This document shows, one piece after another, positions 1 to 64,000 of a stretch of 64,000 bases of DNA. Under the pieces are notes generated by a model. It saw only the letters and a program-made list of their open reading frames with translations. It was not told the DNA's origin and did no database searches. The stretch lies in the NCBI RefSeq assembly GCF_009711045.1, contig NZ_WMJX01000006.1:62001-126000 (forward strand), written 5' to 3'. How positions within the stretch are numbered: the stretch's first letter is position 1; every line of letters starts with the position of its first letter. Source of the DNA: Myroides albus. Lineage in GTDB: Bacteria > Bacteroidota > Bacteroidia > Flavobacteriales > Flavobacteriaceae. The position numbers and the translations under genes were made by a program.

Positions 1-80
1 AGATGATATTTACGAGCAACCTAACAACGCTCGACGTGCTTACTAACTAATTCCACTCGCTGTCAAAACCGATCGACCCC
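1..80 (-). ncRNA. ssrA: tmRNA (ssrA), 5' part, cut by the window edge
   Basis: Read on the minus strand from base 80, the sequence begins GGGGTCGATCGGTTTTGACA and continues with GTAAGCACGTCGAGCG. This is the conserved 5' acceptor-stem and D-loop-like region of bacterial tmRNA, whose 5' end is typically GGGG followed by a GGTTTTGACAGCG-type block. tmRNA releases stalled ribosomes together with SmpB and tags the unfinished peptide. Only about 80 bases are inside the window; the tag-coding region, pseudoknots and 3' CCA end lie beyond base 1. A strong promoter sits about 25 bases upstream, fitting a short 5' precursor trimmed by RNase P. The 14 codons that could be read on the plus strand here are explained by this RNA. 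Confidence 0.9.
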
Positions 81-107
81 ATAGTGTTTTAGTTATCTAA
101 ACTTGTG

Positions 108-138
108 CAAAAATACATTGTTTTTTACTGTTTTCAAA
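108..138 (-). promoter_or_regulatory. ssrA promoter, Bacteroidota type
   Basis: On the minus strand TTTG (138-135) is followed after 19 bases by TATTTTTG (115-108), an exact match to TTTG-N19-TAnnTTTG. The predicted transcription start near 104 leaves a leader of about 24 bases before the mature tmRNA 5' end at 80. Confidence 0.7.
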
Positions 139-296
139 GTATTGCCAAGTAATATATTTTATAATAAAACAATTTTCTCACTAATATACTCTATAATAGT
201 TTATTACTTTTTTGGTTATATTATAAAATGTACATTTTTAACTACAAGAATATGGCTTTTTTTAAAAGCAATTAATTATTTATTCAGAAATAATTC

Positions 297-304
297 TATA
301 TTTG
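297..304 (+). promoter_or_regulatory. -7 element upstream of the LYS1-like gene
   Basis: TATATTTG matches TAnnTTTG. It would give a leader of about 39 bases before the ATG at 347. No TTTG is visible at the -33 position, so this is a partial match. The rest of 139-296 is AT-rich and shows nothing else. Confidence 0.45.
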
Positions 305-346
305 GAGAACCAAGAAAACCTATAAAAAACCAAACAAACTATTATT

Positions 347-1555
347 ATGAAAATTGGAATTATTAAGGAGCGGAAGAACCCTCCTGATAGACGCGTTGTG
401 CTTTGTCCTAAACAAGCAAAAAATGCCTTAGCAGCATATAATCAGCTTAGTATAGCTATAGAGCCGTCAGATATCAGGATTTTTTCAGATAAGCAATACA
501 TGGATGAAAACTTAGAAGTTAATTCAGATATGGATTCATGTGATATATTACTGGGGGTAAAAGAAGTTCCTGTCCAAGCACTTATACCAAATAAAACTTA
601 TATCTTCTTTTCGCACACAATAAAGAAACAAGAACACAATCGCAAGCTACTTCAAGCTTGTTTAGAGAAGAACATAAGATTAATGGATCACGAAACATTT
701 GTTGATCAAAACAATAAGAGGATTATTGGTTTTGGTCGTTATGCTGGAATAGTTGGAGCATACAATACATTACGCGCATTTGGACTAAAGTATGAATTGT
801 ACAATATCGCAAAAGCGGAAACACTACTACACAAAGAAGATTTAGTTCACCGTTTAAAGAAGCAATTTTTTCCACCTATTAAAATCGTTGTTACCGGATC
901 AGGTAAAGTTGCTAATGGCATTATAGAGATACTCGATGCTATTAAGATAAAAAGAGTGTCTCCAGAGCACTTTTTGAATCAAAAATACGATAGAGCTGTT
1001 TATACTCAAATCGGAGTTACTGACTATTATAAGAGAATAGACGGAAGTCCTGCTATCAAAGAAGATTTTTATGCTGATCCTGAACTTTTTGAGAGTGATT
1101 TTGAAAAGTACAGTAGAGTTTCTGATATTCTTATCACAGGCCACTTTTTTAAGAAGGGTTCTCCTGCAATACTTACCAAAGAAATGCTAAACTCAGCGCA
1201 TAATCAAATAAAAGTAGTAGGGGATGTTTCCTGTGACGTAGATCACGGACCTATTGCTTCTACTTTAAGAGCCTCAACTGTTGCAGATCCTTTCTATGGA
1301 TATCACCCAGGTAAAAATATAGAGGTAGAATTTGATCACCCAGCTGCTATTACCGTAATGGCTATAGATAACCTTCCTTGTGAATTGCCAAAAGATTCCA
1401 GTGAGGGATTTGGGGAGATTTTTGTTCGAGAAATTTTACCTGCTTTTTTTAATGGAGATAAAGACCAAATATTGGAAAAATCAACCATAACTAAAGACGG
1501 CAAACTAACACAGAAGTTTAGTTACCTTCAAGATTTTGTAGATGATAAAGAATAG
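347..1555 (+). CDS. NAD(P)-dependent oxidoreductase, alanine dehydrogenase / saccharopine dehydrogenase (LYS1-like) family
   Basis: This 402-residue protein has the two-domain layout of the alanine dehydrogenase/transhydrogenase fold. The N-terminal catalytic domain opens MKIGIIKERKNPPDRRVVL, the usual KE-x4-P-x-RRV start, and carries the H and D residues of LMDHETF near 110. A Rossmann dinucleotide-binding segment VVTGSGKVANG lies at about 182-192. The divergent length and the long C-terminal part with GDVSCDVDHG resemble fungal LYS1-type saccharopine dehydrogenases (NAD+, lysine-forming) more than classical Ald. In flavobacterial genomes such proteins are often labelled alanine dehydrogenase. 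The substrate cannot be assigned from the sequence, and no lysine-pathway partner lies next to it. It is monocistronic, ending at a strong bidirectional terminator. The start is the ATG at 347, which matches the family start. Confidence 0.75.
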   Translation: MKIGIIKERKNPPDRRVVLCPKQAKNALAAYNQLSIAIEPSDIRIFSDKQYMDENLEVNSDMDSCDILLGVKEVPVQALIPNKTYIFFSHTIKKQEHNRKLLQACLEKNIRLMDHETFVDQNNKRIIGFGRYAGIVGAYNTLRAFGLKYELYNIAKAETLLHKEDLVHRLKKQFFPPIKIVVTGSGKVANGIIEILDAIKIKRVSPEHFLNQKYDRAVYTQIGVTDYYKRIDGSPAIKEDFYADPELFESDFEKYSRVSDILITGHFFKKGSPAILTKEMLNSAHNQIKVVGDVSCDVDHGPIASTLRASTVADPFYGYHPGKNIEVEFDHPAAITVMAIDNLPCELPKDSSEGFGEIFVREILPAFFNGDKDQILEKSTITKDGKLTQKFSYLQDFVDDKE

Positions 1556-1566
1556 ATGTTAAATAA

Positions 1567-1597
1567 AAAGCCTTATGAAGATGTTTCATAAGGCTTT
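1567..1597. terminator. Bidirectional intrinsic terminator
   Basis: A 13-bp perfect stem (1567-1579 with 1585-1597) with a 5-base loop lies between two convergent genes. A-rich and T-rich flanks on both sides let it work in either direction. Confidence 0.85.
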
Positions 1598-1604
1598 CTT
1601 TATT

Positions 1605-3908
1605 TTATTGAAGTTTTGTTTTACGCTTATTAAATAACGTTGTTGGAATATGTAGATTTATTTTAGTAGAATCATTTAATTCCTTTCTCTTATTTGAAAT
1701 ATTTGTACTGATTTTTAGAATTTTTTCAGACAATTGAGCCAACCACATTAGCTGTTCAATCACTAAAATAGATTCTTCCATTAAGTTTTTTATTTCCTCA
1801 TCATCTGAATACTTTTTCTTTAATTCATATTCCCTTAAGTTTTTCAGGTATTCAAGACTGACATTATAGCTCGCAAGGATAGAATCTGTCACTAAATTTT
1901 CATGCAAATTAGCTACATTATATTGTTCTAAATACTCCACAGACATATCTAAGTTCTTATCAATATAATCCATAACAATATTAAAAGCTTCCGAAGCCTT
2001 AGTGGTGTGTTTGTGTTGAACATAGATACCAATAGAGGCTGCTGTTGATAAAAAAGTGTGATTAAGTACTGCTAATTCGTATATTTCAGATCGTAGAGTC
2101 TGCTTAGATTTAGGTTCTTGTATCATTCTTTGGAACGATGCCATTAAATTTCCTATTTCAATAAAAGCGTATTTACGAGCTAATTTATAAGGGAGGGTAA
2201 CTTCACCTTTCTCATTATATAGTAAAGTAATCTCTTTCACATAATCTTTATTTGCTTTTACAGATTTAGAAAGATGTGTATTGACATTTAAAAACTCCCA
2301 TGAAGGCCATAATAGATAATTTGCTCCAAAAGCTAAAACAGCCCCAATTACAGTATCTACAATTCTATAGAGTAATAAATCCATAAAATTTGGTGTCAAT
2401 ATAGCATAGATGAGTACAACGTACATGGTAATGAAGGTAACACCTACTTTATAATCAGTATGAGAAAACCAATACCCTATAATCATGGTAAAAATTGTTA
2501 AGTAGGCAATTACTGATACATTGTCTATAAATAACAATAATCCCAAGGCAAGTAATCCCCCTATAACTGTACCTATAACGCGTTCAAAGGCGCGCTGTTT
2601 GGTCAATCCAAAACCAGGTCTCATGATTACCACAATGGTTAATAAAATCCAATATGCGTTTAATAAAGCAAAAGCTTTACCTATAATAAAACCAACTAAA
2701 ATGGTTAGTGTTAATCTTGTTGCATGTCTAAAGATCGTTGAAGTAAAGTTTAAGTTTTCTCTCAAAGTCTCCCAACGGTAGTGAACTGGAGTAAGGAACT
2801 TTTCCAAATCTTTAAACTTCTCTTTTACATCTGTAGTAAAAGCTTTTTCAATTAGAATCTTCTCTAAGATATGGATTTTAGCAATTTGGCTTTGAGCATA
2901 ATGAAGAACATTAGAATACATCAGTACTGCTTCCATTTTATTCTCAGAGGTATTTTCTGTTGAAAACTCACTTAATTTGTTTTGTAATAATTCAATTTGT
3001 TGGTCTAACTTATACTTTGGTTGATACTTTAACCCCATATTTAACGCTTCACCTAACTCTTGAATTGTTAGAGAAAAGTCTTGAGCCAACTTTTGATAAT
3101 CTTCGATAATATCAATTCTATCTTTAAAATACTCTCTTAATTTTTTGTGATCGAAAGAAGTAGAAGCTGCAATCTCTAATATTTCAACCAGGGTAGAGAA
3201 TGCAACCAATAGGCGTCTATTATTTGAGGAGTTACTTGAGTTTGCTTTATTTCTGACTAAAAACTCACGTAAGTTTTCGTGTACTTCGTTCAGACTAACT
3301 TGAATTTTTAACTGTTCTTCAACTATCTTTTGAGTATCAGCTTTCTCAGACCACAGCATAGCGCGATACTTTAAGTAATCGGCTGTAAGTGTCATACATT
3401 CTGAAGTTTGTAAAACTCCATATCTACGAGGTCTAATAAAGTAAAAAATAACTGCAACCAATAAATAAAGCAATCCACCCAATAATAACATTAAACAGTG
3501 CATTAGTAAAGCATTTCCCTCATAGTTGTGAGCCAAACCTAAACTTGCTGCTAATAGGCCAGTAAAAGAGAGCATATTGGCACGATGTCCGTAAACGGAA
3601 ATCATGCTTAAAGAAAATAGAATAAAGATAAAAATAGGGTAGAAGTACCAATGATTATTCGTTAGAGACAGCACAAGAGTAACAGCAGGGACAGTAAAAG
3701 CACCTACAAATAATCCGACTACCTTATCCTTTAAATTACTCGGAATATCTACTGGTGCGGTAAGCATGGCTCCCATAGCTGCAGCAAAGGCCCAGTTAAA
3801 TTCTTTGTAAGGCATTAAAACCAAAAAAGGAATAACTGCTGATATTGTAATTTTTAATGAATCTCCAAGGTGTGAATTGTCTGTATATTTTCTTGCTTTA
3901 GTTAGCAT
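1605..3908 (-). CDS. FUSC/YccS-like inner-membrane protein
   Basis: This 767-residue protein has two clusters of hydrophobic helices, about residues 20-160 and 395-535, each followed by a long soluble helical region. That is the duplicated layout of the YccS/YhfK/aromatic-acid-exporter (FUSC) superfamily. The second bundle contains a YWILLTIVVIMRPGF segment followed by TKQRAFERVIGTVIGG, the typical FUSC signature of a proline-glycine turn and a basic stretch ahead of a glycine-rich helix. Members are thought to form efflux pores or to respond to membrane stress, but the substrate is unknown. The length agrees with YccS proteins (about 720-770). It stands alone, converging on the gene to its left and divergent from def. 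The ATG at 3908 is the only good start; no clear TAnnTTTG element is seen in front of it. Confidence 0.8.
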   Translation of the reverse strand: MLTKARKYTDNSHLGDSLKITISAVIPFLVLMPYKEFNWAFAAAMGAMLTAPVDIPSNLKDKVVGLFVGAFTVPAVTLVLSLTNNHWYFYPIFIFILFSLSMISVYGHRANMLSFTGLLAASLGLAHNYEGNALLMHCLMLLLGGLLYLLVAVIFYFIRPRRYGVLQTSECMTLTADYLKYRAMLWSEKADTQKIVEEQLKIQVSLNEVHENLREFLVRNKANSSNSSNNRRLLVAFSTLVEILEIAASTSFDHKKLREYFKDRIDIIEDYQKLAQDFSLTIQELGEALNMGLKYQPKYKLDQQIELLQNKLSEFSTENTSENKMEAVLMYSNVLHYAQSQIAKIHILEKILIEKAFTTDVKEKFKDLEKFLTPVHYRWETLRENLNFTSTIFRHATRLTLTILVGFIIGKAFALLNAYWILLTIVVIMRPGFGLTKQRAFERVIGTVIGGLLALGLLLFIDNVSVIAYLTIFTMIIGYWFSHTDYKVGVTFITMYVVLIYAILTPNFMDLLLYRIVDTVIGAVLAFGANYLLWPSWEFLNVNTHLSKSVKANKDYVKEITLLYNEKGEVTLPYKLARKYAFIEIGNLMASFQRMIQEPKSKQTLRSEIYELAVLNHTFLSTAASIGIYVQHKHTTKASEAFNIVMDYIDKNLDMSVEYLEQYNVANLHENLVTDSILASYNVSLEYLKNLREYELKKKYSDDEEIKNLMEESILVIEQLMWLAQLSEKILKISTNISNKRKELNDSTKINLHIPTTLFNKRKTKLQ

Positions 3909-4015
3909 AACTTGTTTGAGGTATTATAGCGTGAGTCTACTTTTTCAGTAAGCAAGATAAAACAATTTAAACATCAAAAATAATTTAGAAGATTATTTAT
4001 TCGCTTATTTTTCCT

Positions 4016-4023
4016 TAATTTTG
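4016..4023 (+). promoter_or_regulatory. -7 element of the def operon
   Basis: TAATTTTG matches TAnnTTTG and predicts a leader of about 26 bases before the def ATG at 4053. The -33 region is not a clear TTTG. Confidence 0.5.
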
Positions 4024-4052
4024 CTACTCAATTTTCGAGAAAAATAATAATT

Positions 4053-4640
4053 ATGATATTGTCAGTAGTTGGGTATGGCGATCCTGTCTTAAGAAAAGTA
4101 GGAGAGAATATAACCCAAGATTACCCCGAATTAAAAGAGTTAGTGAATAATATGTACGAAACGATGTATTCTGCAAGTGGTGTTGGATTAGCTGCTCCAC
4201 AAGTAGGACTACCTATTCGCCTATTTGTAATTGACGCAGCTCCTTTTGCTGAATTAGACGGGAATACAGAGGAAGAAGCAGCATTTTTAAAGACTTTAAA
4301 GAAAACATTCATCAATGCTAAGATCTTAAAAGAAGAAGGAGAAGAATGGGTGTTTAATGAAGGATGTTTAAGTATTCCAGATATACACGAAGGAGTTAAA
4401 CGAAAAGAAAGAATCACCATAGAATATTATGATGAAAATTTCGTTAAACATGAAGAAGTATTTGACGGTTTAGCTGCAAGAGTTATTCAACATGAATACG
4501 ATCACATTGAAGGTGTGCTGTTTACAGATAAACTTTCGACTTTAAAGAAGAAGCTTATTTCAAAAAAATTAAACAATATTTTGGAAGGTAAAATATTTAC
4601 TGATTACAAAATGAAATTTGCTCAAAAAAAAGGTAGATAA
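4053..4640 (+). CDS. def: Peptide deformylase
   Basis: Removes the formyl group from the N-terminal methionine of new proteins in the cytoplasm, using a metal ion (usually Fe2+). All three family motifs are intact: GVGLAAPQ at 43-50, EGCLS at 103-107 with metal ligand Cys105, and HEYDH at 147-151 with ligands His147 and His151 and catalytic Glu148. The length of 195 residues is normal. An acidic insertion (roughly 68-80, NTEEEAAF) between the first two motifs resembles that of other Bacteroidota deformylases. It begins a plus-strand run with the DUF5606 gene and mazG, spaced by 64 and 83 bases, a neighbourhood common in flavobacteria. Start ATG at 4053, with an A-rich leader and no Shine-Dalgarno. 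Confidence 0.97.
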   Translation: MILSVVGYGDPVLRKVGENITQDYPELKELVNNMYETMYSASGVGLAAPQVGLPIRLFVIDAAPFAELDGNTEEEAAFLKTLKKTFINAKILKEEGEEWVFNEGCLSIPDIHEGVKRKERITIEYYDENFVKHEEVFDGLAARVIQHEYDHIEGVLFTDKLSTLKKKLISKKLNNILEGKIFTDYKMKFAQKKGR

Positions 4641-4661
4641 ATTAATTGGAAATTAACTAGT

Positions 4662-4685
4662 AATTAAGATATTTGTGCATCTTAA
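4662..4685. other. Inverted repeat between def and the DUF5606 gene
   Basis: ATTAAGAT (4662-4669) and ATCTTAAT (4678-4685) form an 8-bp perfect dyad around an 8-base loop, 19 bases before the next start codon. There is no T-run after it, so it is not an obvious terminator. It could be an operator, an RNA hairpin or chance in AT-rich DNA. Confidence 0.3.
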
Positions 4686-4704
4686 TGTAAAAATTTAGAA
4701 TAAA

Positions 4705-5130
4705 ATGAGTTTAGAAAAAGTATTAGCTATTTCAGGAAAGCCAGGTTTATATGAGTTATTAGTGCAAACTCGCACAGGATTCGTAGCTGAATCAATAGCA
4801 GATGGGAAAAAAAGTACTGTAGGTTTAAGAAACAATGTTAGCTTGTTGTCTGAGATATCTATTTATACATACAATGATGAGATTAAATTATTTGATGTAT
4901 TTAAAAATATTGCTACAAAAGAAAATAATGGAGAAGCTATTTCTCACAAAGCATCAAACCCAGAGTTAGTTGCTTACTTTAGAGAAGTTTTACCAGAATT
5001 TGACGAAGAAAGAGTATATGCTTCAGATATTAAAAAAGTATTAAACTGGTATAATATTCTTCAAAAAAGAGGAATGATTGCTGATGCTTTTAGCGCTGCA
5101 GAAAAGAAAGAAGAAGAAGAAGCTAAATAG
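4705..5130 (+). CDS. DUF5606 family protein
   Basis: This 141-residue cytoplasmic protein starts MSLEKVLAISGKPGLYELL, which I recognise as the conserved N-terminus of the DUF5606 family found in Bacteroidota. The first 55 residues look like a small beta-rich domain (KPGLYELLVQTRTGFVAESI). The remainder is helical and ends in a lysine/glutamate-rich tail. No catalytic residues are apparent and the function is unknown. Its constant position directly behind peptide deformylase in flavobacteria hints at a link with translation or N-terminal processing, but that is inference only. A terminator directly follows, so mazG may have its own transcript or depend on read-through. Confidence 0.8.
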   Translation: MSLEKVLAISGKPGLYELLVQTRTGFVAESIADGKKSTVGLRNNVSLLSEISIYTYNDEIKLFDVFKNIATKENNGEAISHKASNPELVAYFREVLPEFDEERVYASDIKKVLNWYNILQKRGMIADAFSAAEKKEEEEAK

Positions 5131-5151
5131 TTTATTCTAAAATATAAATTT

Positions 5152-5180
5152 AAAGCTCGTAGATTTTATCTACGGGCTTT
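5152..5180 (+). terminator. Intrinsic terminator after the DUF5606 gene
   Basis: A 12-bp stem with one G-T pair (5152-5163 with 5169-5180) and a 5-base loop, followed by a T-rich run. Confidence 0.8.
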
Positions 5181-5213
5181 TATTTTTTAACTTGCTAGGT
5201 ATAAAAACAAATT

Positions 5214-5993
5214 ATGAACAATAGAAAAGAACAATTGGCCGCTGTTGAACGCCTTTTAGATATCATGGATGAATTAAGACTAAAATGTCCATGGGATGCT
5301 AAACAGACCTTTGAATCATTGAGAAATTTAACAATCGAAGAAGTTTATGAATTAACCGATAGCATTGATCAAAAAGATTATCCAGAGTTAAAAAAGGAGC
5401 TTGGAGATGTTTTAATGCACATTGTTTTTTATGCTAAGATAGGTAGTGAGCAAAACTTATTTGATATAGCAGATATAGCCAATAGCGTGTCTGATAAACT
5501 TGTTTATAGACACCCTCATATTTATTCTGATGTTGTAGTAGCTGATGAAAAGGAAGTAGAGTCGAATTGGGAAAAGCTAAAGCTCAAGGAAGGAAATAAA
5601 TCTGTCTTAGGAGGTGTCCCTAAAGGTTTATCGGCAATGGTCAAAGCCTATAGAATACAAGACAAAACAAGTGGAGTAGGTTTTGATTGGCAGAACAAAG
5701 AAGATGTTTGGGCTAAGTTTGAAGAGGAAATCGAAGAATTTAAAGTAGAAGAGGTAAAAGGGGATAAAACACAAATGGAAGATGAATTTGGAGATATTTT
5801 ATTCTCTTTGGTTAACTATGCGCGTTTTGTGAAAATAGATCCAGAACAAGCATTGGCTAAAGCGAATAACAAATTTATTAATCGTTTTCAAAAATTAGAA
5901 CAACTTATTATCAAAGACAATAAAGTAATAAGTGACTTATCTGCTGAAGAACTAAATCAATATTGGATAGAAGTTAAGAAAATTGGTTTGTAA
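5214..5993 (+). CDS. mazG: Nucleoside triphosphate pyrophosphohydrolase MazG
   Basis: Hydrolyses (d)NTPs, including damaged ones, to the monophosphate and pyrophosphate in the cytoplasm. It is a full two-domain MazG of 259 residues. The N-terminal domain has CPWD at 25-28, EEVYE at 42-46 and ELGD at 62-65. The C-terminal domain has EEEIEE at 170-175 and EFGD at 191-194. These are the ExxE(n)ExxD magnesium-binding motifs, and both sets look complete. The segment VLGGVPKGLSAMVKAYRIQDK between the domains is the typical linker. It sits downstream of def and the DUF5606 gene, past a terminator. Confidence 0.95.
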   Translation: MNNRKEQLAAVERLLDIMDELRLKCPWDAKQTFESLRNLTIEEVYELTDSIDQKDYPELKKELGDVLMHIVFYAKIGSEQNLFDIADIANSVSDKLVYRHPHIYSDVVVADEKEVESNWEKLKLKEGNKSVLGGVPKGLSAMVKAYRIQDKTSGVGFDWQNKEDVWAKFEEEIEEFKVEEVKGDKTQMEDEFGDILFSLVNYARFVKIDPEQALAKANNKFINRFQKLEQLIIKDNKVISDLSAEELNQYWIEVKKIGL

Positions 5994-6121
5994 CTTAAGA
6001 TTCTTAATTTATTAAGTATAATAAACAAATATTAAAGTAACAATAGTATATAAAATAGAAAGTATCATTTTAGATGGCATATTGCTTGTGAGAACTGTAG
6101 TAACAGTAAAAACATGAAATT

Positions 6122-8149
6122 ATGAAAAATCTAAACTTATTATCTGCTATTTTGCTATTTTGTTTTTTTAATATGCTTTTTTGTTATGGTCAGTCTGTTG
6201 ATACCAAAAGGAATATAACTAAAAACTATGATCCCCAAGAAGCGGAGCTTGTTGCTAATTCCTTAAAAAGAAAGTCTAAGTATGCACGTACAAAAAAGCT
6301 GATAGCTATTTCTATTAATAAGCTTGACCCTTTCTTTATCAGTAGAAATGGAAGTTTTGCTGAATTAGTTTCAGTAGACGAATTTGGAAATCCAATTTAT
6401 TATGAATCTACAAATTCTATCAATAGGGGTATTATTGGAATAGAATCTGTCCAACAAAAAGTATTTGAAGGCATTACTCTTTTAGGTCAGGATATGGAAA
6501 TAGGCTTATGGGATGGGACTTTACCCTATAAGGAACACAGAGAATTTGAGAATATTCCAAATCGGATATTGTATAAAAATGCCTATCCGGATATCTTAGA
6601 TAATCGCAATCAATTGTGGTCATATCAATACAGACAACAACATGCTACTCACATTGCTGGAACAATAGGAGCCTATGGAGTTAATCCTCAAAGTAAAGGG
6701 GTTGGAAGCGATTATATAATTCACGGTTATGATTGGTTAGATGATACCATTGAAATGCATTATGCCGCGCAGAATGGACTACTGGTTTCGAATCACTCTT
6801 ATGGTTTAAGTTTCTTTAATTATTTCGGTAGTTTTATTTTAGATCCAAAAATAATTGGGGCATACTATGGACAAGCAAGTGATATTGATCGTATAACTTA
6901 TGCTGCACCCAAGTATCAACCTGTGGTGTCTGCTGGAAATAATAGGGACGAGCATCGAAGAATTAACAAGAAAAATGGATTTGACATTCTTGTAAATAGA
7001 GCTGTTGCAAAGAATATAATCACAGTTGGGAATATTGACCGAGAGCTAAACAATGGTCAAATGGATATTGAGATAAGTAGTAGTTTCGGACCTACTAAGG
7101 ATTTTAGAATCAAACCCGATATCGCTGCTCCTGGAACTAAAGTATATTCAAGTTTATCGCCCAATACAAAAGAGACTTTTGACAAAAAAGACAACCAAGT
7201 ATATGGAGAACTTACAGGAACATCAATGGCTACTCCTCTTGTGGCTGCAACCATTGGCCTTTGGCAACAATGGTGTATCTTGAATACTAACAACGCTTAT
7301 GATTCAGCTACAATGCGCGCTATTATGGCCAATAGTGCCACAAAGATGACACATTATAACGGAGAGTTACTTGCCCCAGGTCCTAATCCTATTTATGGAT
7401 GGGGAATGATAAATGCTGCTAAAGGACTTGATATTTTAGAAAGATCCTATAGCGAAACAATTGTTATCGAAAGAACGCTAAACAACCAAGAAGAAAGCCT
7501 TATTTGGATAACAGGTAAGGATATTGTCAAAAACCTTAAAGCAACACTATCATGGACAGATCCTGCAGGAGAAGTAAGCATGAGTGACATATACTACGAA
7601 ATATACAAGAACGCTTTAGTTAATGACCTGGATATGAGAATTGTTTCTGGTACTAAAGTTTATTCACCTTGGTACCTCAATAAGGATTTTAATAATCTAA
7701 AAGCACTTAAAGGAGATAATAACGTTGATAATATAGAGCAAATAGAAGAAGACTTATTACCTACTAAGACCTTCTTAGTTAGAATTACACATAAAGGCAC
7801 CTTAGTTAATGACCAGCAAAGGTATTCATTAGTTGTAACAGCTGATACACCTTTAAAACTAACAAAAGTAACTTTCCCAATCGGTACAAAAGAAAGTAAA
7901 GCAAGTACAATAAAGCCTCTTCATTGGCCTAACCCTGTTGAAACTACGCTAAATATTCAAACTAACCTTGATACAGGCATTCATCAAGTATTAATTTACA
8001 ACAATACTGGAAAATTAGTACTTAATCAAAACTTACAAGCTATCGATACAGTCTTACAGGTTGATTGTTCTCATTTAATAAAAGGCTCTTATATAGTTAA
8101 AGTTATCAATGAGATAGAAACAAAAGAATTCTTGATTATCAAGAAGTGA
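6122..8149 (+). CDS. Secreted S8 (subtilisin-like) serine peptidase with T9SS C-terminal sorting domain
   Basis: This 675-residue exported protease has an N-terminal signal peptide (about 1-24, ending FCYGQS). The catalytic triad is Asp131 in LWDGT, His174 in HATHIAG and Ser368 in GTSMATP. The oxyanion asparagine is Asn273 in SAGNN. A beta-rich domain follows at about 450-590. A C-terminal type A sorting domain at about 600-675 (HWPNPVETTLNI, GSYIVKVI, FLIIKK) should direct it through the outer membrane by the type IX system. No recognisable I9 propeptide lies between the signal and the catalytic domain, only about 100 residues of unassigned sequence. Family members degrade extracellular proteins. 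No T9SS component is nearby, so its export depends on machinery elsewhere. It is flanked by its own terminator and appears monocistronic. Confidence 0.92.
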   Translation: MKNLNLLSAILLFCFFNMLFCYGQSVDTKRNITKNYDPQEAELVANSLKRKSKYARTKKLIAISINKLDPFFISRNGSFAELVSVDEFGNPIYYESTNSINRGIIGIESVQQKVFEGITLLGQDMEIGLWDGTLPYKEHREFENIPNRILYKNAYPDILDNRNQLWSYQYRQQHATHIAGTIGAYGVNPQSKGVGSDYIIHGYDWLDDTIEMHYAAQNGLLVSNHSYGLSFFNYFGSFILDPKIIGAYYGQASDIDRITYAAPKYQPVVSAGNNRDEHRRINKKNGFDILVNRAVAKNIITVGNIDRELNNGQMDIEISSSFGPTKDFRIKPDIAAPGTKVYSSLSPNTKETFDKKDNQVYGELTGTSMATPLVAATIGLWQQWCILNTNNAYDSATMRAIMANSATKMTHYNGELLAPGPNPIYGWGMINAAKGLDILERSYSETIVIERTLNNQEESLIWITGKDIVKNLKATLSWTDPAGEVSMSDIYYEIYKNALVNDLDMRIVSGTKVYSPWYLNKDFNNLKALKGDNNVDNIEQIEEDLLPTKTFLVRITHKGTLVNDQQRYSLVVTADTPLKLTKVTFPIGTKESKASTIKPLHWPNPVETTLNIQTNLDTGIHQVLIYNNTGKLVLNQNLQAIDTVLQVDCSHLIKGSYIVKVINEIETKEFLIIKK

Positions 8150-8197
8150 TGTTTCAAAATTGGAAGTTATAAATAAACAAGGAATATAGAACAAAAG

Positions 8198-8217
8198 AGG
8201 CTGTCCATGGACAGCCT
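8198..8217. terminator. Terminator shared by the protease and permease genes
   Basis: AGGCTGTCC (8198-8206) pairs with GGACAGCCT (8209-8217). The stem lies between convergent genes, with a TTTT-containing tail on the minus strand and a T-rich tail on the plus strand. Confidence 0.7.
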
Positions 8218-8221
8218 TTAC

Positions 8222-9679
8222 TTATTTCTTAGATAAATCAACTTTACTTAATGGAACTATTTTCGTTTTGTATTTCAATTTATGATACAAATAGAAGAAT
8301 AAGAAGAAAGGAATACCCATATAAGTAATAATAATTCCTTCAAGATCAAATACTCCTTCGAAAATAAGTTTAGAATCTTGCCCTATGATAACAAGTATAC
8401 ATAAGATCACTGCCAAGATAGGACCAAAGGGAAACCACTTAGCTTTGTATACAAGGTTATTTATATCTTTTCCTTGCTTCACATAAGCTCTGCGGAAACG
8501 GTAGTGACTAAGAGCAATACCAAGCCATGCAATAAACCCTGTTAATCCAGAGGCTGCTAATACATAATCTACCGCTTTGTCAAAATTAGCTTGCACTAAG
8601 AAGATTAGCAACACAACTAACGCTGTAGCACCAAGGGCCAAGATTGGTACTCCGTGTTTATTTGTTCCTTGAAAAGATTTATGAGCCATTCCGTCTTTTC
8701 CCATTGCATATAGCATACGAGTTGAAGCGTACATTCCCGAATTGCCTGCTGATAAAATAGAAGTAAGGATTACTGCATTCATCAAAGCGGCTGCAAAAGT
8801 CCAATGTGCCTTTTCAAATACCAATGTAAATGGCGATTTTGCAATCTCACTTACATCTGCTCCTAATAGTTGTGGGCTTGTATATGGGATTATCAAACCT
8901 ATAACAAAGATGGCAAGAATATAGAAAATCAATATTCTCCAAAAGACTTGTTTGATTGCTTTAGGGATGTTCTTCTCCGGATCTTCAGATTCACCTGCTG
9001 TAATTCCAATTAGTTCAGTACCTTGAAAAGAGAATCCTGCGATTAAGAAAACACCTAATATGCTTAAAAATCTTCCTGAAAAGCCATCGCCTAATAAAGG
9101 AGCTTCTCCTAAAGTAAAATTCTTAAAGCCAATATATTCACCACCCATTATACCGAAGATTGTCAATAATCCGACTATTAAAAAGATAATAACGGTAACT
9201 ACTTTAACAAAGGAAAACCAATATTCAGACTCACCATAAGCCTTTACTGATAACATATTTAATAATACGATTATACTAAAAAAGATTAGACTCCATCCCC
9301 AAGTAGGAATAAAGGTCATCGGTGCCCAATACGAAATAACAATGGCGGCGATAGATACATCAACAGCGACAGTAATAACCCAGTTGAACCAATAGTTCCA
9401 ACCTAAAGCAAAACCAAGTGAAGGATCCACATACCTGGCTGCATATGTACTAAAAGAACCCGATACTGGTAGATAAGTTGCCATCTCACCTAAAGAGGTC
9501 ATTAAAAAGTAAACCATTAGGCCAATAGCAGCATAAGCTATCAAAGCTCCACCAGGTCCTGCTGAACGTATAGCTTCGCCACTTGCCATAAATAAACCTG
9601 TACCTATACATCCTCCAATGGCTATCATTGAGAGGTGTCTTGCTTTTAATCCTCTTTTTACTGTATTATTAGTGCTCAT
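8222..9679 (-). CDS. Amino-acid permease of the APC superfamily (AAT type, LysP-like)
   Basis: This 485-residue protein of about 12 membrane helices begins with a short cytoplasmic RGLKARHLSMIAIGGCIGTG segment. That GGxIGTGLF first helix is the amino-acid-binding signature of the AAT family. Further family marks are SLGEMATYLPVSGSF, the GWNYWFNW segment, and a GESEDPEKNIPKAI loop after the sixth helix. It should import an amino acid with protons across the inner membrane. Overall it looks closest to lysine-type permeases, but the substrate is not fixed by the sequence. It stands alone, convergent with the protease. A TAnnTTTG element lies close upstream. Confidence 0.88.
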   Translation of the reverse strand: MSTNNTVKRGLKARHLSMIAIGGCIGTGLFMASGEAIRSAGPGGALIAYAAIGLMVYFLMTSLGEMATYLPVSGSFSTYAARYVDPSLGFALGWNYWFNWVITVAVDVSIAAIVISYWAPMTFIPTWGWSLIFFSIIVLLNMLSVKAYGESEYWFSFVKVVTVIIFLIVGLLTIFGIMGGEYIGFKNFTLGEAPLLGDGFSGRFLSILGVFLIAGFSFQGTELIGITAGESEDPEKNIPKAIKQVFWRILIFYILAIFVIGLIIPYTSPQLLGADVSEIAKSPFTLVFEKAHWTFAAALMNAVILTSILSAGNSGMYASTRMLYAMGKDGMAHKSFQGTNKHGVPILALGATALVVLLIFLVQANFDKAVDYVLAASGLTGFIAWLGIALSHYRFRRAYVKQGKDINNLVYKAKWFPFGPILAVILCILVIIGQDSKLIFEGVFDLEGIIITYMGIPFFLFFYLYHKLKYKTKIVPLSKVDLSKK

Positions 9680-9698
9680 TATTTAATTTGTTTGCGGG

Positions 9699-9706
9699 CA
9701 AAGTTA
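9699..9706 (-). promoter_or_regulatory. -7 element of the permease gene
   Basis: On the minus strand this reads TAACTTTG, a match to TAnnTTTG, predicting a leader of about 16 bases before the start at 9679. A TTG at the expected -33 spacing is not visible. Confidence 0.45.
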
Positions 9707-10192
9707 AATATTAAAAATTCAATATAACACATAAAATCATAAATATCATTTTGAAAACAAACCATATTATTATTCAAAACGCATATTTAAAGACAAATAT
9801 CAAAATAGAAAGTAAATTATATTCTACATATTGACTATTAAAACAAAAATAGTTCGGCACGGTGGTGATAATACAGAATAATATTTGCTTTTAAGATTAT
9901 CTTTAAAATAAACTTTTTTAACCTCTAATTATTAATAATAGAGAAGACACAACATCTCTTATCTGTATTTAAAACTCAATTTGACTTTTAATTCTATTGA
10001 ATGAGTTCGATAAAAAGTGTGAATAAAATGATAAATTATTGACTTAATAGTATTCAAAGTCATTGAAACTCAAAGTTTATAAGTACTTTGCGTGTTTTAG
10101 TTGTATTTAAAAATAGCATTAACAATGCCTTTTATTATTGACTAAAGCTGTTTTTAGGTCTATTAAAATTAGAAGAATAGTTCTAAAAGTTG
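9707..10192. other. Gene-free AT-rich stretch between permease and pyrG
   Basis: About 490 bases between divergent genes carry no convincing reading frame. The only structure seen is a small hairpin, GCATT-AAC-AATGC at 10116-10128 followed by a T-rich run, which is too weak to call a terminator. Confidence 0.5.
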
Positions 10193-10200
10193 TATTTTTG
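10193..10200 (+). promoter_or_regulatory. -7 element of pyrG
   Basis: TATTTTTG followed by CCCC matches TAnnTTTG. The predicted leader is about 36 bases. No attenuator hairpin is visible between it and the ATG at 10241. Confidence 0.55.
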
Positions 10201-10240
10201 CCCCGTTTTATTCTTAACAACACAACAAATTAAAATCTAA

Positions 10241-11851
<1,611 letters not shown>

Positions 11852-11920
11852 TATTCTACTCTTAATTCGCTCTTTAGATAGATAATTACAAAAATCATTT
11901 GATCAATTACAAATTAAGTA

Positions 11921-13825
11921 ATGGAAGAAAAAAAATTAGATCGTAACAGTATTGTCGGCTTTATTATTATAGCTGGTTTGCTTATTTGGATGATGTTAAA
12001 CAACATCAATAATGAGAAAGAATCTATTAAAAAAGATGCTGAAGTAGCTCAAAAAGAAGTTGTAGCAAAGGCAGAGTCTGAAAAAATTGAAACTGCTATT
12101 TCTACGCATACTCAAAGCGATTCATTAATGAATGAATCTCTTCGTGCAACATTAGGCCAATTTGCATACAGTGCTACGTTACCTTCTGCACAAGGCGGAA
12201 ATACTGAACTTAAAAGTGAGTTCCTAACTCTTGTAGTAGAGAATAAAGGAGGAGCTTTAAGTAAAGTTATTGTTAATGACGAAAAGAGATTTAGTAAAAC
12301 ATCAGATGAGATTGTATCTCTAATTAGTGATAACAACTCTAATTTCAACTTAGAGATTCACACAACTGATAACAGAGTATTCAATACAAAAGATTTATAC
12401 TTTGAACCAGAATTAACTAAAGAAGGAGAGAATCAAGTATTATCAATGAAATTAAAAGCATCTGATAATCAATTCTTAGAATATCGCTATGTGCTTAAAC
12501 CAAGTGATTATATGATTGACTTCTCAATCCGTACTCAAGGTTTAAATAAGATAGTTGATTTAAGCAAGACTCCTCAATTAAACTGGGAATTGAAGTCATT
12601 TAGAAATGAGAAAAGTATCTCTTATGAAAATAGATATACCCGTTTATACTACGAGTATGAGAAAGGTAAAGACAATGACTTAAGTCCTACAAGTAAATTA
12701 GATGAGAAAACAGTTAAAGATTTAACTTATGTTGCTTACAAACAACACTTCTTTACTTCTGTATTATTAACAGATAAAGCATTTACTTCTGCTAATCTTG
12801 TTTCTAAAAATTTAGTAAATGACGAGAAGGTAGATACTGTGTTTACAAAAGCATTTGCTGCTACAATGCCTTTAGAGTATACTAATGGGGAATTAAACTA
12901 TGATATGAACTGGTTCTTTGGACCATCTGATTACAAGATTTTAAAATCTTATGATAAAAATCTTGATAATATTGTTCCACTTGGTTGGGGGATCTTTGGA
13001 TGGTTAAACCGTTTCTTATTTATTCCAGTATTTGGATTATTAAGTTCTTTCCTACCATATGGTATTGCAATTATTATTTTAACTGTTTTAGTAAGATTGC
13101 TAATTTCTCCATTGACATATAAATCGTATTTGTCTCAAGCTAAGATGAAAGCTATTCGCCCAGAAGTTACTGAGTTGAATGAGAAATACAAAAATGACCC
13201 AATGAAGAAACAGCAAGAGACAATGGCTTTGTATTCTAAAGCTGGTGTGAATCCAATGGCTGGATGTATCCCTGCTATATTACAGATTCCAATTTTCTAT
13301 GCTTTATTCCAGTTCTTTCCGTCTGCATTTGATTTAAGACAGAAATCATTCTTGTGGGCAGATGACTTATCATCTTATGACTCGGTATTGCATTTACCAT
13401 TTAGTATTCCTTTTTATGGTGACCACGTAAGTTTATTCCCATTATTGGCTTCGATTGCAATTTTTATTTATATGAAAATGACTACAGGAGATCAACAAAT
13501 GGCTGCACCTACACAAGAAGGTATGCCTGATATGGGGAAATTAATGAAGGTGATGATTTATATTTCTCCAATTATGATGTTATTCTTCTTTAATAACTAT
13601 GCATCTGGTTTGAGTTTATACTACTTTATTTCTAACTCTATTACAATTGGTATTATGTATGTAATTAAAAACCATATTGTAAAAGAAGACAAGATTAAAG
13701 CAATCATTGAAGACAATAAAACAAAAAAACGTCCAAAAGGAAGGTTCCAACGTAAAATGCAAGAGATGATGGAACAAGCTCAAGAACAGCAAAAATTAAA
13801 AGAGCAACAAAACAAAAAGAAATAA
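11921..13825 (+). CDS. yidC: Membrane protein insertase YidC
   Basis: Inserts and helps fold inner-membrane proteins, alone or with SecYEG. The 634-residue protein has an N-terminal anchor helix (about 10-26) and a large periplasmic beta domain with a long charged linker. The conserved core of membrane helices spans about 365-585 and includes FLPYGIAIIILTVLVRL, the hydrophilic-groove arginine in LVRLLISPLTYKS, and MAGCIPAILQIPIFYALF. The tail from about 590 is strongly basic (KKRPKGRFQRKM), the usual ribosome-contact region. This is the long Gram-negative form. It lies behind pyrG, and its terminator physically overlaps the start region of proC. Confidence 0.97.
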   Translation: MEEKKLDRNSIVGFIIIAGLLIWMMLNNINNEKESIKKDAEVAQKEVVAKAESEKIETAISTHTQSDSLMNESLRATLGQFAYSATLPSAQGGNTELKSEFLTLVVENKGGALSKVIVNDEKRFSKTSDEIVSLISDNNSNFNLEIHTTDNRVFNTKDLYFEPELTKEGENQVLSMKLKASDNQFLEYRYVLKPSDYMIDFSIRTQGLNKIVDLSKTPQLNWELKSFRNEKSISYENRYTRLYYEYEKGKDNDLSPTSKLDEKTVKDLTYVAYKQHFFTSVLLTDKAFTSANLVSKNLVNDEKVDTVFTKAFAATMPLEYTNGELNYDMNWFFGPSDYKILKSYDKNLDNIVPLGWGIFGWLNRFLFIPVFGLLSSFLPYGIAIIILTVLVRLLISPLTYKSYLSQAKMKAIRPEVTELNEKYKNDPMKKQQETMALYSKAGVNPMAGCIPAILQIPIFYALFQFFPSAFDLRQKSFLWADDLSSYDSVLHLPFSIPFYGDHVSLFPLLASIAIFIYMKMTTGDQQMAAPTQEGMPDMGKLMKVMIYISPIMMLFFFNNYASGLSLYYFISNSITIGIMYVIKNHIVKEDKIKAIIEDNKTKKRPKGRFQRKMQEMMEQAQEQQKLKEQQNKKK

Positions 13826-13846
13826 TCAATTATATTTAATATTTTT

Positions 13847-13881
13847 AACACCTCTGATCAAATTCAGAGGTGTTTTTTTTT
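13847..13881 (+). terminator. Intrinsic terminator after yidC, abutting the proC start codon
   Basis: An 11-bp perfect stem (13847-13857 with 13864-13874) and a 6-base loop are followed by a T-run of nine (13873-13881). The ATG of proC is the very next base. The 3' arm contains AGAGG, the only Shine-Dalgarno-like sequence in front of proC. Confidence 0.85.
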
Positions 13882-14691
13882 ATGAAAATTGCAATTGTAG
13901 GAATGGGAAACATGGGCAGTACTTTTGCCAATGGTTTTATAAACTCAAGGTTTATTAACCCAACAGATGTATTGATTTATACACGTTCAAAAAAGGTTTT
14001 AGAGGATAATAGAAATATTCACAAACTATCTTATCGATATGAATTGGATAGTGGTATCGCTACTTGTGATATTGTAATTTTAGCAGTAAAACCCCAAGAC
14101 TTTTCTACATTAGCTGATGATTTAAAAAAATTTATACATCAAGATCAGATTATAGTTTCGGTAATGGCTGGAGTCTCAATTGATCGCTTGAAAAAGGATT
14201 TACTGGTAACTAAAATAGTACGCTCGATGCCAAATCTGCCAACACAAATAGGAAAAGGAATGACTGTGTTTACTGCTTCAGAAGAGTTGGATAGAAAAGA
14301 GTTGTTCATTATACAAAATTTGATAAATACAACTGGTAAATCTGTTTATGTATTAGAAGAGCATAAAATAGATGCGGCAACTGCTATATCAGGTAGTGGT
14401 CCTGCTTATGTATTTTATTTTATGGAAGCAATGATACAAGCTGCAATTTCTTATGGTTTTGAACCTTCACAAGCCGAGTTATTAGTAAAACAAACCATAT
14501 CAGGTGCTCTTGGTTTGTATGAGGCAAACTCGTTATCTACACAAGATTGGATTGCTAAAGTATCTTCTAAGGGAGGGACTACAGAGCAAGCAATTAAATA
14601 TTTTAATGAAGAAGATATCTTACAAAAGTTAGTAGAAGGAGTTAATAGAGCAAAAGCACAGTCAGAGTTACTGGGCAAACAAACTAAGTAA
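13882..14691 (+). CDS. proC: Pyrroline-5-carboxylate reductase
   Basis: Last step of proline synthesis: reduces 1-pyrroline-5-carboxylate with NAD(P)H in the cytoplasm. The Rossmann start MKIAIVGMGNMGS lies at 1-13. The conserved helical domain has AISGSGPAYVFYFMEAM at about 166-182 and the C-terminal signature SKGGTTEQAI. At 269 residues it has the usual length. I chose the ATG at 13882 over a GTG 12 bases upstream because the family starts at the Rossmann strand. The start codon touches the T-run of the yidC terminator, so translation either depends on read-through transcripts or on a start inside the hairpin region. Confidence 0.95.
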   Translation: MKIAIVGMGNMGSTFANGFINSRFINPTDVLIYTRSKKVLEDNRNIHKLSYRYELDSGIATCDIVILAVKPQDFSTLADDLKKFIHQDQIIVSVMAGVSIDRLKKDLLVTKIVRSMPNLPTQIGKGMTVFTASEELDRKELFIIQNLINTTGKSVYVLEEHKIDAATAISGSGPAYVFYFMEAMIQAAISYGFEPSQAELLVKQTISGALGLYEANSLSTQDWIAKVSSKGGTTEQAIKYFNEEDILQKLVEGVNRAKAQSELLGKQTK

Positions 14692-14752
14692 GAAAAATAG
14701 ATTTTATCTATAGTTAAATCATAATTATAAGATAAGATAAATTCAAAAGCTT

Positions 14753-14781
14753 TTTGTATTGCGGCATTTCTTGTAAATTTG
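14753..14781 (+). promoter_or_regulatory. mnmA promoter
   Basis: TTTG (14753-14756), a 17-base spacer and TAAATTTG (14774-14781) match the Bacteroidota vegetative promoter. The predicted leader is only about 13 bases before the ATG at 14798. Confidence 0.65.
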
Positions 14782-14797
14782 CCACAATATTTTTATT

Positions 14798-16015
14798 ATG
14801 AAGAAAAGAGTAGTAGTAGGTCTTTCGGGAGGTGTAGACTCAAGTGTCGCAGCTTATTTACTGAAAGAACAAGGGTATGAAGTTATTGGGCTCTTCATGA
14901 AAAACTGGCACGATGATTCTGTGACAATTTCTAATGAATGTCCATGGTTAGAAGATAGCAACGATGCTTTAATGGTCGCTGAGAAGCTTGGAATTCCATT
15001 CCAAACAGTAGACTTAAGTGAACAATATAAAGAGAAGATTGTAGATTATATGTTTAAGGAGTATGAGAATGGTCGTACCCCTAATCCAGACGTATTGTGT
15101 AATCGCGAGATTAAGTTTGATGTATTTATGAAAATTGCATTGAGCTTAGGAGCGGACTACGTAGCTACAGGTCATTATTGTCGTAAGGATGAACAAGTGA
15201 TAACAAAAGATGATGGTACACAAGAGACAGTGTATAAATTATTAGCAGGAGTAGATCCTAATAAAGACCAATCTTATTTCTTATGTCAGTTATCACAAGA
15301 GCAATTAGCTAAGGCATTATTTCCTGTAGGGGAGTTGTTAAAGCCTGAGGTCAGAGAGATAGCAGCCAAGATGAATTTAATCACAGCTGATAAGAAAGAT
15401 TCTCAAGGATTGTGTTTTATTGGAAAAGTGAGATTACCTGAGTTCTTGCAACAACAGTTGCAAAGAAAAGATGGTCTTATCTATGAAATAGCAAAGGATT
15501 CACCAATTTACAATAAAGAACAAGCAGAAGCTGAGGCTGTATCTCTAGAAGAGACGCTGTATAATGAAGCTAAATCTATTGTATATGCTCCTGAGATGGG
15601 TAAAAAAGTAGGAGAGCACTTTGGAGCTCACTTCTTTACTATCGGTCAACGTAAAGGGCTAAATGTAGGAGGAACAGCAGAACCCTTGTTTATTATAGGT
15701 ACTGATGTGAAAGAGAATATCATTTATACTGGACAAGGAAGCGATCACCCAGGGTTGTTTCACAAGGCATTATTTGTAAAAGAATCGGAAATACATTGGA
15801 TTAGAGAAGATCTGGCATTGCAAGAAGGAGAAACAATGTCTATATTAGCACGTATAAGATATCGCCAACCGTTGCAAAAAGCAACATTACACAAAGTGAA
15901 AGAGGGGATGTATGTGCGTTTTGACCAACCGCAATCTGCAATTACAGAAGGACAATTTGTATCTTGGCATATCGAAGACGAACTTATCGGTTCGGGTGTA
16001 ATTTCGAAACTATAA
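14798..16015 (+). CDS. mnmA: tRNA-specific 2-thiouridylase MnmA
   Basis: Thiolates U34 in the anticodon of tRNAs for Lys, Glu and Gln, using ATP and a persulfide sulfur. The PP-loop SGGVDSS is at 10-16. The catalytic cysteines are Cys101 in LCNREIKF and Cys206 in GLCFIGK, and ATGHYCR at 123-129 is the tRNA-binding/adenylation segment. At 405 residues it is longer than E. coli MnmA (368), mainly by an insert at about 222-258 ([15 protein letters not shown]), which is seen in Bacteroidota members. The flavoprotein gene begins 14 bases after the stop codon, so the two should form an operon. Confidence 0.96.
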
Positions 16016-16029
16016 TCAACCAAAATACA

Positions 16030-16971
16030 ATGAAGAATAAAATAGTAGAACTTTTTAATATCCAGTATCCTATTGTACAGGGGGGGATGATATGGAATAG
16101 TGGCTATAAATTGGCCAGTGCAGTGAGTAATGCAGGTGGTTTAGGACTTATAGGCGCGGGGTCTATGTATCCAGACGTATTGCGAGAGCATATTCAAAAG
16201 TGCAAGAAAGCTACAGATAAACCTTTTGGGGTAAATGTCCCTATGCTATATCCTAATATCCAGGAGATTATGGACATTATTGTAGAGGAAGGCGTGAAGA
16301 TCGTTTTTACTTCTGCAGGTAATCCTAAAACGTGGACTTCTTTCTTAAAAGAGCATGGTATCACTGTGGTACACGTAGTTAGCTCCTCTAAATTTGCTTT
16401 AAAAGCACAAGAGGCCGGGGTGGACGCTGTAGTAGCAGAGGGCTTTGAGGCTGGAGGTCACAACGGTAGAGAAGAAACTACAACACTGACATTAATCCCA
16501 ATGGTGCGAGAGAAGATTGATATCCCTTTAATTGCAGCAGGTGGAATAGCTACAGGTAGAGGAATGTTAGCTGCTATGATATTAGGTGCAGATGGAGTAC
16601 AGATGGGAACGCGATTTATAGCATCCGAGGAGAGTTCTGCACATGACAACTTTAAGAATCTACTCTTAAATGTACAAGAGGGAGATACGACTTTAACTTT
16701 AAAAGAACTTGCTCCTGTACGCTTAATCAAGAATGAGTTTTATACAGGGTTACAAGAATTATATGCAAGATGTGCTACTGTTGAAGAATTAAAAGAATAC
16801 TTAGGCAGAGCAAGAGCTAAAAAGGGAATGTTTGAAGGAGATTTAGTAGAAGGGGAGTTAGAAGTCGGACAGATCTCTGGATTAATTCACAAAATCGAAC
16901 CTGTTGCTGATATTGTAAAGAATGTTATTGCAGAGTTTGAAATAGCCAAAAAAGAAGTAGCTCATTTTTAG
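16030..16971 (+). CDS. Flavin-dependent oxidoreductase, nitronate monooxygenase / FabK-like
   Basis: This 313-residue TIM-barrel flavoprotein starts MKNKIVELFNIQYPIVQGGM, the strand-and-glycine start of the NMO/FabK family. It also has VVAEGFEAGGHNG, whose His is the family's conserved residue, and IAAGGIATGRGMLAAM with ADGVQMGTRF for FMN phosphate binding. Known members either oxidise nitronates or reduce enoyl-ACP (FabK), and the sequence alone does not decide between them. The AGGHNG block is shared by both classes. I use the ATG at 16030; a longer frame starting inside mnmA would overlap it out of frame and adds unrelated residues. Its tight coupling to mnmA suggests cotranscription but no obvious shared pathway. 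Confidence 0.85.
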   Translation: MKNKIVELFNIQYPIVQGGMIWNSGYKLASAVSNAGGLGLIGAGSMYPDVLREHIQKCKKATDKPFGVNVPMLYPNIQEIMDIIVEEGVKIVFTSAGNPKTWTSFLKEHGITVVHVVSSSKFALKAQEAGVDAVVAEGFEAGGHNGREETTTLTLIPMVREKIDIPLIAAGGIATGRGMLAAMILGADGVQMGTRFIASEESSAHDNFKNLLLNVQEGDTTLTLKELAPVRLIKNEFYTGLQELYARCATVEELKEYLGRARAKKGMFEGDLVEGELEVGQISGLIHKIEPVADIVKNVIAEFEIAKKEVAHF

Positions 16972-16990
16972 TGAGAAATGAATAATAGAG

Positions 16991-17035
16991 AGTCATACAG
17001 TGTTTTTTATTAATAAAAACATTGTATGACTTTTT
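16991..17035 (+). terminator. Terminator of the mnmA operon
   Basis: A long 17-bp stem with one G-T pair (16991-17007 with 17015-17031) is followed by a T-run to 17035. Confidence 0.85.
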
Positions 17036-17105
17036 GCTATTTATTACTAAAATCATATATTTAGGAGCTTAAAAAAATATAACATAAAAAAATCACAACT
17101 AAAAT

Positions 17106-19013
17106 ATGAGTTATTATAAAATAGAGAATTTAGAACAATACTTTAAACACTATAAAAAATCCGTACGAGAACCTCGTAAATTTTGGGGTAAAATAGCAGA
17201 AGAAAACTTTGTTTGGTATCAAGTATGGGACAAAGTATTTGAGTTCGATATGGAAGAATCAAAATTTCAATGGTTTGTCAATGGTAAGCTAAATATTGTC
17301 AAAAACTGTATTGATCGTCATTTAGCAAAAAGAGGTGAGAAGCCAGCGATACTATTCGAACCTAATAATCCAGAAGAACAATCTGAAACGATCACCTATA
17401 ATGACTTATATAATAGAGTGTGTAAAATGGCCAATGTTCTAAAAGAACAAGGAGTTAAAAAGGGAGATAGAGTATGTATCTATTTGCCGATGATTCCAGA
17501 GTTGGCAATCTCTATGTTAGCCTGTGCTCGTATTGGGGCTATACACAGTGTTATATTTGCAGGATTTTCTTCTTCTGCTGTATCTAAGCGTATTAACGAC
17601 GCTGAATGTAAATTCGTAATCACCTCAGATGGAAGCTACAGAGGTAGTAAAACGATACCTTTAAAACCAATTATAGACGAAGCCTTAGAATCTTGTCCAG
17701 GTGTAGAGAAAGTTCTTTTAGTAAAAAGAACCGGAGCTGAAATAGCTTTTAAAGAGGGTAGAGATATGTGGTTGGCACCACTTTTAGAAGAAGCATCAAT
17801 TAATCACGTTGCACAAGTAATGGATGCAGAAGATCCTTTGTTCATTCTTTACACTTCTGGATCTACAGGATCGCCTAAAGGCATGGTACACACTACAGCA
17901 GGATATATGGTACAAACTGCTTATTCATTTAAAAACATCTTTGATTACAAAGATGAGGATATATTTTGGTGTACAGCAGACTGTGGGTGGATTACAGGAC
18001 ATTCATATATAATCTATGGACCATTGCTAAACGGTGCAACAACAGTGATGTTTGAAGGAGTTCCTTCTTACCCAACTCCAAGTAGATTCTGGGATATTAT
18101 AGACAAATATAAAGTAACCCAGTTCTATACAGCACCTACGGCTATTCGTTCATTAATGACAGAAGATTACAGTTATGTAAATTCTCATGATCTTTCAAGT
18201 CTTAGAGTTATAGGTTCAGTAGGAGAACCAATTAACGAGGAAGCTTGGCACTGGTATAATGACCATGTAGGAAAGAAAAGATGTCCTATTGTAGATACGT
18301 GGTGGCAAACAGAGACAGGAAGTATCTTAGTATCTCCACTGCCATTTATTACACCTACAAAACCTACCTATGCAACTTTGCCACTACCTGGTATACAAGC
18401 AGTGTTAATGGATGAGAAAAGAAATGAGATTGAAGATAATCAAGTGGATGGCTCGTTGTGTATTAAATTTCCATGGCCTTCGATGGCACGTACTATTTGG
18501 GGAGATCACGAAAGATATAAAGAAACTTACTTTAGTAAATTCCCTGGAAAGTACTTCACAGGTGATGGTGCATTAAGAGATGAAGTTGGATATTACAGAA
18601 TCACTGGACGTGCTGATGATGTTGTTATTGTATCTGGTCACAACTTAGGTACAGCACCAATTGAAGATGCAATTAATGAACATCCAGCTGTTGCAGAAAG
18701 TGCTGTAGTAGGATATAAACATGATATAAAAGGAAATGCTCTTTATGGATTCATCACTTTAAAAGTAGAAGGGGAGACCAGAGATAGAGAGAATTTAACA
18801 AGAGAAATTAATCAGTATATCTCAAGTCACATTGGACCTATTGCTAAATTAGATAAAATCCAATTTGTAGAGAGTTTACCTAAAACGCGTTCGGGTAAGA
18901 TTATGAGAAGAATACTTCGTTCTATTTCTAATGGAGAAACTAAAGAATTTGGAGATGTATCAACATTAATTAATCCAGAAGTTATTCAAAAAATAATAGA
19001 TAGTAAAAAGTAA
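17106..19013 (+). CDS. acs: Acetyl-CoA synthetase (AMP-forming)
   Basis: Activates acetate to acetyl-CoA through an acetyl-AMP intermediate in the cytoplasm. The phosphate-binding loop YTSGSTGSPKG is at 249-259. DTWWQTETG, around residue 397, is the acetyl-pocket motif whose tryptophan limits the acyl size. The C-terminal PKTRSGKIMRR contains Lys598, the lysine commonly controlled by acetylation. The length of 635 residues is a little below the usual 640-650. A TATATTTAG sequence about 50 bases upstream is a near match to a -7 element. The gene is monocistronic between two terminators. Propionyl-CoA synthetase is the main alternative; the tryptophan motif favours acetate. Confidence 0.92.
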   Translation: MSYYKIENLEQYFKHYKKSVREPRKFWGKIAEENFVWYQVWDKVFEFDMEESKFQWFVNGKLNIVKNCIDRHLAKRGEKPAILFEPNNPEEQSETITYNDLYNRVCKMANVLKEQGVKKGDRVCIYLPMIPELAISMLACARIGAIHSVIFAGFSSSAVSKRINDAECKFVITSDGSYRGSKTIPLKPIIDEALESCPGVEKVLLVKRTGAEIAFKEGRDMWLAPLLEEASINHVAQVMDAEDPLFILYTSGSTGSPKGMVHTTAGYMVQTAYSFKNIFDYKDEDIFWCTADCGWITGHSYIIYGPLLNGATTVMFEGVPSYPTPSRFWDIIDKYKVTQFYTAPTAIRSLMTEDYSYVNSHDLSSLRVIGSVGEPINEEAWHWYNDHVGKKRCPIVDTWWQTETGSILVSPLPFITPTKPTYATLPLPGIQAVLMDEKRNEIEDNQVDGSLCIKFPWPSMARTIWGDHERYKETYFSKFPGKYFTGDGALRDEVGYYRITGRADDVVIVSGHNLGTAPIEDAINEHPAVAESAVVGYKHDIKGNALYGFITLKVEGETRDRENLTREINQYISSHIGPIAKLDKIQFVESLPKTRSGKIMRRILRSISNGETKEFGDVSTLINPEVIQKIIDSKK

Positions 19014-19020
19014 ATATAAA

Positions 19021-19050
19021 AAAGCCCTAAGTAATGAACTTAGGGCTTTT
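19021..19050. terminator. Bidirectional terminator between acs and the DMT permease
   Basis: A 12-bp perfect stem (19021-19032 with 19038-19049), a 5-base loop, and T-runs on both strands between convergent genes. Confidence 0.85.
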
Positions 19051-19081
19051 TTATGATAATTAAACTCAAACATTAATTCAA

Positions 19082-19951
19082 TTAGATCAAAATAACTAAT
19101 ATTGATACGATTACCAATGCTAAACCTATGAGGTTTTGCTTTGATAGTTTTTCTTTAAACCCAAAATAACCTATTAGCGTTCCCAGTATAATTACTCCAA
19201 AGTTCATCCCTGCAAAAACAGTAGTAGGACTTTGAGCGAAAACTTGATGTGCTTTCATATAGAACAAGATATTGATAAAATTGAGTACTCCCAATAAAAT
19301 ACCGTATACTAATGTATTCTTATTCACTGTAAACAAAGAATTTCTTTTGTAAATAGTAATAATAAAATAATAAAGTAAAGTGAGTATTAACGCGCTAAAG
19401 AAGACATAAAACAAAGAACTTGTATAAGGAACTTCACTATAAAGTGCTAACTGCTTAAATAAAATATCAATTACTCCAAATCCTATAAAAGTTAATAGAG
19501 GAAAAATAATATTCTTTTTATTTTCTGACAATGTTTCAGAAACCGAATTAGGTCTTTGCAATATTAAGTAAACAGAAGCCAATCCTATAAATAAAGCAAT
19601 ATAGCGCTGGGTAGAAATCTGTTCTTTAAAAATAAAAATTGCTGCAAGAATTGGTATAAACAATGACATTCTTTGAGCTATATCAGTTCGTATTATACCA
19701 GAATAAAAAATAGATAAGTATTGAACTACAAAAATAGTTGGCAATAATAAACCTAAAAGAATAATAGTTAAAATTGGTAGATTTAAAGAAAGCTGATTAA
19801 GTTCTACATTAAAATTAAAATATGATAGCAAGACAGTTATAATATAATTTAGTAAAACCATTTGCATTATATTTGCATTTGTCTTCTTGCTGAATTTGAA
19901 TAAGATACCTACAGAAACACTTCCTAAGATACTCAATATTAGGTATAACAT
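19082..19951 (-). CDS. DMT-superfamily (EamA-like) transporter
   Basis: This 289-residue protein has ten predicted membrane helices in two repeats of five, split near residue 145 by the charged SETLSENKKN loop. That is the EamA drug/metabolite transporter architecture. The fourth-to-fifth helix segment RYIALFIGLASVYLIL and its second-half counterpart KQNLIGLALVIVSILVILI show the duplication. Substrates of this family range from amino acids to nucleotide sugars and none can be assigned here. It is monocistronic. A minus-strand TAAATTTG at 19981-19974 could be its -7 element, with a leader of about 18 bases. Confidence 0.8.
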   Translation of the reverse strand: MLYLILSILGSVSVGILFKFSKKTNANIMQMVLLNYIITVLLSYFNFNVELNQLSLNLPILTIILLGLLLPTIFVVQYLSIFYSGIIRTDIAQRMSLFIPILAAIFIFKEQISTQRYIALFIGLASVYLILQRPNSVSETLSENKKNIIFPLLTFIGFGVIDILFKQLALYSEVPYTSSLFYVFFSALILTLLYYFIITIYKRNSLFTVNKNTLVYGILLGVLNFINILFYMKAHQVFAQSPTTVFAGMNFGVIILGTLIGYFGFKEKLSKQNLIGLALVIVSILVILI

Positions 19952-20142
19952 GAGTTTTTAAATTAAATTCATCAAATTTAGCATTATTCATTACAAATTA
20001 TACCATAATCTACCTGTTAAAATTAAATTGCAATTATTACGATAATACATATTATGTAAAATAGACTTTTGAGAATACTCCTGACTTCAACTTCTTTCAT
20101 TTAAAAATATTAAATATCTTAGCAACTTAAAGCTTTTAAACT

Positions 20143-20811
20143 ATGACTAAAAAAGAAAAAGTTCAATTCGTTATTGATACTTTAGATGCTATATATCCTG
20201 AAATCCCTGTACCATTAGATCACAAAGACCCGTATACTCTTTTAATTGCTGTATTACTATCTGCACAATGTACTGACGAACGCGTAAACAAGATAACACC
20301 AATATTATTTGCAAAAGCTGATAATCCTTTTGATATGATTAAATTATCAGTTGAAGAGATTAAAGAAATTATCCGTCCTTGCGGTCTATCTCCTATGAAA
20401 TCCAAAGGAATTTATGGATTGTCAAGAATCTTAGTAGAAAAATACGATGGACAGGTACCTGCAGATATGGAAGCATTAGAAGCATTGCCAGCTGTAGGAC
20501 ATAAAACAGCAAGTGTTGTAATGTCACAAGCTTTTAATATACCAGCCTTCCCTGTAGATACTCATATCCATAGACTTATGTATAGATGGAATTTCTCAAA
20601 CGGAAAAAGTGTACAGCAAACCGAAAAAGATGCTAAGAGATTATTTCCTAAAGACAAATGGAACAGACTACATCTACAGCTTGTTTGGTATGGTCGTCAA
20701 TATAGTCCTGCCCGTGCATGGAACCTTGAAATAGATATAATTACAAGTGTTATAGGTAGAAAAACGGTGATTAACGATTACTACAAAAAGAAAGCACCTA
20801 AGAAAAAATAA
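20143..20811 (+). CDS. nth: Endonuclease III without the Fe-S cluster ligands
   Basis: Bifunctional DNA glycosylase/AP lyase of base-excision repair, removing oxidised pyrimidines. The helix-hairpin-helix with catalytic lysine is LPAVGHKTAS (Lys121), and the catalytic aspartate is Asp139 in VDTHIHR. In E. coli Nth a C-x6-C-x2-C-x5-C loop after HGR binds a 4Fe-4S cluster. Here the equivalent region from residue 183 (YGRQYSPARAWNLEIDI) contains no cysteine at all; the only cysteines are Cys43 and Cys80. The fold and catalytic pair are otherwise intact over 222 residues. The last codons, which give a lysine-rich tail, are shared with the terminator stem. It converges with the sigma-factor gene. 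Confidence 0.93.
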   Translation: MTKKEKVQFVIDTLDAIYPEIPVPLDHKDPYTLLIAVLLSAQCTDERVNKITPILFAKADNPFDMIKLSVEEIKEIIRPCGLSPMKSKGIYGLSRILVEKYDGQVPADMEALEALPAVGHKTASVVMSQAFNIPAFPVDTHIHRLMYRWNFSNGKSVQQTEKDAKRLFPKDKWNRLHLQLVWYGRQYSPARAWNLEIDIITSVIGRKTVINDYYKKKAPKKK

Positions 20812-20825
20812 TCTTAGGTGCTTTT
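20791..20825 (+). terminator. nth terminator, overlapping the end of the coding sequence
   Basis: A 13-bp stem (20791-20803 with 20812-20824) has an 8-base loop, and the nth stop codon (20809-20811) falls in the loop. A T-run follows. Confidence 0.8.
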
Positions 20826-21030
20826 TGTTTAATTTCTATTGTTAATAATTAAACAATTTGTTTTAATGCCATTTAAACTTAAGTTATTAAGACTTTTTGA
20901 ATAGTTGAGTATAAAATCAATTGTCTTTTGTTTCGGCATTAAAACATCTTGTTTTCTTGAATAGTAGATGTTTTTCATAAGCGAAAATGTTTTATTGTTT
21001 ATATACTAAACGATAAAACTCATCACTTTA
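20826..21030. other. AT-rich spacer between nth and the sigma-factor gene
   Basis: About 205 bases contain no reading frame, hairpin or promoter that I can support. Confidence 0.4.
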
Positions 21031-21618
21031 TTATTGTTCACTCAAAATAATATTATTCTCATTGATTAACTTTCTCAAATTGAGCAATGCATATCGCATT
21101 CGACCTAAAGCAGTATTAATACTAACATCAGTCTGTTCTGCAATTTCTTTGAAGCTTAAATCTTGATAAATTCTCATAAAAACAACTTGTCTTTGATCTT
21201 CAGGTAATTCATCGATTAAAGAGCTCAAATCTTTTTCAATTTGTTCTTTTATTAAAACACTTTCAATCGTATCGCCTTCATCTCTAATCATTGAAAAGTA
21301 AGAAAACTCATCTGTGTCATTGACAACTTGAGACCTCTTCTCTCTCCTATAATGGTCCATGACAAGATTATGAGCAATTCGAATTACCCAAGGAAGGAAT
21401 TTACCTTCTTCGTTATATCTTCCTGATTTAAAAGTATGGATGACTTTAATAAAAGTATCTTGAAAGATATCATCTGCAAGTTCAGAGTTTGATACTTTTG
21501 AAAAAATGAAACCATATAATTTCGCTTGGTGTCTTTTAATAAGTACTTCCAAAGCATTCTCCGCGCCGTCAACATATAACTTTATAAGTTTAGCGTCTGG
21601 CATTTCACTGTATACCAT
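21031..21618 (-). CDS. ECF-like RNA polymerase sigma factor
   Basis: This 195-residue sigma-70 family protein has only regions 2 and 4. Region 2 spans about 15-85 (GFIFSKVSNSELADDIFQDTFIKV, then FLPWVIRIAHNLVMDHYRR, the core- and -10-binding parts). Region 4 is at about 132-185 (LPEDQRQVVFMRIYQD, then SFKEIAEQTDVSINTALGRM, the helix-turn-helix). This is a very conserved flavobacterial sigma factor, and no anti-sigma gene is adjacent. I start at the ATG giving MVYSEMPDAKL, which lines up with the usual family start, rather than seven codons upstream. It sits between nth and uvrA, divergent from uvrA, an arrangement I believe is conserved in relatives. Its regulon is not deducible here. Confidence 0.9.
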   Translation of the reverse strand: MVYSEMPDAKLIKLYVDGAENALEVLIKRHQAKLYGFIFSKVSNSELADDIFQDTFIKVIHTFKSGRYNEEGKFLPWVIRIAHNLVMDHYRREKRSQVVNDTDEFSYFSMIRDEGDTIESVLIKEQIEKDLSSLIDELPEDQRQVVFMRIYQDLSFKEIAEQTDVSINTALGRMRYALLNLRKLINENNIILSEQ

Positions 21619-21703
21619 AACAATTTCTTTTAATAGCAATATTTATATTTCTAATCTAAAAGTAATTATGTTTAATAGGCACTGATTGTTTATGATTTCA
21701 AAG

Positions 21704-21711
21704 CAAATATA
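21704..21711 (-). promoter_or_regulatory. -7 element of the sigma-factor gene
   Basis: On the minus strand this reads TATATTTG, matching TAnnTTTG. It predicts a rather long leader of about 82 bases. No TTTG is visible at the -33 position. Confidence 0.4.
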
Positions 21712-21839
21712 GAAAAATTTTGTTAAAAAAAATAAAAATAGTTTAAATTTTAATCTTGTAGAAACTATACCTATATAAAAGTACTATTATTTGCTAAATT
21801 TCTTCTTCTACTCTACTTTAAATAGTGTAAAGAATCATT

Positions 21840-21847
21840 TATCTTTG
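21840..21847 (+). promoter_or_regulatory. -7 element of uvrA
   Basis: TATCTTTG matches TAnnTTTG, giving a leader of about 20 bases before the ATG at 21871. No LexA-type box was recognised nearby. Confidence 0.5.
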
Positions 21848-21870
21848 TATTTCTAACTTTCAAAAGTATA

Positions 21871-24696
21871 ATGAAGAATATACAAAAAGATCTTTCATTA
21901 GTAGATCCTAAAAAAAATATAATCATAAAAGGAGCACAACTTCACAATTTAAAGAATATTGATGTTGTTATCCCAAGAAACAAATTTGTTGTTATAACAG
22001 GATTATCTGGTTCTGGAAAATCGAGTTTAGCTTTTGATACTTTATATGCTGAAGGACAGCGACGTTACGTTGAAAGTCTTTCTTCTTATGCAAGACAATT
22101 TCTTGGCCGTATAGATAAACCTAAAGTTGAGTATATCAAGGGGATTGCACCTGCTATTGCAATTGAACAGAAAGTGAATACCACTAATGCAAGGTCCACT
22201 GTAGGAACATCCACAGAGATTTATGATTACATGAAATTGCTCTATGCTCGCGTTGGTAAGACCTACTCTCCTATCTCAAATCAACTTGTAAAAAAAGATA
22301 CAGTTACAGATGTATTAGACTATATCAAAACATTTGAATTAGAAGCTAAGCTATTGTTATTAGCTCCTATTAAGCTTGAGAACGATAGGCTTTTAAGTGA
22401 GCATCTAAATATTTTATTACAACAGGGATACGCCCGTATTTTAGTTGATAATAAAATGAATAGATTAGATCAGTTTCTTCAAGATAATTCAGCAGAGAAT
22501 ATTGATCAAACAGCTATTGAAAAAGTCTTTTTAATTGTTGACCGTCTTGTAGTTAAAGAAGATGAAGAGTTTTTTAATCGATTAGGTGATTCTGTAGAAT
22601 CTGCTTTTTTTGAAGGAAAAGGCGAATGTTTTTTACAAGATTTGTCAAATCAGAAAACACAACACTTTTCTAATCGATTTGAATTAGATGGCATCACTTT
22701 CTTAGAACCTAATATTCACTTATTTAGTTTCAATAACCCTTATGGTGCTTGTCCTTCTTGTGATGGATATGGCAATATTATTGGAATAGATGAGGAATTA
22801 GTTGTGCCGAACACTGTTTTGTCAGTTTATGAGAATGCTATATTTCCTTGGAGAGGGGAATCGATGGGCTGGTACAAAGATCAATTAGTGAACAACGCTT
22901 ATAAGTTTGACTTTCCTATACACAAACCTTATTTTGAATTGAGTGAAGAACAAAAACAGTTAATTTGGAATGGGAATGAATTTTTTACTGGATTAAACGA
23001 TTTCTTTACTGAATTAGAAGAAAAGAATTATAAGATTCAAAATAGAGTACTATTATCACGTTATAGAGGGAAAACAAAATGTCCTCACTGTAAAGGCAAA
23101 AGGCTTAGAAAAGAAGCTAATTACGTTAAAGTTGGGCAAAAGACCATATCAGAATTAGTAGATCTGCCTATAAAGCAATTAATACCTTTCTTTAAACAAT
23201 TAGAATTAAATGCTTATGATGCTCAAGTTGCCAGTCGTTTACTATTGGAAATAAATAATAGACTTGGGTTTTTAAGTAATGTAGGATTAGAATATCTAAC
23301 CCTAAATAGAAACTCAGCTTCTTTATCAGGTGGAGAATCACAGAGAATTAATTTGGCCACTTCACTGGGAAGTAGTCTTGTTGGTTCAATGTACATTTTA
23401 GATGAGCCAAGTATTGGCTTGCATCCAAAGGATACAGAAAAACTTATCGACGTTTTAGAAAACTTAAAAAAACTGGGAAATACTGTAATTGTTGTTGAAC
23501 ACGATGAAGATATAATGAAAGCTTCAGATGAAATTATAGATATTGGCCCCGAAGCTGGTACACACGGAGGGCAACTTGTTGCTCAAGGTGATTATAATTC
23601 CCTCTTAAGTTCTGAGGATTCCTTAACTGCAAAGTACTTAAGTGGAAGGTTATCTATTCCTATACCTCTAAAAAGGAAAAAGTATAAGTATTTCATCGAA
23701 GTTGTTGGAGCAAGAGAAAATAACTTAAAGAATATTGATGTTACTTTTCCATTAGAGTGTTTGACTATAATCACAGGAGTTTCTGGCTCAGGTAAATCAA
23801 CTTTAGTTAAGAAAATCTTATTCCCTGCCCTTCAGAAAAAGCTGACTGGAATGAGTGATAAACCTGGACAATTTACTGAGTTAAAAGGAGATTTTTCAAA
23901 TATAAAAGCAGTTGAATATGTCGACCAAAATCCTATTGGTAGAAGTTCTCGATCTAATCCTGTTACCTATATCAAGGCCTATGACGATATACGAGATTTG
24001 TTTTCAAAACAACAATTATCTAAATTAAGAGGTTATCAACCTAAGCATTTTTCTTTTAATGTTGACGGTGGTCGCTGTGAAACTTGTAAAGGAGAAGGAA
24101 CTGTTACAGTTGAAATGCAATTCATGGCTGATGTTCACTTAGATTGTGAAACATGTCATGGCAAGCGTTTCAAAAAGGAAATCTTAGAAGTAAACTTTGA
24201 AGGCAAAAATATAGACGATATATTAACGATGACAATTGACGATGCAGTTGCCTTCTTCGACTTGCACAAGCAAAGCAAGATTACGACTAAACTAAAGACT
24301 TTACAAGATGTAGGATTGGGCTATGTTCAACTTGGTCAATCTTCGTCAACCCTATCTGGGGGTGAAGCACAGCGAATCAAATTAGCTTCTTTCCTCTTAG
24401 CTGGTACTACACGAGAAAAAATGTTATTTGTATTTGATGAACCGACAACAGGACTTCATTTTCACGACATTAGAAAACTATTAAATTCATTTAATGCTCT
24501 AATAGATAAAGGACACTCTATCATTGTGATTGAACACAATCTGGATATGATTAAATGTGCTGATTACATTATCGATATAGGACCTGAAGGCGGTGATAAT
24601 GGCGGTAATTTAGTTGCTTTTGGAGCTCCCGAAGATATTGCCAAAAATAAGGAATCTATAACAGGTAAATACCTTGCTGAAAAGCTTAAAGCATAA
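21871..24696 (+). CDS. uvrA: Excinuclease ABC subunit A
   Basis: Damage-recognition ATPase of nucleotide excision repair, acting as a dimer with UvrB. The 941-residue protein has both ABC modules. The first Walker A, GLSGSGKSS, is near 44-52 and is followed by the UvrA signature YAEGQRRYVESLSSYARQF. The second, GVSGSGKST, is near 636. Two ABC signatures, LSGGESQRI and LSGGEAQRI, are present. Zinc-finger cysteine pairs are CPSCDGYG with CPHCKGKR in the first half, and CETCKGEG with CETCHGKR in the second. All look intact and the length is normal. Start ATG at 21871. It is divergent from the sigma-factor gene and ends at a bidirectional terminator. Confidence 0.97.
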   Translation: MKNIQKDLSLVDPKKNIIIKGAQLHNLKNIDVVIPRNKFVVITGLSGSGKSSLAFDTLYAEGQRRYVESLSSYARQFLGRIDKPKVEYIKGIAPAIAIEQKVNTTNARSTVGTSTEIYDYMKLLYARVGKTYSPISNQLVKKDTVTDVLDYIKTFELEAKLLLLAPIKLENDRLLSEHLNILLQQGYARILVDNKMNRLDQFLQDNSAENIDQTAIEKVFLIVDRLVVKEDEEFFNRLGDSVESAFFEGKGECFLQDLSNQKTQHFSNRFELDGITFLEPNIHLFSFNNPYGACPSCDGYGNIIGIDEELVVPNTVLSVYENAIFPWRGESMGWYKDQLVNNAYKFDFPIHKPYFELSEEQKQLIWNGNEFFTGLNDFFTELEEKNYKIQNRVLLSRYRGKTKCPHCKGKRLRKEANYVKVGQKTISELVDLPIKQLIPFFKQLELNAYDAQVASRLLLEINNRLGFLSNVGLEYLTLNRNSASLSGGESQRINLATSLGSSLVGSMYILDEPSIGLHPKDTEKLIDVLENLKKLGNTVIVVEHDEDIMKASDEIIDIGPEAGTHGGQLVAQGDYNSLLSSEDSLTAKYLSGRLSIPIPLKRKKYKYFIEVVGARENNLKNIDVTFPLECLTIITGVSGSGKSTLVKKILFPALQKKLTGMSDKPGQFTELKGDFSNIKAVEYVDQNPIGRSSRSNPVTYIKAYDDIRDLFSKQQLSKLRGYQPKHFSFNVDGGRCETCKGEGTVTVEMQFMADVHLDCETCHGKRFKKEILEVNFEGKNIDDILTMTIDDAVAFFDLHKQSKITTKLKTLQDVGLGYVQLGQSSSTLSGGEAQRIKLASFLLAGTTREKMLFVFDEPTTGLHFHDIRKLLNSFNALIDKGHSIIVIEHNLDMIKCADYIIDIGPEGGDNGGNLVAFGAPEDIAKNKESITGKYLAEKLKA

Positions 24697-24700
24697 AGAT

Positions 24701-24736
24701 AAAAAAAGAGGGGATTTTTCAATCCCCTCTTTTTTT
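24701..24736. terminator. Strong bidirectional terminator between uvrA and the glycosyltransferase
   Basis: A 16-bp perfect stem (24701-24716 with 24721-24736) with a 4-base loop; its A and T tracts form part of the stem. The right arm overlaps the last codon of the minus-strand gene. Confidence 0.88.
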
Positions 24737-26024
24737 ATAACTTATCTATAATTGCAGCTAACCTTTCAGTCAAACGCTTTCTGCTAAAATATTGCAAGCC
24801 CATAGCGTATACTTGTAGTTTATTCTGTTGATATAAATCGAAGTACGCTAAGATTATATCTCTAATTTTATCTTTCTCACTATAGAGTGCAATCTTACCT
24901 GTATTGGTCTGTTGTATAATTTCAAAGAAATCTGATTCTTCTGGACCAATAGCCAATATTGGACGCTCAGAAGCCATATATTCAAAAAGTTTTCCTGGAA
25001 TAATAGACTTAGTATCATCTGAATCAATCTCAACAAGTAATAAAACTTGAGATGATCTCATCTGAAGTAATGAATCTTTATGATTTATATATCCTTGATT
25101 ATTTGTACATGAATCCAGTTTAAACTCTTTGATCGTTTCTAAAATATCATCACTTACTCGACCAACTAATTTTAATTCAAAAGCATCTTTAAAGGCTTTA
25201 TTCTCTTTTCTAAGTTCACTTAAAGCTTTCCAAAATACTCTTGGATTTCTATCTGATAGAAATGAGCCGATGTGTGCGATGGTAAACTTTTCATCCAAGG
25301 CAACCTTTGGCACATCAGTTATATCATACCCATTAGTGATGATAGAAATAGGTTTATTAGTCTTGGTTTCAAACTCCTTTCGAGTACCTTTGCTGGTTAC
25401 TATGATGTGATCAGCTGTATTTAAAACCTCAATCTCTAATTGTTCATGAGCAGCCTTCGAGCGCTTTGACAGCTTTAATTCTTTGTGATATCCAATAGTA
25501 GTCCAAGGATCTCTAAAATCAGCAATCCACTTAATATTCAAATCTTTCTTTAGCCCCTTGCCAATCAAGTGCATACTATGAGGTGGCCCTGTTGTAATCA
25601 CTTTAGTTATATCGGGATTATTCTTTAAATACTCTTTCAAATATTTAATTGAAGGTGTAACCCACCCTACTCTTGAATCAGGAATAAACATATTACCTCT
25701 AATCCAAAGTAGTATTTTCTCTAATTTAGTTTGATTACGGTGATTTGAAATCATTCCAGCACTCATTGCTTTTGCTTTCTTACTACCAAATAAATCAGCA
25801 AATCGATAAGGCTCTTTTATACTATTTCTAAGGATGGTAACCTCCTCCTTAACCTCTTTACTTATTTCTGAATCAATAATAGGATAAGTCGGATTATCCG
25901 GAATATACACTATTGGTTCTATATTAAAGTCAGGCAAATATTTTACAAATTTAAGCCATCTTTGAACCCCTGGTCCCCCTGCAGGTGGCCAATAATAACT
26001 TATAATTAAAACTCTTTCCTTCAT
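24735..26024 (-). CDS. GT4-type glycosyltransferase
   Basis: This 429-residue GT-B fold protein starts MKERVLIISYYWPPAGGPGVQRW. The YYWPPxGGPGVQR loop is typical of family 4 glycosyltransferases of surface polysaccharide or glycan pathways. The donor-binding C-terminal domain includes FTIAHIGSFLSDRNP near 250 and KLFEYMASERPILAIGPEESDF near 360, the usual glycine/glutamate sugar-nucleotide loop. The sugar and acceptor are unknown. I start at the ATG at 26024, which is four bases from the stop of the YfhO gene; the alternative start 11 codons upstream would overlap that gene. The tight spacing makes it the second gene of an operon with the YfhO membrane protein, suggesting a joint role in envelope glycan assembly. 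Confidence 0.85.
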   Translation of the reverse strand: MKERVLIISYYWPPAGGPGVQRWLKFVKYLPDFNIEPIVYIPDNPTYPIIDSEISKEVKEEVTILRNSIKEPYRFADLFGSKKAKAMSAGMISNHRNQTKLEKILLWIRGNMFIPDSRVGWVTPSIKYLKEYLKNNPDITKVITTGPPHSMHLIGKGLKKDLNIKWIADFRDPWTTIGYHKELKLSKRSKAAHEQLEIEVLNTADHIIVTSKGTRKEFETKTNKPISIITNGYDITDVPKVALDEKFTIAHIGSFLSDRNPRVFWKALSELRKENKAFKDAFELKLVGRVSDDILETIKEFKLDSCTNNQGYINHKDSLLQMRSSQVLLLVEIDSDDTKSIIPGKLFEYMASERPILAIGPEESDFFEIIQQTNTGKIALYSEKDKIRDIILAYFDLYQQNKLQVYAMGLQYFSRKRLTERLAAIIDKL

Positions 26025-26028
26025 CTTT

Positions 26029-28455
26029 TTAATCTCTTCTTTTCTGTTGATAAGCAATTAATCCAATTGTTAATAAAATTATGACAATAAAGCTAATTAA
26101 CGAAATTTTACTCCCTTTTTTAATTACTTCAGGTTCAAATGTAAATTCTATCTCATGTTTCCCTTTTGGAATTTCTAATCCTCTTAAAACATAATTTACT
26201 CCCACTAAGTTATTTACTTCTTTTCCATCTATTTTAACAACCCATCCTTTTGGATAGTATATTTCAGAGAAAACAGCAAAACCATCGTGTGAATTATTAC
26301 TCTGATAAACTATTTTATTTGCTGCGTAACTCACTAAGTTAATTTGACTAAGTGAATCAACTGTATAATTATCTTTTATGGAAACTTGATCAAATGCCGT
26401 TGAATTTAAAATAGCATTGGTTTTAGATTTAAAGCCTGAAAGTGCCTTCATTTCCTCATCTGCAGTCTTTACTTTATCAATAGTAGATACAAACCAAGCA
26501 TTTCCATTAACTTCTTGATTAACTAAAGGTATATCGTTATTATCTTGATCTTTCTGGATGATATACTTAACATTCAACATATTGAGTATCTCCATATTAC
26601 TTTTACTAATCTGATAATCCATTAATTGCTGCATTCTCATCGGTTTTGCAGCGTGATAACCTCCAAGAGAATTGTGAAAGTACGAAGATCTTGCACTACT
26701 AAAGCCACCCTGAACTTCAAAAACTCTAAAATGTGCTGGATCTGACAAAATAGCCTTATCTGCTTCTGTTGGCATAAAAGGTTCTTCCATTTGTCTTTTT
26801 GCTACAAATTTCGAGTCATTTACATATTTTCTATCTACTACTACAAGGTCAACAGTAATTAAAAAACCAATGATTATCAAAGCGTAGTTCGCTGCTAACT
26901 TTCCTTTATTAACAACAAATAAAACTACAGCAGTTACAAGTACAAAAAACAAGCTTCTAAGTAAATCACTGGTATAAATAGATTTTCTATCCTCTATTAA
27001 AGCCCTTACAAAGCTATTGCCATACTCACCGTACATTTGCTTATAAGCAGCGTCATTCAATCCTGAGAAACTCAATGTTCCCTTTATAGCAAATAAAAAT
27101 AATAACACCCCTCCACTAATAGCTGTGGTATACTTAATTGCTTTTAATTGTTCTTCTTTAGTCACCTTTGAAAAACTGTATAACCCCAACATTGCCAATG
27201 CAGGAACACATAGCTCCAAGATAACTTGAATTGAGGAAACAGCTCTAAACTTGTTGTACAAAGGAATATAATTAATAAAGAAATCCGTTAGTAAAGAAAA
27301 GTTCTTTCCCCAAGATAGTAGAAGAGATACAAGAGCTCCAGCTATAAAAATATACTTGATCTTTCTCTTTTCAACGAAAAACGCCAATACAAATAAGAAA
27401 AAGACTACTGCTCCTATGTATGCTGGGGCAGCGACAATGGGTTGATCTCCCCAATAAGTTGGTGCTTGTTCTGAAAATTGTTTAGCTTCTATTGGATTAG
27501 CACCAATTGAAGTTGCAAACTTAAACATACTTGAACTCTCATCTAACTTTTCGGCATTTCCACCGCCAGTTAGACGAGGCACAATAAGATTCAAACTTTC
27601 AAACTTTCCATAACTATATTCCGTAATATAGTCATAAGACAATGAATGTGAAGTGTCTATTTTACTTCCATCTGGATTAAAAGTAAGTTCATTCTGACCC
27701 CTTGTACTAAACTTTGTATATTCTGAAGTTGCCAATAAATTGGTAGCATTGGCTCCTATACTCAATATACCAGTAACTATAAAAATACCATAGGCAATAC
27801 CCAGGGATTTAAAATCTTTTGCCTTGATGTATAAAACAGTATAATAGGCTGTAACAATTAGCAATAACAACAATAAGTAATAAGTCATTTGAAAGTGATT
27901 TGCATTAATTTCTAATGCAGCTGCAAACACAGTCAATATGGATCCAACTACCCATTTCTTTCGGAATACTAACATTACTCCTGCTAACACCATAGGCATA
28001 TAAGCAATAGCATGTGCCTTTGCATTGTGCCCAACTCCTAAAATAATGATTAAATATGTTGAAAAACCAAAAGCCAATGCACCTATAAATGAGCGCAGTG
28101 GCTTTAACCCCAAGGAAATCATTAAAGTATAAAAACCAATGAAATACAAGAAAAGATAATCTGCTGGACGAGGTAAACTACGCAGTGCAGAATCAATCTT
28201 TTTAATATAATTATGTGGATATTTAGCTCCTAATTGATAAGTGGGCATTCCACCAAATGCACTATTTGTCCAATAAGGTTCTTCACCAGTTTTCTTGCGA
28301 AATTCAATCTGCTCTTTTGCCATACCCGTATATTGAACAATATCAGATTGACTAATAGTCTTACCGGATAATACTGGAGAAAAATAAGCTAATGAAATAA
28401 AAACAAAACCAATAACAATTAGCAAGTGAGGTAATATCTTCTTTATGGTGTCCAT
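26029..28455 (-). CDS. YfhO family multi-spanning membrane protein
   Basis: This 808-residue protein has an N-terminal hydrophobic helix and about a dozen further helices up to residue 540. A soluble beta-rich domain (about 545-775) and a final helix near the C-terminus follow. The loop after the first helix (SDIVQYTGMAKEQIEFR, then YWTNSAFGGMPTYQL) is the periplasmic substrate loop of the YfhO/GT-C-like family, where an early acidic residue is functionally important. YfhO proteins help glycosylate lipoteichoic acid in Firmicutes; in Bacteroidota the role is unknown but probably involves lipid-linked sugar transfer. It is directly upstream of, and probably translationally coupled with, the glycosyltransferase. 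Confidence 0.85.
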   Translation of the reverse strand: MDTIKKILPHLLIVIGFVFISLAYFSPVLSGKTISQSDIVQYTGMAKEQIEFRKKTGEEPYWTNSAFGGMPTYQLGAKYPHNYIKKIDSALRSLPRPADYLFLYFIGFYTLMISLGLKPLRSFIGALAFGFSTYLIIILGVGHNAKAHAIAYMPMVLAGVMLVFRKKWVVGSILTVFAAALEINANHFQMTYYLLLLLLIVTAYYTVLYIKAKDFKSLGIAYGIFIVTGILSIGANATNLLATSEYTKFSTRGQNELTFNPDGSKIDTSHSLSYDYITEYSYGKFESLNLIVPRLTGGGNAEKLDESSSMFKFATSIGANPIEAKQFSEQAPTYWGDQPIVAAPAYIGAVVFFLFVLAFFVEKRKIKYIFIAGALVSLLLSWGKNFSLLTDFFINYIPLYNKFRAVSSIQVILELCVPALAMLGLYSFSKVTKEEQLKAIKYTTAISGGVLLFLFAIKGTLSFSGLNDAAYKQMYGEYGNSFVRALIEDRKSIYTSDLLRSLFFVLVTAVVLFVVNKGKLAANYALIIIGFLITVDLVVVDRKYVNDSKFVAKRQMEEPFMPTEADKAILSDPAHFRVFEVQGGFSSARSSYFHNSLGGYHAAKPMRMQQLMDYQISKSNMEILNMLNVKYIIQKDQDNNDIPLVNQEVNGNAWFVSTIDKVKTADEEMKALSGFKSKTNAILNSTAFDQVSIKDNYTVDSLSQINLVSYAANKIVYQSNNSHDGFAVFSEIYYPKGWVVKIDGKEVNNLVGVNYVLRGLEIPKGKHEIEFTFEPEVIKKGSKISLISFIVIILLTIGLIAYQQKRRD

Positions 28456-28548
28456 CTTTAATTAGGAGTTTAATTTTTTTATGATTCGCTAAATTAAATA
28501 AATTAAATGGAGCAATGAAGAATCACCTATAAAATTAGACACAAAAAA

Positions 28549-28569
28549 AGGTTCTGATAATCAGAACCT
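28549..28569 (-). terminator. Terminator of the DUF4834 gene
   Basis: AGGTTCTGA (28549-28557) and TCAGAACCT (28561-28569) form a 9-bp stem with a T-run on the minus strand, just past the stop codon at 28570. Confidence 0.75.
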
Positions 28570-28857
28570 CTATTTTTTATCTATCTCTTCAAATTCAATG
28601 TATTCGCCTACAATTTTTGTTGATCGAGGCACCTTACCTCCAGTATCATCATTATTTGTTGTTTGATTAGACGAAGTTGAACTATTATTTTGTTGATAGA
28701 AATCTTGTTGTCGTTGTTGAAAATTCTCACTTGCTTTCTTTGCCGCCTTAATGACAAGCATCGGAAACAAATATCGCATAGCGAATTTAAATGCATAATA
28801 AACTAAGATTATTATACATAATGTTTTTAGAAAACCTGTAAAAGAAGCTGTATCCAT
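28570..28857 (-). CDS. DUF4834 family small membrane protein
   Basis: This 95-residue protein has one N-terminal membrane helix (about 10-35, TLCIIILVYYAFKFAMRYLF). It then has a basic stretch, a glutamine/asparagine-rich linker (about 48-70) and a conserved end IVGEYIEFEEIDKK. I recognise this pattern as the DUF4834 family of flavobacteria. The function is unknown. Family members are commonly found beside the YfhO gene, as here, so a shared envelope role is plausible but unproven. It has its own terminator, so it is not cotranscribed into the YfhO gene unless there is read-through. Confidence 0.75.
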   Translation of the reverse strand: MDTASFTGFLKTLCIIILVYYAFKFAMRYLFPMLVIKAAKKASENFQQRQQDFYQQNNSSTSSNQTTNNDDTGGKVPRSTKIVGEYIEFEEIDKK

Positions 28858-28959
28858 AACCTTTTCATTTTTTTCAAAAATAGAAATTATAATAAGACTA
28901 CTACAAAATATAGTCTTAAAATATTGATAAAACTATTTACTTTATGAGATTAATATAAC

Positions 28960-29337
28960 TTATTCTTCTATCCATTTAGTATATCCTCCGTCAAGTTCAT
29001 ACACTTGTAGAAAACCTTCATTGACCAATGCTTGTTTTGCCTTTGCACTTCGCTTTCCAGATTTACAGAAAATGTAAATAGGCTCTTGTTTATCGAATTG
29101 TTTCATTTGATCAATGAAATCTTCTTTTAAGAAGTCAATGTTTTTTGCCTCTCCTATACTTCCCTCACTAAATTCTTTCGCAGTTCGCACATCTATTACA
29201 TTGCTTTTATTATCTTTAGATATAACTTCAAAAGATTCTTTATTCAATAAAAATTTATCATTATTCTCCTGTGCATAACTAGCAGATAACGATAAACTTG
29301 ACAGCATTACCGTTAAAAAAAGTGTTTTAATCATCAT
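28960..29337 (-). CDS. Exported rhodanese-domain protein
   Basis: This 125-residue protein has a signal peptide (about 1-22, SLSLSASYAQ) followed by a single rhodanese domain. The active-site cysteine is in IFCKSGKRSA, near residue 91, a six-residue loop of the sulfurtransferase type. VIDVRTAKEF is the conserved first rhodanese strand. It should act in the periplasm, probably in sulfur transfer or as a thiol/persulfide carrier, with the physiological partner unknown. It is transcribed divergently from hemN across about 87 bases that contain a perfect palindrome. On its own strand GACATTTG within that palindrome is one base short of a TAnnTTTG element, so a single regulator could affect both genes. 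Confidence 0.88.
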   Translation of the reverse strand: MMIKTLFLTVMLSSLSLSASYAQENNDKFLLNKESFEVISKDNKSNVIDVRTAKEFSEGSIGEAKNIDFLKEDFIDQMKQFDKQEPIYIFCKSGKRSAKAKQALVNEGFLQVYELDGGYTKWIEE

Positions 29338-29363
29338 ACATTTGTTAATAGTGGTTTAAAAAA

Positions 29364-29377
29364 ATGACAAATGTCAT
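29364..29377. promoter_or_regulatory. Perfect palindrome, candidate Crp/Fnr-type operator
   Basis: ATGACA-AA-TGTCAT is a 14-bp perfect palindrome, also readable as TGAC-N4-GTCA, the half-site form of several Crp/Fnr regulators. Its centre is about 41 bases upstream of the predicted hemN transcription start, the classical class II activator position. It also overlaps the likely promoter of the divergent rhodanese gene. Confidence 0.5.
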
Positions 29378-29407
29378 TGTAATAGGCTTGCTATTCAATT
29401 ACATTTG
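29377..29407 (+). promoter_or_regulatory. hemN promoter
   Basis: TTG (29377-29379), a 20-base spacer and TACATTTG (29400-29407) match the Bacteroidota promoter. The -33 part begins at the last base of the palindrome. The leader would be about 14 bases. Confidence 0.55.
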
Positions 29408-29424
29408 TTTCAAATATACTAAAA

Positions 29425-30786
29425 ATGACTATATCTCTTATACAAAAATATAATGTTCCCGGTCCAAGATATACCAGTTATCCCACTGTTCCCTATTGGG
29501 ATCAAGAGACTTTTAAAAGAAATCTATGGATAGATTCTTTTAAAAAAGCTTTTAGGGAATCAAATGCAAATGAAGGAATAAGTATCTATATACATCTTCC
29601 TTTTTGCGAAAGCCTTTGTACTTTTTGTGGTTGTCACAAAAGAATTACGAAAAGACATGAGGTTGAACAACCTTATATTCAGGCTTTGTTGAAAGAATGG
29701 GAGTTATATTGTAATGAATTTGACGAAACGCCAATTATAAAAGAGATTCACTTAGGAGGAGGTACTCCTACGTTTTTTTCTACAGAACACTTAACAATGT
29801 TAATCAATGGGATTACCTCTAAAGCCAAAATCGCGGATAACCATGAGTTTAGCTTTGAAGGACACCCTAATAACACAACAAAAGGTCACCTTCAAACCCT
29901 TTATAATTTGGGCTTTAGAAGAGTTAGTTTTGGCGTGCAAGATTACAACCCTGAAGTACAAAAAGCAATACATAGAATACAATCCTTCCACGATGTAGCA
30001 AGAGTTACTGTATGGGCCAAAGAAATAGGATATACTTCTATATCACATGATATAATTTATGGATTGCCATTCCAAAAGTTAGAGCACATCATCGACACAA
30101 TCGAAAAGACAAAATCGCTATCTCCTGATCGTCTTGCCTTTTATAGCTACGCACATGTACCTTGGATAAAAGGAAGTGGTCAACGTGGATTCAAAGATTC
30201 TGACGTTCCTAAGGATGATGAAAAACGCCTTTTATATGAAAAAGGGAAAGAATTACTGCTAAAAAACGATTATGTAGAAATAGGTATGGATCATTTTTCT
30301 CTTAAAAGTGATTCTCTCTACAAGTCTTTAAACAATGGCAATATCCACAGAAACTTTATGGGGTATACTTCTTCTAAAACGATGTTAATGGTAGGTTTAG
30401 GTGTATCATCTATTAGTGATAGCTGGTATGCATTTGCACAGAATGAAAAGGACATAGAGAAGTATTACCAGCTTTTAGATCAGAATACAATACCTGTGGT
30501 TAAAGGTCATATTCTCAATGAAGAAGATTTAATTATACGAAAACATATATTAAACTTGATGTGTTCACTTTCAACGGATCTTACAGAAGATTTAGACAAG
30601 GTTGATTTTTCAACGACACTTAGTGAGATGAAAGAGTTTGAAAGTGATAAACTCATAGAAGTAAAAGGAAATACTATTAAAATTACAAGAAAAGGCAGAG
30701 CCTTTGTTCGAAACATCTGTATGGCCTTCGATTTGAGGTTACAGGCGAATAAGCCAGATAGACAGTTGTTTTCAATGACAATTTAG
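29425..30786 (+). CDS. hemN: Oxygen-independent coproporphyrinogen III oxidase
   Basis: Radical-SAM enzyme that converts coproporphyrinogen III to protoporphyrinogen IX without oxygen, in heme synthesis. The cluster motif is CESLCTFCGC (Cys61, Cys65, Cys68, plus Cys70), matching the HemN form Cx3Cx2CxC. HLGGGTPTFFS near 112 and YGLPFQ near 211 are conserved SAM- and substrate-site segments. At 453 residues it is full-length HemN rather than the shorter HemW, and the C-terminal HemN domain is present. The palindrome and promoter in front suggest oxygen- or redox-responsive control. A small membrane-protein gene follows 33 bases downstream. Confidence 0.95.
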   Translation: MTISLIQKYNVPGPRYTSYPTVPYWDQETFKRNLWIDSFKKAFRESNANEGISIYIHLPFCESLCTFCGCHKRITKRHEVEQPYIQALLKEWELYCNEFDETPIIKEIHLGGGTPTFFSTEHLTMLINGITSKAKIADNHEFSFEGHPNNTTKGHLQTLYNLGFRRVSFGVQDYNPEVQKAIHRIQSFHDVARVTVWAKEIGYTSISHDIIYGLPFQKLEHIIDTIEKTKSLSPDRLAFYSYAHVPWIKGSGQRGFKDSDVPKDDEKRLLYEKGKELLLKNDYVEIGMDHFSLKSDSLYKSLNNGNIHRNFMGYTSSKTMLMVGLGVSSISDSWYAFAQNEKDIEKYYQLLDQNTIPVVKGHILNEEDLIIRKHILNLMCSLSTDLTEDLDKVDFSTTLSEMKEFESDKLIEVKGNTIKITRKGRAFVRNICMAFDLRLQANKPDRQLFSMTI

Positions 30787-30819
30787 TATATTTATAATAG
30801 TATTTTAAAGTATCAGATA

Positions 30820-31023
30820 ATGAAAATAGAAAAAATAATCACCTTTTTAGTCCTATTGGTCTTTGTTTATGGAATTTATAGCTTGGATGCTTCCAATTTA
30901 TGGTCAGTTCAAATCAACTGGTTTTCGCATTTAAGCTTTATCATCTTTGCTGTATACCTTGTGTATTCTTTAAAGAAAGCGGCAAGACAACAAGATCAGG
31001 AGAACGCAAAGAAAGGAGAATAA
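30820..31023 (+). CDS. Small two-helix membrane protein, unknown
   Basis: A 67-residue protein with two hydrophobic helices, about 4-22 (IITFLVLLVFVYGIYSL) and 34-52 (WFSHLSFIIFAVYLVYSL), and a charged tail KKAARQQDQENAKKGE. I do not recognise a family. The start ATG lies 33 bases after the hemN stop, and a terminator follows, so it probably shares the hemN transcript and its oxygen-linked control. Reading-frame composition and topology look like a real protein. A longer overlapping frame on the same strand lacks membrane character and is unlikely. A role in respiration or heme use would be inference from position only. Confidence 0.6.
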   Translation: MKIEKIITFLVLLVFVYGIYSLDASNLWSVQINWFSHLSFIIFAVYLVYSLKKAARQQDQENAKKGE

Positions 31024-31075
31024 AAATTGTCATTTGTTTATTGCTAAATGTTTATTTCAAAGCATTAGCTATTCA

Positions 31076-31104
31076 AAAAGAGGGAACCAATGGTTCCCTC
31101 TTTT
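31076..31104. terminator. Terminator between the small membrane protein and the phospholipase genes
   Basis: A 13-bp stem (31076-31088 with 31092-31104) with A and T tracts on its flanks lies between convergent genes, so it can act both ways. Confidence 0.82.
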
Positions 31105-31126
31105 CATTTTGTTATTTACAAATATT

Positions 31127-32035
31127 TTATAACCACTCCATTAAAGAAATTCCAATTCCTATATTGGTTTGATTCCAATTGTAATCAATCATAGAATCCC
31201 CGTAGCCATTGCTAATTGCCAGAAATGCCTTTAAGTGATTCTTTATCGGATATGACCAGGTAAACTCCGTATAGCCTTTATGGTGTTCATTAAACCTAAA
31301 ATTAGTTCTGAAATTCAAGGTAAATACATGACCCCAATTGGCATACACAGCATTAAACTCACCTTTTCCTACATATTCTGTAATCTGAGGGTTATCATCT
31401 GCATTAGCCTTTTCTCTCAACCTTAACCATGGTCTTACAAAGAAAGTCCATCGGTCGTATTCCATTCCCAAATGCATTGTAAAGCGATTCCAACTTCGGG
31501 ACTCTGGTAGACTCTGACCATTAGACTGATGATTAAACCCAAATCCTATCATTTTAAATTTCAATCTATTCCAACTTAAATTCAAAGGATAATTAAACAA
31601 GAGCTCTGGTTCATAATTTAACTCTCTAAAGGGTCTTGATAAATCGCCATTATACGCCTGCCAATTGGCAGTCTGTGTAAAAGCAACCCATAGATCACCT
31701 TTTCCGAAAAACAACCCTTGAACCACCTTAGTCTTAAAGCTAATCTGAAATTTAATCTCTAAATTATCATAATCTTTGTGTTCGGTAGAAACATTTGGCT
31801 CACTTAAACTTGCAGGCAATTCATTAGGCTTATTCACATAGCGAAAAGGCAAAATATAAACTGGCTTATAGGGACTAATCGTAAAAGTTCTTCCTCTTGT
31901 CTCTGGGGTTAATTCCCATCTTTGATCTAATCCTTGATTTTGCCTATCTTGACTAAACAGCAAATCATCAGCTTCTTGAGCATATATACTATAGCTACTT
32001 AAAGCAAACGAGATTAATAGTATTCTTTTAATCAT
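31127..32035 (-). CDS. pldA: Outer-membrane phospholipase A (OMPLA)
   Basis: This 302-residue beta-barrel enzyme hydrolyses acyl chains of phospholipids that reach the outer leaflet of the outer membrane. A signal peptide ends at SIYAQ (residue 20). The catalytic motif GFNHQSNGQSLPESRSWNR carries the triad His169, Ser171 and Asn183, in the exact spacing of E. coli OMPLA (His142, Ser144, Asn156). The rest shows alternating aromatic strands, with a calcium-site-like loop in YNGDLSRPF. The family forms a calcium-dependent dimer when the membrane is damaged. It lies 20 bases downstream of parC on the same strand and may be cotranscribed with it. Confidence 0.93.
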   Translation of the reverse strand: MIKRILLISFALSSYSIYAQEADDLLFSQDRQNQGLDQRWELTPETRGRTFTISPYKPVYILPFRYVNKPNELPASLSEPNVSTEHKDYDNLEIKFQISFKTKVVQGLFFGKGDLWVAFTQTANWQAYNGDLSRPFRELNYEPELLFNYPLNLSWNRLKFKMIGFGFNHQSNGQSLPESRSWNRFTMHLGMEYDRWTFFVRPWLRLREKANADDNPQITEYVGKGEFNAVYANWGHVFTLNFRTNFRFNEHHKGYTEFTWSYPIKNHLKAFLAISNGYGDSMIDYNWNQTNIGIGISLMEWL

Positions 32036-32055
32036 AATTAGATCTCTTTTAAGAA

Positions 32056-34704
32056 TTAGAATAACAATGTTCCTTGACCATCCTCATCTACGATAGTATC
32101 AGGTAGATCCTCATCAAATGAATAATCTACTACTTCCTCTTCCTCCTCCTCTTCCTCTTCATAAGGTAGAGATTCGAGAAGATTGATAAGTTTAATCTTG
32201 TCTGCAGTCAGCTGATTACCAAGTGCTTTAATACCCTTTACAGCAATAAAATCTTCTATATTTACTTCCAGATTGTCCTTTTGAACTCCCTTCACCTTGC
32301 TAAAGACAACCTCTACCACAGGTCTAAAGTCCGTAGATACCAATTCCAATCTTGAATTAGCGTGATCTGAAATAAATGTTTCTTCTTTGTTCTCATTCTC
32401 AATTAAAAAGCGCTTAATATAGTAACGCTCTTTTTCTCCTTCAAAATAAATAGCAGAGATAGGCTTGGTCGGTTTCCATTTTTCTAAGACAATCATATCT
32501 TCTTCGAAGTGCTTACTTAGATCAGGAACGATAGTTTTTACTTTACCACTTTGTGTTATTACTAACAACCTATCTTCAGCTTTAAACTCACCTAAAAGCT
32601 CTCCTCTACCATCGACATTTAAACGGTGAACAGTTTCATCAAACCATATTTTGCGCGGGCGAAGTGTTGAAATTCCTTTTTCTTTGAGTTCAATTTTTTT
32701 AATGGCGTATTTAGTTACCACGTTTCCTTTGGCAGCTCGGCCTTTAATTAACATCTCTGCAAAATCTAAATCAAACTTGAGTTTCTTAACATTACTCAAT
32801 TGTCTTAATAAGATTGTGACTACTTCTGCCTCTCCATTTGGATTTGCAGAAAAATATAATATTTGAGAGCCTGGCTTGTCTTGTGTCAACGGATATACCT
32901 TATCTCGAGTAATACCCGTCACGTTAAATCTCTTTACAAAAGAAGAACCTGACTTACCATCTCTGTAAATTAAATTATAGATTGTGCGTTTGTCATTCTT
33001 ATCCCATACTGCAATATGAATAATATCTTTACCCACAAACTTCTTCTCATCTACTTTAGAGACTACCATTGAGCCATCTCTTAAAAAGACGATAATATCA
33101 TCAATATCTGAACAGTCACATACATATTCATCTTTGCGCAAACTCGTACCAAAGAATCCTTCTTCTCTATTTACATAAAGCTTCGTATTGCGCAGCACAA
33201 CTTTTGTCGCTTCAATTGTATCAAAGCTTTTTAGCTCCGTTAAGCGCTCTTTGCCTTTTCCGTACTTTTCTTTTAATCGCGTAAAATAGTCAATAGCAAA
33301 CTCAATTAAATGCGCTAAGTGGTATTTTACTTGTTCGATATCATCTTCCAAAGACTCGATGATCTGATTAGCTTTATCAATATCAAATCTCGAAATTCGC
33401 TTAATCTTTATCTCAGTCAGTCGAACAATATCATCAGTAGTCACATCGCGTTTTAGATTAGTAACAAACGGTTTTAAACCTAAGTCGATTGCGCTAATCA
33501 CTCCCTCCCATGTTTCTTCTTCCTCTATTGCACGGTAAATTCTATTTTCAATAAATATGCGTTCTAAGGATAAGAAATGCCATTTTTCTTCTAATTCACT
33601 TAATTCAATCTCTAATTCGCGTTTAAGCAAATCAACGGTTTGATGTGTTGACATGACAAGCATATCACTCACACCTGTAAACAAAGGCTTATTATCTTGA
33701 ATAATACACCCCAAAGGAGCAATCGATGTCTCACAAGCCGTAAAAGCATAAAGTGCATCAATCGTCTTATCTGGAGAAGTACCTGCTGGTAAATGAATAA
33801 GTATCTCTACTTCCGCAGCTGTATTATCTTCAATTTTCTTAATTTTTATTTTCCCTTTTTCATTTGCCTTTAAGACACTATCAATCAAAGAAGTTGTTGT
33901 AGTTGAAAAGGGAATTTGAGTTACGACAAGCGTATTCTTATCTAACTGTGATATTTTGGCGCGTACGCGAACTCTCCCTCCTCTTTGTCCATCGTTGTAG
34001 TTGGATACATCTGCAATACCAGCAGTAGGAAAGTCTGGATATATAGTAAAAGGTTTACCCTTTAAAATATTAATCGAAGCTGTGATTAACTCGATAAAGT
34101 TGTGAGGTAAAATCTTAGTTGATAATCCAACTGCAATTCCCTCTCCTCCTTGAGCCAACAACAATGGAAACTTCACTGGTAAATTAACTGGTTCATTGCG
34201 ACGACCGTCATACGAAGCCTGCCAAGTTGTAATCTTTGGCGAATAAAGAACATCTAAGGCAAATTTACTCAGACGAGCTTCAATATACCTCGAAGCAGCT
34301 GCTCCATCTCCAGTTAAGATATTCCCCCAGTTTCCCTGCATATCGATCAGCAGTTCTTTCTGACCTAACTGTACGATAGCATCTCCAATACTGGCATCCC
34401 CATGAGGGTGATACTGCATCGTATGACCTACAATATTGGCAACCTTGTTATAGCGCCCGTCATCCAATTCTTTCATTGAATGCATAATACGGCGTTGAAC
34501 TGGCTTAAAACCATCTTCAATTGCAGGTACAGCACGTTCTAAAATTACATAAGAAGCATAATCTAAAAACCACTCTTTATACAATCCTGTTACCTTGGTA
34601 ATAGTCTCAGATTGTACTTCCTCTTGTGAAGACGTAGCATCTTCACTCGATTGGCTTTCTATATTATGATTTAATTCAGGATCAAAGTTTTCTTCGTGGC
34701 TCAT
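32056..34704 (-). CDS. parC: DNA topoisomerase IV subunit A
   Basis: This 882-residue type II topoisomerase subunit cuts DNA to decatenate daughter chromosomes. The active-site tyrosine is Tyr140 in AASRYIEAR. The quinolone-determining region HPHGDASIGDAI is at 99-110. There Ala104 stands where E. coli GyrA has Ser83, while Asp108 is kept. The helical tower/coiled-coil is near 360-480, and the C-terminal part carries a pinwheel-like domain ending in a strongly acidic tail (a run of about nine glutamates near 855). It starts one base after the parE stop, so the two subunits are translationally coupled. The pairing and the missing GyrA-box make ParC more likely than GyrA, although Bacteroidota annotations often say gyrase/topoisomerase IV. 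Confidence 0.92.
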   Translation of the reverse strand: MSHEENFDPELNHNIESQSSEDATSSQEEVQSETITKVTGLYKEWFLDYASYVILERAVPAIEDGFKPVQRRIMHSMKELDDGRYNKVANIVGHTMQYHPHGDASIGDAIVQLGQKELLIDMQGNWGNILTGDGAAASRYIEARLSKFALDVLYSPKITTWQASYDGRRNEPVNLPVKFPLLLAQGGEGIAVGLSTKILPHNFIELITASINILKGKPFTIYPDFPTAGIADVSNYNDGQRGGRVRVRAKISQLDKNTLVVTQIPFSTTTTSLIDSVLKANEKGKIKIKKIEDNTAAEVEILIHLPAGTSPDKTIDALYAFTACETSIAPLGCIIQDNKPLFTGVSDMLVMSTHQTVDLLKRELEIELSELEEKWHFLSLERIFIENRIYRAIEEEETWEGVISAIDLGLKPFVTNLKRDVTTDDIVRLTEIKIKRISRFDIDKANQIIESLEDDIEQVKYHLAHLIEFAIDYFTRLKEKYGKGKERLTELKSFDTIEATKVVLRNTKLYVNREEGFFGTSLRKDEYVCDCSDIDDIIVFLRDGSMVVSKVDEKKFVGKDIIHIAVWDKNDKRTIYNLIYRDGKSGSSFVKRFNVTGITRDKVYPLTQDKPGSQILYFSANPNGEAEVVTILLRQLSNVKKLKFDLDFAEMLIKGRAAKGNVVTKYAIKKIELKEKGISTLRPRKIWFDETVHRLNVDGRGELLGEFKAEDRLLVITQSGKVKTIVPDLSKHFEEDMIVLEKWKPTKPISAIYFEGEKERYYIKRFLIENENKEETFISDHANSRLELVSTDFRPVVEVVFSKVKGVQKDNLEVNIEDFIAVKGIKALGNQLTADKIKLINLLESLPYEEEEEEEEEVVDYSFDEDLPDTIVDEDGQGTLLF

Positions 34705-34705
34705 T

Positions 34706-36562
34706 TTATTTTTCTTCTACAACGTCAAGTTCTACTTTAAGATTATCGATAATAAATTCTTGTCTATCTGGCGTATTCTTACCCATATAAAACTCTAACA
34801 TTTTCTCAATAGACATTGCTTTATCAAGCATTACAGGGTCTAATCTAATATCATCTCCGATAAAGTATTTAAACTCATCTGGTGATATCTCCCCTAACCC
34901 TTTAAATCGCGTAATCTCTGGCTTTGGTTTTAACTTCTCAATAGCGTTAATGCGTTCCTCCTCACTGTAACAATAGATTGTTTCTTTCTTATTTCTAACT
35001 CTAAAAAGAGGTGTTTGTAAGATGTATAAATGTCCATCTTTAATCAACTCTGGAAAAAACTGTAAAAAGAAAGTAATTAACAACAATCTAATGTGCATAC
35101 CATCCACATCGGCATCGGTAGCAATTACGATATTATTATATCTCAAGTTCTCAAAATCGTCTTCTATATCTAAAGCAGCTTGTAGTAAATTAAACTCTTC
35201 ATTCTCGTATACGATTTTCTTTGTCATTCCGTATGAGTTCAAAGGTTTACCTCTCAAACTAAACACTGCTTGCGTATTTACATCACGTGATTTGGTAATT
35301 GACCCTGATGCAGAATCTCCCTCTGTAATAAAGAGTGTACTATCTAAGTAACGCGGGTTCTTTATATCCGTCAAATGTACTCTACAGTCCCTGAGTTTTC
35401 TATTGTGAAGACTGGCTTTTTTAGCTCGTTCTTTAGCAATCTTTCTAATGCCTGAGAGTTCTTTTCTCTCTTTCTCTGCTTGGAGAATCTTTTTCAAAAG
35501 AGCCTCAGCTACATTGGGATTCTTATGTAAAAAGTTATCTAATTGCGTCTTGACAAAGTCATTGATAAACGTTCTCACTGTTGGCAAATTCGGCCCCATA
35601 TCGGTTGAACCCAACTTTGTCTTAGTTTGAGATTCAAAAACAGGTTCTTCTACCTTCACGGAAATTGCACCAACAATAGACTTTCTTACATCAGAAGCTT
35701 CAAAATTCTTGTTGAAAAACTCTTTTATCGTACGAACCAAAGCTTCTCTAAAAGCAGCTAAATGCGTTCCTCCTTGTGTAGTGTTCTGACCATTGACAAA
35801 CGAATAGTACTCTTCTGAATATTGCGTTCTACTATGTGTAATAGCAACTTCTATATCTTCCCCCGTCAAATGGATAATTGGATAGATTTGATCTTCTTCA
35901 TCTATGTTTTCTCCCAACAAATCCTTTAATCCATTTTCAGAGTAAAATTTTTCACCGTTAAAAATAATTGTCAAACCTTTATTCAGGTAACAATAGTTTT
36001 TAAGCATTTTCTCGATGTACTCTGTACGGTACTTGTAATTTTTGAAAATAGTCTCGTCTGCAATAAAAGTAACTCGGGTTCCCTTGCGTTTAGTTGTTTC
36101 TTGAATATCGTCTTCCACAACTAAATTTCCACCCGAAAACTCAGCTCCTTTTTGTTGGCCATCGCGAATAGATTCAACTCTAAAGTAGTTAGACAAGGCA
36201 TTCACTGCCTTAGTACCTACCCCGTTTAATCCTACTGATTTCTTAAATGCACGAGAGTCATATTTCCCCCCTGTATTCATCTTAGATACTACTTCTACGA
36301 CTTTTCCCAAGGGAATACCACGTCCGTAATCGCGAACAGTAACTGTTTTGTCTTTTAAGGTAACTTCGATAGTCTTACCAGTACCCATAACAAACTCATC
36401 AATACTGTTATCAATCACTTCTTTGATAAGGATATATATACCATCATCAGGAGAAGATCCATCTCCTAATTTTCCAATATACATACCCGGACGCATACGG
36501 ATATGTTCTCTCCAATCTAATGAACGAATATTATCTTCTGTATACTGACTTTGATCTTGCAT
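34706..36562 (-). CDS. parE: DNA topoisomerase IV subunit B
   Basis: ATPase subunit of topoisomerase IV, 618 residues. The GHKL ATP site includes [20 protein letters not shown] and the lid [15 protein letters not shown]. The transducer lysine is in the QTKTKLG region near 315. The TOPRIM domain has the EGDSASGS motif near 413-420 and the acidic DADVDGMH, which bind magnesium. No large insertion is present, unlike proteobacterial GyrB. parC follows with a one-base gap. A near-consensus TAATTTAG lies about 20 bases upstream on the minus strand, but it is not strong enough to call as a promoter. Confidence 0.95.
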
Positions 36563-36648
36563 AAAAACGTAAGGAATTTGCGCTAAATTACTATTATTTA
36601 GCTTAAAATAAAAATTTATAAAAGCTTGTAATTACTGTATTTTCTGTA

Positions 36649-37572
36649 CTATTGAGTTTTATTTTCTCTTTTCATTACATTCTTATCTATTTCAATAGAA
36701 TATTCTCCTGGGACTATTTTATTCCCAAAAATTAAAGCATAATTCTTTGTAAATTCTGCTCCAAAATATAAAATCATTGCAGAGTAATATACCCAAATTA
36801 ACATCACTATGATAGAGCCTGCTGCGCCATAAAGTGAAGAAGTTGCGGTGGTACTTAGATAGAAACCTATCCCAAATTTCCCAATCATAAATAATACTGC
36901 AGTGAAAGCTGAACCGACAAAAGTCTCTTTCCAACCAATCTTACCATTAGGCAAAGTCTTAAATATTAAAGCAAATAAAAATGTAATAACGATAAAGATA
37001 ACGATATTATTAATAAAGTAAACAATATCCACTAATCCTTCATCAAACCACGAAGCTATGTAATCGTATAAAATCCCGACAAAAGAATTGACCATCAAGC
37101 TGACCAACAGTAAAAAACCTACTGAAGCAATCATTGCAAAGGACAGCAATCTATTCTTGACAAAGCGAACAATACTCTTATTGGGCTTTGCTGCCAATCC
37201 CCATATATAATTAATTGAACTCTGAATCTCCGCAAAAACTCCTGATGCACTAAACAAGAGCATTCCCACGCCAATAATAGTAGGTAATGTACCAGATCGA
37301 CTCACTGTCACCTTCTCCATCGCCTTACGCACTTCAATGGAAGTATTCTCGCCAACCAAATCGTTTAGTTGACTATAGAAAAAATCCGCCACCTCCTTTT
37401 GCTCAAAAACAAGCCCACTGGCTGTAATGATAAGAATAATTAGTGGTGGTAAAGCAAAAATAGTATAATACGACAAAGCCGCACTGAACTTCATTGCATT
37501 ATCATCTAAAAAATCAAATACTGAGATCTTTAGCAGCTCAATCACTCGTTTAAATAGTCCTTCTTTTTTCAT
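36649..37572 (-). CDS. YihY/BrkB family membrane protein
   Basis: A 307-residue inner-membrane protein with about six helices in the YihY layout. It shows an N-terminal amphipathic segment then AALSYYTIFALPPLIILI, the LMVNSFVGILYDYI pair, and the C-terminal SLYGAAGSIIVMLIWVYYSAMILYFGAEF. That last stretch is the signature block of the family. The protein was once called ribonuclease BN in error and has no nuclease motif. It may transport or flip an unknown substrate. The stop codon lies about 85 bases upstream (in transcript order) of parE on the same strand, so its transcript probably runs toward parE-parC. Confidence 0.88.
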   Translation of the reverse strand: MKKEGLFKRVIELLKISVFDFLDDNAMKFSAALSYYTIFALPPLIILIITASGLVFEQKEVADFFYSQLNDLVGENTSIEVRKAMEKVTVSRSGTLPTIIGVGMLLFSASGVFAEIQSSINYIWGLAAKPNKSIVRFVKNRLLSFAMIASVGFLLLVSLMVNSFVGILYDYIASWFDEGLVDIVYFINNIVIFIVITFLFALIFKTLPNGKIGWKETFVGSAFTAVLFMIGKFGIGFYLSTTATSSLYGAAGSIIVMLIWVYYSAMILYFGAEFTKNYALIFGNKIVPGEYSIEIDKNVMKRENKTQ

Positions 37573-37715
37573 TATTTTTTCTCAACAAAATCACTCAAGA
37601 GCAATAAACAATACTTTGTTTTTTTAACCTTTTATGATGTAAAAATAGTTTAATTTAAATTTAAGCAACACTTTTTATTGCTAAAAATACTAACAACTAT
37701 TTAATAAAAACAAAA

Positions 37716-37741
37716 AGCCCTCAATTAAACAATTGAGGGCT
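37716..37741 (-). terminator. Terminator of ychF
   Basis: An 11-bp perfect stem (37716-37726 with 37731-37741) with a 4-base loop and a T-run on the minus strand. Confidence 0.85.
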
Positions 37742-37764
37742 AATCAAATATTATCAGTATAGAA

Positions 37765-38859
37765 TTATACGTTAAAGCGGAAGTGCATTACATCTCCGTC
37801 TTTTACGATATACTCTTTTCCTTCTACTCTTAACTTACCTGCTTCTTTTACTTTAGCCTCAGAACCAAAAGCGACATAATCATCATAACCAATTACTTCC
37901 GCACGGATGAATCCTTTCTCAAAATCACTGTGGATTACTCCAGCTGCTTTAGGTGCAGTATCTCCGACTTTAATAGTCCAAGCTCTAACCTCTTTTACAC
38001 CAGCTGTAAAGTAAGTTTGAAGATTTAATAACTTATAAGCCGAACGGATCAATTTAGATACTCCTGGCTCATCTAATCCTAAATCCTCTAAGAACATTTG
38101 TCTTTCTTCGAAAGTCTCCAATTCCATGATATCAGCCTCCGTACCTACTGCTAATACGATTACTTCAGCATTCTCATCTTTTACAAGCTCTTTTACTTTA
38201 GCCACGTAATCATTTCCATTCACAGCCGCTCCCTCATCTACGTTACATACGTACAACACAGGTTTAGTCGTAATTAATTGAAAATCTTCTAATAATTCTT
38301 CCTCATCTTGATTCTTAGCCTCCACTACACGTGCAGATTTACCTTCTAATAAAGTCACTCTGATACGTTCTAATAAATCAGCCTCTACTTGCGCTTCTTT
38401 ATTTCCTGTCTTAGCTGCTTTCTTTACTTTCTCTAATCTCTTTTCTACAGTTTCAAGGTCTTTTAACTGTAATTCGATATCGATAGTCTCTTTATCTCTG
38501 ATAGGGTTAACATTTCCATCTACGTGAATAATATTATCATTGTCAAAACAACGCAATACGTGGATAATAGCATTACACTCTCTAATATTTCCTAAGAATT
38601 GGTTTCCTAAACCTTCTCCTTTACTTGCTCCTTTTACTAATCCAGCAATATCTACGATTTCAACAGTAGCAGGTAATACACGCTCTGGTACTACTAACTC
38701 TTCTAATTTAGACAATCTTGGATCTGGTACATTCACAACCCCAATATTTGGTTCTATTGTACAAAATGGGAAGTTAGCACTCTGTGCCTTAGCATTAGAT
38801 AAACAATTAAATAATGTTGATTTACCTACATTTGGCAATCCTACTATACCTGCTTTCAT
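37765..38859 (-). CDS. ychF: Ribosome-associated ATPase YchF (OLA1 type)
   Basis: A 364-residue Obg-family P-loop protein that prefers ATP to GTP and is tied to translation and stress responses. The P-loop GLPNVGKS is at 7-14. The switch region includes IEPNIGVVNVPD and DIAGLVKGASKGEGLGN. The nucleotide-base motif is NVDE near 205 rather than the canonical NKxD, which is the change linked to ATP use in this family. A coiled-coil insert (ETVEKRLEKVKKAAKTG) is near 135, and the C-terminal TGS domain ends in DGDVMHFRFNV. Everything expected is intact. It is monocistronic with its own -7 element and terminator. Confidence 0.96.
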   Translation of the reverse strand: MKAGIVGLPNVGKSTLFNCLSNAKAQSANFPFCTIEPNIGVVNVPDPRLSKLEELVVPERVLPATVEIVDIAGLVKGASKGEGLGNQFLGNIRECNAIIHVLRCFDNDNIIHVDGNVNPIRDKETIDIELQLKDLETVEKRLEKVKKAAKTGNKEAQVEADLLERIRVTLLEGKSARVVEAKNQDEEELLEDFQLITTKPVLYVCNVDEGAAVNGNDYVAKVKELVKDENAEVIVLAVGTEADIMELETFEERQMFLEDLGLDEPGVSKLIRSAYKLLNLQTYFTAGVKEVRAWTIKVGDTAPKAAGVIHSDFEKGFIRAEVIGYDDYVAFGSEAKVKEAGKLRVEGKEYIVKDGDVMHFRFNV

Positions 38860-38893
38860 ATTTTAAAATATATTGTGAATTTTTAATCGTTTG

Positions 38894-38901
38894 CAAATAT
38901 A
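38894..38901 (-). promoter_or_regulatory. -7 element of ychF
   Basis: On the minus strand this reads TATATTTG, matching TAnnTTTG, with a leader of about 31 bases. No TTTG is visible at the -33 position. Confidence 0.5.
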
Positions 38902-38953
38902 TTGAAAATTATAGAAGTTCATAGTCTTAATATAAGAATAGAATAAATAAAAA

Positions 38954-38973
38954 AGCCACTCAATTGAGTGGCT
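38954..38973 (-). terminator. Terminator of the small acidic protein gene
   Basis: A perfect 20-base palindrome (stem AGCCACTC with AATT at the centre) with a T-run on the minus strand, 20 bases beyond the stop codon. Confidence 0.82.
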
Positions 38974-38992
38974 CTTTTATATAGATTATTTG

Positions 38993-39289
38993 TTAATCTT
39001 CGTCGTCGGCAATTTCCAAGTCTTTCAATGCATCTAATGAGTCTTCTGAAGGATCTACATAATCTTCTTCTTCATCGTCAAAATTCTCAATTCTATCTGC
39101 TAACTTAGTACTTACTTTTACCAGGTAAATAGTATCCTCAGTTCTTACTTCAACTGCTTCTACAGTTTCGTTTTTAACGTTTTTAAAACGAATAATATCT
39201 GAATCGTCATACCCGTCAGGAAACTTTTCCACTAATAGTGTCAAGATTTCGTTCGTTAACTTTGCGTAATCAACAATTACTCTTTTCAT
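38993..39289 (-). CDS. Small acidic protein, conserved in flavobacteria, function unknown
   Basis: This 98-residue cytoplasmic protein has a compact mixed domain at 1-68 (KRVIVDYAKLTNEILTLLVE, FPDGYDDSDIIRFKN, VEVRTEDTIYLVKVS). The tail is extremely acidic, with some fifteen Asp/Glu in the last 30 residues. I recognise the sequence type from related flavobacteria, where it is called hypothetical, but know no function. It has a textbook promoter and its own terminator, so it is expressed independently. The acidic tail would suit a nucleic-acid mimic, a chaperone contact or a solubility tail, all of them speculative. Confidence 0.7.
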   Translation of the reverse strand: MKRVIVDYAKLTNEILTLLVEKFPDGYDDSDIIRFKNVKNETVEAVEVRTEDTIYLVKVSTKLADRIENFDDEEEDYVDPSEDSLDALKDLEIADDED

Positions 39290-39315
39290 TCTTTGTTCTT
39301 GCTTTATTTCAGTTT

Positions 39316-39346
39316 CAAATGTAATAGGTATATTGTAAAATACAAA
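39316..39346 (-). promoter_or_regulatory. Promoter of the small acidic protein gene
   Basis: On the minus strand TTTG (39346-39343), a 19-base spacer and TACATTTG (39323-39316) match the full Bacteroidota consensus. The leader is about 23 bases. Confidence 0.7.
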
Positions 39347-39384
39347 TAAAAAATCACATTATTTAGCTGCTAAAAATTAAAAAA

Positions 39385-40359
39385 TTAATTACCAAGAATA
39401 TAAGCGAAAATTAATGGCGCAACGATTGTAGCATCTGACTCCACAATGAATTTTGGCGTGTCGATATCCAATTTACCCCAAGTAATTTTCTCATTAGGAA
39501 CTGCTCCTGAATACGATCCGTAAGATGTAGTAGAATCTGAGATTTGGCAGAAGTATGACCAGAAAGGTACATCTTCCCACTCTAAATCTTGATACATCAT
39601 CGGAACCACACAGATAGGGAAATCTCCAGAGATACCTCCTCCAATTTGGAAGAATCCTACTCCGTGTCCTCCTGAGTTAGCTCTATACCACTCTGTTAAA
39701 TAAATCATGTACTCAATACCTGTTTTTACAGTGTGTACATTTAGTTTTCCTTTGATTACATTAGATGTAAAGATGTTACCACAAGTTGAATCTTCCCATC
39801 CTGGACATACGATTGGAATATTTTTCTCAGCCGCAGCGATAATCCAAGAGTGTTTAGGATCGATCTCATAGTATTGCTCTAATACACCAGAGTTTACTAA
39901 TTGGTATAAATATTCGTGTGGGAAATAGCGTTTTCCTTCAGCTTCAGCTGCATGCCATACGTCTTCCAAGTGTTTTTGTAAACGACGGAATGCCTCTTCT
40001 TCAGGAATACATGTGTCTGTCACACGGTTATAGTGGTTATCTAATAACTCTCTCTCTTGCTCTGGAGTCAAATCTCTATAGTTTGGAACTCTTTTGTAGT
40101 GAGAGTGAGCAACCAAGTTCATCACGTCCTCTTCTAAGTTAGCTCCTGTACAAGAAATGATATGTACTTTATCTTGACGAATCATTTCTGCTAAAGAAAT
40201 CCCTAACTCTGCAGTACTCATAGCACCTCCCATAGAGATTAACATTTTACCTCCTGCGTTTAAGTGTGCTTCATACCCTTTTGCTGCATCTACTAAAGCT
40301 GCTGCATTAAAGTGTCTGTAGTTATGCTCAATAAACTGACTAATTGGTCCTTTACTCAT
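39385..40359 (-). CDS. Deoxyhypusine synthase-like protein (polyamine aminobutyltransferase family)
   Basis: A 324-residue member of the deoxyhypusine synthase fold. The catalytic lysine is kept: Lys296 in TWGK, matching the WGK lysine (329) of human DHS. The NAD-binding glycine block HGVGFFQIGGG is at 232-242, and a second is near 41-49 (SMGGAMST). Bacteria have no eIF5A, so the acceptor must be something else. Plant relatives of this fold make homospermidine, so a polyamine or agmatine acceptor is likely but not provable here. It lies 39 bases behind an arginine decarboxylase on the same strand, with no terminator between, supporting a shared polyamine pathway. Start ATG at 40359. Confidence 0.85.
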   Translation of the reverse strand: MSKGPISQFIEHNYRHFNAAALVDAAKGYEAHLNAGGKMLISMGGAMSTAELGISLAEMIRQDKVHIISCTGANLEEDVMNLVAHSHYKRVPNYRDLTPEQERELLDNHYNRVTDTCIPEEEAFRRLQKHLEDVWHAAEAEGKRYFPHEYLYQLVNSGVLEQYYEIDPKHSWIIAAAEKNIPIVCPGWEDSTCGNIFTSNVIKGKLNVHTVKTGIEYMIYLTEWYRANSGGHGVGFFQIGGGISGDFPICVVPMMYQDLEWEDVPFWSYFCQISDSTTSYGSYSGAVPNEKITWGKLDIDTPKFIVESDATIVAPLIFAYILGN

Positions 40360-40398
40360 TTTATTATTACTTTTATATATTAATATTTATTTTAATTC

Positions 40399-41796
40399 TT
40401 ATTTGTTATACCCCAAGATATTCAACACTTGCTCTGCTGTCTGTTGTTCTGAGAACAATTCTGTTGCGATAATTCCATTCTCATCTTTGTCAATTAAGAT
40501 GTGTTTTGGTTGTGGAATCAAACAGTGGTGAATACCACCAAATCCTCCAATTTGATCTTGATAAGCTCCTGTATTAAAGAAACCAATATACAATGGTTTT
40601 TCTTTATTGTACTTAGGCAAGTAAATAGCGTTCAAGTTTTGCTCAGAATTGTAGTAATCATCGCTATCACAAGTCAATCCACCCAACAAAATACGCTCAT
40701 AAGTATCATTCCATCTGTTGATTGGCAACATGATAAAACGCTTGTTAATCGCCCATGAATCAGGTAAAGTAGTAATGAATGAAGAATCAATCATATTCCA
40801 CTTCTCTCTGTCATTTTGCTGTTTTTGATATAAGATCTCATAGATTGCTCCTCCACTTTCTCCTACTGTGTATGAACCAAACTCTGTAAAGATGTTCGGT
40901 ACAGGCACTTCAGCTTCATCACACACAATCTTAATTTGATTGATAATCTCATCTACCATATATTGGTAATCAAACTCAAATGCCAAAGAATCTTTAATCG
41001 GAAAACCTCCACCGATATTCAAACTATCTAATGTAGGACATTCTTTCTTTAAAGTAATGTAAACTTTTAGACATTTCACTAATTCGTTCCAATAGTACGC
41101 CGTATCTCTAATACCCGTATTGATAAAGAAGTGAAGCATTTTAAGCTCTACATTTGGATTCTCAGCTATTTGCTTTCTGTAAAAAGGTAAGATACTCTTA
41201 TATCCAATCCCTAAACGCGATGTATAGAACTCAAACTTAGGTGACTCCTCAGACGCGATACGGATACCAATCTTAAACTTCTTATTGATTTGCTCTTGTA
41301 ATAGATCTAATTCTTCGTAGTTATCAATAATAGGAATAGTATTCTCGTGTTTATTATTGATTAAATTGGCAATATTATCAATATACTGCGCGCGTTTAAA
41401 CCCATTACACAACACATAAGTATCTTTGTTAATCTTACCTGTTTCCAATAAGTTTTCAACAATATTAACGTCAAAAGCAGAAGAAGTCTCTACATGAATA
41501 TCATTCTTAAACGCTTCGTTTAATACATAAGAGAAGTGAGAACTCTTTGTACAATAACAGTAATAGTAATTTGCTTTATACTTATTCTTCTCCATTGCTT
41601 TTCTAAAGATCGTCTTTACATTGCTAATGTTTTCAGAGATTTTAGGTAAATAAGTAAATTTCAATGGAGTACCGTATTTTTCAACGAGTCCTAATAAATC
41701 AATATTGTGAAACTGAAGGTTATCTTTGTTTAATTTGAATTCTTCTTGTGGAAAGTAAAAAGTTTGGTTGATTAAGTCAACATATTTTGTGTTCAT
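40399..41796 (-). CDS. speA: Arginine decarboxylase (PLP-dependent, fold III)
   Basis: Decarboxylates arginine to agmatine, the first step of polyamine synthesis from arginine. The 465-residue protein has the alanine-racemase-like barrel, with the PLP lysine probably Lys84 in YCTKSS. It also has the phosphate-binding glycines in LNIGGGFPI (about 264), and the interface cysteine motif CDSDD (about 375) that completes the partner's active site. It is much shorter than E. coli SpeA (about 630-660), lacking the long insert, which is normal for the Bacteroidota type. Ornithine or diaminopimelate decarboxylase are alternatives; the sequence resembles flavobacterial arginine decarboxylases as I know them. 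It forms an operon with the DHS-like gene, with no agmatinase gene between. A long leader precedes it. Confidence 0.85.
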   Translation of the reverse strand: MNTKYVDLINQTFYFPQEEFKLNKDNLQFHNIDLLGLVEKYGTPLKFTYLPKISENISNVKTIFRKAMEKNKYKANYYYCYCTKSSHFSYVLNEAFKNDIHVETSSAFDVNIVENLLETGKINKDTYVLCNGFKRAQYIDNIANLINNKHENTIPIIDNYEELDLLQEQINKKFKIGIRIASEESPKFEFYTSRLGIGYKSILPFYRKQIAENPNVELKMLHFFINTGIRDTAYYWNELVKCLKVYITLKKECPTLDSLNIGGGFPIKDSLAFEFDYQYMVDEIINQIKIVCDEAEVPVPNIFTEFGSYTVGESGGAIYEILYQKQQNDREKWNMIDSSFITTLPDSWAINKRFIMLPINRWNDTYERILLGGLTCDSDDYYNSEQNLNAIYLPKYNKEKPLYIGFFNTGAYQDQIGGFGGIHHCLIPQPKHILIDKDENGIIATELFSEQQTAEQVLNILGYNK

Positions 41797-42117
41797 GTCT
41801 TTTCTTTTAATAAAGGTTAAAAAAATTCTTTCTCAATTAACTCCGATCACGCAGCAATTATAATCATTAAAATATAAAGATAATAATTACTAATTACTTT
41901 GAGCGAAATCTGGCTTCTAACTTAATCGATTTTCAAACTCTAATATTAGCAAATACTATCGGCAACTTATCTCTAAATCTAAACGAATTAAGTGCCTGCT
42001 TAGAATACTTGATAATGCCAAATACATAATTGGCCTTTTGCCTTTTGACAAAACGCCTTACTTTGTGCCTTGCAGACACACAGAATCTAATATATAAAAC
42101 ATCTATTTTCACGAGCG
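41797..42117 (-). other. Long possible leader of speA
   Basis: About 320 bases between the only full TAnnTTTG match (42125-42118) and the speA start contain no convincing gene. A small hairpin, GCCAA and TTGGC at 42017-42034, and purine-rich repeats are visible. A weaker -7-like TATCTTTA nearer the gene would make a shorter leader, so the transcript start is uncertain. Confidence 0.3.
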
Positions 42118-42125
42118 CAAATGTA
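42118..42125 (-). promoter_or_regulatory. Distal -7 element upstream of speA
   Basis: On the minus strand this reads TACATTTG, an exact TAnnTTTG. A TTTG lies 22 bases upstream (42151-42148), slightly more than the usual spacing. Confidence 0.4.
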
Positions 42126-42170
42126 ACAAAATATTGCAATGAAAAAGCAAAAAGTGATTGTTTTTGAATC

Positions 42171-43238
42171 TTAATTCAAATATGAATTTAACCCACTAAT
42201 TATCAACTCCTTACTTACCTCAATATCATAGACAGACTCCCCTATTTTATTTAATAAGACACAGCGTATATTTCCACTGTAGTTCTTTTTATCAAACTTC
42301 AACCATTCCAGCGAATTTAGGATGTCGTCTTCTGACAAATCAACCACCCCATAGATGCTTTGAATCGCGTGTTTAATATTCAAGTAGTCTTGTTCATATA
42401 ATTGGGCTAACTCTTTTGAAATAAAAGCCTCTACAACCATTCCCAAAGCTACAGCTTCGCCGTGTAGTAGTGTCTGTTTACTTTCATTAGTCAAAAAATA
42501 ACTCTCCACTGCATGACCTACCGTATGTCCAAAATTCAATATCTTTCTCAACCCTTGTTCTTTAGGATCTTGTGTCACAACCGTATTTTTGATTACAACT
42601 GAATGATGAATAAGTGCCTGTAAATCACCAAAATCAACATTTGCTATATCCTTCAAATAATTGTAATAATTAGCATCAAATATCAAGCCGTGTTTTAGCA
42701 TTTCAGCATATCCTGCTTTAATTTGCCTCGCCTCTAAAGTCTCTAAGTAATTTACATCGATAATTAGCATTTTAGGCATAGCAAAAACACCTATACAGTT
42801 TTTAATACCATTTAGATCTACTCCTGTTTTTCCTCCTACAGAAGCATCAACCATAGCAAGCAACGATGTTGGTATATTGATAAAATCAATCCCCCTCATA
42901 AAAACAGATGCAATGAATCCGCCCATATCCGTGATTACACCTCCTCCTACAGTAATTAAAATACTCTTGCGATCTCCTGCTAACTCTAACATAGTCTGTA
43001 TCACACCTGCACAAGTATCCAATACCTTGTTTTCTTCTCCTGGCTCAACTTCGATGATTTCAAATGGCACTTCGGTTGGCAAATTACTTAAGAAATAAGG
43101 CAAACAATGTTCGTAACAATTTGAATCTGTCAAGATAAAAAGCTTGCTATAACCATTGTTATTTAGATATGTCCCCAATTGTCCATATGCTTCTTGTCCA
43201 AATAAGATGTCGTAATGTTCTGTTTTTATGTTTTCCAT
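42171..43238 (-). CDS. aroB: 3-dehydroquinate synthase
   Basis: Second step of the shikimate pathway: cyclises DAHP to 3-dehydroquinate with NAD and a metal. The glycine block GGGVITDMGGFIAS and then IPTSLLAMVDASVGGKTGVD are the conserved NAD/substrate regions. Zinc ligands are expected in the AEMLKHG, NFGHTVGHAVE and LLHGEAVALGM segments, and all are present. I chose the ATG at 43238 giving MENIKTEHYDILFG, 355 residues; a start seven codons upstream is possible. No promoter is clear. It is separated from speA by its own region and appears monocistronic. Confidence 0.94.
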   Translation of the reverse strand: MENIKTEHYDILFGQEAYGQLGTYLNNNGYSKLFILTDSNCYEHCLPYFLSNLPTEVPFEIIEVEPGEENKVLDTCAGVIQTMLELAGDRKSILITVGGGVITDMGGFIASVFMRGIDFINIPTSLLAMVDASVGGKTGVDLNGIKNCIGVFAMPKMLIIDVNYLETLEARQIKAGYAEMLKHGLIFDANYYNYLKDIANVDFGDLQALIHHSVVIKNTVVTQDPKEQGLRKILNFGHTVGHAVESYFLTNESKQTLLHGEAVALGMVVEAFISKELAQLYEQDYLNIKHAIQSIYGVVDLSEDDILNSLEWLKFDKKNYSGNIRCVLLNKIGESVYDIEVSKELIISGLNSYLN

Positions 43239-43647
43239 GCTACTGTTTTTATTCAACACAAAATAAAGTATAAATATTTGAAATATGCCCGCTTAAAATC
43301 TTTTTTAACGATTTACCACAAATCAAATTTCAAAACATCTTTTATTGTTAAAAAAAGTTGGCTTTTAAAGATATTCGACCAAATATATCTTTAGATAAAT
43401 TAGAAAAGAATTCCCTTTCGTAAATCTAATGCAATCAGAGATCCCTAAACATTAATTCATCTAACGTCTCGATTTTTACACTTTCTCTTTTCAAACAAAA
43501 CAAAGCTTAAACCAACTTTGAGAAATACGCCTTTTCCAAAGTAGTTTGTAAATAAGTCAAGCTCCTCGATATAAACAACTATTAAACCTGTTTACTTGAC
43601 GATAACCAATCGCTATTTACAGATACTTAAAAAGCTATTCTTCCAAG
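43239..43647. other. Gene-free stretch left of the 11-bp-unit element
   Basis: About 400 bases upstream of aroB carry no convincing reading frame and no recognised RNA. Base composition is AT-rich, with scattered T runs. Confidence 0.4.
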
Positions 43648-43735
43648 TTTGTTCGGGCTTTAGTCGGGGTTAGTTGCGATAATTGGCGCTAAACCCAGTA
43701 AAAACCGTACTTGATCCGAGCAATATCCGAACAAA
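43648..43735. repeat. Inverted-ended element with four 11-bp units
   Basis: TTTGTTCGG (43648-43656) and CCGAACAAA (43727-43735) are exact inverted repeats bounding an 88-base, locally GC-richer element. The right half (43689-43732) is four imperfect 11-bp units that share CCG/CCC at the same place and end in AGT, TAC, AGC and AAC. The inner segments GGGGTTAG and CTAAACCC could pair as a bulged stem. No reading frame explains it. It may be a dispersed repeat, a protein-binding array or a structured RNA. Confidence 0.5.
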
Positions 43736-44168
43736 TGACATTGATTATATGCAGCAAAAAATAGCCACCCCTTTATTTATAAGGCTTTAAAGGGAAGCTC
43801 GCTCAATAAACAACCTATCTAATTGTGCTATTTTGTGTTTATTTATTCCTTTTTTGTAATCATTGCGGATTTGGTAAATATAGATTAGAAACACCTGTTC
43901 AAAAAGGACTTTATAAGAGGAAATTTCTATTCTAACTAATAATAGTAAACAACTAAGTACTCTCAACGACAACTGCTCTTATCTCGATCAAGAATGTCAA
44001 AGTCATCCCTAACCAAAACACGATAGAAAAAACTAAAGTATTTAAACTCAAATAGTTTAAACAATCAGTGAGTAGCACATAAATGACAAGACTAAAATTA
44101 GCCTGAAGTAAATACATGATTAGTAATATAAATACTGAAAACTATTAAAATATTACTAAAAGAGTATT
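43736..44168. other. Gene-free stretch right of the 11-bp-unit element
   Basis: About 430 bases before the proline dehydrogenase promoter. A 61-codon minus-strand frame (43787-43972) has no recognisable features and is probably chance. Confidence 0.4.
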
Positions 44169-44176
44169 TATATTTG
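44169..44176 (+). promoter_or_regulatory. -7 element of the proline dehydrogenase gene
   Basis: TATATTTG followed by CC matches TAnnTTTG, with a leader of about 19 bases before the ATG at 44199. Confidence 0.5.
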
Positions 44177-44198
44177 CCTAACGAATTTACTTTTTATA

Positions 44199-45371
44199 AT
44201 GGAAAATTTATTTAACAATACAGAAGTTGCTTTTGCACTTAAAAATAATAAAGAATTAAAAAGAGCGCACTTTCTTTTTAATATGATCAGCAAACCCACT
44301 TTAGTAAAAATGGGATCTGCTCTGGCAAATTTTGCTATTAAAACACACCTACCAGTAACAGGATTAATTCGTTCAACTGTTTTCGACCACTTCTGTGGAG
44401 GAATCAGTGAAGATGATTGTTTATCAGTAGTTGACAGAATGTATTCTCAAGGAAAAGTGGCTTCCGTTTTAGATTACTCTGTGGAAGGAAAAGAAACAGA
44501 AGAACAATTTGACGTGGCTTTAAACATGACTTTAAAGACAATTCAATTTGCACAAGAAAGGCCAGATTCTATTCCATTTGCCGTATTCAAACCAACTGGT
44601 TTTGGTCGTTTTGATATGTTTGTAAAAAAAGGTGAAAAGAAAGAGTTTACAGCAGAAGAAGCAAAAGAATGGGAACGCATTGTTTACCGTTTTAACGTGG
44701 CATGTCAATATGCAGCTGAGAGAAAAGTTTTACTTTTAATCGATGCAGAACACAGCTGGATGCAGGATGCTGCGGATGAGATTGTTTTAGACATGATGCG
44801 CAAGTACAATACTGAAAAAGCATATATATATAATACAGCACAGTTATACCGTTGGGATCGTTTGCAATACCTTAAAGACTTGCACCAAATCGCAAAAGCA
44901 GAAGGCTTCCACATTGGGATGAAAGTTGTAAGAGGGGCTTATATGGAGATTGAAAGAGAGCGTGCTGCACAAAAAGGATACAAATCACCTATTTGCGTTG
45001 ACAAAGCTGCTACAGACATCAACTATGATGCTGCTGTGACTTTTATGCTTGAAAATATGGATTGCATGGCTTTATTCGCTGGAACACACAACGAGAAAAG
45101 CTCTTACTTAATGATGCAATTAATGGAGCAACATAATATAGCACACAGTGATAAGAGAATGTATTTTGGACAATTATACGGAATGAGCGACAATATTAGC
45201 TTCAACTTAGCAAAAGCTAATTACAATGTTGCTAAATATTTGCCATTTGGACCTGTTCGAGATGTAATACCTTACTTAATCAGAAGAGCTGAAGAAAATA
45301 CTTCTGTTGCTGGTCAAACTAACAGAGAGTTAGACCTTATTAAAACTGAAATGAAGAGAAGAAACCTGTAA
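44199..45371 (+). CDS. Proline dehydrogenase (monofunctional)
   Basis: A 390-residue FAD-dependent beta/alpha barrel that oxidises proline to pyrroline-5-carboxylate, passing electrons to the membrane quinone pool. Conserved barrel segments are LLIDAEHSWMQ, KVVRGAYMEIERERA, AGTHNEKSSYLMM, YFGQLYGMSDNISF and the C-terminal YLIRRAEENTS, which includes the substrate-binding arginine pair. It is a stand-alone enzyme, not the PutA fusion. It belongs to the Bacteroidota/eukaryote-like type, which carries an extra N-terminal helical part of about 80 residues. The P5C dehydrogenase partner is not in the window, whereas proC, the opposite reaction, is at 13.9 kb. It has its own promoter and terminator. 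Confidence 0.93.
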   Translation: MENLFNNTEVAFALKNNKELKRAHFLFNMISKPTLVKMGSALANFAIKTHLPVTGLIRSTVFDHFCGGISEDDCLSVVDRMYSQGKVASVLDYSVEGKETEEQFDVALNMTLKTIQFAQERPDSIPFAVFKPTGFGRFDMFVKKGEKKEFTAEEAKEWERIVYRFNVACQYAAERKVLLLIDAEHSWMQDAADEIVLDMMRKYNTEKAYIYNTAQLYRWDRLQYLKDLHQIAKAEGFHIGMKVVRGAYMEIERERAAQKGYKSPICVDKAATDINYDAAVTFMLENMDCMALFAGTHNEKSSYLMMQLMEQHNIAHSDKRMYFGQLYGMSDNISFNLAKANYNVAKYLPFGPVRDVIPYLIRRAEENTSVAGQTNRELDLIKTEMKRRNL

Positions 45372-45395
45372 GCAAACAAAACAGGTCTATAATAT

Positions 45396-45427
45396 AAAAC
45401 GGGGAACTTTAAAAAGTTCCCCGTTTT
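45396..45427 (+). terminator. Terminator of the proline dehydrogenase gene
   Basis: AAAACGGGGAACT pairs with AGTTCCCCGTTTT around a short A-rich loop, ending in a T-run at 45424-45428. Confidence 0.85.
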
Positions 45428-45533
45428 TATTTTTTATCCTATGCTCTTTTAGTTCATTGGAATTAACCCTAAGTTCTCTAAGCAATACAGTATAGTATTC
45501 CCTATTTCATCTTATCGACATTGTGAGAATAAC

Positions 45534-46202
45534 TTACACTTGCCAATCAATCTCTTTTAAACCTTTCGCACTCAAGTAAGCGTTGGTTTTAGAAAATGGC
45601 TTACTTCCATAAAATCCTCGGTAAACTGATAATGGTGAAGGGTGAGCAGTCTCGATCACTAAATGTTTATTTCGATCAATTGCCTTCCCCTTTTTCTGAG
45701 CATAACTCCCCCATAAAATAAAAACAACGTGTTCGCGCTGCTCAGCAATAAGCTTTATGATCGCATCTGTAAAGATCTCCCAGCCTTTCTTTTGATGAGA
45801 ACCTGCTTTTTTTTGCTCCACGGTCAAAGTAGCATTAAGCAACAAGACTCCTTGTTTTGCCCAAGGGGTTAAATCTCCATTTTGTTTGTTATTAATACCT
45901 AAATCATCTTGTAACTCTTTGTAAATATTCACCAGACTTGGAGGAATTTTTACCCCTTTATTCACAGCAAAAGACAACCCATTGGCTTGAAACAGCCCAT
46001 GATAAGGATCTTGCCCCAAGATAACAACCTTTACGTCTTCAAAGCTCGTCAAGTTCAAAGCATTATAGATCAAGTCTTGTGGTGGAAAGATAGTTTTTTC
46101 TTTATACTCATGTTCTACAAATTTTGTCAAAACTGAAAAATAGGGTTGATTAAACTCGCTCTGTAGTTTATCTTGCCAATCACTACTCAAATTACTAATC
46201 AT
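45534..46202 (-). CDS. ung: Uracil-DNA glycosylase (family 1)
   Basis: Removes uracil from DNA at the start of base-excision repair. The water-activating loop GQDPYHG is at 63-69 (Asp65, Tyr67). The uracil-binding strand LLLNATLTV holds the conserved Asn near 123. The leucine-intercalation loop is HPSPLS at 187-192, with His187. All are intact and 222 residues is normal. It is preceded by the terminator of the S24 regulator gene, so it is probably expressed separately. Confidence 0.97.
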   Translation of the reverse strand: MISNLSSDWQDKLQSEFNQPYFSVLTKFVEHEYKEKTIFPPQDLIYNALNLTSFEDVKVVILGQDPYHGLFQANGLSFAVNKGVKIPPSLVNIYKELQDDLGINNKQNGDLTPWAKQGVLLLNATLTVEQKKAGSHQKKGWEIFTDAIIKLIAEQREHVVFILWGSYAQKKGKAIDRNKHLVIETAHPSPLSVYRGFYGSKPFSKTNAYLSAKGLKEIDWQV

Positions 46203-46231
46203 GATTCAAAATATTAGGTGGACAAAAATAA

Positions 46232-46260
46232 AAAGATTAGTACACACTGTACTAATCTTT
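46232..46260 (-). terminator. Terminator of the S24-like regulator gene
   Basis: A 12-bp perfect stem (46232-46243 with 46249-46260) with a 5-base loop and T-run on the minus strand, between the regulator stop and the ung start. Confidence 0.8.
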
Positions 46261-46287
46261 CTAAATAATAAACGTTTTTTAATAAAG

Positions 46288-46923
46288 TTAATCCCCAATA
46301 TTTTTAAAGTTAGGTAAAAACGAACCTCTGACGCAGAATATCTCTCTGATATCTTCAGGACTTACTTCTAAGTTTTCGAAGTTTGTATTATCACTAATGA
46401 AAAGCAATTTGTTATCCTCAATCTGACGTTTAAAACGATAGATCATTATTCCCCTTCCCTCCAGTGTAAATAAATACAAATGCCAAGGGTGGATATCTCT
46501 AAGCTCAATTCGCTTAGTGATTACGTATGAACTTACTTTTATCGTAGGATACATATTCTCTGTAGCTACTTGAAAAGCGGTATCTACTTCTTCCGTTGTT
46601 GGAAAAATAAAACTTGGAGCAGAAGCCAACGTTTTTTCAGGATCTAAGAAATACTCAAAATGATGATCTGCTGAAATCATCTTGACTTTTCTCTTTTGGT
46701 AATTGCTGTTGTAAATAGTCGATGAATCTGTAAAGAATAATTCATTCAAATCTATCTTGTGCTCTTTACACAAAGCGATAATACTATCGTATTGTAAACT
46801 ATCTCTCTTTTTCCAAGAAGATATAGTATTGGGTTTAACATTTAAAATGTTCGATAATTCTAGATCTGTCTTGATGCCTAGCATCTTTTTCAATCTCTTA
46901 ATTACTGCAGTAGCATTTTGCAT
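46288..46923 (-). CDS. CI/LexA-like repressor with an S24 fold lacking the catalytic serine
   Basis: A 211-residue regulator. The N-terminal helix-turn-helix of the phage CI-repressor type is at about 15-62 (KTDLELSNILNVKPNTISSWKK). A linker follows, then a C-terminal S24-like domain at about 95-205. In autocleaving members the nucleophile sits in a (D/E)SMxPT motif; here the segment is ENMYPT with Asn123 in place of the serine. The lysine partner position near 163 reads YRFKR. No Ala-Gly or Cys-Gly cleavage site is seen in the linker. It is thus predicted to be a non-cleavable repressor. I start at the ATG at 46923, not a TTG three codons earlier. A dyad in its own leader suggests autoregulation. 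Confidence 0.82.
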   Translation of the reverse strand: MQNATAVIKRLKKMLGIKTDLELSNILNVKPNTISSWKKRDSLQYDSIIALCKEHKIDLNELFFTDSSTIYNSNYQKRKVKMISADHHFEYFLDPEKTLASAPSFIFPTTEEVDTAFQVATENMYPTIKVSSYVITKRIELRDIHPWHLYLFTLEGRGIMIYRFKRQIEDNKLLFISDNTNFENLEVSPEDIREIFCVRGSFLPNFKNIGD

Positions 46924-46980
46924 TTCTAACAATTTTTAATTTTTCTTTCTTTTTCTATTTCAATTTTTTATAAGACATAA

Positions 46981-46995
46981 TGACTTTTTTAGTCA
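46981..46995. promoter_or_regulatory. Dyad in the S24 regulator leader, candidate autoregulatory operator
   Basis: TGACT-TTTTT-AGTCA is a perfect 5-bp inverted repeat with a 5-base centre, lying about 25 bases downstream of the predicted transcription start. A repressor bound here would block its own transcription. Confidence 0.4.
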
Positions 46996-47016
46996 CTATT
47001 TTGCCTTATCACATTA

Positions 47017-47046
47017 CAAAGATAGTTCGCATTTATTCAATTGCAA
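47017..47046 (-). promoter_or_regulatory. Promoter of the S24 regulator gene
   Basis: On the minus strand TTG (47046-47044), a 19-base spacer and TATCTTTG (47024-47017) match the Bacteroidota consensus. The leader is about 90 bases and contains the TGACT/AGTCA dyad. Confidence 0.6.
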
Positions 47047-47343
47047 TTACAACAATCAAAGCCTTTTATGTTAATTAATACTATTACAACATAAAAAACC
47101 ACCAAAATACAGTTAATTACAAAATAAATAACCTTTTTTATTCTTATATATACATATTATGATCTATAAAACAGACAATATGTGAAATTTATATTTTGCA
47201 TCAAAATAACCTAATTTAACATTTAATTAATAAAGATTAACCAATAAGGATAAACTCTTAATATCAATATTGGGCTTAAAATCATTTTACTTGATTCATT
47301 TTATGCGCACTTCTATACAATTATTTTGCCAAAACACTTTCCA

Positions 47344-47376
47344 CATGATTTGTTTGTACCTTTTTTTTAAATCATG
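47344..47376. other. AT-rich inverted repeat upstream of the efflux operon
   Basis: CATGATTT (47344-47351) and AAATCATG (47369-47376) form an 8-bp perfect dyad with a 17-base centre, in the 700-base gene-free stretch before the efflux operon. Confidence 0.35.
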
Positions 47377-47386
47377 ACACTATATG

Positions 47387-47421
47387 TGAATAACAAAAAC
47401 AATCTATTTTTTTGTTATTCA
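47387..47421. other. Thirteen-bp AT-rich hairpin upstream of the efflux operon
   Basis: TGAATAACAAAAA (47387-47399) and TTTTTGTTATTCA (47409-47421) are perfectly complementary around a 9-base loop. There is no G-C clamp and no trailing T-run, so it is not a normal terminator. The rest of 47047-47726 shows no reading frame. Confidence 0.4.
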
Positions 47422-47726
47422 ACAAGTTACAAAAAAGAATATTTTTTTTCAATTTCTCATACTATGTATTTATGCAGTTTAATCAATAATTGTGTGAAGT
47501 TATACTCAACTCTTGAAGTTGCAAATGAGTATGTAATTGTTAAAATATAAGCTATACATTCTGTGCAGACTACACAGTAAATAGTACTAATTCACACTTT
47601 CCAAACTTTGGAATAAAAGTTGTAAGACTATAATAGAGAAATGAGAAGAAAAAACTCTAATCAAATTCTAATGTAACATTAATAGAGCTTTAATCTGAAT
47701 CAAATCTGCTTATAATCAGAATAACA

Positions 47727-47734
47727 TACTTTTG
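47727..47734 (+). promoter_or_regulatory. -7 element of the efflux operon
   Basis: TACTTTTG matches TAnnTTTG and predicts a start near 47738. This places the transcript start after the upstream TTG codon and supports translation from the ATG at 47756. Confidence 0.5.
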
Positions 47735-47755
47735 AAATTGTTAAAATCACAGAAA

Positions 47756-49030
47756 ATGCTTAAAAAGTATCTTTACATCGTGGCTTGCATAGCACCTATT
47801 GTTATAGGTTATAGCCAAGAGCAAGTAATTAGCTTGACAAGAGAAGAATTAGAAGCTAAGTTTTTAGAACAGAATTTAGATTTATTGGCACAGCGACTTG
47901 AAATTTCACAAGCAGAAGCCCAATTAATACAAGCCAGATTATGGCCTAACCCTACTTTTGAAATTTCGGAAGTCAACCTCTGGAAGACAACAGATATAGA
48001 AGAACAACCTATCATATTTAAAAACTGGGGGGAAGCTCAACAAATCTCACTTCACTTAGAGCAAGAAATTCAAACAGCTGGAAAAAGACGCAAGAACATC
48101 GCCTTGCAAAAACTAACCATTGAAGAAAAGGAAAAAGAGTTTGAAAGTATCCTACGTGAAGCTAAGCTGGAGTTGAGAAAAAACATCAGTCAATTGCAAT
48201 TGCTACAAAAACAATTAAATATATACAATCAGCAAATTGACAAAACTAAAAGCCTTAATAAAGCTTATGCTACTCAGTTAAATCACGGCAATATCAGTCA
48301 AGCTGAGTATATGCGACTAAAAGCTGCTGAACTTCAATTAAAAAAGGAATACTTCGAATTGAAGAAAGACTATGAAGAAACACTCAAAGAACTAAAAAAC
48401 TTCATTAGCATAAGTGAAAACTTGACCATTCAGATCAGTGAAGAACTTAGTTTACCTGTCAAAGAAGTCTCTGAAATGCAATTACAAGATTGGGTAATTG
48501 ACGCTATGGAACTTAGACCAGATGTGTTGTTAAGTAGAAATTTAGAAAAGCAATCTATCAAGCGATTAGAGATTGAAAAAGCAGAAAGAGTACCTGATTT
48601 CACAGTGGCAATTGACTATGATCGAGGAGGTAATATCATGAGAGATTTTGTGGGATTAGGCCTTTCCTTTGACCTACCAATATTCAATAGAAATAAAGGA
48701 GGAATTAAAGAAGCTAAACTCGAAATAGAAAAGACAAAATTAGAAACGCAATCCAAGGTAAACGAGATAACCAATGAGATTATTGAGGCTTTTAGAAATT
48801 ATAACAACGCTTTGAGTCTGTACCAGGAAATTGACAAAGATTACGAAGTCCAATTAGATAAGATTATCGAGGCTTATTTTAGAAATTTTGAAAAGAGAAA
48901 TGTAAGCCTAATAGAATACTTAGATTTTGTAGAAGCTTATTTAGATAACAAAAACCTTATTTTAGAAACGAAGAAAGATGTTATTGATTACTTCGAAGTT
49001 CTTCAATACGCTATAGGAAAAGAATTATAA
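47756..49030 (+). CDS. TolC-family outer-membrane efflux protein
   Basis: A 424-residue outer-membrane channel subunit with a signal peptide (about 1-20, ending VIGYSQ). It has two long coiled-coil repeats rich in Glu/Lys/Leu with periodic ARLWPNPTFEIS and ERVPDFTVAIDYD segments. These are the two beta-barrel strands of TolC/CzcC-type proteins. It should form the trimeric exit duct for the RND pump encoded downstream. The ATG at 47756 is used because an upstream TTG frame would start inside the -7 element. The adaptor gene follows after 20 bases, so this is the first gene of a three-gene operon. Confidence 0.92.
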   Translation: MLKKYLYIVACIAPIVIGYSQEQVISLTREELEAKFLEQNLDLLAQRLEISQAEAQLIQARLWPNPTFEISEVNLWKTTDIEEQPIIFKNWGEAQQISLHLEQEIQTAGKRRKNIALQKLTIEEKEKEFESILREAKLELRKNISQLQLLQKQLNIYNQQIDKTKSLNKAYATQLNHGNISQAEYMRLKAAELQLKKEYFELKKDYEETLKELKNFISISENLTIQISEELSLPVKEVSEMQLQDWVIDAMELRPDVLLSRNLEKQSIKRLEIEKAERVPDFTVAIDYDRGGNIMRDFVGLGLSFDLPIFNRNKGGIKEAKLEIEKTKLETQSKVNEITNEIIEAFRNYNNALSLYQEIDKDYEVQLDKIIEAYFRNFEKRNVSLIEYLDFVEAYLDNKNLILETKKDVIDYFEVLQYAIGKEL

Positions 49031-49050
49031 TAAACTAAAAAGATACAATC

Positions 49051-50148
49051 ATGCACAAATATATATATCCCCTATTTCTTCTTACTGCCATAAGTTTGAG
49101 TTCTTGTAAGAAAGAACAATCAGTATCAGAGATTCTAGACAAACCTTATTGCGTTCCAGCTGAAGTCAAAGAAGGTCTAAAAATAGAGAAAGTTGTTAAT
49201 CGTCCTATCGAAAGATCAATTACCTTAAACGGAACTATTGACTATAACAAAGACAAAACTGTTCCTTATATCAGTCTTGTTGACGGCGTTATTACCCATG
49301 TTAACTTCTCTATTGGAGATTACGTAAAGAAAGGACAAATATTAGCAGAAATAAACAGTACCGATCTGAGCGAGTTACAAGATGACCTTAAGTCAAGTGA
49401 AAGAGATTTACTACTGGCTAAAAGAGAATTAGAATCTACAATGCAAATGTATGAAGACGGCATCTCCTCTCAGAAAGAGTTAATTGAAGCTCAAAGTGAA
49501 GTAAGCGTTTTGGAAGCCAAAGTCAAAGCTACCAGATCGAATTTAAATCGATATGAAGCTAATGCTTCAACAGGTTCTTTTTTAATCAAGTCGCCTATAA
49601 CTGGATACATTGTCAGCAAAGATATTGCCAATGGCTCAACTGTTTCTGCTGGAGAAGAAGCTTTGTTTACAGTAGCAGATCTAAGTGATGTATGGGTAAT
49701 GATCAACGTCTATGCGACGAGTATGAGACACATCAAGAAAGACTTAAAGGTACAAGTAAGTACACTTGCCTATCCAGATGAATACTTTGCAGGGACAATT
49801 TCGTTAGTTTCACAAGTTTTTGATAGTGAAGAACGCGTCTTGAAAGCGCAAGTAACCATGAATAATACCGAAATGAAATTAAAACCTGGTATGGCAGCTG
49901 ATGTAATTATTCAATTAGACGACAATCAAGGAAATGCTCTTGCTATCCCAAATAACGCGATCATATTCGATAATAATCAAAACTATGTGGTAGTCTATAA
50001 AGACGACTGTCATCAGGAAATAAGAAGTATATCTCCTATCGCCAAGAATAATATATATACTTATGTCAATGCTAACATAGATGAAAACGATAAAGTCATT
50101 ACTACAAATGAATTATTGATCTATGAGCAATTAACAAACAAACTATAA
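49051..50148 (+). CDS. RND efflux periplasmic adaptor lipoprotein
   Basis: A 365-residue membrane-fusion protein. The lipobox LSSC puts the lipidated cysteine at residue 19, so it is anchored to the inner membrane. The order is barrel-sandwich/lipoyl halves (VDGVITHVNFSIGDYVKKGQ near 75 and FLIKSPITGYIVSKDIANG near 175) around a coiled-coil hairpin (about 105-160). A beta-barrel domain follows, then a membrane-proximal end. It resembles CusB/CzcB-type adaptors. There is no histidine- or methionine-rich metal-binding N-terminus, only an early cysteine in DKPYCVPAE. The pump gene starts 13 bases later. Confidence 0.9.
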   Translation: MHKYIYPLFLLTAISLSSCKKEQSVSEILDKPYCVPAEVKEGLKIEKVVNRPIERSITLNGTIDYNKDKTVPYISLVDGVITHVNFSIGDYVKKGQILAEINSTDLSELQDDLKSSERDLLLAKRELESTMQMYEDGISSQKELIEAQSEVSVLEAKVKATRSNLNRYEANASTGSFLIKSPITGYIVSKDIANGSTVSAGEEALFTVADLSDVWVMINVYATSMRHIKKDLKVQVSTLAYPDEYFAGTISLVSQVFDSEERVLKAQVTMNNTEMKLKPGMAADVIIQLDDNQGNALAIPNNAIIFDNNQNYVVVYKDDCHQEIRSISPIAKNNIYTYVNANIDENDKVITTNELLIYEQLTNKL

Positions 50149-50161
50149 AGTAGAAGAAAAC

Positions 50162-53100
50162 ATGCAAAAATTTGTTAGAAATATAGTTTCATTTTCTCTT
50201 AAAAACACTTTTATCGTCCTTTTTGGGGTTTTAATCTTGCTTTTTGGAGGAATCTATAGTTATATACACACTCCTATTGAGGCATTTCCTGATGTGACTA
50301 ATACCAGAGCACGTATTATTACGCAATGGCCAGGAAGAAGTGCTGAAGAAATAGAAAAATTCGTCACTCTACCTATCTCGAAAGAGATGAATACCATACC
50401 AAATAAAGCAGAGGTACGCTCTATCTCCTTATTTGGATTGTCTGTAGTGACCGTTTTATTCAATGATGAAATAGACGATTTCTATGCGCAACAATACGCA
50501 TCAAATCGAATGGGCAATGTTAATCTGCCTGAGGGTGCAGACTTTGAAATAGAACCTCCTTCAGGGGCAACTGGCGAAATTTTTAGATACATTATCAAAA
50601 GTGACTTGCCGATCAAAGAAGTTACGTCAATTCAAGATTGGGTAATTGAACGCGAATTACTTTCTGTTCCAGGTGTTGCTGATATTGTGAGCTTTGGTGG
50701 GGAAGAAAAAATATATGAGATTCAGATCAACCCAACTGAACTGGTTAACTATGATCTTTCGCCATTAGATGTATATGAGGCCGTTGAGAAAAGCAATATA
50801 AATGTAGGTGGCGATGTGATTCAACGCGGCGATCAGGCTTATGTTGTTAGAGGGGTTGGCTTATTAGATAACGTGGAGGATATAGAAAACATCCTTATCG
50901 AAGTAAAGGGAAATACACCTATATTAGTCAAACACGTTGCTAATGTGAGTATCAGTGCCAAACCAAGATTAGGACAAGTAGGTTTTCAAGATGAGGACGA
51001 TGTGGTACAAGGGATTGTAGTTATGCTACGCGGAGAGAATCCAAGTGAAGTGATTACTGGTTTGAAAGATAAAATAGAAGAACTCAACGAGCGCATTCTA
51101 CCTAAGAATGTAAAAATAGAGCCTATCATAGACCGTACTGATTTAGTTAATACAACAGTTCACACAGTAACTAAAAACTTGGTAGAGGGAGTTATACTTG
51201 TTTCTATCATCGTATTTATTTTCTTGTACAACTGGCGCACAACTTTTATAGTAGCTTCAGTAATTCCCCTTGCCTTTTTATTCGCTATCATAATGCTAAA
51301 AATACAAGGACTCCCTGCAAACCTTATCTCGATGGGAGCTTTAGACTTTGGATTATTACTCGAAGGTACTTTAGTAATTGTGGAGCACGTATTTGTAGGA
51401 TTAGAGAAAAAAGCAAGTATGGTGGGCATGCAGCGATTCAATAAGATGTCCAAATTAGGTACTATTAAGAAAAGTGCAGGAAGCGTAGCTGGATATATAT
51501 TCTTTGCGCTTTTAATCTTGATTGTTGCTTTAATGCCAATATTTTCTTTCCAAAAAGTAGAGGGTAAAATGTTCTCTCCACTCGCCTTTACATTGGGATA
51601 TGCCTTATTAGGATCACTGATTCTGAGTTTAACCTATGTTCCTGCAATGTGTAAAATTCTTTTGACAAAGAATATTGAAGAAAAGGAAAATATGATCTCT
51701 CGTTTCTTTAAAAAGAATATATACAAAATGTTTGAGGTAGCTTTTAAAAACAAGAGAGTAACCTTCAGCTTATTTGCAGTACTATTAGTGATTTGCGGCG
51801 TGCGTTTTCACTACTATGGATCAGAGTTCTTACCGAAGTTAAATGAAGGAGCGATTTATGTGCGTGCTACTCTCCCAAGTAGTATTAATCTTGATGAATC
51901 TGTTCGATTAACCAAAGAAATGAAAGGTATACTACGCGAGTTTGACGAAGTTAAGTTTGTTCTTACTCAAACCGGTCGCCCTAATGATGGTACTGATCCA
52001 ACAGGATTTTTTAATATTGAATTTCACACCGAACTCAAACCAGAGAGCCAATGGAATAGAAGTATTTCCAAGGATGAATTATTAGAAGAAATGCGCGTTG
52101 CACTTGAAAAATACCCAGGTATTAACTTTGGGTTCAGTCAACCTATTCAAGATAACGTTGAGGAATATGTTGCAGGAGTTAAGAGTTCTTTGGTTATCAA
52201 GATATTTGGCAATGACTTATTTGAACTGGAGGATTATGCTAATCAGGTAGCTAAGAGCATAAAAGACGTACCAGGTGTTACTGACTTAAATATCTTTAAG
52301 AATATCGGATTACCAGAATTGAGAATTTCTCTTCACGATCACAAGATGGCAAAATACGCCGTTACTACTGCCGATGCACAAGCAGTGATAGCTATGACTA
52401 TCGGTGGACAGGCAGCTACTACTTTTTATGAAGATGAGAGAATGTTTGATGTGGTTTTGCGATTCGATAAAAACTATCGTGATTCAGCGGAGAAAATTGG
52501 AGATATTCTTATTCCATCCTTAGATGGTAAACAAGTTCCCTTGAAGGAAATAGCAACAATTGATTATCATACGGGTCCTGCTTTTATTTACCGAGAAGGG
52601 TCAAGTCGCTATATTGGGGTTGGCTTTAGTATAGAAGGTAGAGATCTTGGAAGTACAATAGCAGAGGCAAAACAAAAAGTAGAAGCCAATGTACACTTGC
52701 CTAAATCAAATAAAATCGAATGGGCAGGTGAATTTGAAAGTAAAGAAAGAGCGGCAAATCAATTGATGTTAGTCGTTCCTGTATCTCTTGTATTGATATT
52801 ATTCTTGTTGTACTTCAACTTTGGCAATTTTAAGGATACTGCCATTGCCTCCATCACAATTCCATTTGCCTTTATAGGAGGTTTCTTATCCCTATGGATG
52901 ACAGGAACAATATTTGGAATCTCTGCTGGTATTGGATTCATTATCCTATTTGGTGTGGCGACGATTGACGGTATAGTCCTTATTGGTGTCATGAGAGAAA
53001 ATATGCGCAAACAAATGGATCTAATTGACGCTATTAAAGATGGGGTAAAAAGTAGAATCAGACCTGTAATTATGATTGCCTTGATGGGATCTATGGGATT

Positions 53101-53254
53101 ACTTCCTGCAGCACTATCTCATGGCATGGGATCTGAGATACAAAAACCCTTGGCAATTATGATTGTTGGTGGACTTATTGTATGTATGATTTTATCATTT
53201 ACAGTATTGCCTTTAATATTCTACTGGGCATATAAGAATAAAGAAAAACAATAA
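50162..53254 (+). CDS. RND efflux permease, heavy-metal (HME, CusA/CzcA-like) type
   Basis: A 1030-residue inner-membrane pump with the RND plan: TM1, a large periplasmic loop, TM2-7, a second loop and TM8-12. Helix 4 carries DFGLLLEGTLVIVE (Asp395, Glu401, Glu408), the HME-type proton-relay motif, which reads DFG-x3-DG in CzcA; here the second acid is Glu. The N-terminus TPIEAFPDVTNTRARIITQWPG is also characteristic of HME pumps, which export Zn/Co/Cd or Cu/Ag ions. The actual ion is not fixed, and a non-metal substrate cannot be excluded. A terminator follows. No dedicated regulator lies beside the operon; the S24 gene upstream points away. Confidence 0.93.
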   Translation: MQKFVRNIVSFSLKNTFIVLFGVLILLFGGIYSYIHTPIEAFPDVTNTRARIITQWPGRSAEEIEKFVTLPISKEMNTIPNKAEVRSISLFGLSVVTVLFNDEIDDFYAQQYASNRMGNVNLPEGADFEIEPPSGATGEIFRYIIKSDLPIKEVTSIQDWVIERELLSVPGVADIVSFGGEEKIYEIQINPTELVNYDLSPLDVYEAVEKSNINVGGDVIQRGDQAYVVRGVGLLDNVEDIENILIEVKGNTPILVKHVANVSISAKPRLGQVGFQDEDDVVQGIVVMLRGENPSEVITGLKDKIEELNERILPKNVKIEPIIDRTDLVNTTVHTVTKNLVEGVILVSIIVFIFLYNWRTTFIVASVIPLAFLFAIIMLKIQGLPANLISMGALDFGLLLEGTLVIVEHVFVGLEKKASMVGMQRFNKMSKLGTIKKSAGSVAGYIFFALLILIVALMPIFSFQKVEGKMFSPLAFTLGYALLGSLILSLTYVPAMCKILLTKNIEEKENMISRFFKKNIYKMFEVAFKNKRVTFSLFAVLLVICGVRFHYYGSEFLPKLNEGAIYVRATLPSSINLDESVRLTKEMKGILREFDEVKFVLTQTGRPNDGTDPTGFFNIEFHTELKPESQWNRSISKDELLEEMRVALEKYPGINFGFSQPIQDNVEEYVAGVKSSLVIKIFGNDLFELEDYANQVAKSIKDVPGVTDLNIFKNIGLPELRISLHDHKMAKYAVTTADAQAVIAMTIGGQAATTFYEDERMFDVVLRFDKNYRDSAEKIGDILIPSLDGKQVPLKEIATIDYHTGPAFIYREGSSRYIGVGFSIEGRDLGSTIAEAKQKVEANVHLPKSNKIEWAGEFESKERAANQLMLVVPVSLVLILFLLYFNFGNFKDTAIASITIPFAFIGGFLSLWMTGTIFGISAGIGFIILFGVATIDGIVLIGVMRENMRKQMDLIDAIKDGVKSRIRPVIMIALMGSMGLLPAALSHGMGSEIQKPLAIMIVGGLIVCMILSFTVLPLIFYWAYKNKEKQ

Positions 53255-53286
53255 CATTATTTTATTTAAGTAGCTAGTTTGAAAGA

Positions 53287-53319
53287 GGAGATTGACATTT
53301 TTGTTGGTCTCCTTTTTTT
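53287..53319 (+). terminator. Terminator of the efflux operon
   Basis: A 10-bp stem with three G-T pairs (53287-53296 with 53303-53312), a 6-base loop and a T-run of seven. Confidence 0.8.
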
Positions 53320-53361
53320 ATTTGTTTGTTTTAATAGAAATCTCATATATGATAATCTATG

Positions 53362-53385
53362 TGGTAGTTAATGGTATAACTACCA
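53362..53385. other. Second hairpin between the efflux operon and glnN
   Basis: TGGTAGTTA and TAACTACCA pair perfectly over 9 bp around a 6-base loop. There is no T-run. It lies between two terminators and may be a backup or an operator. Confidence 0.35.
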
Positions 53386-53388
53386 TAA

Positions 53389-53419
53389 AAAAGGTCTTAT
53401 CAAATTGATAAGACCTTTT
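53389..53419 (-). terminator. Terminator of glnN
   Basis: A 13-bp stem (53389-53401 with 53407-53419), a 5-base loop and a T-run on the minus strand. Confidence 0.83.
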
Positions 53420-53458
53420 CCAGTAAGTGTTGTGTTGTATAGCGATTTTTAAATGCTC

Positions 53459-55645
53459 TTAATTAGTGAATAACAATTCACGATACTTCGTTAATGTCCA
53501 CAATTCATTGTCCACTTTCATCTCTAACTTATCACTGTGATATCTGATAATATCAAAATATGGCTTAACCTCTTCACAGTATACGTGTGCTTGTTCTTCA
53601 ATGTCCTCTATGAGATTTGCTTTCTTTCTCGCATTAGTCATCTCAGTAACTTTTGCGTTAATCTCTGCAATGTGGTAACTAATCTTTCTGATGATTTGTA
53701 GTTGTTCACTTGCAATATTGCTAAAGTCTTCTTCTCCAAATATCTCTTTAAGCCCTTTTACATTGTCTATGACAAGGTTTTGATAGCGAATAGCAGTTGG
53801 GATTACGTGATTTCTTGCAATATCACCTAAAACACGTCCTTCTATTTGGATTCTCTTTACGTATTCTTCTAATTCTATTTCGTAGCGAGCTAATACTTCT
53901 TTTCTCGTCATTACATTCATTTCTTCAAAAAGAGAAATTGTCGCTTCAGACTTTTTGATTTTCAATGCTTTTGGAGTTGTCTTATTATTACTTAGACCTC
54001 TCTTTGCAGCTTCTTTCTCCCAGTCCTCACTATATCCATCTCCTTCAAACAAAATACGCTCACTCTCTTTGATGTATTCACGCAATACATTAAAGATTGC
54101 TTCATCTCTTTTTAGACCGTCTTCGCCCATTAACTGATCTACCTGTGCTTTAAATGCTCTTAATTGTTTTGCAACAATTGTGTTTAGTACAGTCATTGGT
54201 CCAGCACAATTGGCAGTTGAACCTACAGCTCTAAACTCAAACTTATTACCTGTAAAGGCAAATGGAGAAGTTCTATTTCTATCGGTATTGTCAAGTAGCA
54301 CATCTGGAATTTTCCCAACTACGTTGAGTTTTAAATCAGTCTTTTCTTCAGGAGATAGTTTTCCATCGGTTACCTCTTTCAACTCCTCTAACACTTTTGT
54401 CAACTGCTGTCCAATGAATACAGACATGATAGCAGGTGGAGCTTCATTAGCACCTAATCGATGATCATTACTTGCTGAGGCAATTGCCGAACGCAATAAC
54501 TCTTCATTCTCATTTACAGCTTTAATCGTATTGATAAAGAAAGTTAAGAATTGTAGATTGCTCTTCGGTGTCTTACTTGGACTCAATAGGTTTACTCCCG
54601 TATCAGTTGCTAAAGACCAGTTGTTGTGCTTACCAGATCCATTCACCCCTTTGAAAGGCTTTTCATGGAACAACACTTTAAAGTGATGACGCTCAGCCAC
54701 TTTTTTCATTACATCCATCAACAAAGAGTTGTGATCCACAGCTAAGTTTGTCTCCTCAAAGATTGGAGCCAACTCAAACTGATTAGGAGCTACTTCATTG
54801 TGTCTTGTTTTAACTGGAATCCCCAACAATATACAGTTGTTCTCTAAATCGTGCATATAATTCAACACACGAGTCGGAATAGAACCAAAATAGTGATCAT
54901 CAAGCTGTTGTCCTTTTGCAGCAGTGTGCCCCAAGAGTGTTCTTCCAGTGGTTAAGATATCGGGTCTTGACTCTGCTAAAGCAGAATCCACAAGGAAATA
55001 CTCTTGCTCCCATCCTAAAGTAGGTATTACTTTTTTGACATTTTTATCAAATAACTTTGCTATTTCTGTAGCTGCATCATCGATAGCATTAATAGCTTTT
55101 AAAAGAGGTGTTTTATTGTCTAAGGCTTCACCAGTATAGGCAATAAATACAGTTGGGATACACAAAGTAGAGCCAAATATAAATGCTGGAGAGGTTGGAT
55201 CCCATGCAGTATAACCTCTTGCTTCAAAAGTATTTCGAATACCACCGTTTGGAAAACTCGATGCATCTGGTTCTTGTTGTACTAATTGGCTACCGTTAAA
55301 CTTTTCAACAGGATCGCCATCGAATTGCGTTTCAAAAAAGGCATCGTGCTTCTCTGCTGTAGTACCAGTTAATGGTTGAAACCAGTGAGTGTAGTGTGTT
55401 ACTCCTTTTGATAAGGCCCATTCCTTCATACCTAAAGCAATGTAATCGGCTAACCGTCTATCAATTTTAATCCCTAACTGGGCATTCTTTACTGCCTGAT
55501 AAGCTTCAGGAGTTAAAAATTGACGCATAGACTTATCATTAAAAACATTGTCACCAAAAATTAATGATTTTCTACCCAGCTCCTCTACTTTAACAGGTTC
55601 TCTTGACGCTGCTTTCTCAATTGCTCGAAAACGAAATGTTGACAT
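53459..55645 (-). CDS. glnN: Glutamine synthetase type III
   Basis: Makes glutamine from glutamate, ammonia and ATP, the main entry of ammonia into metabolism. The 728-residue length and lack of the GSI adenylylation motif mark the GSIII class typical of Bacteroidota. Metal- and substrate-site segments are visible: GWEQEYFLVD near 212 (acidic metal ligands), NQFELAPIFEETNLAVDHN near 292, KHNNWSLATDTGVNL near 342 and NRTSPFAFTGNKFEFRAVGS near 450. The C-terminal 170 residues are helical, as in GSIII dodecamers. The gene is monocistronic with a good promoter and terminator. No GlnB, AmtB or regulator is nearby. Confidence 0.95.
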   Translation of the reverse strand: MSTFRFRAIEKAASREPVKVEELGRKSLIFGDNVFNDKSMRQFLTPEAYQAVKNAQLGIKIDRRLADYIALGMKEWALSKGVTHYTHWFQPLTGTTAEKHDAFFETQFDGDPVEKFNGSQLVQQEPDASSFPNGGIRNTFEARGYTAWDPTSPAFIFGSTLCIPTVFIAYTGEALDNKTPLLKAINAIDDAATEIAKLFDKNVKKVIPTLGWEQEYFLVDSALAESRPDILTTGRTLLGHTAAKGQQLDDHYFGSIPTRVLNYMHDLENNCILLGIPVKTRHNEVAPNQFELAPIFEETNLAVDHNSLLMDVMKKVAERHHFKVLFHEKPFKGVNGSGKHNNWSLATDTGVNLLSPSKTPKSNLQFLTFFINTIKAVNENEELLRSAIASASNDHRLGANEAPPAIMSVFIGQQLTKVLEELKEVTDGKLSPEEKTDLKLNVVGKIPDVLLDNTDRNRTSPFAFTGNKFEFRAVGSTANCAGPMTVLNTIVAKQLRAFKAQVDQLMGEDGLKRDEAIFNVLREYIKESERILFEGDGYSEDWEKEAAKRGLSNNKTTPKALKIKKSEATISLFEEMNVMTRKEVLARYEIELEEYVKRIQIEGRVLGDIARNHVIPTAIRYQNLVIDNVKGLKEIFGEEDFSNIASEQLQIIRKISYHIAEINAKVTEMTNARKKANLIEDIEEQAHVYCEEVKPYFDIIRYHSDKLEMKVDNELWTLTKYRELLFTN

Positions 55646-55685
55646 AATTATTGTTTTTCAGAAGGCACCCCCTCTATTAGTGATG

Positions 55686-55715
55686 CAAATGTATGAAAAA
55701 GTTCAAAAAAAACAA
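55686..55715 (-). promoter_or_regulatory. glnN promoter
   Basis: On the minus strand TTG (55715-55713), a 19-base spacer and TACATTTG (55693-55686) match the Bacteroidota consensus, with a leader of about 37 bases. A CCCCCT/AGGGGG-like purine-rich stretch lies in the leader. Confidence 0.6.
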
Positions 55716-55909
55716 CCAACACCCCCTTATTTTTTTACTCAATCATGTAAAAAATAATTTTCACAACCTACCACCCCCTGGTCAAAGTCAAAATATAGCA
55801 AACCAATTATAGCCTCGTACAGCTTAATTAACCCTGTATTCTCCCTTTGTTTTAATACTTAGGGATAGTGCGACTTAACTCGAAAGTAAAAAGGGCAGAA
55901 ATAAAAAAA

Positions 55910-55930
55910 GAGAAGCTAAATTAGCTTCTC
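55910..55930 (-). terminator. Terminator of the collagen-like lipoprotein gene
   Basis: GAGAAGCTAA (55910-55919) pairs with TTAGCTTCTC (55921-55930), with a T-run on the minus strand. The 55716-55909 stretch shows no gene. Confidence 0.78.
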
Positions 55931-55955
55931 CTTCTCTTACTATGTTGAATTGTAA

Positions 55956-56549
55956 TTAAAGCTTAATTACATCTTCTTCTTTAAAGTTGTATTTCTTTAC
56001 TAACTCATCGTAGCTTACTCGCTTAGATGGCACAACATGATTAGCTGACTTAATTTCTTTCGGATCATCCGCCCGAATATAAACCAGTCTAAACACAAGT
56101 CCTTTGGTAAAACTTACCTGTCCTACCTTATCGTAATTAACTAAATCGTGATCTCCTCTTGCAAATAAATCAACATTAAAAGGGCCAAAGTTATAAAAGT
56201 ACTTGATACTTGATTCTTCCTCTTTTCCATTAATGTTTAGCACAATACCGTTATACTCTCTTGGTAAAGGCGTCCATATAGGTGCATCCTTATCAACACC
56301 ATCTAAAAAGTATACAAATACAGCATCTCCTAATCCTAAATCAATAGGGTGTTCAATTCTATACTCATTACTTTGATTTGGCACCTCTTTATTCTGTATA
56401 AAATTAACATCAAACTTTTCATACACTGCAATAATACTATTACCAGGTCCTGGAGGCCCCGGAGGTCCTTGTGGTCCGTCTGAACCAGTACAACTTGTTG
56501 CAACTACTCCTCCAATGATTAATAGTGCAATACCAAAAAACTTTTTCAT
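55956..56549 (-). CDS. Lipoprotein with a short collagen-like Gly-Pro stretch
   Basis: A 197-residue putative lipoprotein: a hydrophobic signal and lipobox (VVATSC) put the lipidated cysteine at residue 20. It is directly followed by four Gly-X-Y triplets, GPQGPPGPPGPG at 25-36. The remaining 160 residues look beta-rich (IIAVYEKFDVNF, GDAVFVYFLDGVD, VGQVSFTKGLVFRLVYI) and resemble no family I can name. In flavobacteria such small collagen-like lipoproteins recur, usually unannotated. The Gly-Pro stretch is too short to form a stable triple helix by itself and may serve as a rigid spacer next to the membrane. The neighbour upstream is the DUF308 gene, 82 bases away. Confidence 0.7.
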   Translation of the reverse strand: MKKFFGIALLIIGGVVATSCTGSDGPQGPPGPPGPGNSIIAVYEKFDVNFIQNKEVPNQSNEYRIEHPIDLGLGDAVFVYFLDGVDKDAPIWTPLPREYNGIVLNINGKEEESSIKYFYNFGPFNVDLFARGDHDLVNYDKVGQVSFTKGLVFRLVYIRADDPKEIKSANHVVPSKRVSYDELVKKYNFKEEDVIKL

Positions 56550-56630
56550 AATAACTCTACATTAAAATAATAAAACGTAATGTACTACCTTTTTAGTATT
56601 AATCACTATTACCTTAGTATAAATTTAAGA

Positions 56631-57275
56631 TTACTCCTTGTGAATCGCTCTATTTATCTCTTCTTGAATTTCTTCATAGCGTTTTGCTAAATCTTCGCTA
56701 ATTCGCCCAGCGTGTTTTTTTAAGCTTCTCAATTGAAAACCATATACTAAGCTTGATACCCCTAAGAAGATAAAAGTAAAGGCCGTCCAATACACAATAG
56801 TAAATGCTCCAAAAGTAAAGTTAGCAACCATCATCACAGAGAAGATAAGACCAATTAATGCTAAAATAAAAATACCGAACCAATTCTTTGCTCCGTATTC
56901 TTTTAATTCAAATGATACAGCCATTCCTCTAAATGAACGGAACATTAAGATAATTCCAATATAGATCGGCAGGATAGCCATTGATAACTCCATCGAGTTA
57001 AGAAGTATTAACCCTAAAATAGTATCTATCACACCTCCGAATAACAACCATCCGAAGTTTTCAAGTTCATTCCTATTGACTAAGGCAAAAATAATTTCTG
57101 ATATCCCTGAAACTAAGAACAAAAAGGCAAATAGCCAAGTTAACGTAATAAAAGATGCTAATGGAGTGGAGAAAATAAAGAACCCACCTATCATAAAAAA
57201 TATACCCAAGATAACTGGTATATACCAATGTTTCACATTGCTCTTAATGTGTTTTAAAATACTTCTGTGTGCCAT
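56631..57275 (-). CDS. HdeD/DUF308 family membrane protein
   Basis: A 214-residue inner-membrane protein with six hydrophobic helices between residues 17 and 175 arranged as three pairs, the duplicated DUF308 layout of the HdeD family. The glycine-rich pair IPVILGIFFMIGGFFIFSTP is typical, as is LFGGVIDTILGLILL. A charged helical tail (RISEDLAKRYEEIQEEINRAI) follows. E. coli HdeD is tied to acid resistance, but no other acid-response gene is present here and the role is unknown. It is divergent from the lipase and upstream of the collagen-like lipoprotein on the same strand. Confidence 0.85.
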   Translation of the reverse strand: MAHRSILKHIKSNVKHWYIPVILGIFFMIGGFFIFSTPLASFITLTWLFAFLFLVSGISEIIFALVNRNELENFGWLLFGGVIDTILGLILLNSMELSMAILPIYIGIILMFRSFRGMAVSFELKEYGAKNWFGIFILALIGLIFSVMMVANFTFGAFTIVYWTAFTFIFLGVSSLVYGFQLRSLKKHAGRISEDLAKRYEEIQEEINRAIHKE

Positions 57276-57335
57276 AATATAGATTTTTGTTTAATTCCCA
57301 ATCAAATTTTATTCCCTTTACTCCATTATAAGAAG

Positions 57336-57343
57336 TAAATTTG
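57336..57343 (+). promoter_or_regulatory. -7 element of the lipase gene
   Basis: TAAATTTG matches TAnnTTTG, with a leader of about 44 bases. The -33 region is not clear. Confidence 0.45.
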
Positions 57344-57390
57344 TAATTCGAATAAGGTTATTTCTATAAATTTACTACAAAATACTATAA

Positions 57391-58482
57391 ATGAAAAAGT
57401 TATCAGCACTTATAATTTCACTTCTAAGTCTAAGTCATTTTTGCAATGCACAGCTGCTAAGCCCCCAATACGATAAACAAGAGATACTCAACAGTATTGA
57501 ATTAGCTACTGACCTACACAAAGCATATCCCAAAGACTCTTTAAAAGATCTAACGAATTACGAAAGGATTTACTCATCAAAAGATATAGGCTTAACTAAT
57601 AAGTGGTCACTGTATAAAAATGAAAAGGCGATCCACGAAATTGCAATTAGAGGTTCTGTCAACAAAGGCCTAAGCTGGATGGCCAACTACTACGCGGCAA
57701 TGATTCCAAGTACAGACAGTATAAAATTAGATGCTAATACTACAGTCCATTACAAATTATCAGAAGATTCTCGAGCAGGAGTTCATGCGGGATGGACTAT
57801 TGCCTCTTTGTATCTGATGCAAGATATCAAACCGAAATTAGACAGCTTACTTTCTCATGGACATAGGGATATTATTATTTCAGGGCATAGTCAAGGGGCT
57901 GCAATCGCCATTTTGCTTACTGCAAATTTATATCAGCAACAAAAAGATAACAAGCTTCCAAAAGATCTGAGAATAAAGACCTACGCAATCGCTGCACCTA
58001 AACCAGGTAATCTGTATTTTAGTTATCAATACGAAGCACTCACAAGGCAATGGAGTTATACAGTTATCAATACTTTAGATTGGGTACCTGAAGTACCACC
58101 TACTACGCAAATGTTAAGTGATTTTAATGCTATTAGTCCTTTTTCGGATAAAGAAACTGCCAAAATGTTTAAAGGAATTAGCTGGCCCAAAAGATGGTTT
58201 GCACAAGGCATATTCAAAGGGCTTAAAAACCCTACTAAAAAATCTGTCAAGAAGTACAACAAGTATTTAGGTGGTTTTATATTTAAACAAATCCACAAAG
58301 ATTTACCTGAACTACAAGAACCAAAGTATCTTCAAAATGCCAATTACCACAGGGTAAGCAACCCTATTATTCTTAATGGTATCCAGGATAAAGAGTATAT
58401 GAAGGCGTTTAATGAAGTTGAAAGTATCATGACGCACCACAATCCACCGGCTTATAAGTATCTTACAAATAAACAACTTTAA
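57391..58482 (+). CDS. Secreted class-3 lipase-like hydrolase
   Basis: A 363-residue alpha/beta hydrolase with a signal peptide (about 1-20, ending HFCNA). The nucleophile elbow is GHSQG with Ser167. AIRGSVNKGLSWMANY near 85 is the strand preceding the oxyanion residue. NTLDWVPEVPP supplies the likely acid (Asp near 230), and HHNPPAYKYL near the C-terminus the likely histidine. This is the fungal-type lipase 3 layout. There is no T9SS sorting domain, so it probably stays in the periplasm or is surface-bound by other means. The substrate (triacylglycerol, phospholipid or other ester) is not determined. It is monocistronic. Confidence 0.85.
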   Translation: MKKLSALIISLLSLSHFCNAQLLSPQYDKQEILNSIELATDLHKAYPKDSLKDLTNYERIYSSKDIGLTNKWSLYKNEKAIHEIAIRGSVNKGLSWMANYYAAMIPSTDSIKLDANTTVHYKLSEDSRAGVHAGWTIASLYLMQDIKPKLDSLLSHGHRDIIISGHSQGAAIAILLTANLYQQQKDNKLPKDLRIKTYAIAAPKPGNLYFSYQYEALTRQWSYTVINTLDWVPEVPPTTQMLSDFNAISPFSDKETAKMFKGISWPKRWFAQGIFKGLKNPTKKSVKKYNKYLGGFIFKQIHKDLPELQEPKYLQNANYHRVSNPIILNGIQDKEYMKAFNEVESIMTHHNPPAYKYLTNKQL

Positions 58483-58488
58483 TACAAC

Positions 58489-58518
58489 GGCTATCTTTTA
58501 ATGAGATAGCCTTTTTTT
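58489..58518 (+). terminator. Terminator of the lipase gene
   Basis: GGCTATCT (58489-58496) pairs with AGATAGCC (58504-58511), followed by a T-run of seven. A run of C follows shortly after. Confidence 0.82.
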
Positions 58519-59037
58519 GTCCCCCCCTTACTAAAAAGAATGGTCGAATAAAAAGCTTTATCTACATCAAAAAAAAAGAGACTGGTTAGGTCTCTTTTAC
58601 ACAATACAATCTTTCAATTGATTATAGTTATAGTTAGGTTAGGGTTGTTCTATGTTTAATTCTTTTTTAATCTTATTACTTGGCACAAGATACACATCTT
58701 TGTTATTTTATCAATTAAATAAAACAAACAACTATTATTTTTACATTAAACACATTAAAATAATCCACATTTCCAAACACAAACCATTTACTTACCAAGT
58801 ATTATTAATGTAAAAACAAAATTTTAACATACTGTTTGCAAAAAAAATCAACTATAAGGATATGATATTTTTTAAGATGTTACTCAGATCTAGTCTTTTT
58901 TAGAGCATCAATCCTCGTAATACTCTATTCGATCTATATTGATGGACATGTTAACTATCCAATTAATCCAAGAGAATTCCCTTTGAAAATAAAATAAGCT
59001 CAATTAAGATAATACTAATCGTTTATAGTATATATTT
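58519..59037. other. Non-coding stretch ending at an orphan terminator
   Basis: About 520 bases without a supportable gene. The longest plus-strand frames near the end are 13 and 14 codons. No exact TAnnTTTG element was found. The next terminator has no annotated gene in front of it, so a small RNA or short peptide transcript is possible. Confidence 0.35.
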
Positions 59038-59074
59038 AAAACGCCCTACTAGATCTTTAGTAGGGCGTTTTTTT
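59038..59074 (+). terminator. Orphan intrinsic terminator
   Basis: An 11-bp G-C-rich stem (59041-59051 with 59058-59068), extendable by three A-T pairs, has a 6-base loop and seven T. The gene upstream (lipase) already has its own terminator more than 500 bases earlier. Confidence 0.7.
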
Positions 59075-59252
59075 GCACACTAGATTCTGCGTAGTTTGCA
59101 ATATATAGCCAAATCATCTTTCCACAATCCACATAAGGTAAAGGTCGAAATATCTTCCGTGACACATAATACATCTTTTAACTGTTTTCTTAACCTGTTT
59201 GACACATAAAGGGTTGCCTCTACTGGTAAAACAATTAACCAAAAACCAAAAA

Positions 59253-59283
59253 AAAGCCTGTGAACATTCAGTCCACAGGCTTT
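59253..59283 (-). terminator. Terminator of icmF
   Basis: AAAGCCTGTG (59253-59262) pairs with CACAGGCTTT (59274-59283), with a T-run on the minus strand. The 59075-59252 stretch has no gene, only a GACACATAA repeat 40 bases apart. Confidence 0.8.
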
Positions 59284-59307
59284 ATATAAATAAGCGAGAA
59301 ATTAATC

Positions 59308-62300
59308 TTACATATTACGTCTGTACTGTCCTCCTACTTCAAACAACGCTGAAGTAATCTGACCTAACGAACAGACTTTAGAAGCATCCATTAATGCTTC
59401 GAATATATTGCCATTTTGAATAGCGACTTCTTGAATACGCTCTAATTGTTCTTTTACTAAAGCCTCATTAGCCTTATTCAAATTCTCTTTTGTCTTGATC
59501 TGGAATAGTTTCTCCTCTTCTGTTGCACGAATAACTTCAGCAGGAACTACCGTTGGAGATCCTTTAGAGCTCAAGAAAGTATTTACTCCAATAATAGGGA
59601 ACGTACCATTGTGTTTTAATGTTTCATAGTACAATGACTCTTCTTGGATTTTAGAACGTTGGTACATTGTCTCCATTGCTCCTAACACCCCTCCTCTTTC
59701 TGTAATTCTATCAAATTCTGCTAATACCGCAGCCTCTACTAAATCCGTTAATTCTTCAATAATAAATGATCCCTGTATTGGATTCTCATTTTTAGCCAAT
59801 CCTAGCTCTTTATTGATGATTAACTGTATTGCCATAGCTCTACGTACAGATTCTTCCGTAGGAGTCGTAATAGCCTCATCATACGCGTTAGTGTGAAGTG
59901 AATTACAGTTGTCATAGATAGCATATAACGCTTGAAGTGTAGTACGGATATCATTAAAGTCTATCTCTTGTGCATGCAATGAACGACCTGATGTCTGAAT
60001 GTGATATTTCAACATCTGAGCACGCTCATTAGCTCCATACTTATTCTTCAGTGCTTTTGCCCATATACGACGCGCTACACGTCCAATCACAGCATATTCT
60101 GGGTCAATACCATTCGAGAAGAAAAACGATAAGTTTGGCCCAAAAGCGTTGATATCCATTCCTCTGCTTAGATAATATTCTACATACGTAAACCCGTTAG
60201 CTAATGTAAATGCCAACTGCGTTATAGGATTTGCCCCTGCCTCAGCAATGTGATATCCTGAGATAGACACAGAGTAGAAGTTACGCACATTCTTTTCAAT
60301 GAAGTACTCTTGTACATCTCCCATTAAACGAAGAGCAAACTCCGTAGAGAAGATACACGTATTTTGAGCTTGATCTTCTTTTAAGATATCAGCTTGTACC
60401 GTACCACGCACTTGTGATAAGGTATTCTTTTTAATCTCTGCATATACTTCTTTTGGAAGTACCTGATCACCTGTTACTCCTAAAAGCATTAGTCCTAGAC
60501 CATCATTCCCTTCTGGTAACTCTCCATTATATCGCGGTCTCTCGACACCTTTTTTCTTATAAATAGCTTCAATCTTTGCTTCAACTTCTGCCTCTAATCC
60601 ATTCTCTTTGATATAGATTTCACATTGTTGATCAATTGCTGCATTCATAAAGAATCCCAATAACATAGGTGCTGGTCCATTAATCGTCATAGACACAGAA
60701 GTTAAAGCATGTGCAAGGTTAAACCCTGAATACAACTTCTTCGCGTCGTCTAAACAACAAATAGAAACTCCTGCATTTCCAATCTTTCCATAAATATCAG
60801 GTCGGTGTCCTGGATCATTACCATATAACGTAACTGAGTCAAATGCAGTAGACAGTCGCTTAGCAGGCATGCCTAAAGACACATAGTGAAAACGTCTATT
60901 GGTACGCTCTGGCCCTCCCTCTCCTGCAAACATACGTGTAGGATCTTCTCCCTCGCGTTTAAACGGATAAAGTCCTGAAGTAAAAGGAAACTCCCCTGGT
61001 ACATTCTCTTGTAATGACCAACGCAAGATATCCCCCCATGCCTCATACTTAGGCAGTGCAATTTTAGGAATCTGTAAATGTGATAAACTCTCTGAATGCG
61101 TAGCAATCTTAATCTCCTTATCACGCACTTTGAAAGAATACACAGGATTCTTGTATTTATTAACTTTTTGATCCCATGTCAAAATAACTTCCCAGTTATA
61201 AGGATCTAAGTTCATCTTCACCTTGTCAAATTCCTTTAAAAGAAGGTTGATGAACAATTGTGTATCAGCATCTTTAGAAACTACTGTTTCTTCTACAATT
61301 CCTGATTTATCTATTTCTGGCAATTTACCAGCTACTGTTTCTACTGTTTTAAAAATACCATATAACTTCTGAGCTACTTCCTTTTGAGAAAGGACAGTTT
61401 CGTCATATTTACGGTTATTCTCTGCTATTTCAGATAGGTAACGTGTACGGTTAGGTGGTATCACAAAGACCTTCTCACTCATCTCTTTTGTGATTTCGAA
61501 ATTAGACTTTAAGTCCGCTCCGGTCTTCTCTACCACTTTATCCATAATCGCTTTATATAAAGCATTGGTACCTGGATCGTTAAACTGAGAAGCAATTGTA
61601 CCAAACACAGGCATTTCATCTGGGTTTACATCCCATAAGTTGTGGTTGCGTTGATATTGTTTCTTTACATCTCTGATTGCATCTAATGCTCCGCGTTTAT
61701 CAAATTTATTGATTGCAACAATGTCTGCGAAGTCAAGCATATCAATTTTCTCTAACTGCGTAGCTGCTCCAAACTCTGGCGTCATAATATACAAAGAGGC
61801 ATCTGAGTGATCTAAAATTTCTGTATCTGACTGCCCAATTCCTGAAGTCTCAAGGATAATTAAATCGTAATTAGCCGCCTGAAGTACTTGAAGTGTTTCT
61901 TCAACATAACGAGATAACGCTAGGTTAGACTGACGAGTAGCTAACGAACGCATAAATACTCGAGGATTGTTAATCGAGTTCATACGGATACGATCTCCTA
62001 ACAGTGCTCCACCTGTCTTACGCTTAGACGGATCGACAGAAACTAAAGCTACTGTCTTTTCAGGGAAGTCAATCAAGAAGCGACGAACTAATTCATCTAC
62101 CATAGACGATTTACCTGCTCCCCCGGTTCCAGTAATACCTAATACTGGCGTATTCTTATGTTTCTCATGATCGTATTTAAATATTTTCAAGAAGTCTTCT
62201 TCCCTATTTTCCGCTAAAGAGATTAAGCGAGAAATCGTAGTAACATCTTTATCTGCTAAAGATTGGTAGACATCTTTTCCTTCTGGTAATTGTAAGTCCA

Positions 62301-62742
62301 TTGTAGGATAATCGGCCTTCTCTACCATATCGTTAATCATGCCTTGTAATCCCATAGCTCGTCCATCATCTGGAGAATATAAACGAGTAATACCATAGTC
62401 CATTAATTCTTTTATCTCACTAGGCAAAATTACTCCACCTCCACCTCCAACGATTCGAATATGGCCTGCTCCTTTTTCTTGTAACAGGTCATACATATAT
62501 TTAAAATACTCGTTATGACCACCTTGATATGAAGTCATTGCAATCGCATTAGCATCTTCTTGGATAGCTGTATTTACTACCTCTTCAACGCTCTTATCAT
62601 GTCCTAAGTGAATAACCTCACATCCTGTTGATTGGATAATACGACGCATTATATTAATCGCCGCATCATGGCCATCAAATAAAGCCGCCGCAGTAACTAT
62701 ACGCACCTTGTTAGTAGGCGTATAGGGTGTATTTTGTTGCAT
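59308..62742 (-). CDS. icmF: Fused isobutyryl-CoA mutase IcmF
   Basis: A 1144-residue coenzyme B12 enzyme that interconverts isobutyryl-CoA and n-butyryl-CoA, with its own GTPase chaperone. The order is diagnostic of IcmF. A B12-binding domain comes first (DGHDAA at 23-28, His25 as cobalt ligand; GGGG near 99-102). A MeaB-like G domain follows (Walker A GTGGAGKS at 205-212, [11 protein letters not shown] near 298, NKFD at 345-348). A linker leads into a C-terminal mutase barrel from about 560. Ordinary methylmalonyl-CoA mutase has the barrel first and a separate chaperone, so the fusion excludes it. The family also acts on pivalyl- or isovaleryl-type substrates in some bacteria. It is monocistronic; the start ATG at 62742 fits the family. 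Confidence 0.93.
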
Positions 62743-62970
62743 AATTCTTATTTTATAGTTTTTGAGTAGGAAAGCAATATAGTGAAATATTCGAATATTT
62801 GGTATCTAATTTCCAAGAATAATAAATCCTCAAAAAAGACATTTAATAGAGCTACTATAGGATCTCAAAGCAGATAATACATGATAATTCCTAAAAATCA
62901 CTGCTTTGAATAATATAATTCTTTATTTGATTATGGGAAAATATAAAAAAACGATAAAAAGAAGGAATCG
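62743..62970. other. AT-rich region upstream of icmF
   Basis: About 230 bases with no gene. A minus-strand TATATTGC close to icmF is a poor match to TAnnTTTG. Confidence 0.35.
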
Positions 62971-62993
62971 TAATTCTCATAAAATGAGAATTA
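62971..62993. promoter_or_regulatory. Perfect 10-bp dyad, candidate operator
   Basis: TAATTCTCAT-AAA-ATGAGAATTA is a 10-bp perfect inverted repeat with a 3-base centre. It lies between icmF and the regulator-like gene, 133 bases before the latter's start. No T-run follows, which speaks for a protein-binding site rather than a terminator. Confidence 0.45.
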
Positions 62994-63126
62994 TATAAAT
63001 TATAACATCAAAAGTTGACGATTTATCACTATATCTAATCAATAAATTAAAAGTTGGATAATAATTGAATATAATATTTTTTTTATATACATTGTGAAAA
63101 CTTTACAACAACCAAACGACAACTTT

Positions 63127-63966
63127 ATGAAACAACAATTATTTGAAGTACTTTTCAATAAAGTAGATGACTTCATCTCCCATTTTGAAAAAGTTCCCCT
63201 TAAGAGATTTAATAATGGATTAGCATGGGAACAGTTTTATTTTTCTTATTTTTCTTCCATGACGAGTACTCTTATTCACTCTATGAATCATTTAGATTAT
63301 GTACAGTTTAATAGTTATGTCATCCAAGAAGAAAAATTAGACAATATTGGATTGACCTATAATCACAAGAACGAGTTAGTCCGCGCCATTAATTATGAGG
63401 AGAACAAGGAAAATCACAAGTTAATTACGAAATACTTACAAGATAACTTAGATAAGATAAGAACAAACAAGCAAGCAGATACTTATCAAAAAATATCTTG
63501 TAAATACGAAATAGACAATACTACTTATTTTATCACAGGTACAGCTTTTGTGGATAGCGACACGCAAAGTGTAACCATAGTCTGTTGTAGTTTAGAAATT
63601 AACGGCGAGATAACCTATAAAGAAGATGGCTATACTCCTACTTTGAACAAAGCGACATGTGAAGAAGTATATCAGGAATTTATAGCATTAGATGATTGCA
63701 GTGAAATTGCTGCACACCAAGTAGCTAAGAACCATAAGATAAGTTTAGATATACTAAACAAAGATTTTATTTACTACTATGGTGATCAAGTAATTAATTA
63801 CTGTAAGAAAGAAAGGCTTTTAAAAAGCCTTGAGTTATTGCTGTTTAGCTCCATAGATACGGAACAAATAGCAAGAAAATCAGGGTTTAAAAATTGGAAT
63901 GAGTTACTTGAAACGCTTAGTAAAATTCCAAATATTAATATGAATACACTAATTCGATATAATTAG
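63127..63966 (+). CDS. Unrecognised protein with an AraC-like C-terminal helix-turn-helix
   Basis: A 279-residue cytoplasmic protein I cannot assign to a family. The N-terminal 190 residues are mixed alpha/beta with no recognised motif. The last 60 residues (KSLELLLFSSIDTEQIARKSGFKNWNELLETLSKIPNI) look like one and a half AraC-type helix-turn-helix units, with IARKSGFKNW matching the usual IA-x2-SGF-x2 turn. It may therefore be a divergent regulator. The three cysteines at about 158-180 are not spaced like a metal site. I use the ATG at 63127; a GTG eleven codons upstream is less likely. A perfect dyad about 133 bases upstream could be its operator. Confidence 0.55.
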   Translation: MKQQLFEVLFNKVDDFISHFEKVPLKRFNNGLAWEQFYFSYFSSMTSTLIHSMNHLDYVQFNSYVIQEEKLDNIGLTYNHKNELVRAINYEENKENHKLITKYLQDNLDKIRTNKQADTYQKISCKYEIDNTTYFITGTAFVDSDTQSVTIVCCSLEINGEITYKEDGYTPTLNKATCEEVYQEFIALDDCSEIAAHQVAKNHKISLDILNKDFIYYYGDQVINYCKKERLLKSLELLLFSSIDTEQIARKSGFKNWNELLETLSKIPNINMNTLIRYN

Positions 63967-63981
63967 AAAGTACAAAAAAAA

Positions 63982-64000
63982 GGGCATCCAGTTGGATGCC
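63982..64000 (+). terminator. Terminator cut by the right edge
   Basis: GGGCATCCA (63982-63990) pairs with TGGATGCC (63993-64000), and the last stem base and T-run lie outside the window. Confidence 0.6.

Follow-up and report, generated by a model that had tools for sequence, protein, structure and literature searches.

The window analysed here is a stretch of 64,000 nt from Myroides albus (contig NZ_WMJX01000006.1, assembly GCF_009711045.1), belonging to a 3.55-Mb draft genome of 152 contigs that is 99.96% complete. It holds an arginine decarboxylase-like (ADC-like) gene followed on the same strand, after a gap of 39 nt, by a gene for a homologue of deoxyhypusine synthase (DHS), here called DHS1 (Table 1). 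The original prediction described a two-gene minus-strand unit with a catalytic Lys296 in the stretch TWGK, and coordinates, strand, gap and the alignment of this residue with Lys329 of human DHS all agree with that description. In each of the 39 genus genomes examined at the DHS locus the two genes are neighbours, an adjacency within the genus that is far beyond chance. The closest named relatives of the DHS1 protein come from two Myroides strains (93% identity, records from its own genome possibly left out).

Table 1. Position and basis of the features at the ADC-DHS locus, numbered from the first letter of the window
Feature	Position	Strand	Length	Basis or remark
ADC-like gene	40399-41796	minus	465 aa	ORF; Pfam, nearest solved structures
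DHS-like gene (DHS1)	39385-40359	minus	324 aa	ORF; PF01916, fold, residues
Conserved acidic ORF	38993-39289	minus	98 aa	directly 3' of DHS1; unit membership uncertain

A search of Pfam and NCBIfam with the 98-aa ORF gave no family at E 0.01, and the place of this ORF in the unit is uncertain. A relative is found in 107 of the 202 fetched loci holding a DHS gene, many of these loci being short or overlapping, and in only 6 among 80 named loci; in loci from other genera it often lies 3' of DHS. We also considered the ORF as a target of lysine modification, found no evidence for this, and note that it is missing from most named loci.

The proteins encoded by the pair

The ADC-like protein matches PF02784 with 50.3 bits (cut-off 23.4), and among solved structures it comes closest to biosynthetic arginine decarboxylases (3n2o, E 4e-24). 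It aligns with SpeA in the stretches LPDSWxI and TCDSD. At 465 aa it is shorter than the SpeA models, which have lengths of 624-636, and it scores under the SpeA equivalog cut-offs of NCBIfam NF003763 (163.7 of 369 bits) and TIGR01273 (151.2 of 624.1 bits). We suggest this enzyme to be a short arginine decarboxylase of the SpeA type, with the alanine-racemase fold, which would convert arginine to agmatine.

DHS1 passes the Pfam deoxyhypusine synthase family DS (PF01916) at 138.8 bits with a cut-off of 27, and this family is present in all 61 genus genomes, one of the matches being a fragment at a contig end. With the NCBIfam models DHS1 stays far under the cut-offs: 104.6 of 450 bits for NF001980 'homospermidine biosynthesis protein', 104 of 364 and, for TIGR00321, 85.8 of 304.25 for the deoxyhypusine synthase models, and 86.3 of 500 for NF002699 (caldomycin synthase). 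As it reaches only 104.6 of 450 bits, DHS1 is not filed under the SpeY-type model NF001980, although it probably works like SpeY. Its structure model resembles solved deoxyhypusine synthases (Foldseek best E about 1e-10, 16-19% identity). The model is moderate, with a mean pLDDT of 77.7, and poor at residues 276-296, and therefore no inference about the pocket was drawn from it.

For the residue comparison we used 171 distinct DHS family sequences, which represent 202 DHS places of the fetched loci, many of them close kin or fetched twice, after one fragment of 165 aa had been dropped. Lys296 is kept in its WGK context in all 171, and the equivalents of Trp327 and Glu323 of the human enzyme are also kept in DHS1 (Trp294 and Glu290). 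The spermidine-site residues of human DHS are exchanged in the alignment: Asp243 for Asn195, His288 for Asp246 and Asp316 for Tyr283, each of the three replacements being found in 171 of 171 sequences. The human numbering, obtained by counting along the alignment, and the functional assignment of His288 are presumed here. Asp243 and Asp316 are named as sites of human DHS in PMC10981699. With the spermidine-site residues replaced, the substrate preference of DHS1 can therefore not be read from the pocket.

A second copy, DHS2, is located elsewhere in the window's genome and is 73.6% identical to DHS1. Two copies occur in only 3 of the 61 genus genomes (G000, G166 and G205), and the three DHS2 loci have no neighbouring protein in common within the stretches compared. 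In the DHS tree, which leaves 13 of 50 inner branches open, has a cyanobacterial outgroup that is too long and does not include the DHS2 of the window's genome, a long branch leads to the orthologues from G166 and G205. The DHS2 of the window's genome departs at 14 positions where no variation is seen among 22 compared rows, all from outside the DHS2 clade, and 11 of these fall within residues 248-287; Lys296, Trp294, Glu290 and the clade residues Asn195, Asp246 and Tyr283 are kept. DHS2 is a fast-changing second copy and the most open lead of this work. Plasmid-borne cyanobacterial homologues, which do not include the tested Anabaena enzyme, are only 24-27% identical to it.

The middle step in the family and in the genus

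A DHS homologue was found in 99 of 149 genomes of the family. The order ADC, agmatinase-type gene, DHS holds in 28 of 30 DHS loci from other genera; one exception (L027) is without the middle gene, and in the other (L032) the stretch ends short of the ADC gene, all three genes being present in a longer stretch of the same genome (L158). An agmatinase-type match lies upstream of DHS on the same strand within 3 kb in at least 92 of 100 DHS places, a lower bound from a subset of rows in which one of the 92 (G061) has an internal stop, and at least 88 lie within 206 nt. One of these operonic proteins passes the NCBIfam agmatinase cut-off with 227.9 of 174.3 bits. In the window's genus no agmatinase was detected between ADC and DHS at the DHS loci of 31 plus 8 genomes. 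As none of these 39 loci holds one, the genus has lost the operonic agmatinase from the cluster.

The window's genome has three arginase-family genes, of which one, here called C76 after its contig, is agmatinase-like. C76 encodes 361 aa, is unlinked to the pair and is located between the genes for kynureninase and kynurenine monooxygenase. Its best NCBIfam match is the agmatinase model TIGR01230, just under the cut-off with 159.7 of 174.3 bits, and the solved structures closest to the protein are agmatinases. The translation contains the stretches GGDHS, HFDAHMD and FDID, which also appear when it is aligned to the agmatinase 7lol; we take GGDH, DAHxD and DxD to be the ligand motifs of the two-metal site. 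The remaining two genes were rejected as agmatinases, C2 being HutG-like and adjoining an imidazolonepropionase-like (hutI-like) gene, and C35, located after topA, being without the metal-binding motifs. The ADC-like gene and C76 would together make up a gene set from arginine to putrescine, both scoring under the equivalog cut-offs. The earlier statement that there is no agmatinase is hence correct for the cluster and wrong for the genome.

Few genomes outside the genus have a full-length relative of C76: among the matches listed for the 149 family genomes, only those in the window's genome and in G002 (46-47% identical) stand out, while the remaining listed matches are partial and 24-41% identical. 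The relative in G002 adjoins genes for a carboxynorspermidine synthase-like protein (395.5 of 800 bits) and a carboxynorspermidine decarboxylase (506 of 409 bits), and G002 also has an operonic agmatinase-type gene. This context ties the C76 family to polyamines, and because of these neighbours and the operonic agmatinase in the same genome the substrate of C76 could be another guanidino-amine.

Within the genus, 14 of 31 genomes, the window's included, carry a C76-type gene (64-100% identical over 357-361 aa), and 17 carry an agmatine deiminase, with no overlap between the two sets (Fisher 3.8e-9, a value which ignores kinship). A check of the main other arginase-family genes in the deiminase genomes gave no C76-type gene. 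An AguB-type N-carbamoylputrescine amidase (at least 190 bits) accompanies the deiminase in 16 of the 17 genomes, the one without it (G178) being a draft in about 590 contigs. Thirteen of the C76-type genomes lack AguB; the fourteenth, G164, has it, and was not counted as a deiminase genome as its sole deiminase match is weak (95.9 bits) and 24.5% identical to the deiminase of G173. In the deiminase genome G151 there is, in addition, an agmatinase of a third type, which is 263 aa long and scores 218.1 of 174.3 bits. In the wider sense, the exclusion of middle-step enzymes is therefore not perfect.

Other arginase-family genes of about 320-344 aa in the genus look like arginases and were discarded as agmatinases. 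One such protein passes the NCBIfam arginase cut-off (230.6 of 227.6 bits), and eight from deiminase genomes share 75-100% identity with it; two more distant ones are just short of this cut-off (224.2 and 219.2 bits). Two more arginase-family genes, from the deiminase genomes G156 and G152, are not C76-type and are about 25% identical to the other types.

On the ADC protein tree the label for the agmatine route changes about 3 times (bootstrap 2-4), with well-supported branches forcing only one change, and a test with independent pairs gave no significance, the changes being too few. The exchange is visible at one locus. In G161 and G168 the order is kynureninase, C76-type gene and then kynurenine monooxygenase, with one gene in between in G161. 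At the same locus G173 has kynureninase, one gene, aguB, aguA and kynurenine monooxygenase. The ADC tree places G173 together with G161 and G168 (81/99, the branch not being starred). In G165, aguA and aguB lie elsewhere and the kynurenine locus has neither these genes nor a C76-type gene. It should be noted that kynureninase is present in 30 of the 31 genomes regardless of the agmatine route, and hence can do without the C76 gene.

The predicted pathway and its alternatives

PMC3072086 reports that all members of the Flavobacteriaceae have homospermidine as their major polyamine. PMC8570120, which gives measured values for two Flavobacterium species, lists for one Flavobacterium homospermidine at 27.3, putrescine at 0.7 and spermidine at 0.2 umol/g. 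Two routes to spermidine, SpeD/SpeE and carboxyspermidine dehydrogenase/decarboxylase, are described in PMC10407285. A search of the window's genome gave no SpeD, and since LysA and the ADC-like protein were its only fold-III decarboxylases, it has no carboxyspermidine decarboxylase; hence neither of these two routes is complete there. No NCBIfam carboxynorspermidine synthase was found among those saccharopine-dehydrogenase-type matches of this genome that were scanned; the matches comprise a 447-aa protein without NCBIfam match and two proteins read by eye as glutamyl-tRNA reductase and UDP-glucose dehydrogenase. A genome search for speB, ureohydrolase and carboxyspermidine genes had been suggested earlier as a check; its yield is the agmatinase-like C76, with the carboxyspermidine decarboxylase lacking.

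No publication on a DHS homologue of Flavobacterium or other Bacteroidota was found in the open-licence literature. The nearest described case is SpeY, a DHS homologue that makes homospermidine in bacteria and clusters with speB, as stated in PMC9992855 and PMC10407285. DHS1 is similar to SpeY (Anabaena, SAR11 and others) in its DHS homology, the catalytic Lys, the clustering of its family with ADC and SpeB genes and, presumably, its role as homospermidine synthase. It is unlike SpeY in the pocket residues Asn195, Asp246 and Tyr283 and in its score under the NCBIfam cut-off.

We consider it very probable that the two genes account for the initial and the final step of a pathway from arginine over agmatine and putrescine to homospermidine, with the middle step encoded elsewhere and DHS1 using putrescine and NAD by way of an imine on Lys296. 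In the proposed sequence of events the 465-aa ADC-like enzyme would decarboxylate arginine to agmatine, and the unlinked C76 enzyme would hydrolyse agmatine to putrescine. DHS1 would then oxidise one putrescine with NAD, bind the aminobutyl group to Lys296 as an imine before handing it to a second putrescine, giving homospermidine as in SpeY. The several putrescine routes, with DHS always kept, suggest that the enzyme takes putrescine and yields homospermidine. Putrescine is preferred over agmatine because the solutions that make putrescine replace each other while the DHS enzyme stays.

The order of the last two steps could be reversed. In Thermus thermophilus, according to PMC10981699, the DHS homologue CdmS couples two agmatines and the ureohydrolase TtSpeBap finishes the conversion to homospermidine, so the chemistry of agmatine coupling by a DHS homologue has a precedent. 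By analogy DHS1 would join two agmatines to caldomycin (1,9-bis(guanidino)-5-azanonane), from which an unlinked ureohydrolase would strip both guanidino groups; we regard this as quite improbable. DHS1 has in common with CdmS the DHS homology, a genome with a ureohydrolase and a path leading to homospermidine, and the human Asp243 and Asp316 are replaced in both, though by Phe and Leu in CdmS (PMC10981699) and by Asn195 and Tyr283 in DHS1. The adjacency of ADC and DHS1 with no agmatinase between them is consistent with such coupling, and so is the C76-type protein, which could act after it and has a relative beside other triamine genes. Agmatine use is, on the other hand, a feature of CdmS, and the score of DHS1 with the caldomycin synthase model (86.3 bits) is below that with the homospermidine model (104.6 bits), all scores being far under the cut-offs. 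Further, the 17 deiminase genomes, 16 of them with AguB, have the same DHS family and pocket residues. The pair of deiminase and AguB is known for agmatine, not for caldomycin. Agmatine coupling would be least improbable in the genomes that bear a ureohydrolase. A related reading, which we find unlikely, takes the DHS clade of the Bacteroidota, in which the pocket residues Asn195/Asp246/Tyr283 are invariant, as a homospermidine synthase with a substrate binding of its own; DHS2, with its 14 departures from invariant positions, would have a new acceptor and, in ureohydrolase genomes, coupling might precede guanidine removal. The original prediction had allowed for agmatine itself or for a product made elsewhere as the substrate; in the window's genome the unlinked C76 could turn agmatine into putrescine, and agmatine as donor or acceptor is not needed and agrees poorly with the deiminase in 17 of 31 genomes.

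Two further readings would take one of the enzymes out of the pathway. If C76 served kynurenine metabolism, the genome would be without agmatinase and agmatine would be the end product of ADC, for which we see very little likelihood. The position of C76 between kynureninase and kynurenine monooxygenase speaks for a kynurenine role, and in 13 of the 14 genomes (not G164) the C76-type gene lies within 2.4 kb of kynureninase, yet the near-universal kynureninase occurs with no C76-type gene found in the 17 deiminase genomes, aguB-aguA stand in its place at the kynurenine locus of G173, and the best solved relatives of the C76 protein are agmatinases. The notion of a genome without agmatinase was rejected in view of the agmatinase-like C76. 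It is hardly conceivable that DHS1 instead modifies a protein, such as elongation factor P (EF-P), by placing the aminobutyl group on a lysine, even if it shares the fold of eukaryotic and archaeal deoxyhypusine synthase and the equivalents of Lys329, Trp327 and Glu323. EF-P of the window's genome does have a lysine in its loop (KPGKGPAF), which would suit such a transfer; as a test of modification, its presence supports neither side. DHS1 differs from deoxyhypusine synthase in lacking the spermidine-site residues Asp243, His288 and Asp316 and in having no known protein substrate, and EF-P is the sole PF08207 match in the window's genome. To our knowledge no eIF5A is to be expected in bacteria. 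The agmatinase-type match upstream of at least 92 of 100 DHS places also argues against protein modification, under which homospermidine, the major polyamine of the family, would lack a known synthase. Bacterial SpeY is moreover reported, in PMC9992855, to have no involvement in deoxyhypusine formation.

Polyamine synthesis in the Flavobacteriaceae

The preferred reading, with putrescine as the substrate of DHS1, describes a pathway that is already known, in which one enzyme is divergent and the middle step has been swapped. Of the alternative polyamine route proposed earlier, the placing of the DHS-like enzyme in polyamine metabolism stands, with homospermidine as the likely product, while the premise of a lacking agmatinase falls. 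An agmatinase missing from a cluster does not mean an agmatinase missing from the genome, and this calls for caution. The results suggest that the middle step is interchangeable, being carried out by an operonic agmatinase, an unlinked agmatinase-like enzyme or a deiminase with an amidase, while the DHS-like enzyme stays; putrescine is therefore predicted as the DHS substrate. Homospermidine has long been used as a chemical marker of the Flavobacteriaceae, and the genes described here would give an account of it at the gene level.

Agmatine routes and ureohydrolases

The two genes of the kynurenine pathway (kynureninase and kynurenine monooxygenase) that flank C76, the agmatinase-like gene on another contig of the window's genome, enclose the amidase and deiminase genes aguB-aguA in G173 (L274), while a C76-type agmatinase-like gene lies between them in the relatives G161 and G168 (L275, L276). 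The agmatine route has thus been exchanged in place. G151 carries a third type of agmatinase along with agmatine deiminase and amidase genes.

In G002 a relative of the C76 protein (46% to it) is encoded next to genes for carboxynorspermidine synthase and decarboxylase, hence we suggest that this protein is a ureohydrolase of another guanidino-amine, e.g. aminopropylagmatine, an intermediate described in PMC11999265.

Features discussed in this section
Feature	Location	Strand	Remarks
Third-type agmatinase, 263 aa	L118:5036-5827		G151; 218.1 bits, cut-off 174.3
C76-protein relative with carboxynorspermidine synthase and decarboxylase genes	L281:5662-9114		G002
Acidic ORF, 98 aa	38993-39289		Window; directly downstream of DHS
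DHS2, second DHS homologue of the window's genome	Contig C1, L036:7183-8163	minus	73.6% to window copy
DHS homologue, Trichormus variabilis plasmid	L273:5905-6948		Ornithine aminotransferase gene nearby
SpeD/AdoMet_dc homologues	L191, L192 and four further places		Genus genomes

DHS homologues and their surroundings

The deoxyhypusine-synthase-like (DHS) gene is present in two copies in 3 of 61 genomes of the genus. DHS2 is altered at 14 positions that are invariant across the 22 other rows compared, and the DHS2 loci of the three genomes had no neighbours in common within the compared stretches. The acidic ORF, for which no family was found in Pfam or NCBIfam, directly follows DHS in many Flavobacteriaceae loci and is missing at most named loci among the closest named relatives of the DHS protein.

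The Trichormus variabilis plasmid homologue has Phe and Leu at the same two aligned sites as the agmatine-coupling caldomycin synthase CdmS of Thermus (residues from PMC10981699), and is a candidate agmatine coupler.

SpeD homologues in the genus

Small SpeD/AdoMet_dc homologues (open frames of 121-158 aa) were detected in 6 of 31 genus genomes, despite homospermidine being the expected triamine. According to PMC10407285, there are SpeD homologues that decarboxylate arginine or ornithine.
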